From assembly GCA_902500755.1 (NCBI GenBank), contig CABVRV010000021.1:1-48034 (forward strand): a stretch of DNA of 48,034 bases. Reading direction: 5' to 3'. Of the stretch, positions 1 to 48,034 are shown piece by piece. How positions within the stretch are numbered: the stretch's first letter is position 1; each line of letters opens with the position of its first letter. Below the pieces are notes generated by a model that was not told where the DNA came from, ran no database searches, and worked only from the letters and a program-made list of their open reading frames with translations. The translations under genes and the position numbers were made by a program. Origin of the DNA: an uncultured Nitrospira sp. Its GTDB lineage: Bacteria; Nitrospirota; Nitrospiria; Nitrospirales; Nitrospiraceae.

Positions 1-84
1 GGCGTCGGCATGTTGGTAACCATGTCTGCACGGCGATGATGCGAAGTAAGAGGAGGATACCTTGAAAATCGTGTTGATTGGAGC
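1..84 (+). repeat. Left copy of a duplicated gene leader (5' end of an NAD(P)-binding gene)
   Basis: Bases 1-84 repeat bases 1128-1210 with three mismatches in the first 55 bases, one 1-nt indel and a few mismatches further on. The right copy is the ribosome binding site and first codons of the intact NAD(P)-binding gene at 1188. In the left copy the corresponding start is TTG at 62, followed by KIVLIGA-type Rossmann codons, but similarity stops there and the frame closes at TAG 194-196. This copy is therefore a truncated remnant. The chlorite dismutase gene begins 33 bases after the similarity ends. The repeat may extend left of the window. Confidence 0.85.
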
Positions 85-116
85 GAACACTGACGCAATA
101 ACAAAAGGAGATGTCG

Positions 117-902
117 ATGCGCCATTTCATTGTACTGATTTTCTGTGTGATATTCGTCGTCGGAGCTGTCGCTCCAGTCAAAGCCGAGGCCGATAGAGAA
201 CAACTTTTAAAGGAAACGGGAGTCTATGCCACATTCGCCGTCTTCCAAGCGTCAGAGCAATGGTGGCAAATGGAGCCTCAAGCTCGTGCGTCGGCGAGCG
301 CCGACGTAAAGAAAATAATAGAGAAATATGCGGATCGATTGACAACAGACGTGCATCTGCTGCGGGGGTTGTCCGAACGAGCCGATATCCTGATCCGGAT
401 TCATTCAAAAGAAATGATTCACAATCAGAATTTTTTGCTGGATTTGATGGCAACCAACTTGGGGAAACATTTCAAAAATGTAGACGTCTTTAACGGCATC
501 ACAAAAGCGCTCAATTATGTGCCTAATTTTCCGGGAGACCTCAAGGACGAGTTAAAGACTCCACCCCCCCAAGGGAGCAAATATGTAGTCGTGGTACCCA
601 TCCGGAAGGATGCCGAGTGGTGGAACACCGCGCAGGATTCTCGAACAAGCATGATGAAAGAGCATACGGATGCCACCGTGGCCTATCTAAAGACTGTCAA
701 GCGTAAGCTGTATCACTCGAGTGGTCTCGATGATTGGGACTTCATCACCTATTTTGAAACGTCGAAACTCGATGATTTCAATAATTTGGTCACCGGATTG
801 CTTCAAGTGAAAGAGAATCAGCACAACCGAGTATTTGGAGATCCTCTCTTGTTGGGAACTATTCGGCCACTGGATGAGATTTTGGAGGTCCTTGCTCGGT
901 AG
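117..902 (+). CDS. cld: Chlorite dismutase, periplasmic heme enzyme
   Basis: Chlorite dismutase is a heme b enzyme that splits chlorite into chloride and O2. The protein starts with a signal peptide (hydrophobic residues about 4-20, likely cleavage after VKA), so it should act in the periplasm, as proposed for Nitrospira Cld. The mature part is about 237 residues, the size of the long pentameric clade. Counting from the ATG at 111, the proximal heme histidine is H185 (MKEHT) and the distal catalytic arginine is R198 (TVKRKLY), both conserved, as are the KDAEWW and GLDDWDFITYFE segments. I prefer ATG 117 because AGGAG lies at 106-110, leaving 6 nt; the ATG at 111 would leave none. The gene is flanked by relics: a duplicated leader upstream and a VOC fragment downstream, which suggests insertion by recombination. 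Physiological role in a nitrite oxidiser is inference: detoxification of chlorite formed by reduction of chlorate. Confidence 0.93.
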   Translation: MRHFIVLIFCVIFVVGAVAPVKAEADREQLLKETGVYATFAVFQASEQWWQMEPQARASASADVKKIIEKYADRLTTDVHLLRGLSERADILIRIHSKEMIHNQNFLLDLMATNLGKHFKNVDVFNGITKALNYVPNFPGDLKDELKTPPPQGSKYVVVVPIRKDAEWWNTAQDSRTSMMKEHTDATVAYLKTVKRKLYHSSGLDDWDFITYFETSKLDDFNNLVTGLLQVKENQHNRVFGDPLLLGTIRPLDEILEVLAR

Positions 903-1076
903 CCTGAGGTCAGCGGCACCGGCAAACTGCGAGATCCTGATGCAAACGAAGTCGAAATCTATGGGGACGCAGACGAGTCGATACGGGAAAACGATCCGGC
1001 GATGGTTGTGGACACTTCATCGATGATAGCTGTCGGACAGCGAGTACCGTTGGGCCCTGTCCGCACAAGGGACTGA
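903..1076 (+). pseudogene. C-terminal relic of a VOC (glyoxalase/dioxygenase superfamily) gene
   Basis: Directly after the cld stop codon, in the same frame, an open stretch without its own start reads LRDPDANEVEIYGDADES and ends at TGA 1074-1076. The DPD-N-VE-Y signature is the C-terminal metal-binding end of VOC-superfamily proteins, where the Glu is a metal ligand. The N-terminal two thirds are absent. No ribosome binding site or start codon is visible, so this is probably a dead fragment. A gene with only the N-terminal half of the same kind of protein lies at 14926. Confidence 0.7.
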
Positions 1077-1127
1077 ATGATTCGCGGGAAAGGCAATGAC
1101 ATCATTGAGATGGTTACCGCTCGTACG

Positions 1128-1210
1128 GGCGTCGGCTTGTTGGTAACCATTTCTGAACGGCGATGATGCGAAGTAAGAGGAGTGGTCATGAAAATCGTGG
1201 TAATCGGAGC
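1128..1210 (+). repeat. Right copy of the duplicated leader
   Basis: This copy holds the intact ribosome binding site and first codons of the gene at 1188. It matches bases 1-84 almost throughout. The two copies bracket cld and the VOC relic in direct orientation, about 1.13 kb apart, as expected if a segment was inserted by homologous recombination or tandem duplication followed by decay. Confidence 0.85.
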
Positions 1211-1829
1211 AACGGGGTTCGTAGGATCGGCGATTCTCAGGGAGGCGTTGGATCGTGGCCATGAGGTCACAGCCATCGCACGAGATCCGGAAAAGTTGCA
1301 GCCGCATGCGAAGCTTCGTCCTCAGAAAGCCGATGTCTATAACGCCGATGAAGTGGCGCTGGTCGTAGCGGGCCATCACGCCGTCATCAGCGCCTTCAAT
1401 CCCGGCTGGACCAATCCGGACATCTACAATCTGCAGGTCAAGGGCGCGCGAGCCATTATTGATGGGGTCAAGAAGGCGGAAATGAAGCGCTTGCTCTTCG
1501 TCGGTGGCGCAGGCAGTTTGGAAGTGAAGCCCGGTGTCCAATCTGTGGACCTCCCCGAGTTCCCGGCGGAGTACAAACAGGGAGCCCTCGCGACCCGCGA
1601 AGCTCTGAACCTGCTGCGCAAAGAGCCGACCCTCGAATGGACCTTCCTATCCCCGTCAGCCGATCTTTTCTCCGGTGAGCGTACCGGAAAATTCCGACTT
1701 GGGACGGATCAATTATTGCGTGATGCGAATGGAGAAAGCCGCATCTCGGTCCAAGATTATGCCGTGGCCATGATCGATGAAGTAGAGATGCCGCATCACA
1801 TTCGCCGACGGTTTACAGTGGGTTATTAA
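1188..1829 (+). CDS. NAD(P)-binding, NmrA/epimerase-like oxidoreductase (COG2910 type)
   Basis: A single-domain Rossmann-fold protein of about 213 residues. The N terminus KIVVIGATGFVGSAIL carries the GxxGxxG dinucleotide-binding motif, followed by a basic loop (ARDPEKL) that suggests NADP preference. This is the compact NAD(P)H-binding group (YwnB/COG2910) of atypical SDRs, several of which are putative reductases or redox sensors without a defined substrate. The ATG at 1188 is chosen over the in-frame GTG at 1182 because AAGAGGAG lies 5-6 nt before it. Its leader is duplicated at the left end of the window. The SDR gene at 1910 follows on the same strand with its own strong ribosome binding site. 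Confidence 0.85.
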   Translation: MKIVVIGATGFVGSAILREALDRGHEVTAIARDPEKLQPHAKLRPQKADVYNADEVALVVAGHHAVISAFNPGWTNPDIYNLQVKGARAIIDGVKKAEMKRLLFVGGAGSLEVKPGVQSVDLPEFPAEYKQGALATREALNLLRKEPTLEWTFLSPSADLFSGERTGKFRLGTDQLLRDANGESRISVQDYAVAMIDEVEMPHHIRRRFTVGY

Positions 1830-1909
1830 GTCGAAAGGTGGAAGTTCCTCTGAGCGTGAACATGTTCTGATCGTCCCACAACTAAACAGAATGGGAAGGA
1901 GGATCACTC

Positions 1910-2665
1910 ATGAACAATCCTACACTAAAAGGGAAAGTTGCGGTCATCGGCGCAGGCGCCAAGAATCTGGGTGGTCTCCTCAGTCGCGAGTTCGCCAAGG
2001 GCGGTGCCAAGGTTGTGGTGCACTACAACAGTGACGCCACCAAGCCGAATGCCGATGCCACGGTAAAAGCCATCGAAGACGTGGGCGGCGATGCCTACGC
2101 CGTCCAGGGTGATTTGACCAAGCCTGCCAACGTCACCGCGTTGTTTAAATCCGCCAAGGACCGCTTCGGCGGCATCGACATCGCCGTCAACACCGTCGGC
2201 AAGGTGCTCCGCAAGCCCATCGTCGATACCACTGAGGCCGAGTACGACTCGATGTTCGACATCAACGCCAAAGCGGCTTATTTTTTCATCAAGGAAGCAG
2301 GAAAGAATCTCAACGACAACGGGAAGATCATCACCATCGTGACGTCGCTGCTCGCGGCCTTCACCGACGGCTACTCGACCTACGCCGGAGGCAAAGCTCC
2401 GGTGGAGCATTTTACGCGCGCAGCGGCCAAGGAGTTCAGCCCGCGCGGTATTTCCGTCACCGCGGTCGGTCCCGGCCCGATGGACACGCCGTTTTTCTAC
2501 GGTCAGGAGACGCCTGAACGGGTGGCGTATCACAAGTCACAAGGCATGGGCGGCCAGCTGACTCAAATCGAAGACATCGTGCCGATCGTACGATTTCTTG
2601 CTACCGAGGGCTGGTGGGTCACAGGTCAGACCATATTCGCCAACGGCGGGTACACCACGCGATGA
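1910..2665 (+). CDS. SDR family oxidoreductase
   Basis: A classical short-chain dehydrogenase/reductase of 251 residues, the usual length. The cofactor site reads GAGAKNLGG rather than TGxxxGIG, the NNAG segment is NTVGK, and the catalytic set is Ser in IVTSLLA followed by YAGGK (YxxxK). A proline-glycine segment PGPMDTPFF follows, as in NAD(P)-dependent ketone or aldehyde reductases. The substrate cannot be told from sequence. The start is fixed by GGGAAGGAGGATCACTC directly upstream. It lies 80 bases after the NAD(P)-binding gene and could be cotranscribed with it. Confidence 0.9.
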   Translation: MNNPTLKGKVAVIGAGAKNLGGLLSREFAKGGAKVVVHYNSDATKPNADATVKAIEDVGGDAYAVQGDLTKPANVTALFKSAKDRFGGIDIAVNTVGKVLRKPIVDTTEAEYDSMFDINAKAAYFFIKEAGKNLNDNGKIITIVTSLLAAFTDGYSTYAGGKAPVEHFTRAAAKEFSPRGISVTAVGPGPMDTPFFYGQETPERVAYHKSQGMGGQLTQIEDIVPIVRFLATEGWWVTGQTIFANGGYTTR

Positions 2666-2697
2666 TTGGATCGGTGTTGAAACTCTAACAATCGGCT

Positions 2698-2714
2698 CCA
2701 GCGCACGGCGCTGG
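2698..2714 (+). terminator. Stem-loop between the SDR and GH15 genes
   Basis: CCAGCGC and GCGCTGG form a perfect 7-bp stem around a 3-nt ACG loop, 33 bases after the SDR stop. No run of T follows, so a classical intrinsic terminator is not supported. It may be a transcript-stabilising hairpin or a weak terminator. Confidence 0.35.
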
Positions 2715-2781
2715 TGCGCCGCCGCTGATTTGCCACCACTCCTGGCGCGGACATGTCTCGGCGAGGGACAGAAGCGAAGCG

Positions 2782-4626
2782 ATGAATTACCAGCCCATCC
2801 AAAACTACGGCATTATTGGAAATATGCGCACGTCGGCGCTCGTCAGCATCACGGGATCGATCGATTGGTTCTGTTTCCCGCACTTTGATTCCCCGAGCGT
2901 CTTCGCGGCTATGCTTGATCACGAGAAAGGAGGCCGGTTCGAGATCGCCGCCACTCATGAAGGCGTGAAGACCAAACAATTCTACTGGCCGGACACGAAT
3001 ATCTTGATGACCCGCTTCTACTCGGCGGGCGGGGTCGCCGAAATCGAAGATTTCATGCCGCCCGGTTTGTCGAGCGATTCCGCATGGCGGCATTCGCTGA
3101 TTCGCCGGGTGAGGGTCACGCAGGGTAGCATGGAGTTTCGCCTGCGATGTCATCCCGCCTTTGATTATGCCCGAGCGGCTCATCAGACGATCATTACTAA
3201 GCAAGGAGCCAGTTTCCATTCTGCTAACCTCAGTTTGGGACTCGCGACGGATATTCCGCTCACGGCGGACGATCGCGGCGCGGCGGCGGTCTTTGTCCTG
3301 CACGAGGAGCAGGCAGCGGTTTTCATGCTTGGGGGCATTCAATCAGACGAGGGCTGCGGCCACGGTCCGGCTGCGGGCGAAGCCGACGAACTCTTCGAAC
3401 GGACGGTGAACTATTGGCGTCGCTGGCTGTCCAAATGCACGTACACCGGTCGTTGGCGGGAAATGGTCTATCGTTCGGCGCTCACCCTGAAGCTTCTGAC
3501 GTTCGAACCAACCGGCGCCATCATCGCCGCCCCGACGTGCAGCTTGCCGGAGACCCTCGGTGGAGGCCGAAACTGGGACTATCGTTATACGTGGATTCGC
3601 GATGCCGCATTTACCCTCTATGGCCTGCTGCGGATCGGATTTACCGATGAAGCGGTCGGCTTTATGAAATGGTTAGGGGCGCGAGCGGGAGAGGTGGCGC
3701 CGGATGGGGCGTTGCAAATCGTCTACGGCATCGACGGGCGTCACGATCTGACGGAAAAGACGCTCGATCATTTGGACGGCTATCGAGGATCTCGACCGGT
3801 ACGAATCGGCAACGGCGCCTACAACCAATTGCAGTTGGACATCTATGGTGAGTTACTCGACGCGCTGTATCTATACAACAAATATGTGATGCCCATCGGG
3901 TACGATGTGTGGACGCGCATCCGCAAGCGGCTCGATTGGCTCTGTGAGAATTGGCAACAGCCGGACGAAGGCATTTGGGAGGTGCGTGGCGGCCGCCGAC
4001 ACTTCGTATACTCCAAGTTAATGTGCTGGGTGGCCATGGATCGTGGTCTTCGATTGGCCGAGAAGCGGTCCTTTCCCGCGGACCGCGCGCGGTGGCTTCA
4101 GGTCAGAGACCGGATCTATGAGGAGATCATGGCGAAGGGATGGAGCCCCACGCGACAGGCCTTCGTGCAGCACTATGGCAGCGAGTCGCTGGATGCCTCC
4201 AACCTGATCATGCCGCTCGTGTTCTTTCTCTCTCCAAACGATCCGAGGATGCTCAAAACGCTGGATGCCATCAACCGTTCACGGAAACACGGCGGCCTGG
4301 TGTCGGACGGGCTGGTGTATCGCTATGACAGTGAAACGGGAGAAGACGGACTAGACGGGAAAGAGGGCTCGTTCACCATGTGCTCGTTTTGGCTGGTCGA
4401 AGCATTGACCAGAGCGGGGCGCGTCGATCGCGCGAAACTGAGCGAGGCGCGGCTGTTGTTTGAGCGCATGCTGGGCCACGCCAACCACGTCGGCTTGTAC
4501 TCGGAGGAGATCGGCCCATGCGGCGACGCGCTCGGCAACTTTCCACAGGCGTTCACGCACCTGGCCCTCATCAGCGCCGCGTTCAATCTTGATCGCGCGC
4601 TCGACAGCAGACCAACGATGGGGTGA
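2782..4626 (+). CDS. Glycoside hydrolase family 15 protein (glucoamylase/trehalase type)
   Basis: GH15 enzymes release glucose from alpha-glucans or trehalose with inversion. At 614 residues this is the usual length of the bacterial GH15 group annotated as glucoamylase or trehalase-like. An N-terminal beta-sandwich domain (residues about 1-215) precedes the (alpha/alpha)6 barrel. Visible family motifs are [11 protein letters not shown] at 264-274, WEVRG with the likely general acid E400, and LYSEEIGP with candidate base residues E575/E576 followed by GNFPQAFTH. No signal peptide is seen, so it probably acts in the cytoplasm on glycogen-derived oligosaccharides or trehalose. Its stop is 4 bases before the kinase gene start, so hydrolase and glucose kinase are likely translated together. 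Confidence 0.9.
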
Positions 4627-4630
4627 CGAT

Positions 4631-5434
4631 ATGGCCACGAACACATCCCGCAAGGCGCGCGAGCCGCAAGGGACAGCCTCAGAAGTGAAGAACGACGGCA
4701 GGGCACCACGCAGTTTCCTCAGGGTGCTGGTCATCGATGTGGGTGGAACCAACGTCAAGATCTTGGCAACTGGGAAACACGCGCCGCGCAAGGTGCCGTC
4801 TGGTGCGACCATGACTGCACGGCGCATGGCCGAGGCAGTTCGCCAGCTCGCCGCCGACTGGCCGTACGATGTCGTCGCGGTGGGATATCCTGGAGGGGTT
4901 CGGGACGGAAGCCCGGCCGCCGAACCCAAGAACCTCGGCGGCGGGTGGGTGCGATTCGATTTCAAGAAGGCGTTCGGATGTCCGGTCAAAGTGATCAATG
5001 ACGCTGCGATGCAAGCGCTCGGAAGCTACCAAGGGGGTCGGATGTTGTTTTTAGGTCTCGGCACCGGCCTCGGGTCCGCGATGATCACCGACGGCGTACT
5101 GGTGCCGATGGAACTGGCGCATCTCCGCTATCGGAAAGGCCGGACGTACGAGGACTACGTCGGCGCGCGCGGGCTCAAGCGGCACAGCAAGAAAAAATGG
5201 CGCCGGTATGTGACGGATGTGGTGACGACATTGCGGGCGGCGCTCCAAGCCGACTACGTCGTGCTTGGTGGCGGCAACGCCAAGAAACTTGGAAAGTTGC
5301 CGAAGTGGGTGCGACTTGGCAATAACCACCATGCGTTTACCGGAGGGTTTCGCCTCTGGGAGAAGGCATGGCATGATGCGCGATCCGCCTGCATCGTTCG
5401 GACGGGTGCAGCGGAGATGCGTCGAGGATCGTGA
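4631..5434 (+). CDS. ROK-family sugar kinase, polyphosphate-glucokinase-like
   Basis: A 267-residue actin-fold sugar kinase. The phosphate-binding loop is DVGGTNVK (D37), the catalytic Asp sits in VINDAAMQALG (D124), and GLGTGLGSAM is the second phosphate motif. There is no CxCGxxGC zinc motif, which is typical of the polyphosphate/ATP glucokinase branch rather than NagC/Mlc regulators. An open frame continues upstream to 4460 but overlaps the GH15 gene and reads as low-complexity out-of-frame sequence, so ATG 4631 is the likely start. The link to the GH15 gene suggests that released glucose is phosphorylated to glucose 6-phosphate. Phosphoryl donor (polyphosphate or ATP) is uncertain. Confidence 0.82.
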   Translation: MATNTSRKAREPQGTASEVKNDGRAPRSFLRVLVIDVGGTNVKILATGKHAPRKVPSGATMTARRMAEAVRQLAADWPYDVVAVGYPGGVRDGSPAAEPKNLGGGWVRFDFKKAFGCPVKVINDAAMQALGSYQGGRMLFLGLGTGLGSAMITDGVLVPMELAHLRYRKGRTYEDYVGARGLKRHSKKKWRRYVTDVVTTLRAALQADYVVLGGGNAKKLGKLPKWVRLGNNHHAFTGGFRLWEKAWHDARSACIVRTGAAEMRRGS

Positions 5435-5452
5435 ATGGAGGGAGAGAGGATC

Positions 5453-5914
5453 ATGAACACTGATCTCGCAAAAGTGAAGAAATCGGCCAAGGATCTCCGG
5501 AAGAGTTATCCACGCAGCCCTCGCGAAAAGCTGGGTGGCTACGTGATTGCGGCGCGGTGCGTCGATAAGTGCAGGGCGTTCCTCCTGGACATGAACGGCG
5601 AGTACAACTACTGGCCCTGCTCGCTGGCCGGTCAATGGTTCTCGTTCACCGGCATCACGCCCGAACGATTTAAGGACGTGGTCGCGACGGGAGCGACCGA
5701 TGAAGAACTCGCGACATGGATTGTAGATCAATCCAAGATCAAGAATCCTGACGAAGTGCTGAAATGGAACAACGCGATGCGCGATACACGATTGAGCGAC
5801 ATGAGTCTGCAGGCTCAGCAGTACCTCGAAGAATATATTCCCAAGTTCGTCCCGAACCATCGTCCCGTCTATGTCTGGTTCGATGTCTACGATCTGGAGG
5901 AGAAACGGCTCTGA
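5453..5914 (+). CDS. DUF5069 domain protein
   Basis: A 153-residue soluble protein resembling DUF5069, recognised by the SPREKLGGYVIAARCVDKCRA opening region and the tryptophan-rich centre around QWFSFTGI. The function of the family is unknown. ATG 5453 is preferred over 5435 because GGAGAGAGGA stands just before it and the family motif begins shortly afterwards. The gene lies 18 bases after the ROK kinase and 31 bases before the DJ-1-like gene, so all are probably in one transcription unit. Confidence 0.75.
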   Translation: MNTDLAKVKKSAKDLRKSYPRSPREKLGGYVIAARCVDKCRAFLLDMNGEYNYWPCSLAGQWFSFTGITPERFKDVVATGATDEELATWIVDQSKIKNPDEVLKWNNAMRDTRLSDMSLQAQQYLEEYIPKFVPNHRPVYVWFDVYDLEEKRL

Positions 5915-5945
5915 CGGTTCGACCGACGGACGCAGGAGGGAAGCC

Positions 5946-6638
5946 ATGAACAAGAAGATCCTCGTCGTGCTCACCAGTGTTGAAAAGTATCCAAACTTGA
6001 ACCGGGCAACGGGGTTATGGCTCGGAGAGGCCGTTCACTTTGTCAAAAAAGTCGAAGCGGCGGGCTATCAGGTCGACTACGTCAGCCCTCGTGGGGGCTA
6101 TACCCCGATCGACCCGCATAGCCTTGCGATGGCCGAGCCTGTCGATTGGGAATGGTACCAGAAGAAGGAATTTATGAATCGACTTGGGAAGACACTGAAA
6201 CCGAGTGAGGTCAACCCAAGCGAGTATGTGGCGGTCTATTATACCGGCGGCCACGGGGTGATCTGGGATTTTCCTGAGAATAAACCCCTCCAGACGATCA
6301 GTAGGAAAATTTATGAGGATGGTGGGTACGTGTCGTCGGTGTGCCACGGCGCTGCGGGGTTGTTGAATATCAAGTTGTCGAACGGATCGCCGCTGATCAA
6401 CGGGAAACAGGTCACGGGTTTTTCGAACGACGAAGAGAAGTTGGCAGAGCTCGACAAGTTCGTTCCATTCCTGACGGAGACGGAGCTGGTCGCCCGCGGG
6501 GCGATCTACAAGAAAGCCGACAAGGCGTGGGCGCCGTTTGCTGTCGTGGACGGCCGTGTCGTCACCGGACAGAATCCGGCTTCAGGCGGGGCGGTTGCTG
6601 ACCTGCTAATCGCGGAGCTCAAGCAGGCAGCGCAGTAG
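5946..6638 (+). CDS. DJ-1/PfpI family protein, Hsp31-like
   Basis: A 230-residue class I glutamine-amidotransferase-fold protein. The nucleophile elbow reads SVCHGAAGLL with C133 followed by H134, and E28 in LGEAVHF is positioned to support the cysteine, as in yeast Hsp31 (Glu-Cys-His). The GGHGVIWDF segment is also typical. Relatives act as glutathione-independent glyoxalase or holding chaperone against methylglyoxal and oxidative stress; which applies here is unknown. The start is set by AGGAGGGAAGCC before ATG 5946. The upstream in-frame extension to 5871 overlaps the DUF5069 gene and is not supported. Confidence 0.87.
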   Translation: MNKKILVVLTSVEKYPNLNRATGLWLGEAVHFVKKVEAAGYQVDYVSPRGGYTPIDPHSLAMAEPVDWEWYQKKEFMNRLGKTLKPSEVNPSEYVAVYYTGGHGVIWDFPENKPLQTISRKIYEDGGYVSSVCHGAAGLLNIKLSNGSPLINGKQVTGFSNDEEKLAELDKFVPFLTETELVARGAIYKKADKAWAPFAVVDGRVVTGQNPASGGAVADLLIAELKQAAQ

Positions 6639-6709
6639 CAGCCGAAGGAATACGTGACTAGCTAAGACGGTGCGAGCACGCCACTTTTTCTGAAATGAAC
6701 GAGGACAAG

Positions 6710-8794
6710 ATGGACAATTCTTCCCAAGGTCACGTCATACGACGCGTGATGGTGGGCACAGATCGTTCCAAAACAGCCGATCAAGCTGTTCGCTGGGCCG
6801 CCCAATTTGCCGAACGCTACGGCGCAGAGCTGTTCGTGGTCCAGGTCATCCTGTTGCAACACCCATCCAGTACGGAATTTGGCGCCGCTGAGCAGACCAG
6901 GGCCGCTGCCGCTAAGGATGAGCTTGCGCATGTCGTGAAGCACATCGCCGGAGAGCGAGGACACGCGCTCGTCGTCATTGATTCCGACCCAGCCTTGGCC
7001 ATCGTACGCGCCGCTGAGCAAGAAACCATTGATGTCCTGGTGGTCGGGAATTCGGGCATGGCGGGACGAAAGGAGTTCTTGCTGGGTAACGTTCCGAACC
7101 GCATCAGTCACAATTCCCATTGCACCGTCATTATTGTGAATACCCTGCCCTCTGCCGGTGAGCAGGTCGCTCAATCGGTGCGAGTGGTTCAGCCGCAGGG
7201 CGAACCTCACACGCCTGAGCCGCATCTGGCTGGAAGAGCCATGTATATCGCGACGGTCATGGCGAAGCATGGCCTCAAAGAGCTGTTTAGTCAGCCCGAT
7301 CAATCGGATGTTGCCATGCGCCGTCAGCAGGCCAAGCGCTTACGCGCGGCGCTGGAAGAGCTGGGCCCGACCTTCTCCAAGCTCGGACAAGTCTTGTCGA
7401 CCCGTCCGGATCTCCTTCCTGTGGAATATATCGAAGAACTCGCTCTGTTACAGAGTCGCGTTCCTCCTATGCCGGAGAGCGAGGTCGTTCGGGTCGCTGA
7501 GCAAGAGTTGAAGGTGCCGTGGGAGGACGTCTTCGAGTCCATCGACCCTAAACCGCTCGCTGCCGGGACCATCGCGCAAGTCCACCGGGCCACACTCGAA
7601 ACCGGTGACCGAGTGGTCATCAAAGTGCAACGGCCTACCGCCCGAGCCGACATCGAACAGGATCTTGCCCTGCTCGAGATATTCGCCCAGAAAGTGGGGC
7701 AACGTCAGGCCCTTAGCCAAGTGGTGAATATGGAGGCGGTGTTCAAACACCTCTCCACGTCGCTCCACCGGGAACTCGACTTTCGTCAGGAAATTGAAAA
7801 TATCGGGCGGATGCAAACCGTGCTGACAGACTATGACCGGCTGGCGGTTCCCTCCGTGCATCAGGATCTATCGACATCCCGCTTAATGGTGATGGAGGAG
7901 ATCCAAGGGGTTCCGATCTCACAGGCGCCCGAAGGTCCGGAGCGTATCGAAGCCGCCCGTCAGCTGTTGGAAAGTTACTACAAACAAATCATGGTCGACG
8001 GCTTCTTCCATGCCGATCCTCACCCGGGCAATCTCATGTGGTGGAACGATCGCATCTACCTCCTCGATTTTGGAATGGTCGGTGCCCTCGATGCCAACGT
8101 ACGGGAACATCTCTTGTTGTTGCTGATGGCGCTGTGGAAGGAAGATGTGGCGTTTCTCAGCGATGTCACGCTGATGATGACGGGTTCGGTCGGCCGCAAT
8201 GATCTGGATATCCCACGGTTTCAAAGCGAAATCGGCGAAGTGATGGCGAAGTACCGCAAGGCGGCTCTCGCCGAGATGCAGATCGGACCGCTGCTGCAGG
8301 AGATGAGCGCGATCGCGTTTCGACACGGCGTGCCGATGCCGGCGTCGCTGACGCTCGCCGCCAAGGCGTTGGCGCAAGTCCAACTGGCGACGGCGGCTCT
8401 CGATCCGAAACTTGACCCCTATGATGTCGCGGGCAAGTTTTTGATGCGTGTCATGATCAAGCGCATGGGGGCCTCGCTCGATCCCAAAGCGCTTGTCTAT
8501 CAGCTGCAGAAGTTCAAAGTACGAGCCGAGCGGATGACCGAAGCCATCGAACATCTGATCGGCGCTCGCCCTGGGCAGAAGCTGGTCGTGAATTTCCAGG
8601 CCAATTCGCTCGAGGAGATGGTTCGCCGGACGGGACGGCGCCTTGCCCTGGGCTCAGCGGCCGCGGCAAGTATCCTCTCCAGCGGACTTACGGCCATGTC
8701 AGGAACAGTCGCGGATTGGATACCGGTCACGTTCGGGATGGTCGCCGGACTGCTGACTCTTGGATTGGTCCTCGATCTCATACGAGGGCGTTGA
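6710..8794 (+). CDS. Universal stress protein fused to UbiB/AarF (ABC1) atypical kinase
   Basis: A 694-residue two-part protein. Residues about 10-146 form a UspA domain (RRVMVGTDRSKTADQAVRWA opening, GNSGMAGRKEFLLGN nucleotide loop). Residues about 180-640 are an ABC1/UbiB kinase-like domain: KxGQ signature FSKLGQVLSTRPDLLP (K224, Q227), Ala-rich loop AAGTIAQVH, VIK lysine near 305, HADPHPGN near 434-441 and metal-binding DFG near 453. The C terminus holds one or two hydrophobic segments (from about 640 on) that would anchor it in the membrane. UbiB proteins are ATPases needed for quinone biosynthesis or lipid transport; they normally lack a Usp part. ATG 6710 is preferred because GAGGA lies 4 nt upstream, whereas ATG 6695 has no ribosome binding site. 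Confidence 0.9.
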   Translation: MDNSSQGHVIRRVMVGTDRSKTADQAVRWAAQFAERYGAELFVVQVILLQHPSSTEFGAAEQTRAAAAKDELAHVVKHIAGERGHALVVIDSDPALAIVRAAEQETIDVLVVGNSGMAGRKEFLLGNVPNRISHNSHCTVIIVNTLPSAGEQVAQSVRVVQPQGEPHTPEPHLAGRAMYIATVMAKHGLKELFSQPDQSDVAMRRQQAKRLRAALEELGPTFSKLGQVLSTRPDLLPVEYIEELALLQSRVPPMPESEVVRVAEQELKVPWEDVFESIDPKPLAAGTIAQVHRATLETGDRVVIKVQRPTARADIEQDLALLEIFAQKVGQRQALSQVVNMEAVFKHLSTSLHRELDFRQEIENIGRMQTVLTDYDRLAVPSVHQDLSTSRLMVMEEIQGVPISQAPEGPERIEAARQLLESYYKQIMVDGFFHADPHPGNLMWWNDRIYLLDFGMVGALDANVREHLLLLLMALWKEDVAFLSDVTLMMTGSVGRNDLDIPRFQSEIGEVMAKYRKAALAEMQIGPLLQEMSAIAFRHGVPMPASLTLAAKALAQVQLATAALDPKLDPYDVAGKFLMRVMIKRMGASLDPKALVYQLQKFKVRAERMTEAIEHLIGARPGQKLVVNFQANSLEEMVRRTGRRLALGSAAAASILSSGLTAMSGTVADWIPVTFGMVAGLLTLGLVLDLIRGR

Positions 8795-9083
8795 AACCGA
8801 GTCGTTCGGTCAGCGGTGGGTGAGTATCAAGGTCTGGTTTCGCTGCGCTGGATCGAGCGTAGGACGGCTCTCTCGAGTACGTAGGCGATCACCGACATTC
8901 CGATCGAGATGAGACGGTATTCGATGTGTCGGATCATGGTCCGATGACCGGTCTTTGTTGGAGAAGAATCGCTGATCATATCGATAGTATCCATCAACGA
9001 GTCACAGGTTGCAAGAGGTCGGGACCTCAAGTCTTGCGATTCATCGCTCGCGGGGTGAATGTTCATTATGGACCCTATTCGTC
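8795..9083. other. Intergenic stretch with a doubtful minus-strand membrane ORF
   Basis: No clear gene lies here. On the minus strand 8827-8937 could encode a 36-residue peptide with a hydrophobic stretch (LISIGMSVIAYVLERAVL), but no ribosome binding site precedes any of its possible starts. A weak 5-bp stem (ACCGA/TCGGT) follows the stop of the kinase gene. The promoter of the cyclase gene should lie in this stretch, but I cannot assign it. Confidence 0.3.
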
Positions 9084-12000
9084 ATGGATGATCGCGTGTC
9101 AGCATGGCTGGAGAGCCTCGGCCTCGATGGCTATCGAGAAGTGTTTCAGCAGAATGCCATCACGTGGGACATTTTGCCCGAACTGAATGACGGGGATTTG
9201 GCAACGCTAGGCGTGTTGCTGGGGCATCGAAAAAAACTTTTGCGCGCCATCGCCCAACTGTCACAAACGGATGGCCGCGATGGCCCTGAGCCTCTCCCCA
9301 CTCCAATTGATCCGCAGGTCACATCGCTCCCTTCCGGCCGAGACCAGGCGGAGCGTCGCCAATTGACCGTCATGTTTTGTGACCTGGTGGGCTCGACGGC
9401 GCTGGCTCGCCGGTTGGACCCTGAAGATCTCCAGACGGCCATCCGTCGTTTTCTCGATACCTGTAGTGAAGCAATCGGTCGATTCAACGGCTATATCGCA
9501 AAATACATGGGCGACGGACTCTTGGTGTATTTTGGATATCCTCATGCCCATGAGCACGATGCGGAACGCGCGGTGCATGCCGGACTGGCCGTGCTGGAGC
9601 TGGTGAAGGCCCTTCCCCGCGAGCATTTCTTGCATCAGGAATTTGAAATCGCGGCGCGAATCGGGGTCGCGACCGGTCCCGTCATCGTGGGCGAACTCAT
9701 CGGACAGGAGACCGCCACGGAACGGTCGGTGTTCGGTGAAACTCCGAATCTGGCCGCCCGTCTCCAGGGACTGGCAGCACCGAATCAATTGATCGTTGAT
9801 TCGGCGACGAAGCGTCTTATCGGGGGCGAGTTCGAGTGTGCCGATCAGAGCACGGTTTCTCTCAAGGGGTTCGAGACGCCGGTCCAGGTCTGGCAAGTTC
9901 TGGGCGGCAAGTTCTCTGCCAGCCGGTTCGAGTCGTATCGAGCCGGACGATTAATTCAGTTCATAGGCCGAGAGCATGAAACCGCGTTGCTGTTAGGTCG
10001 CTGGCGCGAAGCGGTGGAGGGTGAAGGACAGGTCGTCCTTCTCTGCGGTGAAGCCGGTATCGGCAAATCTCGACTGGTTCGACATCTGCGAGACCGACTG
10101 ACCGGGGTCCATTACGAGGCGGTCCAATCTCAGTGCTCACCCCACCATACCAATACGGTGCTCTATCCCGTGATTACCTATCTGCGGCAGGCAGCGGGAC
10201 TGGCCGGTGAGGACAGCGTCTCGACGCAACGGCACAAGCTTGATGCTCTGATGGCCGACAGCGGACTCAACGACCGCGTCACGGTTGCCTTGTTGGCGGA
10301 TTTGTTGTCGATTCGAGGAGATGAGCAGGACCAGCCGGCGAACGTGTCGCCCGACAAACGCAAGGACATGACCCTGGAAGCGCTCGTGCAGTATGTGCAA
10401 CGGCTGGCGGATCACTCCCCGGTATTGCTCATCGTGGAGGACGCTCATTGGCTTGATCCGACCACGCTGGGCCTCATGACGCGCGTCATCGATCGGATCA
10501 GGCAGATGCGTGTGTTGATGCTGATCGCCTTTCGGCCCGACTTCAAGCCGGTGTGGGCGGAATACAGTCACGTCACGTTTCTGACATTGAACCGGCTTCC
10601 GCGCCGGCAGAGCGCCGAGCTGATTGCGACGATGACCGGAGGAAAGATGCTTCCGCCAGAGGTGCAGCAGACGATTCTGGAGAAGACCGATGGGGTGCCG
10701 TTGTATCTCGAGGAGCTGACCCAAAACCTATTGGAATCCGGACTGCTGACTGAGGAGAATAATTCTTTCAGCTTGAAGGCCCCGTTACAAGACTTGTCCA
10801 TTCCAGACAGTCTGCAAGCGTTGCTCATGGAGCGGGTGGATCGATTAGGGCCGATCAAGGAAATTGTTCAGGTCGGGGCGGCAATCGGCCGAGAATTCAC
10901 CTATGAGCTGCTCCGAGCCATCGTCGATGTGACGGAACCCCAGTTGAACAACGCCCTCCATCTGTTTGTCTCTTCAGGGCTCATTCTGCAGGAGGGTGAA
11001 CGATCGCTTTCGCGCTATCGTTTTAAGCAGACGCTCGTCCAGGAAGCGGCCTACAACACGCTCCCCAAGAAGTCTCGCCGGCTCCTCCATGCCCGCATTG
11101 CTCAAACACTGGAAGAGCAATTCGCCGAACGCGTGCAGTTGGAACCGGAACTCCTGGCTTACCACTTTGAACAGGCAGGCGTAACCCGTCCGGCCATCAC
11201 GTATTGGCATCTTGCAGCCCGACGAGACACGGATCGGTCAGCCAATGTCGAAGCACTGAACCATTTCAATCGCGCATTGACGTTGGTGAAAGATGTGCCC
11301 GCAGGTACGGAGCGTGATGCATTGGAATTGGAGCTCCTCATCGCGCGAGGAGCCCCTATGGTGACGGTGAAGGGATATGCCTCCGAGGAGATCAAGCGTA
11401 ATTACCTCAGGGCCAAGGAACTCTCCACGGAGAAGAGCGACTCCGAACAACACTTTCTCTCAGTGTGGGGGCTGTGGGTCTTCCATCTGGTCAGGGGGCC
11501 TCTCGTAACCGCGTGCGACCTGGCTGAACAACTCTTGTCCCTGGCAAAAAATGAGCAACACCCGGATTTGCTGATTCGCGCTCACGAGAGTGTCGGCTCG
11601 ACCTATTTCTTCCTTGGGCGGTTCGATGAAGCCAAAGCCTATTTGCTCGCCGCTAAGTCCCTATATGATCCTGCTCGGCATCGCTCACAGGCTCTACCCT
11701 ATACTCAGGATCCCGGCATCACGGCGAGAATCATGCTCGCCAGAGCGCTATGGATATTGGGCGAGGTCGATCAGGTCGAAGCGCTATCGCGGGAGGCCAT
11801 CGGGATGGCAAGAGAGTTGGAACACCCATTCACGCTGGCGTTCACCCTGACGACTGTGGCCTGGACCTATTCCACACTCCGAGACACAGAGAAGACCCTA
11901 AATCTCAGCGAAGAAGCCATCGCGCTGTCCACAAAATACTCGTTTGAAGTGCCTTTAGCGTGGGCCACATCCATGCAAGGCTGGGCTATGGCTGAAAAGG

Positions 12001-12479
12001 GAGAAGAAGAGGGGCTCGGAAGGTTGGTGAACGGACTCTCGGCTACGCGAGCAACCAGAGCGAGCCTCAATAATACCTATACCTTGGCGTTGCTGGCAGG
12101 CGTGTATTTACGGAAGAAGCAGATTGAGGAAGGTTTGAATGTCATTAAGGAAGCACAAGAACTCACGGTGACTCAGGGAGAACGGTGCTGGCAAGCGGAA
12201 CTGTTTCGACTGAACGGCGAACTGCTGTTGGAACAATCCGAGCCGGCCGTCTCTGCTGCAGAACAGTGTTTTACTGAAGCCCTGAAGGTCGCACAGGATC
12301 AACGTGCAAGCATGCTTGAACTTCGAGCCGCCGTGAGTATGGCCAGACTCTTGAGAAAACTGAACCGGCTGGATGCCGCGAAACTGGTCTTGCATTCCGT
12401 CTGCTCCCGGTTTCAGAAGCGGGTTGCCAATCCTGACTTGATTGAGGCTCGGAACATTCTTGAGCAGCTTAATGTGTGA
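9084..12479 (+). CDS. SAM domain, class III nucleotidyl cyclase, AAA ATPase and TPR signalling protein
   Basis: An 1131-residue multidomain protein. A SAM-like helical domain occupies residues about 3-56 (VSAWLESLGLDGYREVF). A class III adenylyl/guanylyl cyclase domain spans about 90-275 with metal-binding D100 (MFCDLVGST) and D144 (KYMGDG), and N222/R226 in NLAARLQ. A STAND-type AAA ATPase follows, with Walker A GEAGIGKS at 322-329 and Walker B LLIVEDAHWLD. The C-terminal third is made of TPR-like helical repeats. This order is common in bacterial cyclase/ATPase proteins thought to couple ligand or partner binding to cyclic nucleotide production. Both metal Asp are present, so the cyclase may be active. 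The frame is open back to TTG 9009, but the SAM domain starts at ATG 9084; neither has a strong ribosome binding site. Confidence 0.9.
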   Translation: MDDRVSAWLESLGLDGYREVFQQNAITWDILPELNDGDLATLGVLLGHRKKLLRAIAQLSQTDGRDGPEPLPTPIDPQVTSLPSGRDQAERRQLTVMFCDLVGSTALARRLDPEDLQTAIRRFLDTCSEAIGRFNGYIAKYMGDGLLVYFGYPHAHEHDAERAVHAGLAVLELVKALPREHFLHQEFEIAARIGVATGPVIVGELIGQETATERSVFGETPNLAARLQGLAAPNQLIVDSATKRLIGGEFECADQSTVSLKGFETPVQVWQVLGGKFSASRFESYRAGRLIQFIGREHETALLLGRWREAVEGEGQVVLLCGEAGIGKSRLVRHLRDRLTGVHYEAVQSQCSPHHTNTVLYPVITYLRQAAGLAGEDSVSTQRHKLDALMADSGLNDRVTVALLADLLSIRGDEQDQPANVSPDKRKDMTLEALVQYVQRLADHSPVLLIVEDAHWLDPTTLGLMTRVIDRIRQMRVLMLIAFRPDFKPVWAEYSHVTFLTLNRLPRRQSAELIATMTGGKMLPPEVQQTILEKTDGVPLYLEELTQNLLESGLLTEENNSFSLKAPLQDLSIPDSLQALLMERVDRLGPIKEIVQVGAAIGREFTYELLRAIVDVTEPQLNNALHLFVSSGLILQEGERSLSRYRFKQTLVQEAAYNTLPKKSRRLLHARIAQTLEEQFAERVQLEPELLAYHFEQAGVTRPAITYWHLAARRDTDRSANVEALNHFNRALTLVKDVPAGTERDALELELLIARGAPMVTVKGYASEEIKRNYLRAKELSTEKSDSEQHFLSVWGLWVFHLVRGPLVTACDLAEQLLSLAKNEQHPDLLIRAHESVGSTYFFLGRFDEAKAYLLAAKSLYDPARHRSQALPYTQDPGITARIMLARALWILGEVDQVEALSREAIGMARELEHPFTLAFTLTTVAWTYSTLRDTEKTLNLSEEAIALSTKYSFEVPLAWATSMQGWAMAEKGEEEGLGRLVNGLSATRATRASLNNTYTLALLAGVYLRKKQIEEGLNVIKEAQELTVTQGERCWQAELFRLNGELLLEQSEPAVSAAEQCFTEALKVAQDQRASMLELRAAVSMARLLRKLNRLDAAKLVLHSVCSRFQKRVANPDLIEARNILEQLNV

Positions 12480-12527
12480 GACCGATCTTACCCTGTTCTC
12501 AAAAGTTGTTGTGTCGATGAGTGAGCT

Positions 12528-13283
12528 ATGCAGCTGACCATTCTTGGGTCCGGGACCAATGTGCACCCGAGCCGTGCCGCCGCCGGCTATCTGGTGCGCA
12601 CGGATCACGATATTCTGCTGGATTTTGGCCCGCGCACCTTGATGAACCTCATCAAAACCGGCGTGGATCGAAATCAGATCAATCATATTCTTTTCTCCCA
12701 TTTTCACGCGGACCATTTTTCAGATTTCATCACCTTTTTCTTCGACGCGGTGATCTTCACCAAGTATCAAGACGGGAAACGGCCGCCGCTCACCATCATC
12801 GGTCCGCCGGGGACAAAAAGTCTCTTCAAGGCTCTGTTCGCTACGCTCCCAGGCTTTAGCCGCGCGCCATTCGGCGTGACGTTGAAGGAAGTCGATGACC
12901 GCCCATTCTGGATCGGCAGGACGAAAATTCTTCCACGAAGGGTAACCCACAGTCCACGCCTGCATTGTTTAGGGTACAGGCTGGAGTACGGTGGAAAGGC
13001 GCTCGCCTATTCAGGAGACTCACAATACTGCACCAGCCTCGTGCGTCTCTGCGGGGATGTCGATCTTGCGGTTCTGGATTGTTCGTTCCCAGCCAATCGA
13101 CCAGGCCCTGTGCATTTGCATGCCGGACAATGTGGCCAGGTTGCTCAGGAGGCCTCAGTCGGCCGGCTCGTACTATCCCATTTCTATCCCATTGCGGATC
13201 AGGAGGATGTGAAAGCGCAAGCGGGGCAACAATATGAAGGAAAGATCTCGAAGGGAAAGGATGGGATGACGATACGGCTTTAG
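12528..13283 (+). CDS. MBL-fold metallo-hydrolase, RNase Z-like group
   Basis: A 251-residue metallo-beta-lactamase-fold protein. The metal-binding motif is complete: H58, H60, D62 and H63 in SHFHADH, with later ligand candidates in RVTHSPRL, SGDSQYC and VLSHFYP. The N terminus MQLTILGSGT is typical of the RNase Z/phosphodiesterase-like branch. It lacks a clear RNase Z exosite arm, so a tRNA-processing role is not supported. Substrate unknown; cyclic nucleotide or phosphodiester hydrolysis is possible, and the cyclase gene immediately upstream makes this thought tempting but unproven. It starts 48 bases after the cyclase stop. Confidence 0.85.
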   Translation: MQLTILGSGTNVHPSRAAAGYLVRTDHDILLDFGPRTLMNLIKTGVDRNQINHILFSHFHADHFSDFITFFFDAVIFTKYQDGKRPPLTIIGPPGTKSLFKALFATLPGFSRAPFGVTLKEVDDRPFWIGRTKILPRRVTHSPRLHCLGYRLEYGGKALAYSGDSQYCTSLVRLCGDVDLAVLDCSFPANRPGPVHLHAGQCGQVAQEASVGRLVLSHFYPIADQEDVKAQAGQQYEGKISKGKDGMTIRL

Positions 13284-13384
13284 CAGGCGATCCACAACGC
13301 AATTGATAGAGCCGTTCTTGTGGTGCCTTTGAATCCCTTTGGGCAAAGGGGAGTTGAACAAAGCCAGCACTGAAGGAGCATTTC

Positions 13385-14491
13385 ATGCCGGATGCGGAAT
13401 GGACCGATGTTGGAAGCGTTGAAGAACTGAAGTTGAAGCCGTTACAAGAAATCTCTGCTGGAAAAACGACCATTGCACTCTCCCATAAGGATGGCTCGTT
13501 CGCCGCGATCTCCGGAGTCTGCAATCACGTCGGTGGTCCGTTGGGCCAGGGCCGGATCGACGGTGACTATGTCGTCTGTCCCTGGCACTACTGGAAGTTT
13601 CATCATCGAACCGGTCATGGAGAATCTGGATATGAGCAAGACCAGGTTCCGACCTACTCGACAAAAGTGGAGGACGGCCGGGTGTATGTCGATCTTTCCT
13701 CTGCCACGAAACGCAAGAAGCAGGCTCACAAACCGCATCCTTTGGCTCGTCCGGTGATCCGCCAGGCAGGACCAGTCCGCGTCGTGGGTATCTCGACCAC
13801 GGCGATGACGCTCGACCATCCGCGCTTCAGCGGATCGGATGCATTGCTTGAAGCGGCGTTAGACCATGCACGGGATACGCTACAACTTGATACCCAGTAC
13901 ATCAAGTTGCGGGACCTGAATTTTCGCCCCTGCGAAGGCTATTATTCCAAATCGGCGAAAGCCTGTACCTGGCCCTGTTCGATCACGCAAATGGACCCCA
14001 CGGATCAGCTCGATCGCGTGTACGAAGCGATCGTGCATTGGGCCGATGTGATCCTGATTGCCACGCCGATCCGGTGGGGCAACGCCAGCAGCCTGTATTA
14101 CAAGATGATTGAGCGAATGAACTGCATCCAAAACCAGGAGACCATCGCCAACAAGCACCTGCTCAAGAATAAAGTGGCAGCATTTATCATCATGGGCGGG
14201 CAGGACAATGTGCAGGGGGTGGCAGGCCAGCTGATGACATTTTTCTCAGAGGTCGGCTGTCAATTTCCGCAGTTTCCCTTCATTGCCCACTCGAGAGGCT
14301 GGAGCGCCGAGGACATGGAGCGGAACGTTCTCGAGGTTCAGAACAGCCGAGAGCTCCGTGAGGGAGCGCAGGAACTTGTCGCACGTGCCGCAGACATGGC
14401 GAAGCTGATGGTCTGCGGCCAGCTGCCTGAGCACCCGCTTGCGCGGGGCGGGCGCAAAGCGCATCAGCTCGATAGCGAGCCGACCGGATAA
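13385..14491 (+). CDS. Fusion of Rieske [2Fe-2S] ferredoxin and NADPH-dependent FMN reductase domain
   Basis: Residues about 5-105 form a Rieske domain with ligands C46, H48, C65 and H68 (CNHVGG and CPWHYW). Residues from about 130 to 345 are a flavodoxin-like NAD(P)H:FMN reductase domain, beginning VRVVGIST and containing TPIRWGNASSLYYKMIER. Three cysteines in the loop (C183, C194, C198) recall the cysteine cluster of iron-sulfur flavoproteins but the spacing differs from CxxCxxC. The combination suggests an internal electron path between NAD(P)H, flavin and the Rieske centre; substrate unknown. AAGGAG at 13373-13378 fixes the start. The gene heads a compact group with the 140-aa protein and the VOC fragment. 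Confidence 0.88.
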   Translation: MPDAEWTDVGSVEELKLKPLQEISAGKTTIALSHKDGSFAAISGVCNHVGGPLGQGRIDGDYVVCPWHYWKFHHRTGHGESGYEQDQVPTYSTKVEDGRVYVDLSSATKRKKQAHKPHPLARPVIRQAGPVRVVGISTTAMTLDHPRFSGSDALLEAALDHARDTLQLDTQYIKLRDLNFRPCEGYYSKSAKACTWPCSITQMDPTDQLDRVYEAIVHWADVILIATPIRWGNASSLYYKMIERMNCIQNQETIANKHLLKNKVAAFIIMGGQDNVQGVAGQLMTFFSEVGCQFPQFPFIAHSRGWSAEDMERNVLEVQNSRELREGAQELVARAADMAKLMVCGQLPEHPLARGGRKAHQLDSEPTG

Positions 14492-14506
14492 CGAGGAGGT
14501 GCCGCC

Positions 14507-14929
14507 ATGCCGGAACCAAAGAGTCGAGACGTCTCTCTGGACAATCTTTTTCCTGCGCTGCTTCGTCTGCACAAAGCCTTGTTGGACGACGAACGGGTAT
14601 CCTATGAGCGTGTGCACGGACGTATTCCAACCAATGGAGCGTTCTTGCAACTTGCGTTGAACGATGCCTGGTTTGCCTGGTTGCGTCCGCTTTCTCAATT
14701 AATCGCCAAGCTTGATGAACTCAGCGAATCGAATGACCCCTCACCTCGCGAGACAATCCCCGCTCTGCTGGCGTCTGTGCAGACGCTCCTGATACCAACG
14801 GAAGAGGGTGAGGGGTTTGGTCGGCAATATCACGATGCGCTGCAGCGAAACCCTGATGTCGTGTTGGCGCATGCGGGCGTCAGAACCATACTCATGCAGT
14901 CTCTTCCTCACAAGGGGCAAGTCAGATGA
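14507..14929 (+). CDS. Conserved-looking protein of unknown function
   Basis: A 140-residue, largely helical protein without signal peptide or membrane segment. I do not recognise a named family. Distinct features are LFPALLRLHKALLDDE near the N terminus and the aromatic ALNDAWFAWLRPLSQL stretch in the middle. The start is well defined by ACGAGGAGGTGCCGCC before ATG. It lies 15 bases after the Rieske/flavin reductase fusion and overlaps the next frame by 4 bases (ATGA), so translational coupling is likely and a role with the fusion is plausible. Confidence 0.75.
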   Translation: MPEPKSRDVSLDNLFPALLRLHKALLDDERVSYERVHGRIPTNGAFLQLALNDAWFAWLRPLSQLIAKLDELSESNDPSPRETIPALLASVQTLLIPTEEGEGFGRQYHDALQRNPDVVLAHAGVRTILMQSLPHKGQVR

Positions 14930-15120
14930 GAGTCCAATACCTTGGCCACGTTGTGTTCTATGTGAAGGATCTGGAACGATCGCTCGGCTTCTATCAAGAC
15001 CTACTAGGATTTAAAGAAGTCGGGCGGATCTTCAACGGGGCAGCTTCTGCACTGACATCCGGCCGGACGCATCACGAATTGCTGTTAATCCAAGTCGGTG
15101 ATGCGCCAGGTCCTTCCTAA
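14926..15120 (+). pseudogene. N-terminal half of a VOC (glyoxalase-like) protein, truncated
   Basis: The 64-residue frame reads as the first beta-alpha-beta-beta-beta module of a VOC protein: LGHVVFYVKDLERSLGFYQ, LLGFKEVGRIF and THHELLLIQVGDAPGP. Family members normally continue for another 65-70 residues with the second module and a DPDGNxVELY end; here a TAA stop follows at once and no continuation is visible in any frame before the HAD gene. It still has a coupled start (ATGA overlap). Either a short half-VOC protein that dimerises or, more likely, a truncated gene. The C-terminal piece of a similar protein lies at 903-1076. Confidence 0.7.
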
Positions 15121-15131
15121 ATTGTAACCCT

Positions 15132-15836
15132 ATGGGACTACAAGCCATGACACTATCATCGGGCCGTGACTCTTTAGCATTTCTCTTCGATCTGGATGGT
15201 ACCCTGGTGGATAGCGTCTATCAGCATGTCCTGGCTTGGCGCGAAGCCATGCAAGGCGCCGGGATTGAGCTGGCCGTGTGGCGGATCCACCGACAGATCG
15301 GTATGAGTGGCGGCCTCATGTTGTCGGCGTTTCTTCGGGAGATCGGGCGAGTTCTCTCGTCGGAAGAAGTTGAACGTATTCAGCGCACCCACGCCGAGGC
15401 CTATCGCCGACAGGCCGGTTCTTTGCGCGTGTTGCCGGGTGCGCTGGAACTGTTGGCGGAGCTGTCGGCGCGTGGCGTGCCGTATGCCATTGCCACCAGT
15501 GGGCGTGTGCAAAGTGCGCAGCCTACCCTCTCACTGTTGAACCTATCCCAGGATGTGCCTGTCGTGACTCGCGATGACGTGCGGCACGCGAAACCGGATC
15601 CGGATCTCTTCCTGGCTGCCGCCCAGCGGCTTAAGGTACCGACGAACCAGTGCGTGATCGTGGGAGACAGCGTCTGGGATATGTTGGCCGCCCGCCGGGC
15701 CTGGGCTTTGGCGGTGGGCGTGCTGTCCGGGGGATACGGGCGCGAGGAGCTTCAGCAGGCCGGCGCGTACAGAGTGTATCAAGATCCCGCCGACCTCTTG
15801 CACCATCTCGACGAGGTGGGAGTGCGATTGAACTGA
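15132..15836 (+). CDS. HAD-superfamily phosphatase, phosphoglycolate phosphatase/beta-phosphoglucomutase type
   Basis: A 234-residue HAD hydrolase. Motif I is FDLDGTLVDS (nucleophile D20, acid D22), motif II AIATSGR, motif III lysine in AKPDPDLF, motif IV VGDSVWDM. A helical type C1 cap lies between motifs I and II. This set fits small-molecule phosphatases such as phosphoglycolate phosphatase; the substrate cannot be chosen from sequence. The start may be 15132 or the in-frame ATG at 15147; neither has a strong ribosome binding site. The coding region begins only 11 bases after the truncated VOC gene, so a deletion may have joined the two. Confidence 0.87.
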   Translation: MGLQAMTLSSGRDSLAFLFDLDGTLVDSVYQHVLAWREAMQGAGIELAVWRIHRQIGMSGGLMLSAFLREIGRVLSSEEVERIQRTHAEAYRRQAGSLRVLPGALELLAELSARGVPYAIATSGRVQSAQPTLSLLNLSQDVPVVTRDDVRHAKPDPDLFLAAAQRLKVPTNQCVIVGDSVWDMLAARRAWALAVGVLSGGYGREELQQAGAYRVYQDPADLLHHLDEVGVRLN

Positions 15837-15889
15837 ACGCCGAAGCGGAAGGAAGCACGGGATAACCGGTACTGTTCCACATGGCCTAA

Positions 15890-16110
15890 GATTCTCTCCT
15901 AGGGTGACCCATTTGACCCGCACCAGATCCTTCACAGAAAGCTCAAGCCCGATCGAGAACATCAAGAGGATGACACTGATCTCGGCAAAGAGCTCGAAAG
16001 CATGCGGTTCCGAGATGGTTAGCCCAGGGGTAAAGGGGCCGATCGCGATACCACCCAGTACATAAGCCGAGCAAGCACGCCACCGGTAACGGCGGCAAGA
16101 AATACCGTCT
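15890..16110 (-). pseudogene. Relic of a CPA2 (KefB/RosB-type) cation/proton antiporter
   Basis: On the minus strand a stretch reads AYVLGGIAIGPFTPGL, then LFAEISVILLMFSIGLELS and KDLVRVKWVTLG, which is the first transmembrane region of CPA2 antiporters. A frameshift near 16068 separates it from VFLAAVTGGVLA, which fits the preceding helix. Similarity ends after about 70 residues and no start codon or remainder (normally more than 500 residues) is present. It is therefore a decayed fragment between the HAD gene and the universal stress protein gene. Confidence 0.75.
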
Positions 16111-16137
16111 ATATTTCACAATTCCCTAAACCGAGCC

Positions 16138-17103
16138 CTATTTGCCGGTACTGTGGTGCGTCGGAGAACGTCTCGTGCCGTTGGTCCCGTTAAACGGGTT
16201 TCCCATCTGAGTCCTCACAGTAAAGACCGGGCATGAGGCTCTTCGAACGACAGCTTCGGCAACACTGCCCAGCATGAGTCGCTTCATGCCGCGACGGCCC
16301 TGGGTTCCAAGGATAATAAGGTCGGCTTTCTGATGTTTCGCCTGACCAAGAATGACTTGAACCGGATTTCCCGTGATCACGACTTGGTCGGTGATGACAT
16401 CATCCATTCGGGACGCCGATATAATCTTCCGGAACTGTTGAGCATAGCGCTTCCTCGATAGGTCATCGATACGAAGTGGCTCCGACTGCAAGGAGCCTGA
16501 GGGTTCGGCGGCATGGAGCAGCACTACCCGCGCGTTCAGCCGTTTTGCCAGCACGACGGTGGTCCGAAGCACGGCCTTAGAAGAAGCAGAAAAATCGGTC
16601 GCCACCAGAAGACGAGATACGTTCAGCCGATACGGATTGGCGAGGATATGCGTAGCAGTGGACGCACGGACCGTAAGGACAGGGCAAGGCGCCTGGCGCA
16701 AGGTGCTCTCTGCAACGCTGCCTAACCGGAGTCGATCCCAGCCGGTCTTCCCGTGAGTTCCCATGACGATAAAGGCAACGTGAGAGCTGTGTGCAACCTC
16801 CAAGATGGAATCCCCAGGAATGCCCACCAGAAGTTTGTAATCAGCCGTGAGGCCGTACTCGTTCGCGAGACGAACTATGCGGCCCAGCTCCAGAAGAGCC
16901 TTCGTCTTCAAGGAGTGAAGGGATCGGCGCGCCGCCGGAGACCACTGCTCAAATTCGGGAGGAGCCTCCACGACATGCAGGACGATGAGACGGAGATTCA
17001 ACAGCAGTGCAAGTTTGAAAGCATATGGAATCACCAGTTTCGCCTGCGCCGAAAGATCGGTCGCCGCGAGAATCGTTCGTTTTGGCTGTCCTACGGTTCT
17101 CAT
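16138..17103 (-). CDS. Tandem universal stress protein (two UspA domains)
   Basis: A 321-residue protein with two UspA-type domains, residues about 8-148 and 162-300. Each ends in the ATP-binding loop G-x2-G-x9-G-S: GTHGKTGWDRLRLGS and GTQGRRGMKRLMLGS. Both are intact, so nucleotide binding is likely in each half. Such tandem proteins respond to energy, redox or osmotic stress. A short Asn/Thr/Arg-rich tail follows. The gene is 222 bases downstream of the CPA1 antiporter gene on the same strand, and the CPA2 relic lies on its other side, so a stress/ion-homeostasis group is plausible. Confidence 0.92.
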   Translation of the reverse strand: MRTVGQPKRTILAATDLSAQAKLVIPYAFKLALLLNLRLIVLHVVEAPPEFEQWSPAARRSLHSLKTKALLELGRIVRLANEYGLTADYKLLVGIPGDSILEVAHSSHVAFIVMGTHGKTGWDRLRLGSVAESTLRQAPCPVLTVRASTATHILANPYRLNVSRLLVATDFSASSKAVLRTTVVLAKRLNARVVLLHAAEPSGSLQSEPLRIDDLSRKRYAQQFRKIISASRMDDVITDQVVITGNPVQVILGQAKHQKADLIILGTQGRRGMKRLMLGSVAEAVVRRASCPVFTVRTQMGNPFNGTNGTRRSPTHHSTGK

Positions 17104-17324
17104 GCTTTTCGCTCATCCGACAGACGCAGCCTGCGTCCGTATGACGCCGGTGCTGCTGCGAACGGAGCCCACATGGTGCAGAACATCATTGCGGAGGGCT
17201 TTGATATAGTTCAACCATTCCGCTCAGGTCAACCGCCGGAGAGTGATACCTGCCGTCAGCTCCTCGAAGGGAAGCTGTGGGCTAAAACTAATCTCACAAT
17301 TGGAATGCGACAAGCTCTCGGTTT

Positions 17325-18839
17325 CTATACGACCTCGACGCCTCCGCCATCCGGAGGTTCCTCGGGCGGCGGAGGCTGATGTCGGCTTTCGAGAATCGAC
17401 CGCAATCGGAGAAAGGAAAATTGGTCAGTAAATGCAAGAAGAAAATCGTTGGCCTGCAACACGGCCGTCCCGTCCGGAACAAAACACTTACCGTTTCGAG
17501 CGATCAGGAGTATGAAAGCGCTTTTCGGTAGGCCCAGATCAAGCAATCGCTGCCCGATCGCCCAGGAGTGTTCCGGAATCCGCACTTCGAGGAGCCCGCT
17601 CTTGAGGCTGGTCGGCGCATCCCATATCGGTGAAGACTCCTTGCGCGGCGCCAACGGCTCATCGACGTCCAGCCAACGGGCTACGATCGGGATTGAGGTG
17701 CCCTGCAACAACACCGATGTCAGAACGATGAAAAAAACCAGATGAAAAGTTGTAATAGCCTGAGGGACCTCCGCGAGAAGCGGAAAGGTGGCCAGAATAA
17801 TCGGCACGGCCCCTCGCAATCCCACCCAGGCGACCATGGTTTTCTCTTTCATGCTGAGATGCGTAAACGCCAAGGTCGCAAAGACAGCCACAGGACGGGC
17901 AATGAACATCAGGAACAACGCCAAGAGCAGCCCTGTGCCGGCGATGGGTACGAGCTGCGCAGGGAAGACCTGCAACCCTAGAGCCAGGAACATGCTGATC
18001 TGCATGAGCCAGGCCAGTCCGTCGTGGAACCGGATCAGACTTCGTTTATGGACGAATTCGCTGTTTCCCATCATGAGGCCGGCCAGATATACGGCCAGAA
18101 ATCCATTTCCGCCAAGCCATGTGCTCCCGCTGTAGGTGAAGAGCACGAGCGACAAGGTGAGAACAGGATAGAGCCCCTCATATTCAAGGCGTAGCCGGTT
18201 CACCAGCAACACCATCAACTTGCCTACCCCGTACCCGATGGCTCCGCCGAGGACCATTTGCCGTATGAACATCGGCACCAGGTCGAACGGTGAATCGGAA
18301 GCTCCTGTGATCAGGGAAATCATGCCGATGGTGAGAAAGACTGCCATCGGATCGTTGCTACCGGACTCGAGTTCGAGCAAAGGTTTCAAGGTGCCGCGCA
18401 GGCTTACGTAGCGTGAACGCATCACGGCAAACACCGCCGCGGCATCGGTCGAGGACACGATCGCGCCGATGAGGAGTCCTTCTAACCATGACATCTGCAA
18501 CGCTGTGGTCGCGAACCAACCGACTAGTCCAGCTGTCACGGCGACTCCTAAGGTCGACAGGCCCACCCCAATTCCCAACACTTTCCGCACGGTCGCCCAC
18601 TCGGTGTCCATGCCGCCGGCAAACAGGATGAAGGTGAGCGCCACAACGCCAAGAGACTGGGCCAACCAGGGATCGTCGAAATGTATGCCACCTGGACCGT
18701 CCGACCCCGCCAGCATTCCGATACCAAGGAACAATAAGAGCGCTGGGATGCCCATATTGCCAAACGCCTTACTTGCGATGACGCTCAGCAGCAGGAGTCC
18801 GGAAGCAGCGAGCAGGATAAGCTCGATCGGCAGTATCAT
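17325..18839 (-). CDS. CPA1-family K+(Na+)/H+ antiporter, CvrA/NhaP2-like
   Basis: A 504-residue integral membrane protein with about 12-13 transmembrane segments, covering residues 1-390. The ion-binding segment AIVSSTDAAAVFAVM and the SGSNDPMAVFL motif are the family hallmarks; VGLRGAVPIILATFPL near 345 is also conserved. A cytosolic TrkA_C-like domain follows (residues about 410-485, LEVRIPEHSWAIGQRLLDLGLP), as in NhaP2/CvrA antiporters. The last 18 residues are an unusual Pro/Gly-rich tail. Likely role: pH, K+ or Na+ homeostasis at the cytoplasmic membrane. The name cvrA or nhaP2 is plausible but not certain. Confidence 0.9.
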   Translation of the reverse strand: MILPIELILLAASGLLLLSVIASKAFGNMGIPALLLFLGIGMLAGSDGPGGIHFDDPWLAQSLGVVALTFILFAGGMDTEWATVRKVLGIGVGLSTLGVAVTAGLVGWFATTALQMSWLEGLLIGAIVSSTDAAAVFAVMRSRYVSLRGTLKPLLELESGSNDPMAVFLTIGMISLITGASDSPFDLVPMFIRQMVLGGAIGYGVGKLMVLLVNRLRLEYEGLYPVLTLSLVLFTYSGSTWLGGNGFLAVYLAGLMMGNSEFVHKRSLIRFHDGLAWLMQISMFLALGLQVFPAQLVPIAGTGLLLALFLMFIARPVAVFATLAFTHLSMKEKTMVAWVGLRGAVPIILATFPLLAEVPQAITTFHLVFFIVLTSVLLQGTSIPIVARWLDVDEPLAPRKESSPIWDAPTSLKSGLLEVRIPEHSWAIGQRLLDLGLPKSAFILLIARNGKCFVPDGTAVLQANDFLLAFTDQFSFLRLRSILESRHQPPPPEEPPDGGGVEVV

Positions 18840-19254
18840 GTCTTCTTACCTACCATGGCTCGCGCGTTCCTCATCAGCACGAGACGCCCGGCTCGCATAC
18901 GGAACGTTCAACCATACACTTGCTTGAGCAAGATGGTTTTTGAAGTGATGGCGTCGGAGGATATCTTCTTATGCCTTCTTATGCGAACCCCATTCGCAAT
19001 TGATCCGCTATGGTCGAGTAGTAGCAAGATCACACGAGACCGGAGAACGAAAGTACCATAGACCGGTCAATAATACCCGTTGTCCCATAAATCAATCACC
19101 ATGAACCAATACTGGTCGAGTTAGATCAGAAGGGAGGGAAGCGATCAGAGAACCGCGCAAGGGAAGGGTGTGAAGTGCGTAACGAAAACGTTATACTTCA
19201 GCCCCGTAGTCTGATCAGCAGTCTGATCTTGACCAATGGCAGAAGGAGGACGAC
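18840..19254. other. Divergent intergenic region with a direct repeat
   Basis: This 415-base region separates the minus-strand antiporter from the plus-strand CDGSH gene and must hold both promoters. A plus-strand open frame at 18855-19061 has no ribosome binding site and no protein-like composition, so I reject it. The 9-base AGTCTGATC occurs twice, at 19208-19216 and 19220-19228 (12-base period), just before the CDGSH ribosome binding site; GATCAG also appears near 19125 and 19145. This could be a regulator site. No hairpin terminator or RNA gene was seen. Confidence 0.4.
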
Positions 19255-19491
19255 ATGGGACAACCACGTATTGCAGCGAAGGAGCCATCTGTGATTTCCT
19301 TGGAGGCAGGAACCTACTATTGGTGTTCCTGTGGGCGTTCAAGGGACCAGCCGTTTTGTGACGGCTCTCACCAGGGAACCGGATTTGAGCCGGTTGAATT
19401 TATCATGAATGAGACGAAGGAAGTCGCCTTGTGCCAGTGCAAGCACACAAAGACTCCACCGTTCTGCGACGGCACGCACCAAACACTCTGA
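19255..19491 (+). CDS. Double CDGSH iron-sulfur protein
   Basis: A 78-residue protein with two CDGSH motifs, each a [2Fe-2S] site with three Cys and one His: C24, C26, C35, H39 and C60, C62, C71, H75 (second copy reads CDGTH). Two tandem motifs in one short chain are typical of bacterial mitoNEET-type proteins, which transfer clusters or electrons and are sensitive to redox state. A very strong ribosome binding site (AGAAGGAGGACGAC) fixes the start. No membrane anchor is present, so it should be cytosolic. Confidence 0.93.
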   Translation: MGQPRIAAKEPSVISLEAGTYYWCSCGRSRDQPFCDGSHQGTGFEPVEFIMNETKEVALCQCKHTKTPPFCDGTHQTL

Positions 19492-19550
19492 CGGCGTGAT
19501 TCCCTCGGAGATCGTCCGCTTGCCTGCCATGACCCCTTGAGCCGTGGTCG

Positions 19551-21116
19551 GTGGATGGTCCATACTGCCTGCGTATGAATAGGCAGGCCATATCTCCCTG
19601 TGAGGATCTTGCGGAGCGATATCAGGCGCTTCTCGAAGTGGCACAGGCGATTTCTGCTCAGCGAGATCTCCATCAACTGTTTCGCGATCTCGCCCACCGG
19701 CTTCCTCGGGTTGTTCAAGTCAATTTCGTGGATCTCTCCTTGTATGATCCTACTCAGAAAGTCATGCGTCTACATACGATTCAGGCCAATGTGCCGGCGG
19801 ACCTCGTGGGAGGGCATGAAGTCCCGATCGACGACTGCCCTGCTGGGTTGGTATGGCAACAACAACAGCCGCTCCTCGTGCCGAAGTTGACGGAGGAGCG
19901 CCGTTGGCCAATGGTCATCGGCCATATGATGGAAGATGGGACGCAGTCATTGTGCTTCGTTCCGCTCACGACGGCGAGAGGGCGGTTAGGCGCCATGGGG
20001 TTCATGAGCTTGCAGGGTGAAGCGTATAGCGATGCGGATATCCAGTTTCTGCAACAAGTCGCTCAACAAGTAGCTGTCGCGGTCGAAAATGCGCTGGCTT
20101 TTCAGGAGATTGCCGAACTCAAGGATAAGCTCGCAAAAGAAAAACTTTATCTCGAAGAAGAGATACGAACTGAGCACGAGTTTGAAGACATCATCGGTGA
20201 GAGCAATCCGTTGAGGAATGTGCTGAAACAAGTCGAAGTGGTGGCTCCGACCGATTCCACCGTCTTGATTCAAGGGGAGACGGGGACCGGCAAGGAACTC
20301 ATTGCCCGCGCGATCCATCGTTTGAGCACCAGAGCAGAGCGGACGTTCGTCAAACTGAACTGCGCGGCCATTCCGACCGGGTTATTGGAGAGCGAACTCT
20401 TCGGGCATGAGCGAGGAGCCTTCACCGGGGCGATTGCGCAGAAAGCCGGTCGATTTGAACTGGCTGATAAAGGCACGATCTTCCTCGATGAGGTCGGGGA
20501 GATCCCGTTAGAGTTACAATCCAAACTGCTGCGCGTCTTGCAGGAGCAAGAATTTGAACGGCTGGGCAGCACCAAGACCATTCGAGTCAACGTGCGGCTG
20601 ATTGCCGCGACCAACCGGGATCTCAAGGGGTTGGTGGAGACCAAATCGTTTCGTAGCGACCTGTATTACCGGTTGAATGTGTTTCCGATCACCTTGCCGC
20701 CGCTACGTGAACGTCCGGAAGATATTCCCATCCTCGTCCGTTATTTTACCCAGCACTATGCCGTTCGCATGAAAAAGAACATCCAAACGGTTCCCGCCAA
20801 AACGCTCGACATGCTTTCCCGATATGCCTGGCCTGGAAATGTTCGTGAACTCGAAAACATCGTCGAACGTTCCGTCATCCTCACGCATGGAACGGATCTC
20901 CAGGTGCCGATCAGTGAACTCCAGACGGAGAGCCGTCATGCCACCATCTCCGCAACAACGCTCGAAGAGGCCGAGCGTGAACAGATCGTGCGCGCTTTGC
21001 GCGAAACGAAATGGGTCATCGGCGGCTCAGCGGGTGCGGCGGTGCGGTTAGGCCTGAAGCGAACGACTCTCCAATCCAAAATGCAGAAGCTCGGCATCAC
21101 ACGCTCTCAGGCATGA
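19551..21116 (+). CDS. Sigma-54-dependent transcriptional activator with GAF sensor domain
   Basis: A 521-residue enhancer-binding protein of the FhlA/NorR-like architecture. An N-terminal GAF domain (about 30-185) is followed by a coiled linker, then the AAA+ domain: Walker A GETGTGKE at 242-249, GAFTGA loop (sigma-54 contact) at 289-294, Walker B IFLDEVGE at 310-317. A Fis-type helix-turn-helix closes the protein (from about 480, [21 protein letters not shown]). The GAF ligand is unknown. Start may be 19551 or ATG 19575, which lies inside a small inverted repeat (GCCTGC/GCAGGC). No convincing -24/-12 promoter was found close by, so its targets are unknown. Confidence 0.93.
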
Positions 21117-21300
21117 CGAATCATTGATGGAGCTTTTGTTCTTTTCCTCTTTGACAGTTCTCTTAGGCGCACAGGCATTCAGTAGAAATCATAGAAATGG
21201 TCAGTGCTATCGACGCACAGTGGTTCATTGAAGGATGTGCGGCCTCGGCTTGATGCATTCCCGAATTCAACCTCCCAACCAGACGGAAAGGAGACACTCA

Positions 21301-22131
21301 ATGAGTATGGTCACCACCAAAGACGGCGTCGAGATCTTCTACAAGGACTGGGGTCCCAGGAACGCGCAGCCCATCGTCTTCCATCACGGCTGGCCGCTCT
21401 GCGCCGACGACTGGGACACGCAGATGCTCTACTTCGTGGAGAAAGGGTATCGCGTCATTGCGCATGACCGGCGCGGCCATGGCCGATCGAGCCAGGTCAC
21501 CGATGGTCACGACATGGACCACTATGCCGCGGATGCCGCCGCGGTCGTCGCGCATCTCGGTCTACGCGACGCCATCCACATTGGCCATTCGACCGGCGGT
21601 GGCGAGGCGACGCACTATGTCGCCCACCACGGTAAGGGCCGTGTCGCAAAGCTGGTGCTCATCGGCGCGGTGCCGCCGATCATGGTGAAGACGACCGCCA
21701 ATCCGGGCGGTTTGCCTATTGAGGTCTTTGATAACTTCCGGCGACAACTCGCCGTCAACCGGGCGCAGTTCTATCGCGATGTCGCAAGCGGCCCCTTTTA
21801 CGGTTACAACAGACCGGGCGCGAAGGTGTCCCAGGCCGTGATCGAGAACTGGTGGCGCCAGGGTATGATGGGCGGTGCGAAAGCGCATTACGACGGCATC
21901 AAGGCCTTCTCGGAAACCGACTTCACCGAGGACCTAAAACTCATCGACGTGCTGACGCTCGTCATGCATGGCGACGATGACCAGATCGTGCCGATCGCCG
22001 ATTCCGCGCAGCTTTCGGCGAAGCTCCTCAAGAAGGGCACCCTGAAGGTCTACGAGAAATTCCCGCATGGCATGTGCACCACCCACGCTGATGTCATCAA
22101 CGGGGATCTTCTCGCCTTCATCGAGAGGTGA
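21301..22131 (+). CDS. Alpha/beta hydrolase, cofactor-free haloperoxidase-like
   Basis: A 276-residue alpha/beta hydrolase of the non-heme chloroperoxidase/arylesterase group. The nucleophile elbow is GHSTGGGE with S97; the acid lies in HGDDDQIVP (about D227) and the base in FPHGMCTTH (H256). The [12 protein letters not shown] segment forms the oxyanion side. Family members act as esterases or perhydrolases and can oxidise halides in the presence of carboxylic acids and peroxide; the natural role is usually unknown. GGAAAGGAGACACTCA fixes ATG 21301; an upstream extension to 21235 is unsupported. The gene is very GC-rich compared with its downstream neighbour, hinting at separate origins. Confidence 0.9.
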
Positions 22132-22182
22132 ACGGGCACGCGGGGAAGGTCACTGTAGTCGAGATGAGTGGCTTGATAGACG

Positions 22183-23190
22183 CTATGAATGAGGCAGGCT
22201 AATGACGATTTTTCCTCGTGCTTTGCCGGATTCCGAATATTCGATTGCGGACTGGGAATCAGAAAAAGGAAAAACTTTATCGACAACGGACTTGATCACA
22301 CCCTTGGCAACCAAATCGCTGATTTGTGCGAGTTCATAACCGAGTGATTTCATAAAAATGAAGCGATAGTTGGCGCGTGCTCGTTTAGCCGTTCTATGTA
22401 CCCGTAATCCGGCAGCGCCCAAAATAATGGATTTCCAGAAACCTAAACCCATATCCTGAGCGGTGCGATAATCAGGCGTTCCAGCAATGGAGACGACCCA
22501 TCCGCCAGGTTTGATAACCGAGAAGGCCTTATTAAGAGATTCTCCGCCAAGAGTATCAAAGACGACATCCAAATTAGAAACGACCTCTTCAAACTTTTCG
22601 TTCTGGTAATTAATGACGTGATCGGCCCCTAAGCTTCTCACGAATTCTTCGTTCTTACCGCTCGTGGTAGTCCAAACTTCCGCACCAATATGTTTTGCAA
22701 GCTGAATGGCAAAAGTGCCGATTCCGCCGGAGCCGGCTTGAATCAAAACTTTTTGGCGGGGGTTAATTTTTGCGACATCCAGAAGTGCTTGCCAACTTGT
22801 TAAACCCACTAAAGGAAGGCTTGCGGCTTCTTGAAAGGTAACGTTTGAGGGCATGAGTGCAACTTCGCTCTGATCAATCGCGATGAGTTCGGCAAATGTA
22901 CCGATTCTCCCATTTCTAGGGCGAGAAAAAACTCGATCTCCGGCTTTTAACTTTGTCACACGGTTGCCGACTTGAACGACTTCGCCGGAGCAATCATGTC
23001 CAAGAATAAGAGGAAAATGATAGGGTCTTAAGAAACGTAATTTACCGTCACGCACTTTGAAGTCGATAGGGTTCACACTAGCGGCACAAACTTGCACCAA
23101 AACATCATTTGGCCCAGGAGTCGGTGGCGGCAATTCCCCCAGTTTCAAAGTTTGGCTATGTCCATATCTCTCAATAAAGGCAGCGATCAT
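22183..23190 (-). CDS. Zinc-independent MDR oxidoreductase, quinone-reductase-like
   Basis: A medium-chain dehydrogenase/reductase of about 335 residues. The catalytic domain carries GHDCSGEVVQVG and PIDFKVRDG; the cofactor domain has AGSGGIGTFAIQLAKHIGA (glycine-rich loop). No structural-zinc cysteine cluster is visible, which fits the quinone oxidoreductase/enoyl reductase branch using NADPH. Start is uncertain: ATG at 23190 or TTG at 23214, neither with a good ribosome binding site. Its sequence is clearly more AT-rich than the genes on both sides, suggesting recent transfer. It converges with the hydrolase gene, 51 bases apart. Confidence 0.87.
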   Translation of the reverse strand: MIAAFIERYGHSQTLKLGELPPPTPGPNDVLVQVCAASVNPIDFKVRDGKLRFLRPYHFPLILGHDCSGEVVQVGNRVTKLKAGDRVFSRPRNGRIGTFAELIAIDQSEVALMPSNVTFQEAASLPLVGLTSWQALLDVAKINPRQKVLIQAGSGGIGTFAIQLAKHIGAEVWTTTSGKNEEFVRSLGADHVINYQNEKFEEVVSNLDVVFDTLGGESLNKAFSVIKPGGWVVSIAGTPDYRTAQDMGLGFWKSIILGAAGLRVHRTAKRARANYRFIFMKSLGYELAQISDLVAKGVIKSVVDKVFPFSDSQSAIEYSESGKARGKIVISLPHS

Positions 23191-23403
23191 GCTTTTCAGA
23201 ATATCTCCCGTCAATAAATCAAATCAATCCGCACTTCGGCGCCTTGAAGTGTCGAAGGATTTGAAGTCGAAGTAAATACTTCATTATGTTGAGAGGAGGC
23301 ATGCGATGATTATCTGGCCTTTCGTTCTAAGGCAGAGTTTTGACCAAAGACTCTTCAAGACGAAAACCTGATGAGCCTAAACGATTAACAAGAAGGAGAT
23401 GAC

Positions 23404-23850
23404 ATGAGTATGACTGGTGGTTTTACAGGAAAGGTCGCGCTCGTGACCGGGGCCGCAAACGGTATCGGCCGCGCGGCGGCGCTGGCGTTCGCCCGCGAGG
23501 GCGCACGCGTGGTAGTGGCGACGTTTCTGAAAAGGGTAATGAAGAAACGGCCTGCGTGATCAAGGATCGCGGCGGACATGCACTCGCCGTTACTTGCGAC
23601 GTGAGGCGGACCGAGGACGTACAGCGGGCAGCCGAAACCATCAAGCCGACGAACACCATCATCAGGATGGCGGTGAGCTGCGTGTGCGGTTCCGATCTGT
23701 AGCCCTACCGTGGCATCGAACGGTCCACGCAGCCCATCCCCATGGAGGCACGAGTACTGCGTGATCGTCGAGGAGGTTGGCGGCGAAGTCCAATCGATCA
23801 AGCGGGACCAGTTGGCTCGTTCCCCTTTTCGGATCATTCATAGTGCCGTC
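23404..23850 (+). pseudogene. Chimeric relic: SDR N terminus joined to a zinc alcohol dehydrogenase fragment
   Basis: An ATG at 23404 with AAGGAG before it starts [16 protein letters not shown], a classical SDR cofactor motif. After about 40 residues a frameshift leads to TGA 23557-23559. In a shifted frame the SDR continues ([19 protein letters not shown], then CDVRRTEDV). Near 23640 it switches without a gap to a zinc-dependent alcohol dehydrogenase (IIRMAVSCVCGSDL), interrupted by TAG where Trp is expected, then PYRGIE, and after another shift GHEYCVIVEEVGGEV. So an internal deletion fused two genes and at least one nonsense and two or three frameshift changes followed. Not functional. Confidence 0.85.
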
Positions 23851-23877
23851 CACTAAAACTCAACATGAGGTGACATC

Positions 23878-24191
23878 ATGGGCAGAATATCAAAAGAAAC
23901 AATGGAAAAGGCCTTGGAGCAGCTCAAGACTATTTCCGAAAAAGACTATGCCAAAGTAAAAGACATGGTCAATGTTGTACGACCTTTTCGAAGTGTGCGC
24001 CTCTCTCGATCGGTGAGGATCTCAAGGAGATGTTTATATTCGCGCCGGATGCACACGTTTGGGAGGACCTGATTCGCGTCGCCTCGCGGGAGTTGATGAT
24101 CCACGATCACCCGCGCATGTCAGACGCACGTGACAGGCTAGGCGTCCTGTTGCATCAGACGCCAAGCCTGCCGCTCTATAAAATGACATGA
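23878..24191 (+). pseudogene. Degenerate small gene of unknown family
   Basis: ATG 23878 with GAGGTGACATC before it begins MGRISKETMEKALEQLKTISEK and runs to 24072, but the second half of this frame is Arg/Ser-rich and not protein-like. Other frames contain protein-like pieces: MLYDLFEVCASL at about 23968-24003 and GEDLKEMFIFAPDAHVWEDL continuing to a stop at 24189-24191. The simplest reading is one gene with two frameshifts. I do not recognise the family. A short real protein of 64 residues remains possible. Confidence 0.45.
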
Positions 24192-24194
24192 GGC

Positions 24195-25073
24195 TCACCG
24201 AGCAAGTGGCTCAGTTGAGTCCACTTGCCCAAAGCGGCCGCTGTTGAAATCAAGTGTGGCCTGCCTGATTTCTGCTTCGCTGTTCATGACGAACGGACCA
24301 TACCCAACCACCGGTTCGTCGATGGGCTCTCCTGTCAGGATGAGTACGATCGCCTCATGATCGGCATGGATGGTGACGTTGCTCCCGTCGCGCTCAAGCC
24401 GAACAATCTCCGCCTCACCAGCGGTCTGCGTGCCGTTGATGACGACTTGACCGGCAAGCACCGCAATCATGGCGTTGTGCCCTTCGGGAAGATCCAGCGT
24501 GAGATCGGCGGCTCGATCGAGGCGCAGATCCCAGAGGTTGACGGGCGTCAATGTGCGAGCCGGGCCTCGGACACCACGGAATTCTCCCGCGATGATCCGA
24601 GCCTTTCCTCCGGGAAAGGTGACGATCGAAATGTCGGCGCTGGTGATCGCCTGATAACCCGGCGGGCTCATTTTGTCTTTTGCCGGCAGATTGACCCACA
24701 GTTGGACCATGCGGAAAGGCCCTCCTGTCTTGCTGTAGTTCGGCGAGTGAAACTCCTCATGGATGATGCCGCGGGCGGCGGTCATCCATTGGACATCGCC
24801 CGGTCCGATGACCCCACCGTTCCCAGCCGAATCGCGATGGGCAACTTCACCGTCATAGACGATGGTCACGGTTTCAAAGCCGCGATGCGGGTGCTGCCCC
24901 ACGCCACGTGGACGATCGGTTGGATCGAACCGATGCGGCCCTGCATAATCAAACAGCAGGAACGGGCTGATGGCCGCGCTGTCGTGATGGTATGAAAATA
25001 GTGATCGGACGGGGAACCCATCCCCCACCCAATGACTCCCGTCGGCTCGCAGAATGTCGGCAATCTTCTTCAT
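24195..25073 (-). CDS. Pirin family protein (bicupin)
   Basis: A 292-residue pirin with N- and C-terminal cupin domains. The metal site is complete in the first cupin: H61 and H63 in GQHPHRGFETVT, H105 and E107 in GIIHEEFHS, as in human pirin and bacterial YhhW quercetinase. Pirins are Fe-dependent and act as quercetin 2,3-dioxygenases or redox-responsive regulators. The start at 25073 is fixed by GAAAGGAGCAGCC; the longer open frame to 25319 runs over the divergent HxlR gene and is not coding. It shares a 105-base divergent promoter region with that regulator, which likely controls it. Confidence 0.93.
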   Translation of the reverse strand: MKKIADILRADGSHWVGDGFPVRSLFSYHHDSAAISPFLLFDYAGPHRFDPTDRPRGVGQHPHRGFETVTIVYDGEVAHRDSAGNGGVIGPGDVQWMTAARGIIHEEFHSPNYSKTGGPFRMVQLWVNLPAKDKMSPPGYQAITSADISIVTFPGGKARIIAGEFRGVRGPARTLTPVNLWDLRLDRAADLTLDLPEGHNAMIAVLAGQVVINGTQTAGEAEIVRLERDGSNVTIHADHEAIVLILTGEPIDEPVVGYGPFVMNSEAEIRQATLDFNSGRFGQVDSTEPLAR

Positions 25074-25102
25074 GGCTGCTCCTTTCTCGATGTGATGTCT
25101 CG

Positions 25103-25126
25103 ACCTTTCATCTCTGGTTGAAAGGT
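25103..25126. promoter_or_regulatory. Palindromic operator candidate between pirin and hxlR-type genes
   Basis: ACCTTTCA and TGAAAGGT form a perfect 8-base inverted repeat separated by 8 bases (TCTCTGGT), a 24-base dyad. Its symmetry and half-site spacing suit a dimeric winged-helix regulator such as the HxlR-family protein encoded 53 bases away. It sits in the only space that can contain the divergent promoters, so binding could repress both genes. Confidence 0.6.
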
Positions 25127-25178
25127 AGTATAGGTTCGTCGCAGCGACATTCAAGTACGGTCTAGGAGGATACCGCCA

Positions 25179-25511
25179 ATGGCAAAGAACATCGGTTGTC
25201 CGACGGAGCAGACACTCGACCTGGTCTCCGGTCGTTGGAAGGTAATGGTGATTTATTGGTTGCTCAAAGGCGATCGTCGATTCAACCGATTGCAACGAGA
25301 TCTCAATGGCATCACACACCGTACGCTCGCGAAACAGTTACGTGAATTGGAAGCCGATGGTCTGGTAGAACGACATGATTTTGCGGAAAATCCACCGCGC
25401 GTTGAATATCGCCTCTCATCATTAGGACGTTCTCTCGAACCCATCTTGCTTGCGATGCATGAATGGGCCGTTGCTCATCCGCAGACCACGCGAGCCCCCC
25501 AAAGTTTGTGA
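25179..25511 (+). CDS. HxlR/MarR-like winged-helix transcriptional regulator
   Basis: A 110-residue regulator of the HxlR family. The N-terminal Cys (C7, IGCPTEQTLDLVSGRWK) is the redox- or electrophile-sensing position known in relatives such as YodB, HypR and QorR, and the winged helix follows (FNRLQRDLNGITHRTLAKQLRELEADGLV). Relatives sense quinones, aldehydes or hypochlorite. TAGGAGGATACCGCC gives a strong start. Divergent to the pirin gene with a palindrome between them; most likely a local regulator of pirin and itself. Confidence 0.92.
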   Translation: MAKNIGCPTEQTLDLVSGRWKVMVIYWLLKGDRRFNRLQRDLNGITHRTLAKQLRELEADGLVERHDFAENPPRVEYRLSSLGRSLEPILLAMHEWAVAHPQTTRAPQSL

Positions 25512-25743
25512 AGAAGTGAGCGGTCGGAGATCGCTCAACTCTATGACGACCGGTTTCGGCACCTGACGGTCGTTCGGCACTTCCGTTCGGTCATTTTGAT
25601 GCTGAGGAAGCAGATCCATCTCGAAGCGACTAATTCTTTTTAGCGAGTTCAACACGTTAGACCGTTGGGTTGGCGGGGTCCCGATCGGGAACGTCTCTTG
25701 CTGTAGGTCAGAGCAACATCACACAAAACGCGGAGGTGACGTT

Positions 25744-25884
25744 ATGAATGAGTTGATTCTACAGAGTTTATGGTACGGCATACTCGCAACCCTGACGCCG
25801 GTCATGACAAGGCTGTTGATCAAGGATGCGATGGTGAGGGCTTCGACACGTCGTCGTGTGCACTCATCGATGAAGCGCAAATAG
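25744..25884 (+). CDS. Small 46-residue protein upstream of DoxX
   Basis: ATG 25744 is preceded by GCGGAGGTGACGTT, a strong ribosome binding site, and the frame runs to TAG 25882-25884. The peptide begins [21 protein letters not shown], a possible membrane-inserted helix, followed by a strongly basic tail ([15 protein letters not shown]). The next gene starts 11 bases later, so the two are likely cotranscribed. I know no family for it; a leader peptide or small membrane partner of DoxX is possible. Confidence 0.5.
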
Positions 25885-25895
25885 GGAGGTGCCAC

Positions 25896-26381
25896 ATGCC
25901 ATTCTTTAGGACAGATAATTCCTGGGCTGGTCTGATTCTTCGGGTTGGACTCAGCGTGGTGATGTTCGCGCACGGCGCCCAGAAACTCCTCGGCTGGTTT
26001 GGTGGAAACGGCTTCGAGGGGACGATGGGATTCTTCACGCAGAAGATGGGGCTGCCATGGCTCGTGGCCTTTCTCGTCATCATCGGAGAGTCCCTCGGTA
26101 GTGTGGGATTAATCGCCGGACTATTCACCCGATTTACGGCGGCAAGTTTTATCGTGATCATGCTCGGCGCCATCGCCACGGTGCACTGGCCGTACGGGTT
26201 TTACATGAACTGGTTCGGGCAGCAACAGGGAGAAGGATTTGAATTCCACCTTCTGGTTGTTGCCATGAGCGCTGCGCTTGCCGTGACCGGGGGAGGAAAA
26301 TGGTCTGTCGATGGCGTCATTGCCGCCTGGCTTGAGAAAGGTAATAGCGTTCCAGGACGGTCGGTGAGAAGAGGTGCGTAG
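25896..26381 (+). CDS. DoxX family membrane protein
   Basis: A 161-residue protein with four predicted transmembrane helices. Family features are the opening [21 protein letters not shown], the segment [21 protein letters not shown] and the amphipathic C-terminal part with [19 protein letters not shown]. DoxX-like proteins are membrane parts of thiol/quinone redox systems or respond to oxidative stress; their exact role is mostly unknown. TAGGGAGGTGCCAC precedes ATG 25896. The frame is open to 25770, but the extension reads the small upstream gene out of frame. Confidence 0.9.
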
Positions 26382-26435
26382 GCAAAAAATGGTATGAGAT
26401 GGACGCACCGTAGTTCCTAGAAGCAGATTTTATGG

Positions 26436-26465
26436 TTGACACTTAATAAGAGAAGGCGGTATCAG
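26436..26465 (+). promoter_or_regulatory. Candidate sigma-70-type promoter
   Basis: TTGACA at 26436-26441 is a perfect -35 hexamer. The -10 is weak: GTATCA at 17 bases spacing or TATCAG at 18. It lies 56 bases before the GTG start of the secreted-protein gene, in a locally AT-rich strip. Confidence 0.35.
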
Positions 26466-26520
26466 ACCGGGATGGACACTGCTGTGCAGACCAGTTGACT
26501 AATCTAGAAAGGAGTTCAAT

Positions 26521-27054
26521 GTGAGAAGAATCAATTATTTGTTATGCGCGCTTGGGATGGCTCTTTTACTGGTGCAAGGCAATGACTCTTTGGTTTATGC
26601 GAAAGCCGTTGAGGCAGGAGACTCTAGTTCAAGTTGGAGCGGGACCGGCGAATTCATGGAACTTGGGAACGGAGATCAAGTCGTCAATGGCCTAGTGAAA
26701 GGGGTCCTGATCTCCCGTCATAAGGACGGAGGCAAAATGATCGTTCACTCGTCCAAATTGGCCTGCCCGGTGCGTGTGAAGCTCAACAGAGGCAAAGATT
26801 CTCAATCAATAGATGGGCTTTGTACGATGATAGCGCATGAAGGTAAAGACATCGGGTATGGAACTTGGAAATGCACTGGAACGTTAAAGGAGTGTGTGGG
26901 CGATTTTACGTTTACAGGCGGATCCGGTGGATTCACTGGAATGTCAGGGACCACCCCGTTCCAGACCAGCATCGTCTTTGAGCTGCAGGAAGGGAAAAAC
27001 GGTCAAGCGATCGGCTATGCGGTCTGGCCGAATCTGACGTATACACTGCCCTAA
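26521..27054 (+). CDS. Secreted protein of unknown function, beta-barrel-like
   Basis: A 177-residue protein with a signal peptide (LLCALGMALLLVQG core, cleavage probably after VYAKA). The mature part is rich in Gly, Thr and aromatic residues with alternating beta-strand pattern and four Cys (LACPVR, GLCTMI, WKCTGT, KECVGD) that could form two disulfides. The pattern is reminiscent of small allene-oxide-cyclase-like or lipocalin-like barrels, but I cannot name a family. Start is GTG 26521 because AAAGGAG lies 7-8 bases upstream and the overlapping ATG at 26519 runs straight into TGA. Confidence 0.8.
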   Translation: MRRINYLLCALGMALLLVQGNDSLVYAKAVEAGDSSSSWSGTGEFMELGNGDQVVNGLVKGVLISRHKDGGKMIVHSSKLACPVRVKLNRGKDSQSIDGLCTMIAHEGKDIGYGTWKCTGTLKECVGDFTFTGGSGGFTGMSGTTPFQTSIVFELQEGKNGQAIGYAVWPNLTYTLP

Positions 27055-27066
27055 ACCTCCATCTCG

Positions 27067-27097
27067 CGGCATGCGCCGATCCGTCGGCAGCATGCCG
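27067..27097 (+). terminator. Long stem-loop after the secreted-protein gene
   Basis: CGGCATG and CATGCCG pair around an inner stem GCCGA/TCGGC, making an interrupted 12-bp hairpin 13 bases after the stop codon. There is no T-run immediately downstream, so it may end transcripts with Rho help or protect the 3' end. Confidence 0.5.
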
Positions 27098-27269
27098 GGG
27101 GATCGGCAGATCTTCAAAATTTCTCTAGCCATATATTTCCGCTCAATAAAGCCTTTTCTCCTTTTAATGTAACCACTTTGCTGATGCCAGCCTCACGAAA
27201 TCCCTCTTGGAACGGAGGTTGCTTTCTATCCTTATAGATAGCTGAATCTCTCTAACAGGGAGGTTAATT

Positions 27270-27500
27270 ATGGCGACGTCAGGGCTAGCACACAATGAGT
27301 TCATCGGACGTGAAAGCCTCACCAAATCCATACCCTGCTCCAGATGCCAGGGGCTCATGGTCATCGAACAGGGGTTCGATTCACTGACCGGTGCCGGTCC
27401 GGCTCTTGTCCCGATTCGACGTTGTGTGCAATGCGGTGAAGTCATTGATCCGGTTATCTTGCAGAATCGGCGATTGCAGCTTGGGAATGAGCTGGGTTGA
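27270..27500 (+). CDS. Small zinc-ribbon-like protein
   Basis: A 76-residue protein with two CxxC pairs: CSRCQGLMV near 23-31 and CVQCGEVIDPVI near 52-63, spaced like a zinc ribbon. No other domain is present. Proteins of this kind are common in Nitrospira genomes as I remember them, without known function; DNA binding or metal-dependent protein interaction is possible. ACAGGGAGGTTAATT is a good ribosome binding site for ATG 27270. The STAS gene follows 34 bases later. Confidence 0.8.
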   Translation: MATSGLAHNEFIGRESLTKSIPCSRCQGLMVIEQGFDSLTGAGPALVPIRRCVQCGEVIDPVILQNRRLQLGNELG

Positions 27501-27534
27501 CTCGACGGCATAAGACAGCGGTGAAGCCCAATTC

Positions 27535-27876
27535 ATGTTGAAGATCACCGAACAAAAGGATGAGGCGACGCAACGAGTTGCGCTCGTCATTGAAGGACGC
27601 CTTGCGGGTCCCTGGGTAGACGAACTTGAAGCGTTTTGCCATGTGGTGTCGGAGAATCGACAACGGCGCACGATGATCGACTTGACCGGTGTGACGTTCA
27701 TCGATGCCACCGGCAGAGCTCTATTGGCCCGCCTCTGGCAAGACGGGGCCGAACTGCGAGCTTCCGGATGTTTGACTCGGTGTGTTGTCGAAGAGATCAC
27801 CAGGGGCGGCAAATTCAATCCATTGAGTATGAAAGAGGACACGGTGGCCTCGAGGATGACGCAAGATGAAAAGTGA
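27535..27876 (+). CDS. STAS-domain protein (anti-anti-sigma-factor-like)
   Basis: A 113-residue single STAS domain. The strand-helix pattern RRTMIDLTGVTFIDATGRALLARLW is the family core; in SpoIIAA-type proteins a Ser or Thr in the D-S-S/T-G loop is phosphorylated, and here the loop reads FIDATGRA, with T as candidate. It may act in partner switching or bind small ligands. No kinase or sigma factor is next to it. The C-terminal tail (about 20 residues, MKEDTVASRMTQDEK) extends beyond the domain. Confidence 0.8.
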   Translation: MLKITEQKDEATQRVALVIEGRLAGPWVDELEAFCHVVSENRQRRTMIDLTGVTFIDATGRALLARLWQDGAELRASGCLTRCVVEEITRGGKFNPLSMKEDTVASRMTQDEK

Positions 27877-28013
27877 TGAGCGTCCTGCATCATCACCACG
27901 AAGCCGGGAAGTCCTGTTCGTAATGGACTTGCCGTCGTCTCGTCCGCATCGGTACAATGATGTGTTTGCCTTCCAGCAGTACCATTGTGAGATTGCAAAG
28001 TGGGACTAATCGT

Positions 28014-29261
28014 ATGAGTTGTTCGCATTGTTATCTATCCAGATGTATCGCTGTCTTCGTTGTGCCGGCTGTGCTGGCCGGGTTGCTGGGATGTAAAGAT
28101 GACGTAGGTTCGGCTCCGGCTCCTTCACCACCTCCGCCCCCCCAGGTGGAAGTCGTGACGGTGATGGCGCGGAGCGTGCCGGATGAACCGGAATTCATCG
28201 GGCAGGCGGAAGCGTCTCGTCCGGTTGAAATTCGCCCACAGGTCACGGGGATTCTGAAAGCGGTGCTGTTTGCAGAAGGACGGGAGATCAAAAAGGGCGA
28301 GGAGCTTTACCAAATAGATCCCGTACCGTTTGAAGCGGCGTATAAGAGCGCGAAGGCCAGGATTGCGGAAGCGGAAGCGCGGTTGGTCCAGGCTAAGCAG
28401 GATCTGGCTCGTGTGAAGCCGTTGCTGGTGGAGCAGGCGGTCAGTCAAAAAGACGTGGACGACGCCGTCGCCGAAGACCTTGCGGCGAAGGCTGCTCTGC
28501 AAAGGGCTCAGGCCGACTTGATCAAAGCCAAGTTCGATTTCGACAATACGACCATTATCGCTCCGATTAAGGGGCTCATCGAGCGGAGTCGTTACTACGA
28601 AGGCCGTCTGGTCTCGGCCCAAACCGATTTGCTGACCGTCATTCATCGCATCGACCCGATGTACGTGGTGGTCAACGTACCGGAAAGTTTTCTGCTCAAA
28701 CGCCGACAGGATACCATCGCCGTGGGCCTTCAACATCCCGGCCTCGCCCGGTTGAAAGGCACCATCATCTTTGCCGACGGCAGCACGTACAATCGCGAAG
28801 GTTTCCTCGACTTCACCGACGTCGGCCTGCGGACCGAAACAGGGTCGAGGCGAGCCCGATTCGTCGTTGCCAATCCCGATGGAGTGTTGCTGCCCGGACA
28901 ATTTGTCAGGGTGCGCTTTACGGGAACGATGAAAGACCATGCTCTGTTGGTGCCGCAGCGAGCGGTCCATCAAGGGCCCCAGGGGCAGATCGTATTCGTC
29001 GTGGGTGAAGGGGACAAGGTGGAAATTCGTCCGATCAAGGCGAGCAGCTGGCACGATCAGGAATGGATCATCGAGTCGGGTGTGCGGTCCGGCGAGCGTG
29101 TGATCGTGAGCGGCTTTCATACGGTAGCGCCCGGAGCTCCCGTTAAACCGATTCCGGCCGCCGAATCCACGGGCAATGGAAAGCCGGACGACAAGACTTC
29201 CGTCGGCGCGGTTGACCATGAGGCGGAAGCCAACCACGGAGTTTCGAAGGATCCACAGTGA
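28014..29261 (+). CDS. RND efflux periplasmic adaptor (membrane fusion lipoprotein)
   Basis: A 415-residue AcrA/MexE-type adaptor. The signal sequence ends in a lipobox (AGLLGC), so it should be anchored by lipid in the inner membrane. A proline-rich spacer (SPPPPPQVEVVTV) follows, then lipoyl halves around a coiled-coil hairpin (KARIAEAEARLVQAKQDLAR), a beta-barrel and the membrane-proximal domain (LLVPQRAVHQGPQGQIVFVV). The open frame begins at 27957, but ATG 28014 gives a normal signal peptide. The last bases overlap the start of the pump gene by 4 nt, showing an operon. Substrates of the pump are unknown. Confidence 0.93.
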   Translation: MSCSHCYLSRCIAVFVVPAVLAGLLGCKDDVGSAPAPSPPPPPQVEVVTVMARSVPDEPEFIGQAEASRPVEIRPQVTGILKAVLFAEGREIKKGEELYQIDPVPFEAAYKSAKARIAEAEARLVQAKQDLARVKPLLVEQAVSQKDVDDAVAEDLAAKAALQRAQADLIKAKFDFDNTTIIAPIKGLIERSRYYEGRLVSAQTDLLTVIHRIDPMYVVVNVPESFLLKRRQDTIAVGLQHPGLARLKGTIIFADGSTYNREGFLDFTDVGLRTETGSRRARFVVANPDGVLLPGQFVRVRFTGTMKDHALLVPQRAVHQGPQGQIVFVVGEGDKVEIRPIKASSWHDQEWIIESGVRSGERVIVSGFHTVAPGAPVKPIPAAESTGNGKPDDKTSVGAVDHEAEANHGVSKDPQ

Positions 29262-32200
29262 GTTCACGCTTTTTCATCGAGCGGCCGATCTTTGCGTCGG
29301 TCCTCTCCATTGTCATCGTCGTCATCGGACTAGCGGCGCTCGCCACCTTGCCCATCGCTCAGTTTCCGGATATCAGCCCGCCCGTCGTCCAGATCGAAGC
29401 CGACTACCCCGGAGCCAGCGCGGAAGTCGTGGCGGATTCGGTGGCCCGGACAATTGAAGTCCAGCTACCGGGCATCGACAATCTCCTCTATTACGACTCG
29501 ACCAGCACCAACGACGGCCACGTCAGCATCAGACTCACGTTCGAAATCGGCACCAACGTCGATATCGCGCAGGTGCAGACGCAGAACCGCGTAAAGCTTG
29601 CGGAACCCCAGCTCCCACCCGAAGTCGTCCGGCAGGGAATCAGCGTCTTAAAGTTTTCTCCAGACCTCCTGGTGGTCGTCGCGCTGAGTTCGACCGATCC
29701 GACGCAAGACTCGGTCTTTATCTCGAATTACGCGCTCTTGCGTGTTCTCGACCCGCTCAAGCGGATTCGAGGTGTCGGACAGGCCGTTGTCTTCGGACAG
29801 CAGAATTATTCGATGCGGCTGATCCTGAACCCGGAGCGGATGGCCCAGCTTGGGCTGACACCTACCGACATCGTCAGTGTAGTCCGGGAACAAAATCGGG
29901 ACTTTCCGGCCGGACAAGTGGGGCGAGAACCGGCGCCGATGGGGACGGAGCTCACGATTCCAATCATGGCGCAGGGTCGATTGACGGAAGTGAGCGATTT
30001 CGAAAATCTCATCGTTCGGGCCATGCCGGACGGATCGATGATCCGTTTGAAGGATGTTGCGCGAATCGAACTGGGAGCCCAATCCTATGTGATGCAAGGA
30101 CGATGGAACGGGAAACCGAACGTGTTCCTGATCACCTTCCTGGCCCCCGGCGCCAACGCGCTCGACACGGCCAAACACATTCGCGCTGAAATGCAGGAAC
30201 TCGCCAAGTCGTTTCCGCCAGGGCTGATGTACGACATCCCTTATGACACGACCAAGTTCATCGAGGTGTCGATCAAGGAAGTGCTCAAGACACTGGCCGA
30301 GGCAATGACCCTGGTCATCCTCGTCGTCTATCTGTTCCTGCAGAGTTGGCGCGCGACCTTAATTCCCGCCGTAGCCGTTCCGGTCTCCCTGATCGGCACG
30401 TTTGCCGGCATGGAGGCGCTGGGGTTTTCGATCAATACGCTGACGCTCTTCGGCATGGTGTTGGCCATCGGTGTCGTGGTGGATGATGCCATTGTGGTCG
30501 TCGAGAATGTCGAACGGCACATGAGGGAAGAAATGGTGCCGCCCAGGGAAGCCGCTAGGAGAGCCATGGCGGAAGTCACTCGACCGGTGATCGCGATCGT
30601 CCTCGTATTGGTGGCGGTGTTCGTGCCGGTCGCATTTCTAGGCGGGATCATCGGGGAACTCTATAAACAGTTTGCCATCACGATCGCCATGGCCGTGACG
30701 ATCTCCGGCATGGTCGCGCTGACGCTCAGCCCCGCGTTGTCGGCGCTGGTGTTGAAGCCGGGCGGCGAACATCACGAGACGGGATTTTTCGCGCTGTTCA
30801 ATAGGATGTTTGACTGGACACGAGATCGTTATTCCAGAGCCGTGGATGTCGTGATCGAATGGCGAGCCTTATCCTTCTCGGTGTTTGCGGTGATCGTGGT
30901 GGCGGCATTGGGGCTCTTCCGCGTGATTCCTCCAGCCTTTTTGCCGGAAGAGGACCAAGGTTATTTCATCACGATCGTGCAGCTGCCCGACGGCGCCTCC
31001 AAGCAACGGACCGATGAGGTCCTTAAAAAGATCGAACGGTATTTCCTCTCGGTCCCGGCCGTTCACTCGACCGACGCGATGTCCGGCATGAACTTCGTCT
31101 TCAATACAAGAGGACCCAATTCCGCCACCATGTTCGTTCCATTACACCACTGGGACGAGCGCAAGCCGGGTGAACATGTGCAAGCCTTGGTCGGTGCGGC
31201 TTATGGAGAGTTTGCAAAAATTCCGGAGGCCTTGATTCTCGCCTTCAACGCCCCGCCGATCCGCGGGATCGGCGCGACGGGTGGATTCTCGCTACAAGTC
31301 CAAGATCCGAGCGGGGGAGACTTCCGGAAGTTGGCCGAGGTGACTCAGGAATTCGTCGCGAAAGCCAAGGAGAATCCCGCAATCGCCGGGATCGGCTCCA
31401 ATTTCCGCGTCACTGCGCCCAGGCTATTCGCCCATGTCAACCGTGAGCGGGCGAAGGCGCTGGGGGTGCCGATTTCAGAGGTCTTCGACACGATGCAAGC
31501 GTACTTCGGCAATTTCTATATCAACGACTTTCTCAAGTTCGGCCGAGTCTATCGCGTGCAGACGGAGGCCGAAGCCGAGTTCCGGTCGAATCCCGACGAC
31601 ATCGGGAACGTCTATGTGCGCTCGATGAATCCCACCGCCACGACGCTCGACGGTAGAGGGACACCGGGTCTCGGAGGCACAGGCCTTGGGGGCATGATGA
31701 TCCCCCTCGATACAGTGGTTGATACCGAGTTCAGGAGCGGTCCCGATCCAGTGACGCATTTCAACGGCTTCAATACCGCCTGGGTGTTGGGGGCTGCGGC
31801 TCCCGGCTACAGCTCCGGTCAGGCGCTGGAGGCGCTCAAACGCACGGCGCAGGAGGTGTTGGTTCCCAAGGGCTATACCCTTGAATGGAGCGGGATTTCT
31901 TACCAGGAAGCGAAAGTCGGCGGGCAGTCCGGACTGGCGTTTGGATTCGGCTTGTTGATGGTCTTTCTCGTGCTCGCGGCGCAGTTCGAAAGTTGGACCG
32001 TGCCGCTTGCCGTCATCCTCGCGGTGCCGTTCGGAGTCTTCGGGGCCATGTCCACTGTCTGGTTGCGCGGGATGACCAATGATATTTATTTCCAAATCGG
32101 CTTGGTGACGCTGATCGGATTGGCGGCCAAAAACGCCATCCTGATCGTCGAATTCGCCAATCACCGCCGAACCGAGGGCATGCCTCTCCGGCAGGCGGCA

Positions 32201-32509
32201 AGGGAGGCCGCGAGGTTGCGGTTTCGCGCGATTATCATGACCTCCATGGCTTTCATCGGCGGTGTGTTGCCCTTGGCGATCGCCAGCGGAGCGGGGGCGG
32301 CCAGCCGTCAATCCATCGGAACCGGTGTCCTAGGTGGAATGCTGACGGCTACATTCCTTGCGATCTTTTTTGTGCCTCTGTTCTTCGTCACGCTGCGGAA
32401 GGTCAGCGAGCGATGGGCGCCGGTGAAGGAACCAACCGAATTTCCGAAGGCGTCGCCTGAAGCAGTTCGTCAAGAGTACGCTGGGACGTTAACGGACGGA
32501 GAGCATTGA
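29258..32509 (+). CDS. RND multidrug efflux permease, HAE1 (AcrB/MexF) type
   Basis: A 1083-residue inner-membrane proton-driven pump with 12 transmembrane helices and two large periplasmic loops. The N terminus SRFFIERPIFASVLSIVIV is typical. Proton-relay residues are present: the Asp pair in GVVVDDAIVVVENVERHM (TM4) and the Lys in GLAAKNAILIVEFANHR (TM10). Residue pattern and length match hydrophobic/amphiphilic efflux pumps rather than heavy-metal pumps. It starts with GTG overlapping the adaptor stop (GTGA) and ends TGATG with the outer-membrane gene, so the three are translationally coupled. Specificity cannot be read from the sequence. Confidence 0.96.
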   Translation: MSSRFFIERPIFASVLSIVIVVIGLAALATLPIAQFPDISPPVVQIEADYPGASAEVVADSVARTIEVQLPGIDNLLYYDSTSTNDGHVSIRLTFEIGTNVDIAQVQTQNRVKLAEPQLPPEVVRQGISVLKFSPDLLVVVALSSTDPTQDSVFISNYALLRVLDPLKRIRGVGQAVVFGQQNYSMRLILNPERMAQLGLTPTDIVSVVREQNRDFPAGQVGREPAPMGTELTIPIMAQGRLTEVSDFENLIVRAMPDGSMIRLKDVARIELGAQSYVMQGRWNGKPNVFLITFLAPGANALDTAKHIRAEMQELAKSFPPGLMYDIPYDTTKFIEVSIKEVLKTLAEAMTLVILVVYLFLQSWRATLIPAVAVPVSLIGTFAGMEALGFSINTLTLFGMVLAIGVVVDDAIVVVENVERHMREEMVPPREAARRAMAEVTRPVIAIVLVLVAVFVPVAFLGGIIGELYKQFAITIAMAVTISGMVALTLSPALSALVLKPGGEHHETGFFALFNRMFDWTRDRYSRAVDVVIEWRALSFSVFAVIVVAALGLFRVIPPAFLPEEDQGYFITIVQLPDGASKQRTDEVLKKIERYFLSVPAVHSTDAMSGMNFVFNTRGPNSATMFVPLHHWDERKPGEHVQALVGAAYGEFAKIPEALILAFNAPPIRGIGATGGFSLQVQDPSGGDFRKLAEVTQEFVAKAKENPAIAGIGSNFRVTAPRLFAHVNRERAKALGVPISEVFDTMQAYFGNFYINDFLKFGRVYRVQTEAEAEFRSNPDDIGNVYVRSMNPTATTLDGRGTPGLGGTGLGGMMIPLDTVVDTEFRSGPDPVTHFNGFNTAWVLGAAAPGYSSGQALEALKRTAQEVLVPKGYTLEWSGISYQEAKVGGQSGLAFGFGLLMVFLVLAAQFESWTVPLAVILAVPFGVFGAMSTVWLRGMTNDIYFQIGLVTLIGLAAKNAILIVEFANHRRTEGMPLRQAAREAARLRFRAIIMTSMAFIGGVLPLAIASGAGAASRQSIGTGVLGGMLTATFLAIFFVPLFFVTLRKVSERWAPVKEPTEFPKASPEAVRQEYAGTLTDGEH

Positions 32510-33939
32510 TGCTTCCTTTCTCGATCGTTCGTTGCGTTGCAGTGCTGGTGCTCAGCGCCGTTTTGACCTCCTGTGCCATGGGCCCGGACTACAAAAGACC
32601 TCAGACCGACACGGAGGATCGCTTTCGCATGGCGGAAGGTCCGTCGGATCTGCCGTCGATAGCCAATCTGGCATGGTGGGATCTCTTGCGCGATGAGCAG
32701 CTGCAGCAGTTCATTCGCTCGGCCCTCGAGGAAAATAAGGATCTGCAGCGCGCCGTCGCAACCGTCGATGAATTTCGAGCCAGGGCCCTGATCGCCCGAA
32801 CCGACTATTTGCCGCAGATCACGGCGGCCGCCAACGCGCCGGCCGGTCGCAGCGCCGTGTTCCTGTTTCCCGGCTTTGCCAGTCCGTTCAACTATTACTT
32901 GTTAGGTAACCTGTCGTGGGAGGTGGATCTGTGGGGGCGCATCCGACGAACCAACGAAGCCGCGCGCGCCGATCTGTTGTCCAGGGAAGAGAACCGACGT
33001 GCCGTGACGATTCAGCTGGTCAGCGCAGTGGCTGAAGCTTATTTCAATCTTCTTCAATTCGATCTTCAACTCGACATTGCGGAGCGCACGCTCCAGTCGT
33101 GGGAAGAGTCGGTGCGGATTGCCCAGGCACGCCTGCGTCAAGGCATGACCTCGAAACTGGATGCGGATCAGTTCGAAGCAGAACGCGCCAATGCCGCAGC
33201 ACGCACGGCGGAACTCCATCGGCAGATGGTGCAAGCCGAGAATCACTTGAGCATCTTGCTGGGTCGCAAGCCTTTTGCTGTTGCGCGCGGACGTTCCTTG
33301 GACAAGCAGATCACTGCTCCCGATGTTCCAGCCGGTTTGCCCTCTGAGCTGTTGCAGCGACGGCCTGATTTGCTGGTCGCGGAGCAACAGTTGGCGGCGG
33401 TCACCGCCCGTATCGGAGCCGCCAAGGCCGAACGATTCCCCAGAATCACGTTGACCGGGTTGGCCGGCCTGGCTCATCCCGAATTATCCTTGATCTTCAC
33501 CGACGCGTCCTCCTTCGGCGTGTTCGGCGCCGGCCTCGCCGCGCCGCTGTTGAACGCCCAAATCCTGGGCTTTCAACAAGAAGCGGTGCAAGCTCAGAGC
33601 AAACAAGCGTTGGCGCAGTACCAGCAAGCGGTGTTGACGGCGTTTCGCGAAGTCGAGGATGCGCTCATTGCCGTTCAGACGGCGCGCCTCCAGAGCGACT
33701 CCCAGCAGCAACAGGTCATGGCGCTGCAATCGGCGCTCAAACTGGCGGAGCTTCGCTATAAGGGAGGCCTGGCCAACTATCTTGATGTCCTGGTGGCACG
33801 ACGCAGTCTGTTCGACGCGGAGCTGGCATTGGCCAGTACACGGCGGCTTCAGCTGGCGTCGGTCGTCCAACTCTACAAAGCATTGGGAGGTGGATGGTCG
33901 CCGGACATGCAATCAGCCGAAGTCAGCAAGAAAGGGTAA
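32509..33939 (+). CDS. Outer-membrane efflux lipoprotein, OprM/NodT family
   Basis: A TolC-like outer membrane factor of 476 residues. The signal peptide ends in a lipobox (LTSCAMGPDYKRP), and the MGPDYKRP motif after the Cys is the NodT/OprM hallmark. Two repeated OEP domains follow with long helices, including LRDEQLQQFIRSALEENKDL early and ALAQYQQAVLTAFREVEDAL in the second half. ATG 32509 overlaps the pump stop (TGATG); the TTG at 32506 is less likely. With the adaptor and permease it completes a tripartite pump across both membranes, which shows that the host is diderm. Confidence 0.95.
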   Translation: MLPFSIVRCVAVLVLSAVLTSCAMGPDYKRPQTDTEDRFRMAEGPSDLPSIANLAWWDLLRDEQLQQFIRSALEENKDLQRAVATVDEFRARALIARTDYLPQITAAANAPAGRSAVFLFPGFASPFNYYLLGNLSWEVDLWGRIRRTNEAARADLLSREENRRAVTIQLVSAVAEAYFNLLQFDLQLDIAERTLQSWEESVRIAQARLRQGMTSKLDADQFEAERANAAARTAELHRQMVQAENHLSILLGRKPFAVARGRSLDKQITAPDVPAGLPSELLQRRPDLLVAEQQLAAVTARIGAAKAERFPRITLTGLAGLAHPELSLIFTDASSFGVFGAGLAAPLLNAQILGFQQEAVQAQSKQALAQYQQAVLTAFREVEDALIAVQTARLQSDSQQQQVMALQSALKLAELRYKGGLANYLDVLVARRSLFDAELALASTRRLQLASVVQLYKALGGGWSPDMQSAEVSKKG

Positions 33940-33944
33940 GGACC

Positions 33945-34538
33945 ATGGAAAAGCCGGCCCAAACAGAATTTCCGATCCATGACTTGCTCGCTCGTCGATG
34001 GAGCCCTCGCGCGTTTGATGAACGGCTGGTGGCGCCCGATACACTGCGGACGCTTTTCGAGGCGGCCCGCTGGGCGCCGTCATCGAGCAACGAGCAGCCG
34101 TGGCGTTTTATTGTGGCGACAAAAGATCACGAAACAGACTGGAATCGACTGTTCGATTGTCTGGCCGAAGGAAACCAAAAATGGGTGGTCCTGGCGCCGG
34201 TGCTGATCCTGTCGGTTGCCAGCATGAATTTCGAGGACGACGGTAAACCAAATCGACACGCGTTGCACGATACGGGATTGGCGACGGAGAATCTCGTCCT
34301 GCAAGCGACGGCGAGCGGGTTGGTCGCCCATCAGATGGCGGGTTTTGATCTAGAGAAGGCGCGTGCCGATCTCCTCATCCCATCAGGCTATGAGCCGGCG
34401 GCGATGATCGCGATCGGGTATCCAGGCGATGCGGCCATCCTTCCAGAACGGCTGCGAGAGCGGGAGTTACGGCCACGGAGTCGTCGTCCGATTGGAGAAT
34501 GGACATTTAGGGGACAGTGGGGAACCCGAATTCCATAG
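33945..34538 (+). CDS. Nitroreductase family protein
   Basis: A 197-residue flavin-dependent nitroreductase-fold protein. FMN-binding residues are visible in RRWSPRAFDER, AARWAPSSSNEQPWRF and GLATENLVLQATASGL, followed by AAMIAIGYPGD. Members reduce nitroaromatics, quinones or flavins with NAD(P)H; the substrate here is unknown. The gene begins 5 bases after the outer-membrane factor gene with GGGTAAGGACC before ATG 33945, so it is probably the last gene of the efflux operon, suggesting that modification and export of toxic aromatics are linked. Confidence 0.92.
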   Translation: MEKPAQTEFPIHDLLARRWSPRAFDERLVAPDTLRTLFEAARWAPSSSNEQPWRFIVATKDHETDWNRLFDCLAEGNQKWVVLAPVLILSVASMNFEDDGKPNRHALHDTGLATENLVLQATASGLVAHQMAGFDLEKARADLLIPSGYEPAAMIAIGYPGDAAILPERLRERELRPRSRRPIGEWTFRGQWGTRIP

Positions 34539-34571
34539 CGTGGTGATGGTTTAAGCAGGGGAGTTGAGCCA

Positions 34572-35303
34572 ATGAAGCTATTGAGCGGAAAAGTGGCGAT
34601 TGTGACCGGGGCTTCGAGTGGAATCGGTCGAGCCATTGCCGAACGAATCGCGGAGGAAGGTGCCATTGTGGTGGTGAATTATTCAAACAGTTCCGAGAAA
34701 GCCCAACAGGTGGTCGTGGGAATCCAAGCGAAAGGCGGCAAGGCCTTGGCGGTTCAAGCCGATATGAGTCGCGTGGCGGATGCGCGTCGTCTTGTGACTG
34801 ATACGGTGAAGCAATTCAACCGGCTGGATATTCTGGTCAACAATGCGGGCAGATTCATGCCAAAACCGCTTGAGGAGACCACGGAAGAGGACTTTGATGG
34901 CGTGATTGCCTTACATGCCAAGGGGCCATACTTCGCCATGCAAGAGGCGGCCAGAGTGTTGAAAGATGGTGGGCGTATCGTGAATATCTCGACCGGAGGA
35001 ACACATCTGAGTTTTCCGGGAGCCACGGCCTATCTCGGTAGCAAGGCGGCGCTCGAGCAATATACCAAGGGTCTGGCTCAGGAACTGGCTCCCAAGGGGG
35101 TCACAGTCAATAGCGTTTCACCGGGGTTCACTGAAACAGGGATGATGACGGACGAGTATCGACAGATCGGTATCCAGCTGTCGCCGATGAAGCGGCTTGG
35201 AGTTCCGAAGGATATAGCCGATGTTGTGGCGTTCATCGTCAGCGAGGATGCGCGGTGGCTGACGGGGCAGACGATCCAAGTCGGAGGCGGTATCGTTATG
35301 TAG
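34572..35303 (+). CDS. SDR family oxidoreductase, FabG-like
   Basis: A classical SDR of 243 residues with a complete motif set: TGASSGIG cofactor loop, NNAG (LVNNAGRF), catalytic Ser in VNISTGGT, YLGSK (YxxxK) and PGFTETGM. The basic residues after the second strand (NYSNSSEKA lacks Arg; Asn-Ser-rich) leave cofactor choice open, though NADPH is common in this group. Substrate unknown. It lies 33 bases after the nitroreductase gene; a perfect stem-loop begins at its stop codon. Confidence 0.92.
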   Translation: MKLLSGKVAIVTGASSGIGRAIAERIAEEGAIVVVNYSNSSEKAQQVVVGIQAKGGKALAVQADMSRVADARRLVTDTVKQFNRLDILVNNAGRFMPKPLEETTEEDFDGVIALHAKGPYFAMQEAARVLKDGGRIVNISTGGTHLSFPGATAYLGSKAALEQYTKGLAQELAPKGVTVNSVSPGFTETGMMTDEYRQIGIQLSPMKRLGVPKDIADVVAFIVSEDARWLTGQTIQVGGGIVM

Positions 35304-35322
35304 CTCGATCGGGTGATCGAGC
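35303..35322 (+). terminator. Perfect 8-bp stem-loop at the end of the SDR gene
   Basis: GCTCGATC and GATCGAGC form a perfect 8-bp stem with a GGGT loop, beginning at the last base of the SDR stop codon. No T-run follows. The next gene starts 16 bases downstream, so it could limit readthrough or separate transcript parts, or be a palindromic binding site. Confidence 0.45.
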
Positions 35323-35338
35323 GGACCCCGCTGAACCG

Positions 35339-35980
35339 ATGCACGACGTATGCTCTGATCCCATGGACCATCTCGCGACGGTGGATCCGGTCTTGCGTCG
35401 GTTGATCGAGCAGATCGGCCCGTGCTCTCTGAAGCCGAAAGTGCGCCGATCGCCGTTTGAATCCCTCGCCCGAGCCATCGCCTACCAACAACTCCATGAT
35501 AAGGCGGCGGAAAGCATCCTCAAGCGGTTCACTGCGCTCTTCCCCGGACGGCGATTTCCACGCCCTGACGAACTCTTGACCATGAATATCCGATCGATCA
35601 GGAAAGCCGGCTTCTCTCGAACGAAGATCATGGCGCTCCGTGATCTGGCTTCGAAGACGCTCGACGGTACGGTACCGACGAACCGCGTTATCAAAGGGCT
35701 TGAAGATAAGACGATTATCGAGCGGCTTACCGCGGTACGTGGCATCGGACGTTGGACGGTGGAGATGTTACTGATCTTTCAGCTGGGCCGTCCGGATGTG
35801 CTTCCGGTCGATGATTTTGGTGTGCGGAACGGCTTTCGGATCGCCTACGGACGCCGCTCGATGCCGACGCCCAAGCAGCTGTTACGATATGGACAACGGT
35901 GGCGTCCCTATCGAACCGTCGCTTCCTGGTATCTGTGGCGGGCAGCTGATCGGAACAAGCAGGCGATGAAGGTCCTATAA
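35339..35980 (+). CDS. DNA-3-methyladenine glycosylase, AlkA-type HhH-GPD
   Basis: A 213-residue base-excision repair glycosylase that removes alkylated purines. The helix-hairpin-helix reads LTAVRGIGRWTVEMLL and is followed by LPVDDFGVRNG, where the second Asp is the catalytic residue as in AlkA. The ARAIAYQQLHDKAA segment is also typical. It lacks the N-terminal TATA-like domain of E. coli AlkA, as do many bacterial versions. The start may be ATG 35339 or 35363. Its stop overlaps the next start (TAATG), so it is coupled to the ferredoxin/MBL gene. Confidence 0.9.
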   Translation: MHDVCSDPMDHLATVDPVLRRLIEQIGPCSLKPKVRRSPFESLARAIAYQQLHDKAAESILKRFTALFPGRRFPRPDELLTMNIRSIRKAGFSRTKIMALRDLASKTLDGTVPTNRVIKGLEDKTIIERLTAVRGIGRWTVEMLLIFQLGRPDVLPVDDFGVRNGFRIAYGRRSMPTPKQLLRYGQRWRPYRTVASWYLWRAADRNKQAMKVL

Positions 35981-36855
35981 TGGCTGATCGAACGAAGCGT
36001 CTTGATTCCAACGTGCCGGGAAACTTTTACGTGGATGCGACCTGCATCAACTGCGATACGTGTCGGCAACTGGCACCGCTGAGCTTCGAAGAGATCGGTG
36101 ACTATTCGGCGGTCAGCTATCAGCCGGTGGATGAGCACCAGACTCATCAGGCCTACCAGGCGTTGCTTGCCTGTCCAGTCGGGTCCATCGGTACGGAGCA
36201 CAGTGACAAGTCACAGCTGCACAAAGCGATGGAAAGCTTCCCGCTTCCGCTCGAAGGGGGCGTGAGTTATTGTGGCTTCAATTCCGAGAAATCATTCGGT
36301 GCGAACAGTTTCTTCATCGAACATCCGGATGGTAATTGGCTGATCGACTCGCCGCGCTACATCAAACATCTGGTCGAAGCCTTTGAACAGCGTGGCGGCA
36401 TCGCCCATATCTTTCTCACGCATGAAGACGACGTGGCCGATGCGGATAAATATGCCGCGCATTTTGGAGCGAAGCGGATCATTCATCGGGAGGATGCAGC
36501 TGCCGTCCCTGGCGCAGAATGGGTCGTCGATGGAGAAGAGACGATCCAGGTCGGTTCCCAGTTCCACGTCATCCCAGTCCCAGGTCACACCGCCGGCAGT
36601 ATGGCCTTGCTCTATCAAGAGCGATTTCTCTTCACCGGCGATCACCTCTGGTGGGATCCCCATACCAAGTCGTTGGAAGCTCCAACCCGCCTGGTCTGGA
36701 AACGATGGACGCTGATTGAGTCCATCCGGAAACTCCTCGACTATCGCTTCGAATGGGTGCTGGCTGGACACGGAGATCGGGTGCAGCTTCCCTCAGCTGA
36801 CCTGCGCGCGCATCTCCTGGCATTGGTCGAGCGTCGTGAAAAGAGGAGTAGCTAG
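35980..36855 (+). CDS. Ferredoxin domain fused to MBL-fold hydrolase
   Basis: A 291-residue fusion. Residues about 14-75 are a single-cluster ferredoxin: C22, C25, C28 and C65 in CINCDTCRQLAP and ACPVGSIG. Residues about 95-285 are a metallo-beta-lactamase fold in which the usual HxHxDH is replaced by H148-E-D-D-V-A-D (THEDDVADADKY), with H203 in PGHTAGS and D221 in TGDHLWW retained. As I recall, the replacement is shared by relatives with the same fusion, so it is likely a family trait. The function is unknown; a redox-linked hydrolase or oxidoreductase is possible. ATG overlaps the AlkA stop. Confidence 0.9.
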   Translation: MADRTKRLDSNVPGNFYVDATCINCDTCRQLAPLSFEEIGDYSAVSYQPVDEHQTHQAYQALLACPVGSIGTEHSDKSQLHKAMESFPLPLEGGVSYCGFNSEKSFGANSFFIEHPDGNWLIDSPRYIKHLVEAFEQRGGIAHIFLTHEDDVADADKYAAHFGAKRIIHREDAAAVPGAEWVVDGEETIQVGSQFHVIPVPGHTAGSMALLYQERFLFTGDHLWWDPHTKSLEAPTRLVWKRWTLIESIRKLLDYRFEWVLAGHGDRVQLPSADLRAHLLALVERREKRSS

Positions 36856-36863
36856 CGGCAGAG

Positions 36864-38498
36864 ATGCTGACGGGAATCCTCCACTGGTTCGATCGTAACA
36901 TTCTTTCTCTCGGCCGTGAGATGCGGTTCTCCTACCTGCCGCCGCTCATGGTCTACGTGGCCTACGGTATCTCAGGCCTCACCGGTATCGTCGGCACGTT
37001 TTTCGTCAAAGACTATCTCGGTCTCTCGGCATCATTTCTGGCGGCCCTCGGATTCTGGGCCGGCATTCCCTGGGCGCTCAAAATGCCGATCGGCCATACG
37101 GTTGATCTCTTGTGGCGATGGAAGAGCTGGCTCGTCGGATTGGGGGCCGGACTGTTGACCATCAGTCTCGGCATCATGGCGCTGTTGATCGGCAGCCGCG
37201 AGACGATGACCGCCATCTTGCCGGCAGAAGTGTGGTACATCCTCAGCGTATTGCTCGCTCCGATCGGGTATGTCGTTCAAGACGCTGTAGCCGACGCGAT
37301 GACGGTCGAGGCGGTTCCCCGCGTCGATGATCAAGGCCGACCTTTCGATGACCAGACACGTAAGCTGATGCACACGACCATGCAGACACTCGGTCGTGTT
37401 GCGATTGTCGGCGGTGGGATTGCTGTTGCACTGGTCAATGTCTATATCTTCAGCGGAACAGAGGGTATGCCACAAGCTGACCTCGTTCGGCTCTACAAGC
37501 AGATCTATCTGCTGGCCATGGGGATTCCCGTCGTGTCGGTGTTGGGTGTCGGACTGGCCTGGTGGCTGAAATGCCAACAGAGGCGTCGACTTGTTCAGGA
37601 AGGGTTCTCGTTTGAGCAAGCCCGCCAAATGGTGGAAGTGCGGGATGCAGAAGACGAGCCGACAAGACCCAATTGGTGGATTCTCGGTGGAAGCGTGGCC
37701 TTTGTCCTGTTCACATTAACGGTCGGATTAGGCGGATTCCCATACCGTGAGGAGATCGTATTCACCGGCTCCATGACTATCGTGTTGTTTTTGATGTCGA
37801 GACTGGTTCAAGAACTTGAGCCAGATAAGCGGCTGACCTTGGTGGGCACTGCGGCGGTCGTCTTTGCGTTGCGAGCCATTCCTGGCCCCGGTCCTGGTTC
37901 GACCTGGTGGATGATCGACGACTTAAAATTCGATCAGCAGTTCCTTTCAGTGCTGTCCTTGATCGGTGGCGTGTTGGCCTTAGTCGGCATGTTTGTCTTT
38001 CGTCGCTTTATGGCCGAACGCTCGATCATGTACGTGGTTGGGTTTTTGACCATCGTTGGGACGATTCTTTCTCTTCCGATCGTGGGAATGTACTACGGGC
38101 TGCACGAATGGACGGCAAGGATGACCGGCGGAGTCGTCGATGCCAGGTTTATTGCTATGATCGATACGGCACTGGAATCACCCCTCGTGCAGATCTCTAT
38201 GATTCCGATGCTCGCCTGGATTGCAAACTCCGCCCCGGCCAATCTGAAAGCCACCTTCTTTGCCGTGATGGCCTCGTTTACCAACCTCGCACTTTCCCTT
38301 AGTCAGCTTGGTACCAAGTATCTAAATCAAATCTTTGTCGTAACGAGGGAAGTAAAAGACCAAGCCACCGGCACCATCCAAACCCCAGCCGACTACAGCC
38401 AGTTGGGAGATCTCCTCATCACGCAATTGGTGATCGGGCTGGCCCTTCCCTTCTCTGCCATCCTGTTCGCGAGGCTTACCAAATTTAAAAGCGCGTGA
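36864..38498 (+). CDS. BT1/folate-biopterin-type MFS transporter
   Basis: A 544-residue integral membrane protein with about 12 transmembrane helices and a cytosolic loop near 245-280 (QRRRLVQEGFSFEQARQMVE). The opening SYLPPLMVYVAYGISGLTGI and the segment FWAGIPWALKMPIGHTVDL resemble the BT1 family, known for folate/pterin uptake in protozoa and cyanobacteria. The substrate in bacteria is not established. It starts 8 bases after the MBL gene, so it is in the same operon with AlkA and the ferredoxin-MBL protein. A different MFS subfamily is possible. Confidence 0.8.
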   Translation: MLTGILHWFDRNILSLGREMRFSYLPPLMVYVAYGISGLTGIVGTFFVKDYLGLSASFLAALGFWAGIPWALKMPIGHTVDLLWRWKSWLVGLGAGLLTISLGIMALLIGSRETMTAILPAEVWYILSVLLAPIGYVVQDAVADAMTVEAVPRVDDQGRPFDDQTRKLMHTTMQTLGRVAIVGGGIAVALVNVYIFSGTEGMPQADLVRLYKQIYLLAMGIPVVSVLGVGLAWWLKCQQRRRLVQEGFSFEQARQMVEVRDAEDEPTRPNWWILGGSVAFVLFTLTVGLGGFPYREEIVFTGSMTIVLFLMSRLVQELEPDKRLTLVGTAAVVFALRAIPGPGPGSTWWMIDDLKFDQQFLSVLSLIGGVLALVGMFVFRRFMAERSIMYVVGFLTIVGTILSLPIVGMYYGLHEWTARMTGGVVDARFIAMIDTALESPLVQISMIPMLAWIANSAPANLKATFFAVMASFTNLALSLSQLGTKYLNQIFVVTREVKDQATGTIQTPADYSQLGDLLITQLVIGLALPFSAILFARLTKFKSA

Positions 38499-38598
38499 TA
38501 TATGGCAGGGCAGCAGCATGGCCAACGGTCTGTGTTTTGATTGACAGATTCGAATTTGCAGATCTATCAAGAGCAAGTTCACGTTGTCAGAGGACTTT

Positions 38599-38846
38599 AT
38601 GGCTGTTGTCAAAGTAAAACTTGTTACCAAGTGACGCTTCCACTGCAAGTTCGGTCCAAAGCTGGGGTGGCAGTCGGAGACCTCTTCGAGGCCAAGGTCG
38701 AAGAGTGAACGATCACTCTGGTTCCGAAGCGTCTGATTGACCGCGAGTTGGCACTGGCACTTGGCGAAGTCAAACGTGGTCGTGTGAAGGGGCCATTTTC
38801 TACTGCAAAGGCGACCATCCGTGCACTCCGCCGTCGGACTGCATGA
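38599..38846 (+). pseudogene. Broken AbrB/MazE-type antitoxin gene
   Basis: The original product can be rebuilt as MAVVKVK, then after a 1-base shift YQVTLPLQVRSKAGVAVGDLF and EAKVEE, then TGA where a Gly codon is expected, then TITLVPKRLIDRELALAL and VKRGRVKGPFSTAKATIRAL, ending at TGA 38844-38846. The VTLP-x-R-KAGV-GD-E pattern is the swapped-hairpin AbrB fold, and the GRVKGPF tail is typical of antitoxins of this type. With one frameshift and one nonsense codon it cannot make full-length antitoxin. Its stop overlaps the toxin start (ATGA). Confidence 0.85.
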
Positions 38847-39086
38847 CGGCGTCCTTCACTCTATGTTTTCGTAAACAATATCAACGGTTGTCCTTAGAGC
38901 GCCAAGCCAAGTTCGACAAGCAGTTGGTTTCCTCCTGTCGAACTTGCGACCTCCTTCGCTACGGACCAAAAAGTATGATGAGACGAATGACATTTGGCAA
39001 GCGCGTGTGGATGACGGTCACCGGTTTACTTCCAGATCGACGGCGACATGTATATCCTCTTGTCGATCATTCCTCATCCCAAGTAA
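38843..39086 (+). pseudogene. Broken RelE/ParE-fold toxin gene
   Basis: The frame from ATG 38843 reads FRKQYQRLSLERQAKFDKQL, then needs a shift to read FLLSNLRPPSLRTKKYDE and NDIWQARVDDGHRF, then a second shift to read YFQIDGDMYILLSIIPHPK before TAA 39084-39086. This is the compact beta-sheet of RelE-superfamily mRNA interferases or type II toxins. Two frameshifts, together with the broken antitoxin, show that the whole module has decayed. The open frame continuing to 39142 is out of frame with the toxin and not coding. Confidence 0.85.
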
Positions 39087-39093
39087 GTGAAGC

Positions 39094-39648
39094 TCAATCG
39101 AACTCTAGGGACAAGCTTGGGCTACCTGTTGGTTCTGGATAATACAATAAGCCACTCTCAGTTCTGGCGAAAGGTGTGAGCTGGTGTTGGTCTGCTTTCG
39201 TTTCCGACATGATGTGTCTGACTTGCCAGTCTCTGGTCAGTAAAGCATCGGCGATAAGGGAGCGATGGCACCTCCAGGGGACCGCTTCCGCGCACATGAT
39301 AGCTGCCTTCTTGTGTCTGCCATACGCCATAAGCTCCTCTAGCGCTTTGCGAAACTGTTCTGTGTGCATGTAATCGGCGTAGCCGCGAAAGCTCGGGTTT
39401 CGCCAGCCCATGTTGATGGAATCTTTCCTGGGCTTTCTTAATCCACCGAGACCACCTGAATGCTGATAGGTGATAGCCTCATCGGCCAAGCTGTTTGTCA
39501 ATTCGTCAGTATTGTATTGCGGGTTGTGTCGTGAGCGAGGAACAATCCTCACATCGACAAGCCGCTGAATGCGATGCGCTTTCAGCAGCGAGATGAATTC
39601 ATCGATCGGTCTCGTTGAGTGGCCGATGGTCCAAAGAACATCAGGCAT
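39094..39648 (-). CDS. DUF488 domain protein
   Basis: A 184-residue protein of the DUF488 family, recognised by the start VLWTIGHSTRPIDEFISLLK, the segment LVDVRIVPRSRHNPQYN and the C-terminal cysteine motif MCAEAVPWRCHRSLIAD. The paired Cys and His suggest metal or nucleic-acid binding, but the function of the family is unknown. It lies 6 bases downstream of the TfoX-like gene on the same strand and is therefore likely cotranscribed with it. It converges with the dead toxin gene. Confidence 0.9.
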   Translation of the reverse strand: MPDVLWTIGHSTRPIDEFISLLKAHRIQRLVDVRIVPRSRHNPQYNTDELTNSLADEAITYQHSGGLGGLRKPRKDSINMGWRNPSFRGYADYMHTEQFRKALEELMAYGRHKKAAIMCAEAVPWRCHRSLIADALLTRDWQVRHIMSETKADQHQLTPFARTESGLLYYPEPTGSPSLSLEFD

Positions 39649-39654
39649 AACACC

Positions 39655-39960
39655 TCACGTATCCACCGATTGTGAGGCCCACTCGGTCAAGGCTTCCGCA
39701 TCTTCGATCACATCGATCGGGACCTCATAGAAGGATTTCAGCGTCTGTTTGGCATTCGGTCGAAACGGCTTCATGCCATGTTCCTTGTAACGATGCACAG
39801 TAGCCGTCGTGACTTTGAAGTAGAGACGGCCTTTGTGAATGATGCCAAAAATGATGGCTCGATGATAGAGGCCATACCCGCCGAACATGGCGCGTGCGGT
39901 CACATCAGGTAGATCGGCCAGCTGATCCAACACGAAGTCCTTAAATGAGCCCTGCTTCAT
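39655..39960 (-). CDS. TfoX/Sxy N-terminal domain protein
   Basis: A 101-residue protein matching the TfoX N-terminal domain: DFVLDQLADLPDVTARAMFGGYGLYH, then IFGIIHKGRLYFKV. The full TfoX of Proteobacteria has a second domain and activates competence genes with CRP; stand-alone N-domain proteins such as this one are widespread and of unknown function. ATG 39960 matches the usual family start; the frame is open up to 39999 but no better start is seen. Upstream gene order places it first in a two-gene unit with DUF488. Confidence 0.85.
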   Translation of the reverse strand: MKQGSFKDFVLDQLADLPDVTARAMFGGYGLYHRAIIFGIIHKGRLYFKVTTATVHRYKEHGMKPFRPNAKQTLKSFYEVPIDVIEDAEALTEWASQSVDT

Positions 39961-40206
39961 TACTCGGAACGATATAATCCCCTGTATCTTTTCCTGCAAG
40001 TGACAGAGAAAAAAAGATTCACCCGCAATGTTGTTCGTAATAAATGTTATGAGGTACGCATAATGTATTGATAAATAATAGAAGAAATATCAAAGCGTTA
40101 AAAATTTCCAAGGTCAACCGGTGTACGGCCTTGATTTTTGGTCTAAAGATTGCCTCGTTATGTCCAAGGCTGGGGGATTCTTGACTTCTAAAGTGGAGGT
40201 GATGCC

Positions 40207-40881
40207 GTGAAAATAGCGCGTCTACTCTTGTGTTGGATAATCGGGGTGATCTTTCTGGGGTGTGAACACATGGCAGAACACGGTGTCGGAAACGCTGTAA
40301 ACCTCGATCCCAATGACCCTCGTCCCGTTCTTCGTATTTCAATAGATGACGGGGATGAGATCGATCTGCTTCGACAACAACTCAAGGTCGAGCCCATCTA
40401 TGTCAAAGACGGGCAACTCTATCTCTCTGAGACCAAAGGGATTCGTGAAAAACTGGATGAATTGGGATATCGCCCAATACAAATGACACCACTCGATGTC
40501 TATGAGCGTGTCGTCAGAATTGAAAGACGAGGTGCTGAATCTGAAATGATACAGGTGGGCGTGGAGCTTATTAATCGAGAACCACACTACTGGATCGTAC
40601 GTGGAACGTTGGCGCAGTTGCGTGCACTTAAGCGACTCGGATATCAACTTGGCACGCTAGGGCCAAATGAACCAGCTCCGAGAGAGGTCCGCATTGTTGT
40701 CCCAACAACGAAGGATGTCCAGCAAGTCAACCAGTTGCATGTCGATATTTATAGTGTGGAAGAAACCAAATTGGGTATCATCATTTATGGGGGAGCATTC
40801 GATGCTCAAATCGATGAATTGAAAGCGCATCAGTATGTGGTGGAGCGCATGCCTGTTACCAAACAAGAGGTGAAGCCATGA
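40207..40881 (+). CDS. Lipoprotein with three propeptide-like repeats
   Basis: A 224-residue lipoprotein (lipobox IFLGC, C19). After a 20-residue linker it consists of three copies of a module of about 55 residues: 41-95, 102-153 and 161-216. Each starts with a V/LRI strand, has a central hydrophobic helix-strand part, then a helix ending in LDELGY, LKRLGY or LKAHQY and closes with (M/L)xP. Modules of this shape occur, as I recall, in N-terminal regions of secreted zinc carboxypeptidases and other proteases. GTG is the start, since GGAGGTGA precedes it and the overlapping ATG at 40202 meets TGA. It overlaps the carboxypeptidase start by 4 bases (ATGA). Probable role: chaperone, inhibitor or membrane tether of the peptidase; inference only. 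Confidence 0.8.
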   Translation: MKIARLLLCWIIGVIFLGCEHMAEHGVGNAVNLDPNDPRPVLRISIDDGDEIDLLRQQLKVEPIYVKDGQLYLSETKGIREKLDELGYRPIQMTPLDVYERVVRIERRGAESEMIQVGVELINREPHYWIVRGTLAQLRALKRLGYQLGTLGPNEPAPREVRIVVPTTKDVQQVNQLHVDIYSVEETKLGIIIYGGAFDAQIDELKAHQYVVERMPVTKQEVKP

Positions 40882-42734
40882 GAGCATTGATGATCGTCGC
40901 TGCATTACTGTTGCCTACGGGACTTGCCTTTGGCGCCATCGATTTTTCAAACTTTCATAATCCTACCCAAGTGCAAACAGAGATGGAGAATCTCGTATCG
41001 AGTTTCCCTACCCTTGCTAGGATAGAAACCATTGGTACATCGTTGGAAGGTCGTCAAATCAAGGCGCTCAAGATTTCCGACAATGTGAGCACCAATGAAC
41101 CAAATGAAGGTGATGTGATCTTTGTAGCGGCACACCATGCCAGAGAATGGATCAGCGTCGAGATGACGTTGTACCTCGCTGAGTATCTTTTGACTCATTA
41201 TGCGACCGATTCTCGGGTACGGGCGGATATGGACAATCTTCAAATCTGGATAGTTCCAATTGTCAATCCAGATGGAGTTGTATATAGCTGGTCAAGTTGG
41301 GCGGGGATATGCCCAACGGACCCTTCAAATCCTCGATACTGGCGAAAAAATCGCCGTGTGAATGGAGATGGAACATTCGGAGTAGATTTGAATCGGAATT
41401 GGGGATTCGAGTGGGGGTTAAACAGCGGATCATCGCCAAACACGAACAACGATACATATCGTGGGCCATCGGCATTTAGCGAGCCTGAGACTCAGGCGAT
41501 TAGGAACTTAGTCACCAATGCGACAAACCTCAAAGCTCTGGTCACCTATCACAGTTTCAGTGAATTGTTTCTCCGGCCCTGGGGGTATTCGACCAGTGAT
41601 CCCCCTGGTGAATCAACTCTCAAGTCAATTTCAGATCGTTCCATTGCGGCCATAGCCGCTGTTCATGGGCATACTTATTCTGACACCATCTGGTACACGG
41701 CTTCGGGAGAGACCACCGATTATTTGTGGGGTTCCAAACGCACTGCCGCCTTTACCCCAGAACTACGTCCCGGACCTGGTGGGGTGGTAGGATTCTGCCC
41801 TCCTCCCTCTGAGATTCTGCCAAGCAATCAAGAAAACCTTCCAGCCGCATTAGCATTGATCCATGACGCGGGGGCACGGGAAGTATGGATTAAAGATCAC
41901 CCAGCGGATACTGGCCAAGAGCCGTCGGCTGTTTGGACATCTAGCGGGTGGTCGCACGCGTTCTGGGAGAGCCCAGATATCTGGACCGTCCCAGCCACTT
42001 TGGATCAGGGAGCCACTGTAGATCTGCACGTCCGTATGCATAATCATTCTGGAGGTCCGGTTCATGATGTGACAGTCGATGTTTATTATACGGACCCCCG
42101 GATCTCTCTGGAATTTCCCAATCCAAACGCGACGCTCATTGGTAGTTGGACAGGAACGGTTCCGCCCGCGGGAAGAGAGGTGACGCTGCCGTGGAGCGTG
42201 CCGATCGGAACAAATAGTTGGGGAGAACGGCACTGGTGTGTCGGCGCTGTCATCAAACACGCAAACGATATGCCGCTCACGACCGAAGCACAGCGGACGA
42301 GCAATGTAGGCATTCGTAATTTCAACACAACAGAGATTATAGCGGCTGGTACGCTGAATATCGCGGCGACTAACTACCTGGCCGTTGCTTCAGAACTGTT
42401 AGTGAATATTGATCGTTCGTCAATTCCAGAAGGCTGGAAGGTTTTTCTTCCTGAGAAACCTATCGGTGAATACAAGGTGGGCGGGGTCAAAGGCATACAT
42501 CGAAAAGCGAAGCTCCTAGACTCGAAAGGCATTCTTCTTGAGCCCGGTGAAACGGTCAATATCCCAATTAGGGTTGAGCCGCCACATGACGTGGATCCTG
42601 ATAAGCCGGTTGACATTAGAGTACATGGGGCCTTAGTGCCGTTGGTGGCAGGTAAGCGGGATGTCGTTAACGGAAATGGATATACCTTCCGAGTGACGGG
42701 GAGGAAACCCTGTCGACAATGTGAGGATCGGTAG
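40878..42734 (+). CDS. Secreted M14 zinc carboxypeptidase
   Basis: A 618-residue metallopeptidase with a signal peptide (about 1-19, cleavage near AFGA). The M14 catalytic domain spans about 22-335. Zinc ligands are H87 and E90 (HHAREW) and H225 (TYHSF); the catalytic base is E295 (FTPELRPG); substrate carboxylate-binding residues lie in LNRNWG (N172, R173). There is no propeptide between signal and catalytic domain. The C-terminal 280 residues are beta-rich, with two Ig-like or CARDB-like segments (DLHVRMHNHSGGPVHDVTV; SIPEGWKVFLPEKPIG), ending in a Cys pair. The start overlaps the upstream repeat-lipoprotein gene (ATGA). This stretch is visibly more AT-rich than the efflux operon. Confidence 0.92.
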   Translation: MRALMIVAALLLPTGLAFGAIDFSNFHNPTQVQTEMENLVSSFPTLARIETIGTSLEGRQIKALKISDNVSTNEPNEGDVIFVAAHHAREWISVEMTLYLAEYLLTHYATDSRVRADMDNLQIWIVPIVNPDGVVYSWSSWAGICPTDPSNPRYWRKNRRVNGDGTFGVDLNRNWGFEWGLNSGSSPNTNNDTYRGPSAFSEPETQAIRNLVTNATNLKALVTYHSFSELFLRPWGYSTSDPPGESTLKSISDRSIAAIAAVHGHTYSDTIWYTASGETTDYLWGSKRTAAFTPELRPGPGGVVGFCPPPSEILPSNQENLPAALALIHDAGAREVWIKDHPADTGQEPSAVWTSSGWSHAFWESPDIWTVPATLDQGATVDLHVRMHNHSGGPVHDVTVDVYYTDPRISLEFPNPNATLIGSWTGTVPPAGREVTLPWSVPIGTNSWGERHWCVGAVIKHANDMPLTTEAQRTSNVGIRNFNTTEIIAAGTLNIAATNYLAVASELLVNIDRSSIPEGWKVFLPEKPIGEYKVGGVKGIHRKAKLLDSKGILLEPGETVNIPIRVEPPHDVDPDKPVDIRVHGALVPLVAGKRDVVNGNGYTFRVTGRKPCRQCEDR

Positions 42735-42777
42735 AGCGTAGAATTGATGAGTAATTGATTGATGTGACTTCTCAGTG

Positions 42778-43635
42778 TCAAGTTGGTTTACGGCAAGCGA
42801 CCATTCGCACAGCAATCGGCAGCGCGATGATCGAGCCCTTTCGGTATTGCTCTGCCGTGTGAATGATGCGCTGCTTGGCCTCGGTCTGTTGTGATGGGCT
42901 TAGCTTCGCCCACAAATTTTGAATCGGTGCGGCAATATCCATCAGACTAGAGAAGTATTCGTCTGCCGTTGAAAACCGGACATCACCGAGAAATTCTTGT
43001 TCGGCGATGTCGACAAAGCCAGCTTGTTGCAGCATGCCGGCAAGGTCGCCGGGCTTCGCCAAACGGAAAATTCCCGGTGCTGACGGATCCGGTGGAGGGA
43101 GCTCAATGAATTGCTTGATGACGTCGATGGGGATTTTTAGATAAGGATTCTTTTCTGGTGCCGACCAGACTGCCGTAGACACCCAGGTATCCGGCTTGAG
43201 GATGCGGGCGATCTCGGCGACTGCTTTTGGTATTTCAGGTAAGAACATCAGGCAGAAGCGCGTCGTTACCGCATCGAAGGAAGCCTTCTCAAACGGCAAA
43301 GTTGTGACATCGCCTGTTCGGAATGTGACGTTCGAGAACTTCAGCGAAGCGGCCTTTCGCCTGGCGGCTTCGAGCATCTGCTCTGCCAGATCGATTCCGA
43401 TCACGCTGCCGCTCGGTCCGACCGTCTGAGCCGTCATCAGGGCCGGATAGCCGGTGCCCGATCCGAGGTCCAACACACGAAGACCGGCGCGCAGACGAGC
43501 ATCGCCGACGAGCCGATGGTTGAGAAACGCCATCTGCTCGTCGAAGAAGCGATCCCATGTCTCCCATCCACCGGCGACACGGTTCCAATCCTGGCGCTGG
43601 CCTTCGATGACTTGTTCAGGCGACAGCGGTGTCAC
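42778..43635 (-). CDS. Class I SAM-dependent methyltransferase
   Basis: A protein of about 285 residues with a Rossmann-type methyltransferase fold of the UbiE/COQ5-like group. SAM-binding motif I is VLDLGSGTGYPAL, motif II GIDLAEQML, with RTGDVTTLPF for the adenine-binding Asp region. The C-terminal part carries a lid (DLAGMLQQAGFVDIAEQEF). The substrate is unknown; small molecules such as quinone or sterol precursors are common. The start is taken as GTG 43635 because GAGGT lies 7-8 bases before it and further upstream the frame runs through the neighbouring lipoprotein gene. It lies 5 bases after that gene. Confidence 0.87.
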   Translation of the reverse strand: MTPLSPEQVIEGQRQDWNRVAGGWETWDRFFDEQMAFLNHRLVGDARLRAGLRVLDLGSGTGYPALMTAQTVGPSGSVIGIDLAEQMLEAARRKAASLKFSNVTFRTGDVTTLPFEKASFDAVTTRFCLMFLPEIPKAVAEIARILKPDTWVSTAVWSAPEKNPYLKIPIDVIKQFIELPPPDPSAPGIFRLAKPGDLAGMLQQAGFVDIAEQEFLGDVRFSTADEYFSSLMDIAAPIQNLWAKLSPSQQTEAKQRIIHTAEQYRKGSIIALPIAVRMVACRKPT

Positions 43636-43640
43636 GACAT

Positions 43641-44075
43641 CTACCTCAGGGTTTGCAGCGTCTGACGCAGCTCCGTGAGCTCCGCTACCAAGAGCTCCAG
43701 GTGTTGATCGCGTTGCGGCTGATCGTCCTTGAACTTCCACAGGCGTCGGAAAATCGCCTTGAGTTCTTTATTGTGTGTGACGGCCAGTGCATAGGTCGGC
43801 CGCTCTCTCACGGATTTTTCAACACAGCAGATGCTGTCGTTAATCGCATGAAACTGATTGTGGAGGTCGTCAAAAGCTTGATCGACTCCTTTGCCTCCCT
43901 TTGCGGCATTTGCCGAAGCTTCGGCCATGCTGGTCAGATTAATTACCGTTTCGAGACCTGTTGCCCCCTTTGCTTTCTCGGTAAATTCTTTCGCATGGGG
44001 ATAAAACAGGTAGCTGCAGCCGCTGGTGCTCAGCAGGAGAAGCGCTGCTACTGGGAGTATTGTCTTCCAACTCAT
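43641..44075 (-). CDS. Small helical lipoprotein of unknown function
   Basis: A 144-residue lipoprotein: signal peptide with lipobox STSGC (C20) followed by YLFYPHAKEF. The rest is predicted helical with a charged pattern and a CC pair (DSICCVEKS), and ends in a long amphipathic helix (LELLVAELTELRQTLQTL), possibly a coiled coil. I do not know the family. AAGGAGGGCAT directly before ATG marks the start. The methyltransferase gene begins 5 bases later, so both are in one transcript. Confidence 0.8.
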   Translation of the reverse strand: MSWKTILPVAALLLLSTSGCSYLFYPHAKEFTEKAKGATGLETVINLTSMAEASANAAKGGKGVDQAFDDLHNQFHAINDSICCVEKSVRERPTYALAVTHNKELKAIFRRLWKFKDDQPQRDQHLELLVAELTELRQTLQTLR

Positions 44076-44169
44076 ATGCCCTCCTTGATCTCGTATGTCA
44101 GCCTTTGGTCTGCGGCGACGCAGGGGGCCATTTACAAAAGGAGAAGGCTCCCGCCGCAGACTAGACTCA

Positions 44170-44376
44170 CTAGACAGTGACTGTGACAGTCTTGACCGCT
44201 GCTTGCACTTTAGACACCATCTCCTGTGGGATTGTGTCCAGTTTGTGGCACTGCTTGGCGTGAGTAGCGACCAACTGCATCAGCTCCGCTTCCGTTTCTG
44301 CCCGCACCTGGAATCCACAGCCGCCTCCCGGTTGAACATCGAGACAGCCGAGCTGCTTGTACTGTTTGTCTGCCAT
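44170..44376 (-). CDS. DUF1059-like small protein
   Basis: A 68-residue protein with the DUF1059 pattern: a Gly/Cys-rich beta part (LGCLDVQPGGGCGFQVRAETEAEL) and a helix with a conserved His/Cys region (LVATHAKQCHKL). Two His and three Cys could bind a metal. Function unknown. AGGAGGAAGTT before ATG fixes the start. It is transcribed in the same direction as the lipoprotein and methyltransferase genes, 94 bases before the lipoprotein gene. Confidence 0.75.
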   Translation of the reverse strand: MADKQYKQLGCLDVQPGGGCGFQVRAETEAELMQLVATHAKQCHKLDTIPQEMVSKVQAAVKTVTVTV

Positions 44377-44413
44377 AACTTCCTCCTCTGATTAGGGTTG
44401 GGTTGATCTGTGG

Positions 44414-44728
44414 TCAGCACGTCCCGTAGAAAAATTCTTTCTTTGTGATCTTTCCGTCCCGCACTGTGTAGAGACCTATCTCGTCCAGCGTGATGCGTTT
44501 CCCGGTTTGTTTTGGCGTGACGTCGTACTTAAAGCGCAGCATGAATTGGATGCGATCCATGTTGGGCACTGCGGCGGCTTCGATGTGTTTAACTATGTGG
44601 GATGCAGAACGGTCACTCGCTTCCAGATTCTTGCACTGTCTGTCCAGATCCTTCACATTGTTGCCAGTCTGCTCGGTCGTCATAGTGCATCGACTCACGG
44701 GAGTACGTATTTGATGATCGTAGTGCAT
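44414..44728 (-). CDS. NTF2/SnoaL-like domain, probably N-terminally truncated
   Basis: The C-terminal half reads RIQFMLRFKYDVTPKQTGKR followed by DEIGLYTVRDGKITKKEFFY, a typical end of SnoaL-like (nuclear transport factor 2 fold) proteins. The first half of the fold, with its two helices, is missing or unrecognisable: the frame reaches ATG 44728 or 44683 without a ribosome binding site, and no matching sequence is seen upstream in other frames. So it may be a truncated gene or a divergent short protein of 89-104 residues. Function unknown. Confidence 0.5.
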   Translation of the reverse strand: MHYDHQIRTPVSRCTMTTEQTGNNVKDLDRQCKNLEASDRSASHIVKHIEAAAVPNMDRIQFMLRFKYDVTPKQTGKRITLDEIGLYTVRDGKITKKEFFYGTC

Positions 44729-45040
44729 TGGTTTTTTGAGATCAACCCTCTTGTGTGAAGGATGTATAAGAGGCAACGTTACGGGGAGAGACCAGTTTCT
44801 GGGCGGTGTGAAACCACAGCGGCTAGACTAACGTATCAGAAGTGACAAACCTCAGGTGTGGAAAGCTTCAATGATCACAGAAGAATCGGCTCCGTACGGG
44901 AATCGAGATCGACAACAGCACTAACTCACAGAGATTCGCGGGCGCGGGTCTTCCAAGTCTATGGCTTAGAAAGCTAAAAGGCACACACCAGCTTCTCAAT
45001 TTCCCTCTAAGCAAGGCCGAGAGCGATATGAGATAGTTCG

Positions 45041-45229
45041 TTATGCGCTCTGATTACTGGCGCTCGGCCACACTGACAATGAGACTGCGACGACCAGGTA
45101 TACGACGCCAGCAATGATTGCCCCGAGATTGATTTCGTACCAGGCGTTGATCCCGAGGTATAACTCATTCAGGAAGAGTCCCAGCACCAGCATCACTATT
45201 CCAAGCCAATTCCAAAAACTCATACCCAT
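45041..45229 (-). CDS. Small two-helix membrane protein, tandem paralogue 1
   Basis: A 62-residue protein with two transmembrane helices: FWNWLGIVMLVLGLFLNELY and an AIIAGVVYLVVAVSLSVW stretch. It is clearly related to the 61-residue protein encoded at 45366-45551: both share W/FN at the start, GLFLNEL in the first helix and SLSVW/LSLW at the end of the second. ATG 45229 has AAAGGAGAACC upstream. Frames further upstream (to 45460) run over the intergenic hairpin and have no support. Function unknown. Confidence 0.75.
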   Translation of the reverse strand: MGMSFWNWLGIVMLVLGLFLNELYLGINAWYEINLGAIIAGVVYLVVAVSLSVWPSASNQSA

Positions 45230-45244
45230 GGGTTCTCCTTTCTT

Positions 45245-45261
45245 TAAAGGGCTTCGCCCTT
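45245..45261 (-). promoter_or_regulatory. Stem-loop in the leader of paralogue 1
   Basis: AAAGGGC and GCCCTTT form a perfect 7-bp stem with a UUC-type 3-nt loop, ending only a few bases before the ribosome binding site of the 45041-45229 gene. It may end the transcript of the upstream paralogue weakly, or stabilise or control translation of the downstream one. Confidence 0.45.
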
Positions 45262-45365
45262 TGGCCGATGATTCGAAGCCATGAATGGACTTTACCATCC
45301 TCTCAGAAAGCCAAAGCTTCTGAGGGTCACTCAAAAGTGAGCCATTGCAAACACGAGAAAAAACA

Positions 45366-45551
45366 CTAAGCTTCCTGGAGTCGTGAACCTCCCCAGAGTG
45401 AGAGCCACACTGCACCTGCGTAATAGACGGCAGCGACAAAAGCCAGGATATAGTTGGCACCGTACCAAATGTTCAGAAAGACGAGCTCATTGAGAAAGAG
45501 ACCGACAAACAACATCAGAAATCCGATAAAATTGAACCAACGCAGTCCCAC
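45366..45551 (-). CDS. Small two-helix membrane protein, tandem paralogue 2
   Basis: A 61-residue protein with two transmembrane helices (FNFIGFLMLFVGLFLNELVF and ILAFVAAVYYAGAVWLSLW) and a short polar tail (GGSRLQEA). It resembles the 62-residue protein at 45041-45229 along its whole length, with the identical heptad GLFLNEL. The start is GTG 45551, with GAAGGGAGC 6-7 bases before it. No family name known to me. The two genes are about 136 bases apart and read in the same direction, which points to an old tandem duplication. Confidence 0.75.
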   Translation of the reverse strand: MGLRWFNFIGFLMLFVGLFLNELVFLNIWYGANYILAFVAAVYYAGAVWLSLWGGSRLQEA

Positions 45552-45784
45552 GATTAGCTCCCTTCAGTGATGATCATGAATGATATATGCATCTACTGAT
45601 TGCTTAAAGAGTTCATTTTTAGGATTGCGATCGAATTGTACGCCGTCTCCGTCATGAAAATCTATAGGTAGCAGTAGGATAAAGAAGTGAGACCTGGACG
45701 TCGTTCATGGTTCATTAGGTTCGACTCGATTCGACATGTAGGTGACTAGGATCGCTTCAATTTTTCATGGGCCGTCATGGCCAT

Positions 45785-46861
45785 ATGCTGAGAATTATTG
45801 CTCACTTAGATATGGATGCGTTCTTCGCGGCGATTGAGGAACGTGACACTCCAGCCTTTCGAGGGGTTCCGCTTGTGGTCGGGGCAGACCCGCTTGGTGG
45901 CAAGGGGCGCGGTGTAGCCTCCACGTCGAACTATCTCGCGCGTGCCTATGGGATTCACTCAGCGACACCGATTTCTACTGCATGGCGCTTGTCAGAATCG
46001 GCTCGTCGTGCCGGCAAGCCTCCGGTGACCTTTGTGTCGGTCGATATGCCAAAGTACGTACGGGTGTCTGAGGAAGTGATGCAAATAGTGCGGCGCTTCA
46101 TCTCGAAGGTCGAGCAAGCCAGCATCGATGAAGCCTATGGCGATCTAAGCTGGACTGGATCCTACAAAGAGGCGGAGCGCATCTGCCGCCACCTGAAAGA
46201 AACGATTACATCGGAAGTGCTGTTGACCGCTTCAGTCGGTATCGGGCCGAATAAGTTGGTCGCGAAGATTGCCTCGGGTTGGCAGAAGCCGAACGGACTC
46301 ACGGTCGTGTGTGAGGAGCAGGCGGAGGCTTTTCTATCTCCGTTGCCGATCCGGGTCATTCCTGGCATCGGTCCTAAAACGGAAGCCAGGTTGAGGGAGA
46401 GAGGGATCAAGGTCGTCGACGATCTGAGAGCGTTGCCTGTGTATCAGCTCGAACAGCTACTAGGGAAGCGTGGTGTGGCTCTCTATGATGGAGCTCATGG
46501 GTGGGATGATTCTCCGCTCGAAGAATATTCAGAGCCAAAATCGATTGGTGAGCAGGAAACGTTCGAGTCCGATACGCTTGATAGTCAGACGCTCTTTACT
46601 CAGCTCGATAGGCTTACTCGAGGTGTCATTCATCGTTTGACTCATGAAGGCTTTCAGGCTTTTCGGACTGTCGTGCTGACGATCCGGTTTGCGGACTTCG
46701 AAACTAAGTCGCGAGCCCATACCTTGACCGTACCAGCAAGTGATCCGGGTGTGTTGCAGCGTGAGGGATTAAAATTGCTTCTGCCGTTTCTTGATCGTCG
46801 AGAGAACCCACATCGAAAACAGATCCGCCTGCTTGGCCTTCGCGTGGAGAAGCTGAGCTAA
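45785..46861 (+). CDS. dinB: DNA polymerase IV (Y-family translesion polymerase)
   Basis: A 358-residue Y-family polymerase. Catalytic acids are visible in HLDMDAFFA (D9, D11) and in ASIDEAYGD (D115, E116). The nucleotide-binding RGVASTSNYLARAYGI, the helix-hairpin-helix IPGIGPKTEARLRERGIK and the little-finger domain (about 235-355) follow in order. It copies damaged templates with low fidelity. No C-terminal beta-clamp motif was clear to me beyond a hydrophobic RLLGLRVEKLS end, which may serve. The open frame begins at 45767, but ATG 45785 fits the family. No LexA-type box was recognised upstream. Confidence 0.93.
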   Translation: MLRIIAHLDMDAFFAAIEERDTPAFRGVPLVVGADPLGGKGRGVASTSNYLARAYGIHSATPISTAWRLSESARRAGKPPVTFVSVDMPKYVRVSEEVMQIVRRFISKVEQASIDEAYGDLSWTGSYKEAERICRHLKETITSEVLLTASVGIGPNKLVAKIASGWQKPNGLTVVCEEQAEAFLSPLPIRVIPGIGPKTEARLRERGIKVVDDLRALPVYQLEQLLGKRGVALYDGAHGWDDSPLEEYSEPKSIGEQETFESDTLDSQTLFTQLDRLTRGVIHRLTHEGFQAFRTVVLTIRFADFETKSRAHTLTVPASDPGVLQREGLKLLLPFLDRRENPHRKQIRLLGLRVEKLS

Positions 46862-47218
46862 TTTGGCCCAACCATGGAGCCATTACTCAAATCGTCGGGT
46901 GGGATGGCGTTGAGATGTATTGGTGGGGTGATAGGTGCCCGCAGGAACAATGTAGAAAAGGTCTGTTGCTGTGAAGGTTGATCATGCGAGCTGTATGCTT
47001 TTTCATTCAAATCTCAATTGCATTTAAAATCAGAGGCATGCATATCGAATACATCGGAAGAGTGAATCAATGTTCCTTCGCTCGTCGAATCTGATCGGGT
47101 AGCCCTTTGGAGCAGAGGGAGCAGATTCCTCATGAATCCACGTGTATGTCTTGAACGATCCGCGGGCATGGCGTTTGCTCAAGAATCCTAACTGTTGGCG
47201 TCACTTTGTGGGGGGGCC
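46862..47218. other. Intergenic stretch without a recognisable gene
   Basis: This 357-base stretch between dinB and the PilZ-like gene shows no open frame with a ribosome binding site, no clear hairpin with a T-run and no RNA gene that I can see. It includes an AT-rich strip around 47000-47060 that may hold the promoter of the following gene. Confidence 0.4.
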
Positions 47219-47668
47219 ATGGAAACAAGCATAGGAACTAGAGTGGTCAGTAGCGAAATCCGTCCAGACCGTATGGGAAATCTTGAGGCGAGGGTGTCTA
47301 TGACTGGGATCCTTCAGCAGGATAAGGCTAAGGGCCCATTTCTTTCTCGCCGACGAGAAGCGCGCTGTAATGAGCAGAAGGTGTGTGGCTATGGTCTCTG
47401 TGAGTCAACCGGTGAAGAGTCTCTGAGCATCGAACAGGGTGAGGTATATTGCCTGAACCGAAGTGAGCATGGCGCTCTCATTCTTATAGGAAATCGGGTG
47501 CGAACCAGGCAACTGATCGAACTCCACGTTGCTGAAACCCGATGGGAACATTCCCTAAATTTGTACGAAGTGCAGTGGACTAAGGCAGTACCGGTTGAGT
47601 CTCATGGTCATCTCTTTCTGGCCGGCTGCCGTCTTGTCCTAGGAGCATCTCGATACTGGTCGTTCTAG
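47219..47668 (+). CDS. PilZ-like protein of unknown function
   Basis: A protein of about 149 residues. The segment LSRRREARCN resembles the RxxxR start of PilZ domains that bind cyclic di-GMP, and a beta-rich part follows (VYCLNRSEHGALILIGNR, IELHVAETRWEHSLNLYEV, HLFLAGCRLVLG). The second PilZ motif (D/NxSxxG) appears only as NRSEHG, so c-di-GMP binding is uncertain. I remember similar short proteins from Nitrospira genomes, without a role. ATG 47219 is the probable start, after a G-rich stretch; ATG 47195 is possible. Confidence 0.65.
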   Translation: METSIGTRVVSSEIRPDRMGNLEARVSMTGILQQDKAKGPFLSRRREARCNEQKVCGYGLCESTGEESLSIEQGEVYCLNRSEHGALILIGNRVRTRQLIELHVAETRWEHSLNLYEVQWTKAVPVESHGHLFLAGCRLVLGASRYWSF

Positions 47669-47740
47669 GAGTATTCGTATGATCGACCAATGACCAGTCC
47701 CTCTCCTGCTGGACGGTACATATTTCTCACCTTCTAGCCG

Positions 47741-48001
47741 TCACCTGATGAACCCCTGAGGTTGTATCCTTTCTGGTAACACTATTCTCGCTGAGCCCTG
47801 TGCATTATGAGCGGGATAGAGCTGGATGATCGCCACGATTCTCCTACGCCAGGAGGATGGATGCTTCAGGGTATTTTGACCTTCCCTTTCCGCATATTCT
47901 CCCAAGTGGCATCGTTGTTCCTCTTCTTCAAGAAACTCGATACAGATTGATTGCTGCCCCGGATAGCCGTATCCTGCCCGCGTGGTGCTCTGGTTCGTCA
48001 T
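47741..48001 (-). CDS. Possible small protein of unknown function
   Basis: An 86-residue frame on the minus strand. Support comes from a strong ribosome binding site (CAGGAGGAGATAGAGG) just before ATG at 48001 and from a protein-like acidic N-terminal and basic C-terminal half (CIEFLEEEEQRCHLGEYAE; RRRIVAIIQLYPAH; RIVLPERIQPQGFIR). No family is recognised, and the composition is only moderately convincing. Confidence 0.45.
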   Translation of the reverse strand: MTNQSTTRAGYGYPGQQSICIEFLEEEEQRCHLGEYAEREGQNTLKHPSSWRRRIVAIIQLYPAHNAQGSARIVLPERIQPQGFIR

Positions 48002-48034
48002 CCTCTATCTCCTCCTGTCAGTCGGCATCGGGCT

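Follow-up and report, generated by a model that had tools for sequence, protein, structure and literature searches.

Which task falls to a putative three-module lipoprotein encoded directly in front of an M14 carboxypeptidase that has no propeptide of its own? The question is raised by a 48,034-nt stretch of DNA from an uncultured Nitrospira sp. (the window), in which the genes of the putative lipoprotein (LP) and of the carboxypeptidase (CP) form a two-gene unit on the plus strand with LP directly upstream. The positions and the four-base overlap given for the two genes by a first-pass annotation were confirmed (Table 1). The nearest gene-like open reading frames on either side, at 39655-39999 and 42778-43740, both lie on the other strand, and no plus-strand terminator-like site was found between them. 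Profile matches to fused modules, conservation of the pair and the existence of split M14 loci elsewhere suggest that LP is probably an M14 prodomain that has become detached and triplicated and that works in trans on CP, the product of the next gene. The order of the two genes repeats that of the fused forms, module followed by catalytic domain, and in the fused forms the module occupies the propeptide position.

Table 1. Positions of the LP and CP genes and their parts in the window.
Feature	Positions	Strand	Basis
GGAGG, likely ribosome-binding site of LP	40195..40199	+	read in sequence; 7 nt 5' of GTG
LP, 224-aa putative lipoprotein, three modules	40207..40881	+	GTG start; translation, predicted structure
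LP signal sequence with lipobox-like end at Cys19	40207..40263	+	translation, by eye
LP module 1, residues 41-93	40327..40485	+	predicted structure; LP-module HMM
LP module 2, residues 100-149, nearest to fused M14 modules	40504..40653	+	predicted structure; HMM matches
LP module 3, residues 159-214	40681..40848	+	predicted structure; conserved in L004 and L003 tail
ATGA overlap (4 nt), LP stop / CP start	40878..40881	+	sequence; same overlap in L004 and L003
CP, 618-aa M14 carboxypeptidase, propeptide-less	40878..42734	+	PF00246 profile; carboxypeptidase T alignment
CP catalytic domain, residues 24-326	40947..41855	+	carboxypeptidase T alignment; PF00246 at 35-322
CP C-terminal region, residues 338-618 (about 280)	41889..42731	+	relatives' alignments

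CP belongs to M14 by its PF00246 match (E 3.1e-77, Pfam search), and its closest solved structure in a PDB sequence search is carboxypeptidase T (E 6.6e-57). The alignment of the two starts with CP residue 24 opposite residue 7 of the mature (crystal) chain, and the N-terminus of CP is signal-like by eye. This signal-like stretch is all that precedes a catalytic domain starting at about residue 24, so that CP has no room for a propeptide, as the first-pass annotation had proposed. HHARE, YHSFSEL and PELRP of CP align with carboxypeptidase T, and His87, Glu90, His225 and Glu295 are invariant in a three-row CP alignment; we take these motif residues to be the zinc ligands and the catalytic glutamate.

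The LP N-terminus contains Lys2, Arg5 and a hydrophobic stretch followed by IFLGC up to Cys19 (by eye); the lipobox-like motif in the LP of a relative, L004, is LLTGC. Cys19 is read here by the lipobox rule, and LP probably undergoes export and lipidation and stays attached to a membrane. Prediction from a two-row alignment (best model pLDDT 76.8, four others 72.7 to 54.0) gives three modules of strands (E) and helices (H): E41-45 H49-59 E65-67 E70-74 H79-85 E91-93 in module 1, E100-106 H111-117 E120-124 E128-134 H135-143, with a two-residue bridge after it, in module 2, and E159-165 H168-176 E180-187 E190-197 H199-207 E211-214 in module 3. Local alignment with BLOSUM62 found the modules no more similar to one another than shuffled sequences are (116, 457 and 455 of 500 reach the score), and the repeat is therefore visible in fold and profiles only; the earlier claim of three similar modules holds at those levels and fails in pairwise alignment. 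When the LPs of the window and L004 are compared, modules in like positions score 56, 116 and 126 and any other pairing at most 16, which argues that the triplication is old.

An HMM built from the LP modules only was run against 1,880 open-reading-frame fragments of the window and the collected loci, some of which overlap. Its top seven non-training matches are all M14-linked modules, four fused N-terminally to M14 and three on genes directly upstream of a propeptide-less M14: L021 (5.4e-6), L049 (0.0025), L010 (0.025), L048 (0.049), L024 (0.33), L009 (0.64) and L042 (0.78). Only L021 is a strong match, and the next, at 1.6, is unrelated. Of 21 fused proteins, 16 gave some match to this HMM, and for 15 of these the best one lay in the N-terminal module (1.6 expected); about 10 of the 16 are in register by reading, and the other five proteins gave no match.

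The reverse comparison points the same way. Outside its training set, an eight-row HMM made from fused modules only recovered L048 (2.8e-6), the window LP (3.4e-6), L049 (4.6e-4), the L004 LP (0.0012), the upstream protein of L010 (0.0016), L009 (0.051), L035 (0.076) and L032 (0.23) ahead of an unrelated fragment at 0.36. A ten-row fused HMM gave 1.6e-4 to 1.7e-4 for the window LP and 0.061 for the L004 LP, with the best decoy among 2,227 targets at 0.61, and with all 25 fused rows the window LP came at 0.01. The 21-row version was weaker (0.043 for the window LP and 0.055 for the L004 LP, with a shuffle at 0.05 falling in between) and was rejected as a discriminator for its poor separation of LP from shuffles. 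Six HMMs were each set against 2000 shuffles. The window LP was reached by none in five of the six and by four in the remaining one, from the first ten rows without L021; the L004 LP was likewise reached by none in five and by 11 in the HMM of the carboxypeptidase T clade only. Much of the profile signal is carried by L021, a Sinorhizobium protein.

LP thus has profile similarity to the N-terminal module of bacterial M14 proteins, but on a separate upstream gene and not on the same chain. In fused proteins we take this module to be a propeptide that keeps the proenzyme inactive; no Pfam or NCBIfam family was recognised for it in the four fused proteins tested. LP itself matched no family in NCBIfam or in Pfam (E up to 10, HMMER filters on), which presumably includes the S8 and M4 prodomain profiles, and the L004 LP matched none in Pfam at the same setting. 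The first-pass annotation had likened the modules to extensions of secreted metalloproteases in general; for M14 the likeness is borne out by HMMs in both directions, and for S8 and M4 the Pfam search returned nothing. PDB sequence searches with LP, the module alignment and a fused protein gave no prodomain match.

The pair is kept in the two close relatives that we found, MAG contigs L003 and L004, whose CPs are 64 and 68% identical to that of the window. In L004 an LP of 43% identity overlaps CP by 4 nt as in the window. In L003 the same overlap is preceded by 44 aa of LP tail behind a run of 100 N, which rules out reading this locus as a CP without LP. The adjacency that the first-pass annotation had noted thus recurs in two of two relatives, the L003 copy being only partly readable. 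The gene neighbours of the pair differ among the window, L003 and L004; upstream of the L004 pair lies a 707-aa protein (L004:796-2919) that by eye resembles a C25-type (gingipain-like) peptidase.

Among 148 genomes sampled in the phylum, only that of the window has an M14 match at E 1e-15 or better. CP was not found in 116 other relatives (E 1e-20), nor LP in 58 other genomes of the genus and order; the only plasmid match to LP was an unrelated one at E 1, and a scan of genome contigs with LP alone gave no relative. The sole M14 among the phylum genomes and the lack of CP and LP in relatives point to horizontal arrival of the pair in the window lineage. Across 19 blocks of 2500 bases in the window, G+C is lowest at 40001-42500 (0.490; others 0.509-0.596), in line with a foreign origin of the pair.

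Separate modules are not confined to this pair. By our reading of 41 M14 loci, 25 have a fused N-terminal module (L038, L039, L048 and L049 counted as fused, and several, including L036, L040 and L044, assigned from position and look without a match to the LP-module HMM), eight have the module on a separate upstream gene (the window, L003, L004, L009, L010, L028, L031, L042) and eight show none within the fetched flank (L014, L017, L018, L019, L027, L029, L030, L037). Besides the window, L003 and L004, the set comprises matches from genome samples (7 of 395, 4 of 299, 11 of 192 and 5 of 185 genomes) together with 14 of the 26 plasmid records. Outside it are L005, which lacks a peptidase domain, L045, which is a second frame of the gene at L047, any locus that overlaps the window, L003 or L004, and the other 12 plasmid records. 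An IMG/VR search added, also outside the 41, a 300-aa M14 peptidase without a module (L061:2103-3005).

A second secreted split type is represented by L009 and L010, where partners of 291 and 295 aa (L009:555-1430, L010:572-1459) precede a propeptide-less M14. These partners combine module-like parts with a HEAT-like stretch (PF13646 below the family cut-off, at E 1.2e-5 and 3.7e-5); by eye they have no lipobox cysteine. The L009-type partner was matched in 4 of 247 genomes, at full length in G149 and G186 and in the others only over the HEAT-like part. In L028, L031 and L042 a single-module protein stands upstream of an M14 without a signal peptide, and in L031 the two genes overlap by 4 nt. 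These three module calls rest on position, look and weak mutual likeness (23-26% identity), with additional support for L042 from the weak profile match (0.78) and for L028 from a BLAST match of its stand-alone module to the fused module of L049 (E 1.7e-4, against 0.38 for the best of 2000 shuffles). The modules of L031 and L042 gave no such match to L049, and the L028 partner was in no other plasmid searched. The signal-less clade contains M14s with a separate module (L028, L031, L042; Streptomyces, Caballeronia) and with a fused one (L048, L049; Paraburkholderia).

A tree of the catalytic domains from the 41 loci places the fused carboxypeptidase T kin as sister group of the window clade, with support of 89/90, under the star threshold. 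Under AU tests, for which the constraint groups were chosen with the tree already in view, grouping all eight split peptidases was rejected (p 3.7e-87), as was with it one origin of the split type; the five secreted ones together were not rejected (0.123), and the three others together were marginal (0.038). The rejected single origin and the likeness of L028 and L049 within one clade indicate, as judged from sequence, that separation or fusion of M14 module and enzyme has happened two or more times.

If LP is a prodomain in trans, its role would be that of chaperone, inhibitor or tether. CP would leave the cytoplasm by its own signal peptide, meet LP in the periplasm and fold on one of its modules at the membrane. 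LP could then remain bound for a time as a reversible inhibitor or tether, active CP appearing only on leaving it. Gene order and overlap would have LP made first and in step with CP. Propeptides are usually removed once by cutting and then lost; a separate LP with three modules might instead serve several enzyme molecules in turn.

Known systems resemble the pair in different respects. The fused carboxypeptidase T kin (L020, L022, L023, L024, L047) have a related catalytic domain and an N-terminal module of the LP profile family, but the module is single and on the same chain; at L045/L047 the M14 gene is interrupted by a frame change and carries on in another frame. The pro-region of an animal M14 enzyme is an open sandwich of two helices and four strands that keeps the enzyme inactive (PMC8605224). 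The pro-region of animal procarboxypeptidases A and B agrees with the LP modules, as predicted, in the count and order of helices and strands; it differs in being fused, single and removed by trypsin, and has no sequence match to LP. No procarboxypeptidase chain is among the 50 structural matches listed for the LP model, and the Pfam profile of the animal-type pro-region, presumably Propep_M14, was unmatched by LP and the L004 LP (E up to 10, HMMER filters on). Lif and CpaB are described as membrane-anchored periplasmic partners encoded beside a secreted enzyme (PMC3352829, PMC4713064). LP likewise lies beside its putative client gene in the window, L004 and L003 and has a probable N-terminal anchor, here a putative lipobox and not a transmembrane helix; Lif and CpaB have other domains, their clients are lipases or CpaA, and they are tied to type II secretion. 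No Lif or SRPBCC domain was matched in LP by Pfam or NCBIfam. SUB1-ProM, a stand-alone subtilase propeptide-like inhibitor, is a prodomain that exists as a separate protein, encoded near its protease genes and with measured inhibition (PMC6993865). LP would share with such stand-alone propeptide inhibitors its relation to the prodomain of its own enzyme family, but SUB1-ProM belongs to S8 and not M14, has a single module and is described there with no mention of a lipid anchor.

Two alternatives are themselves parts of the favoured reading, and their probabilities overlap with its own. It is somewhat unlikely that LP is only a membrane-bound chaperone for the folding or export of CP, with no inhibition of the mature enzyme. 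The adjacent gene, probable membrane anchor and secreted client fit such a role, and Lif and CpaB supply precedents for lipases and for the metallopeptidase CpaA (PMC3352829, PMC4713064); but those proteins are anchored by a transmembrane segment and built of other domains, and the triplicate prodomain-like modules would be left unexplained. Moreover, none of six secretin-like stretches in the genome exceeds the GspD cut-off, so that type II export is not established. That LP only inhibits CP reversibly or tethers it at the surface, shielding the cell from an enzyme that folds by itself, we consider unlikely. Plasmodium has stand-alone propeptide-like subtilase inhibitors encoded beside their proteases (PMC6993865). 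Because M14s with no module in reach exist (8 of the 41 loci), folding need not depend on a module, but these module-less enzymes sit in other parts of the tree.

More distant from a prodomain in trans is an LP unrelated to the enzyme, for example a substrate- or wall-binding lipoprotein in the CP operon whose likeness to M14 modules reflects a common ferredoxin-like fold. The concentration of profile matches on M14-linked modules in both directions, together with the module genes that directly precede M14 genes in other lineages too, makes this improbable. A single gene split by a frameshift or assembly error would account for an overlap of just 4 nt and for a module that precedes the catalytic domain as in fused forms, but this reading is contradicted by the identical overlap in L004 and L003 and by the separate N-terminal signals of both proteins in the window and L004, and we give it almost no credence.

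Trans-acting prodomains and membrane-bound foldases are already known for other enzymes; the present pair differs in its M14 enzyme, its tandem array and its putative lipid anchor. A limited literature search found, among the papers listed, no title or abstract that describes an M14 prodomain apart from its enzyme, or an array of this kind. LP appears to be a prodomain that was both split off from its enzyme and multiplied, and modules encoded apart from their M14 enzymes arose on more than one occasion. This raises the possibility, which we put forward only tentatively, that the prodomains of bacterial M14 enzymes are a detachable and so far undescribed family moving between cis and trans, here as a lipid-anchored, reusable three-module membrane dock that would fold, store and release several CPs, a zymogen control without cutting. 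Natural cis/trans pairs are at hand for comparison: fused L049 with split L028, and the fused carboxypeptidase T kin with split CP. The results point to a domain missed by Pfam and NCBIfam in the proteins tested, and annotators could take unnamed proteins encoded directly 5' of M14 genes as likely partners.

A mobile domain lies in the C-terminal part of CP: CP residues 338-496 recur, with 31% identity, in a 389-aa protein that lacks any peptidase domain (L005:4785-5954).
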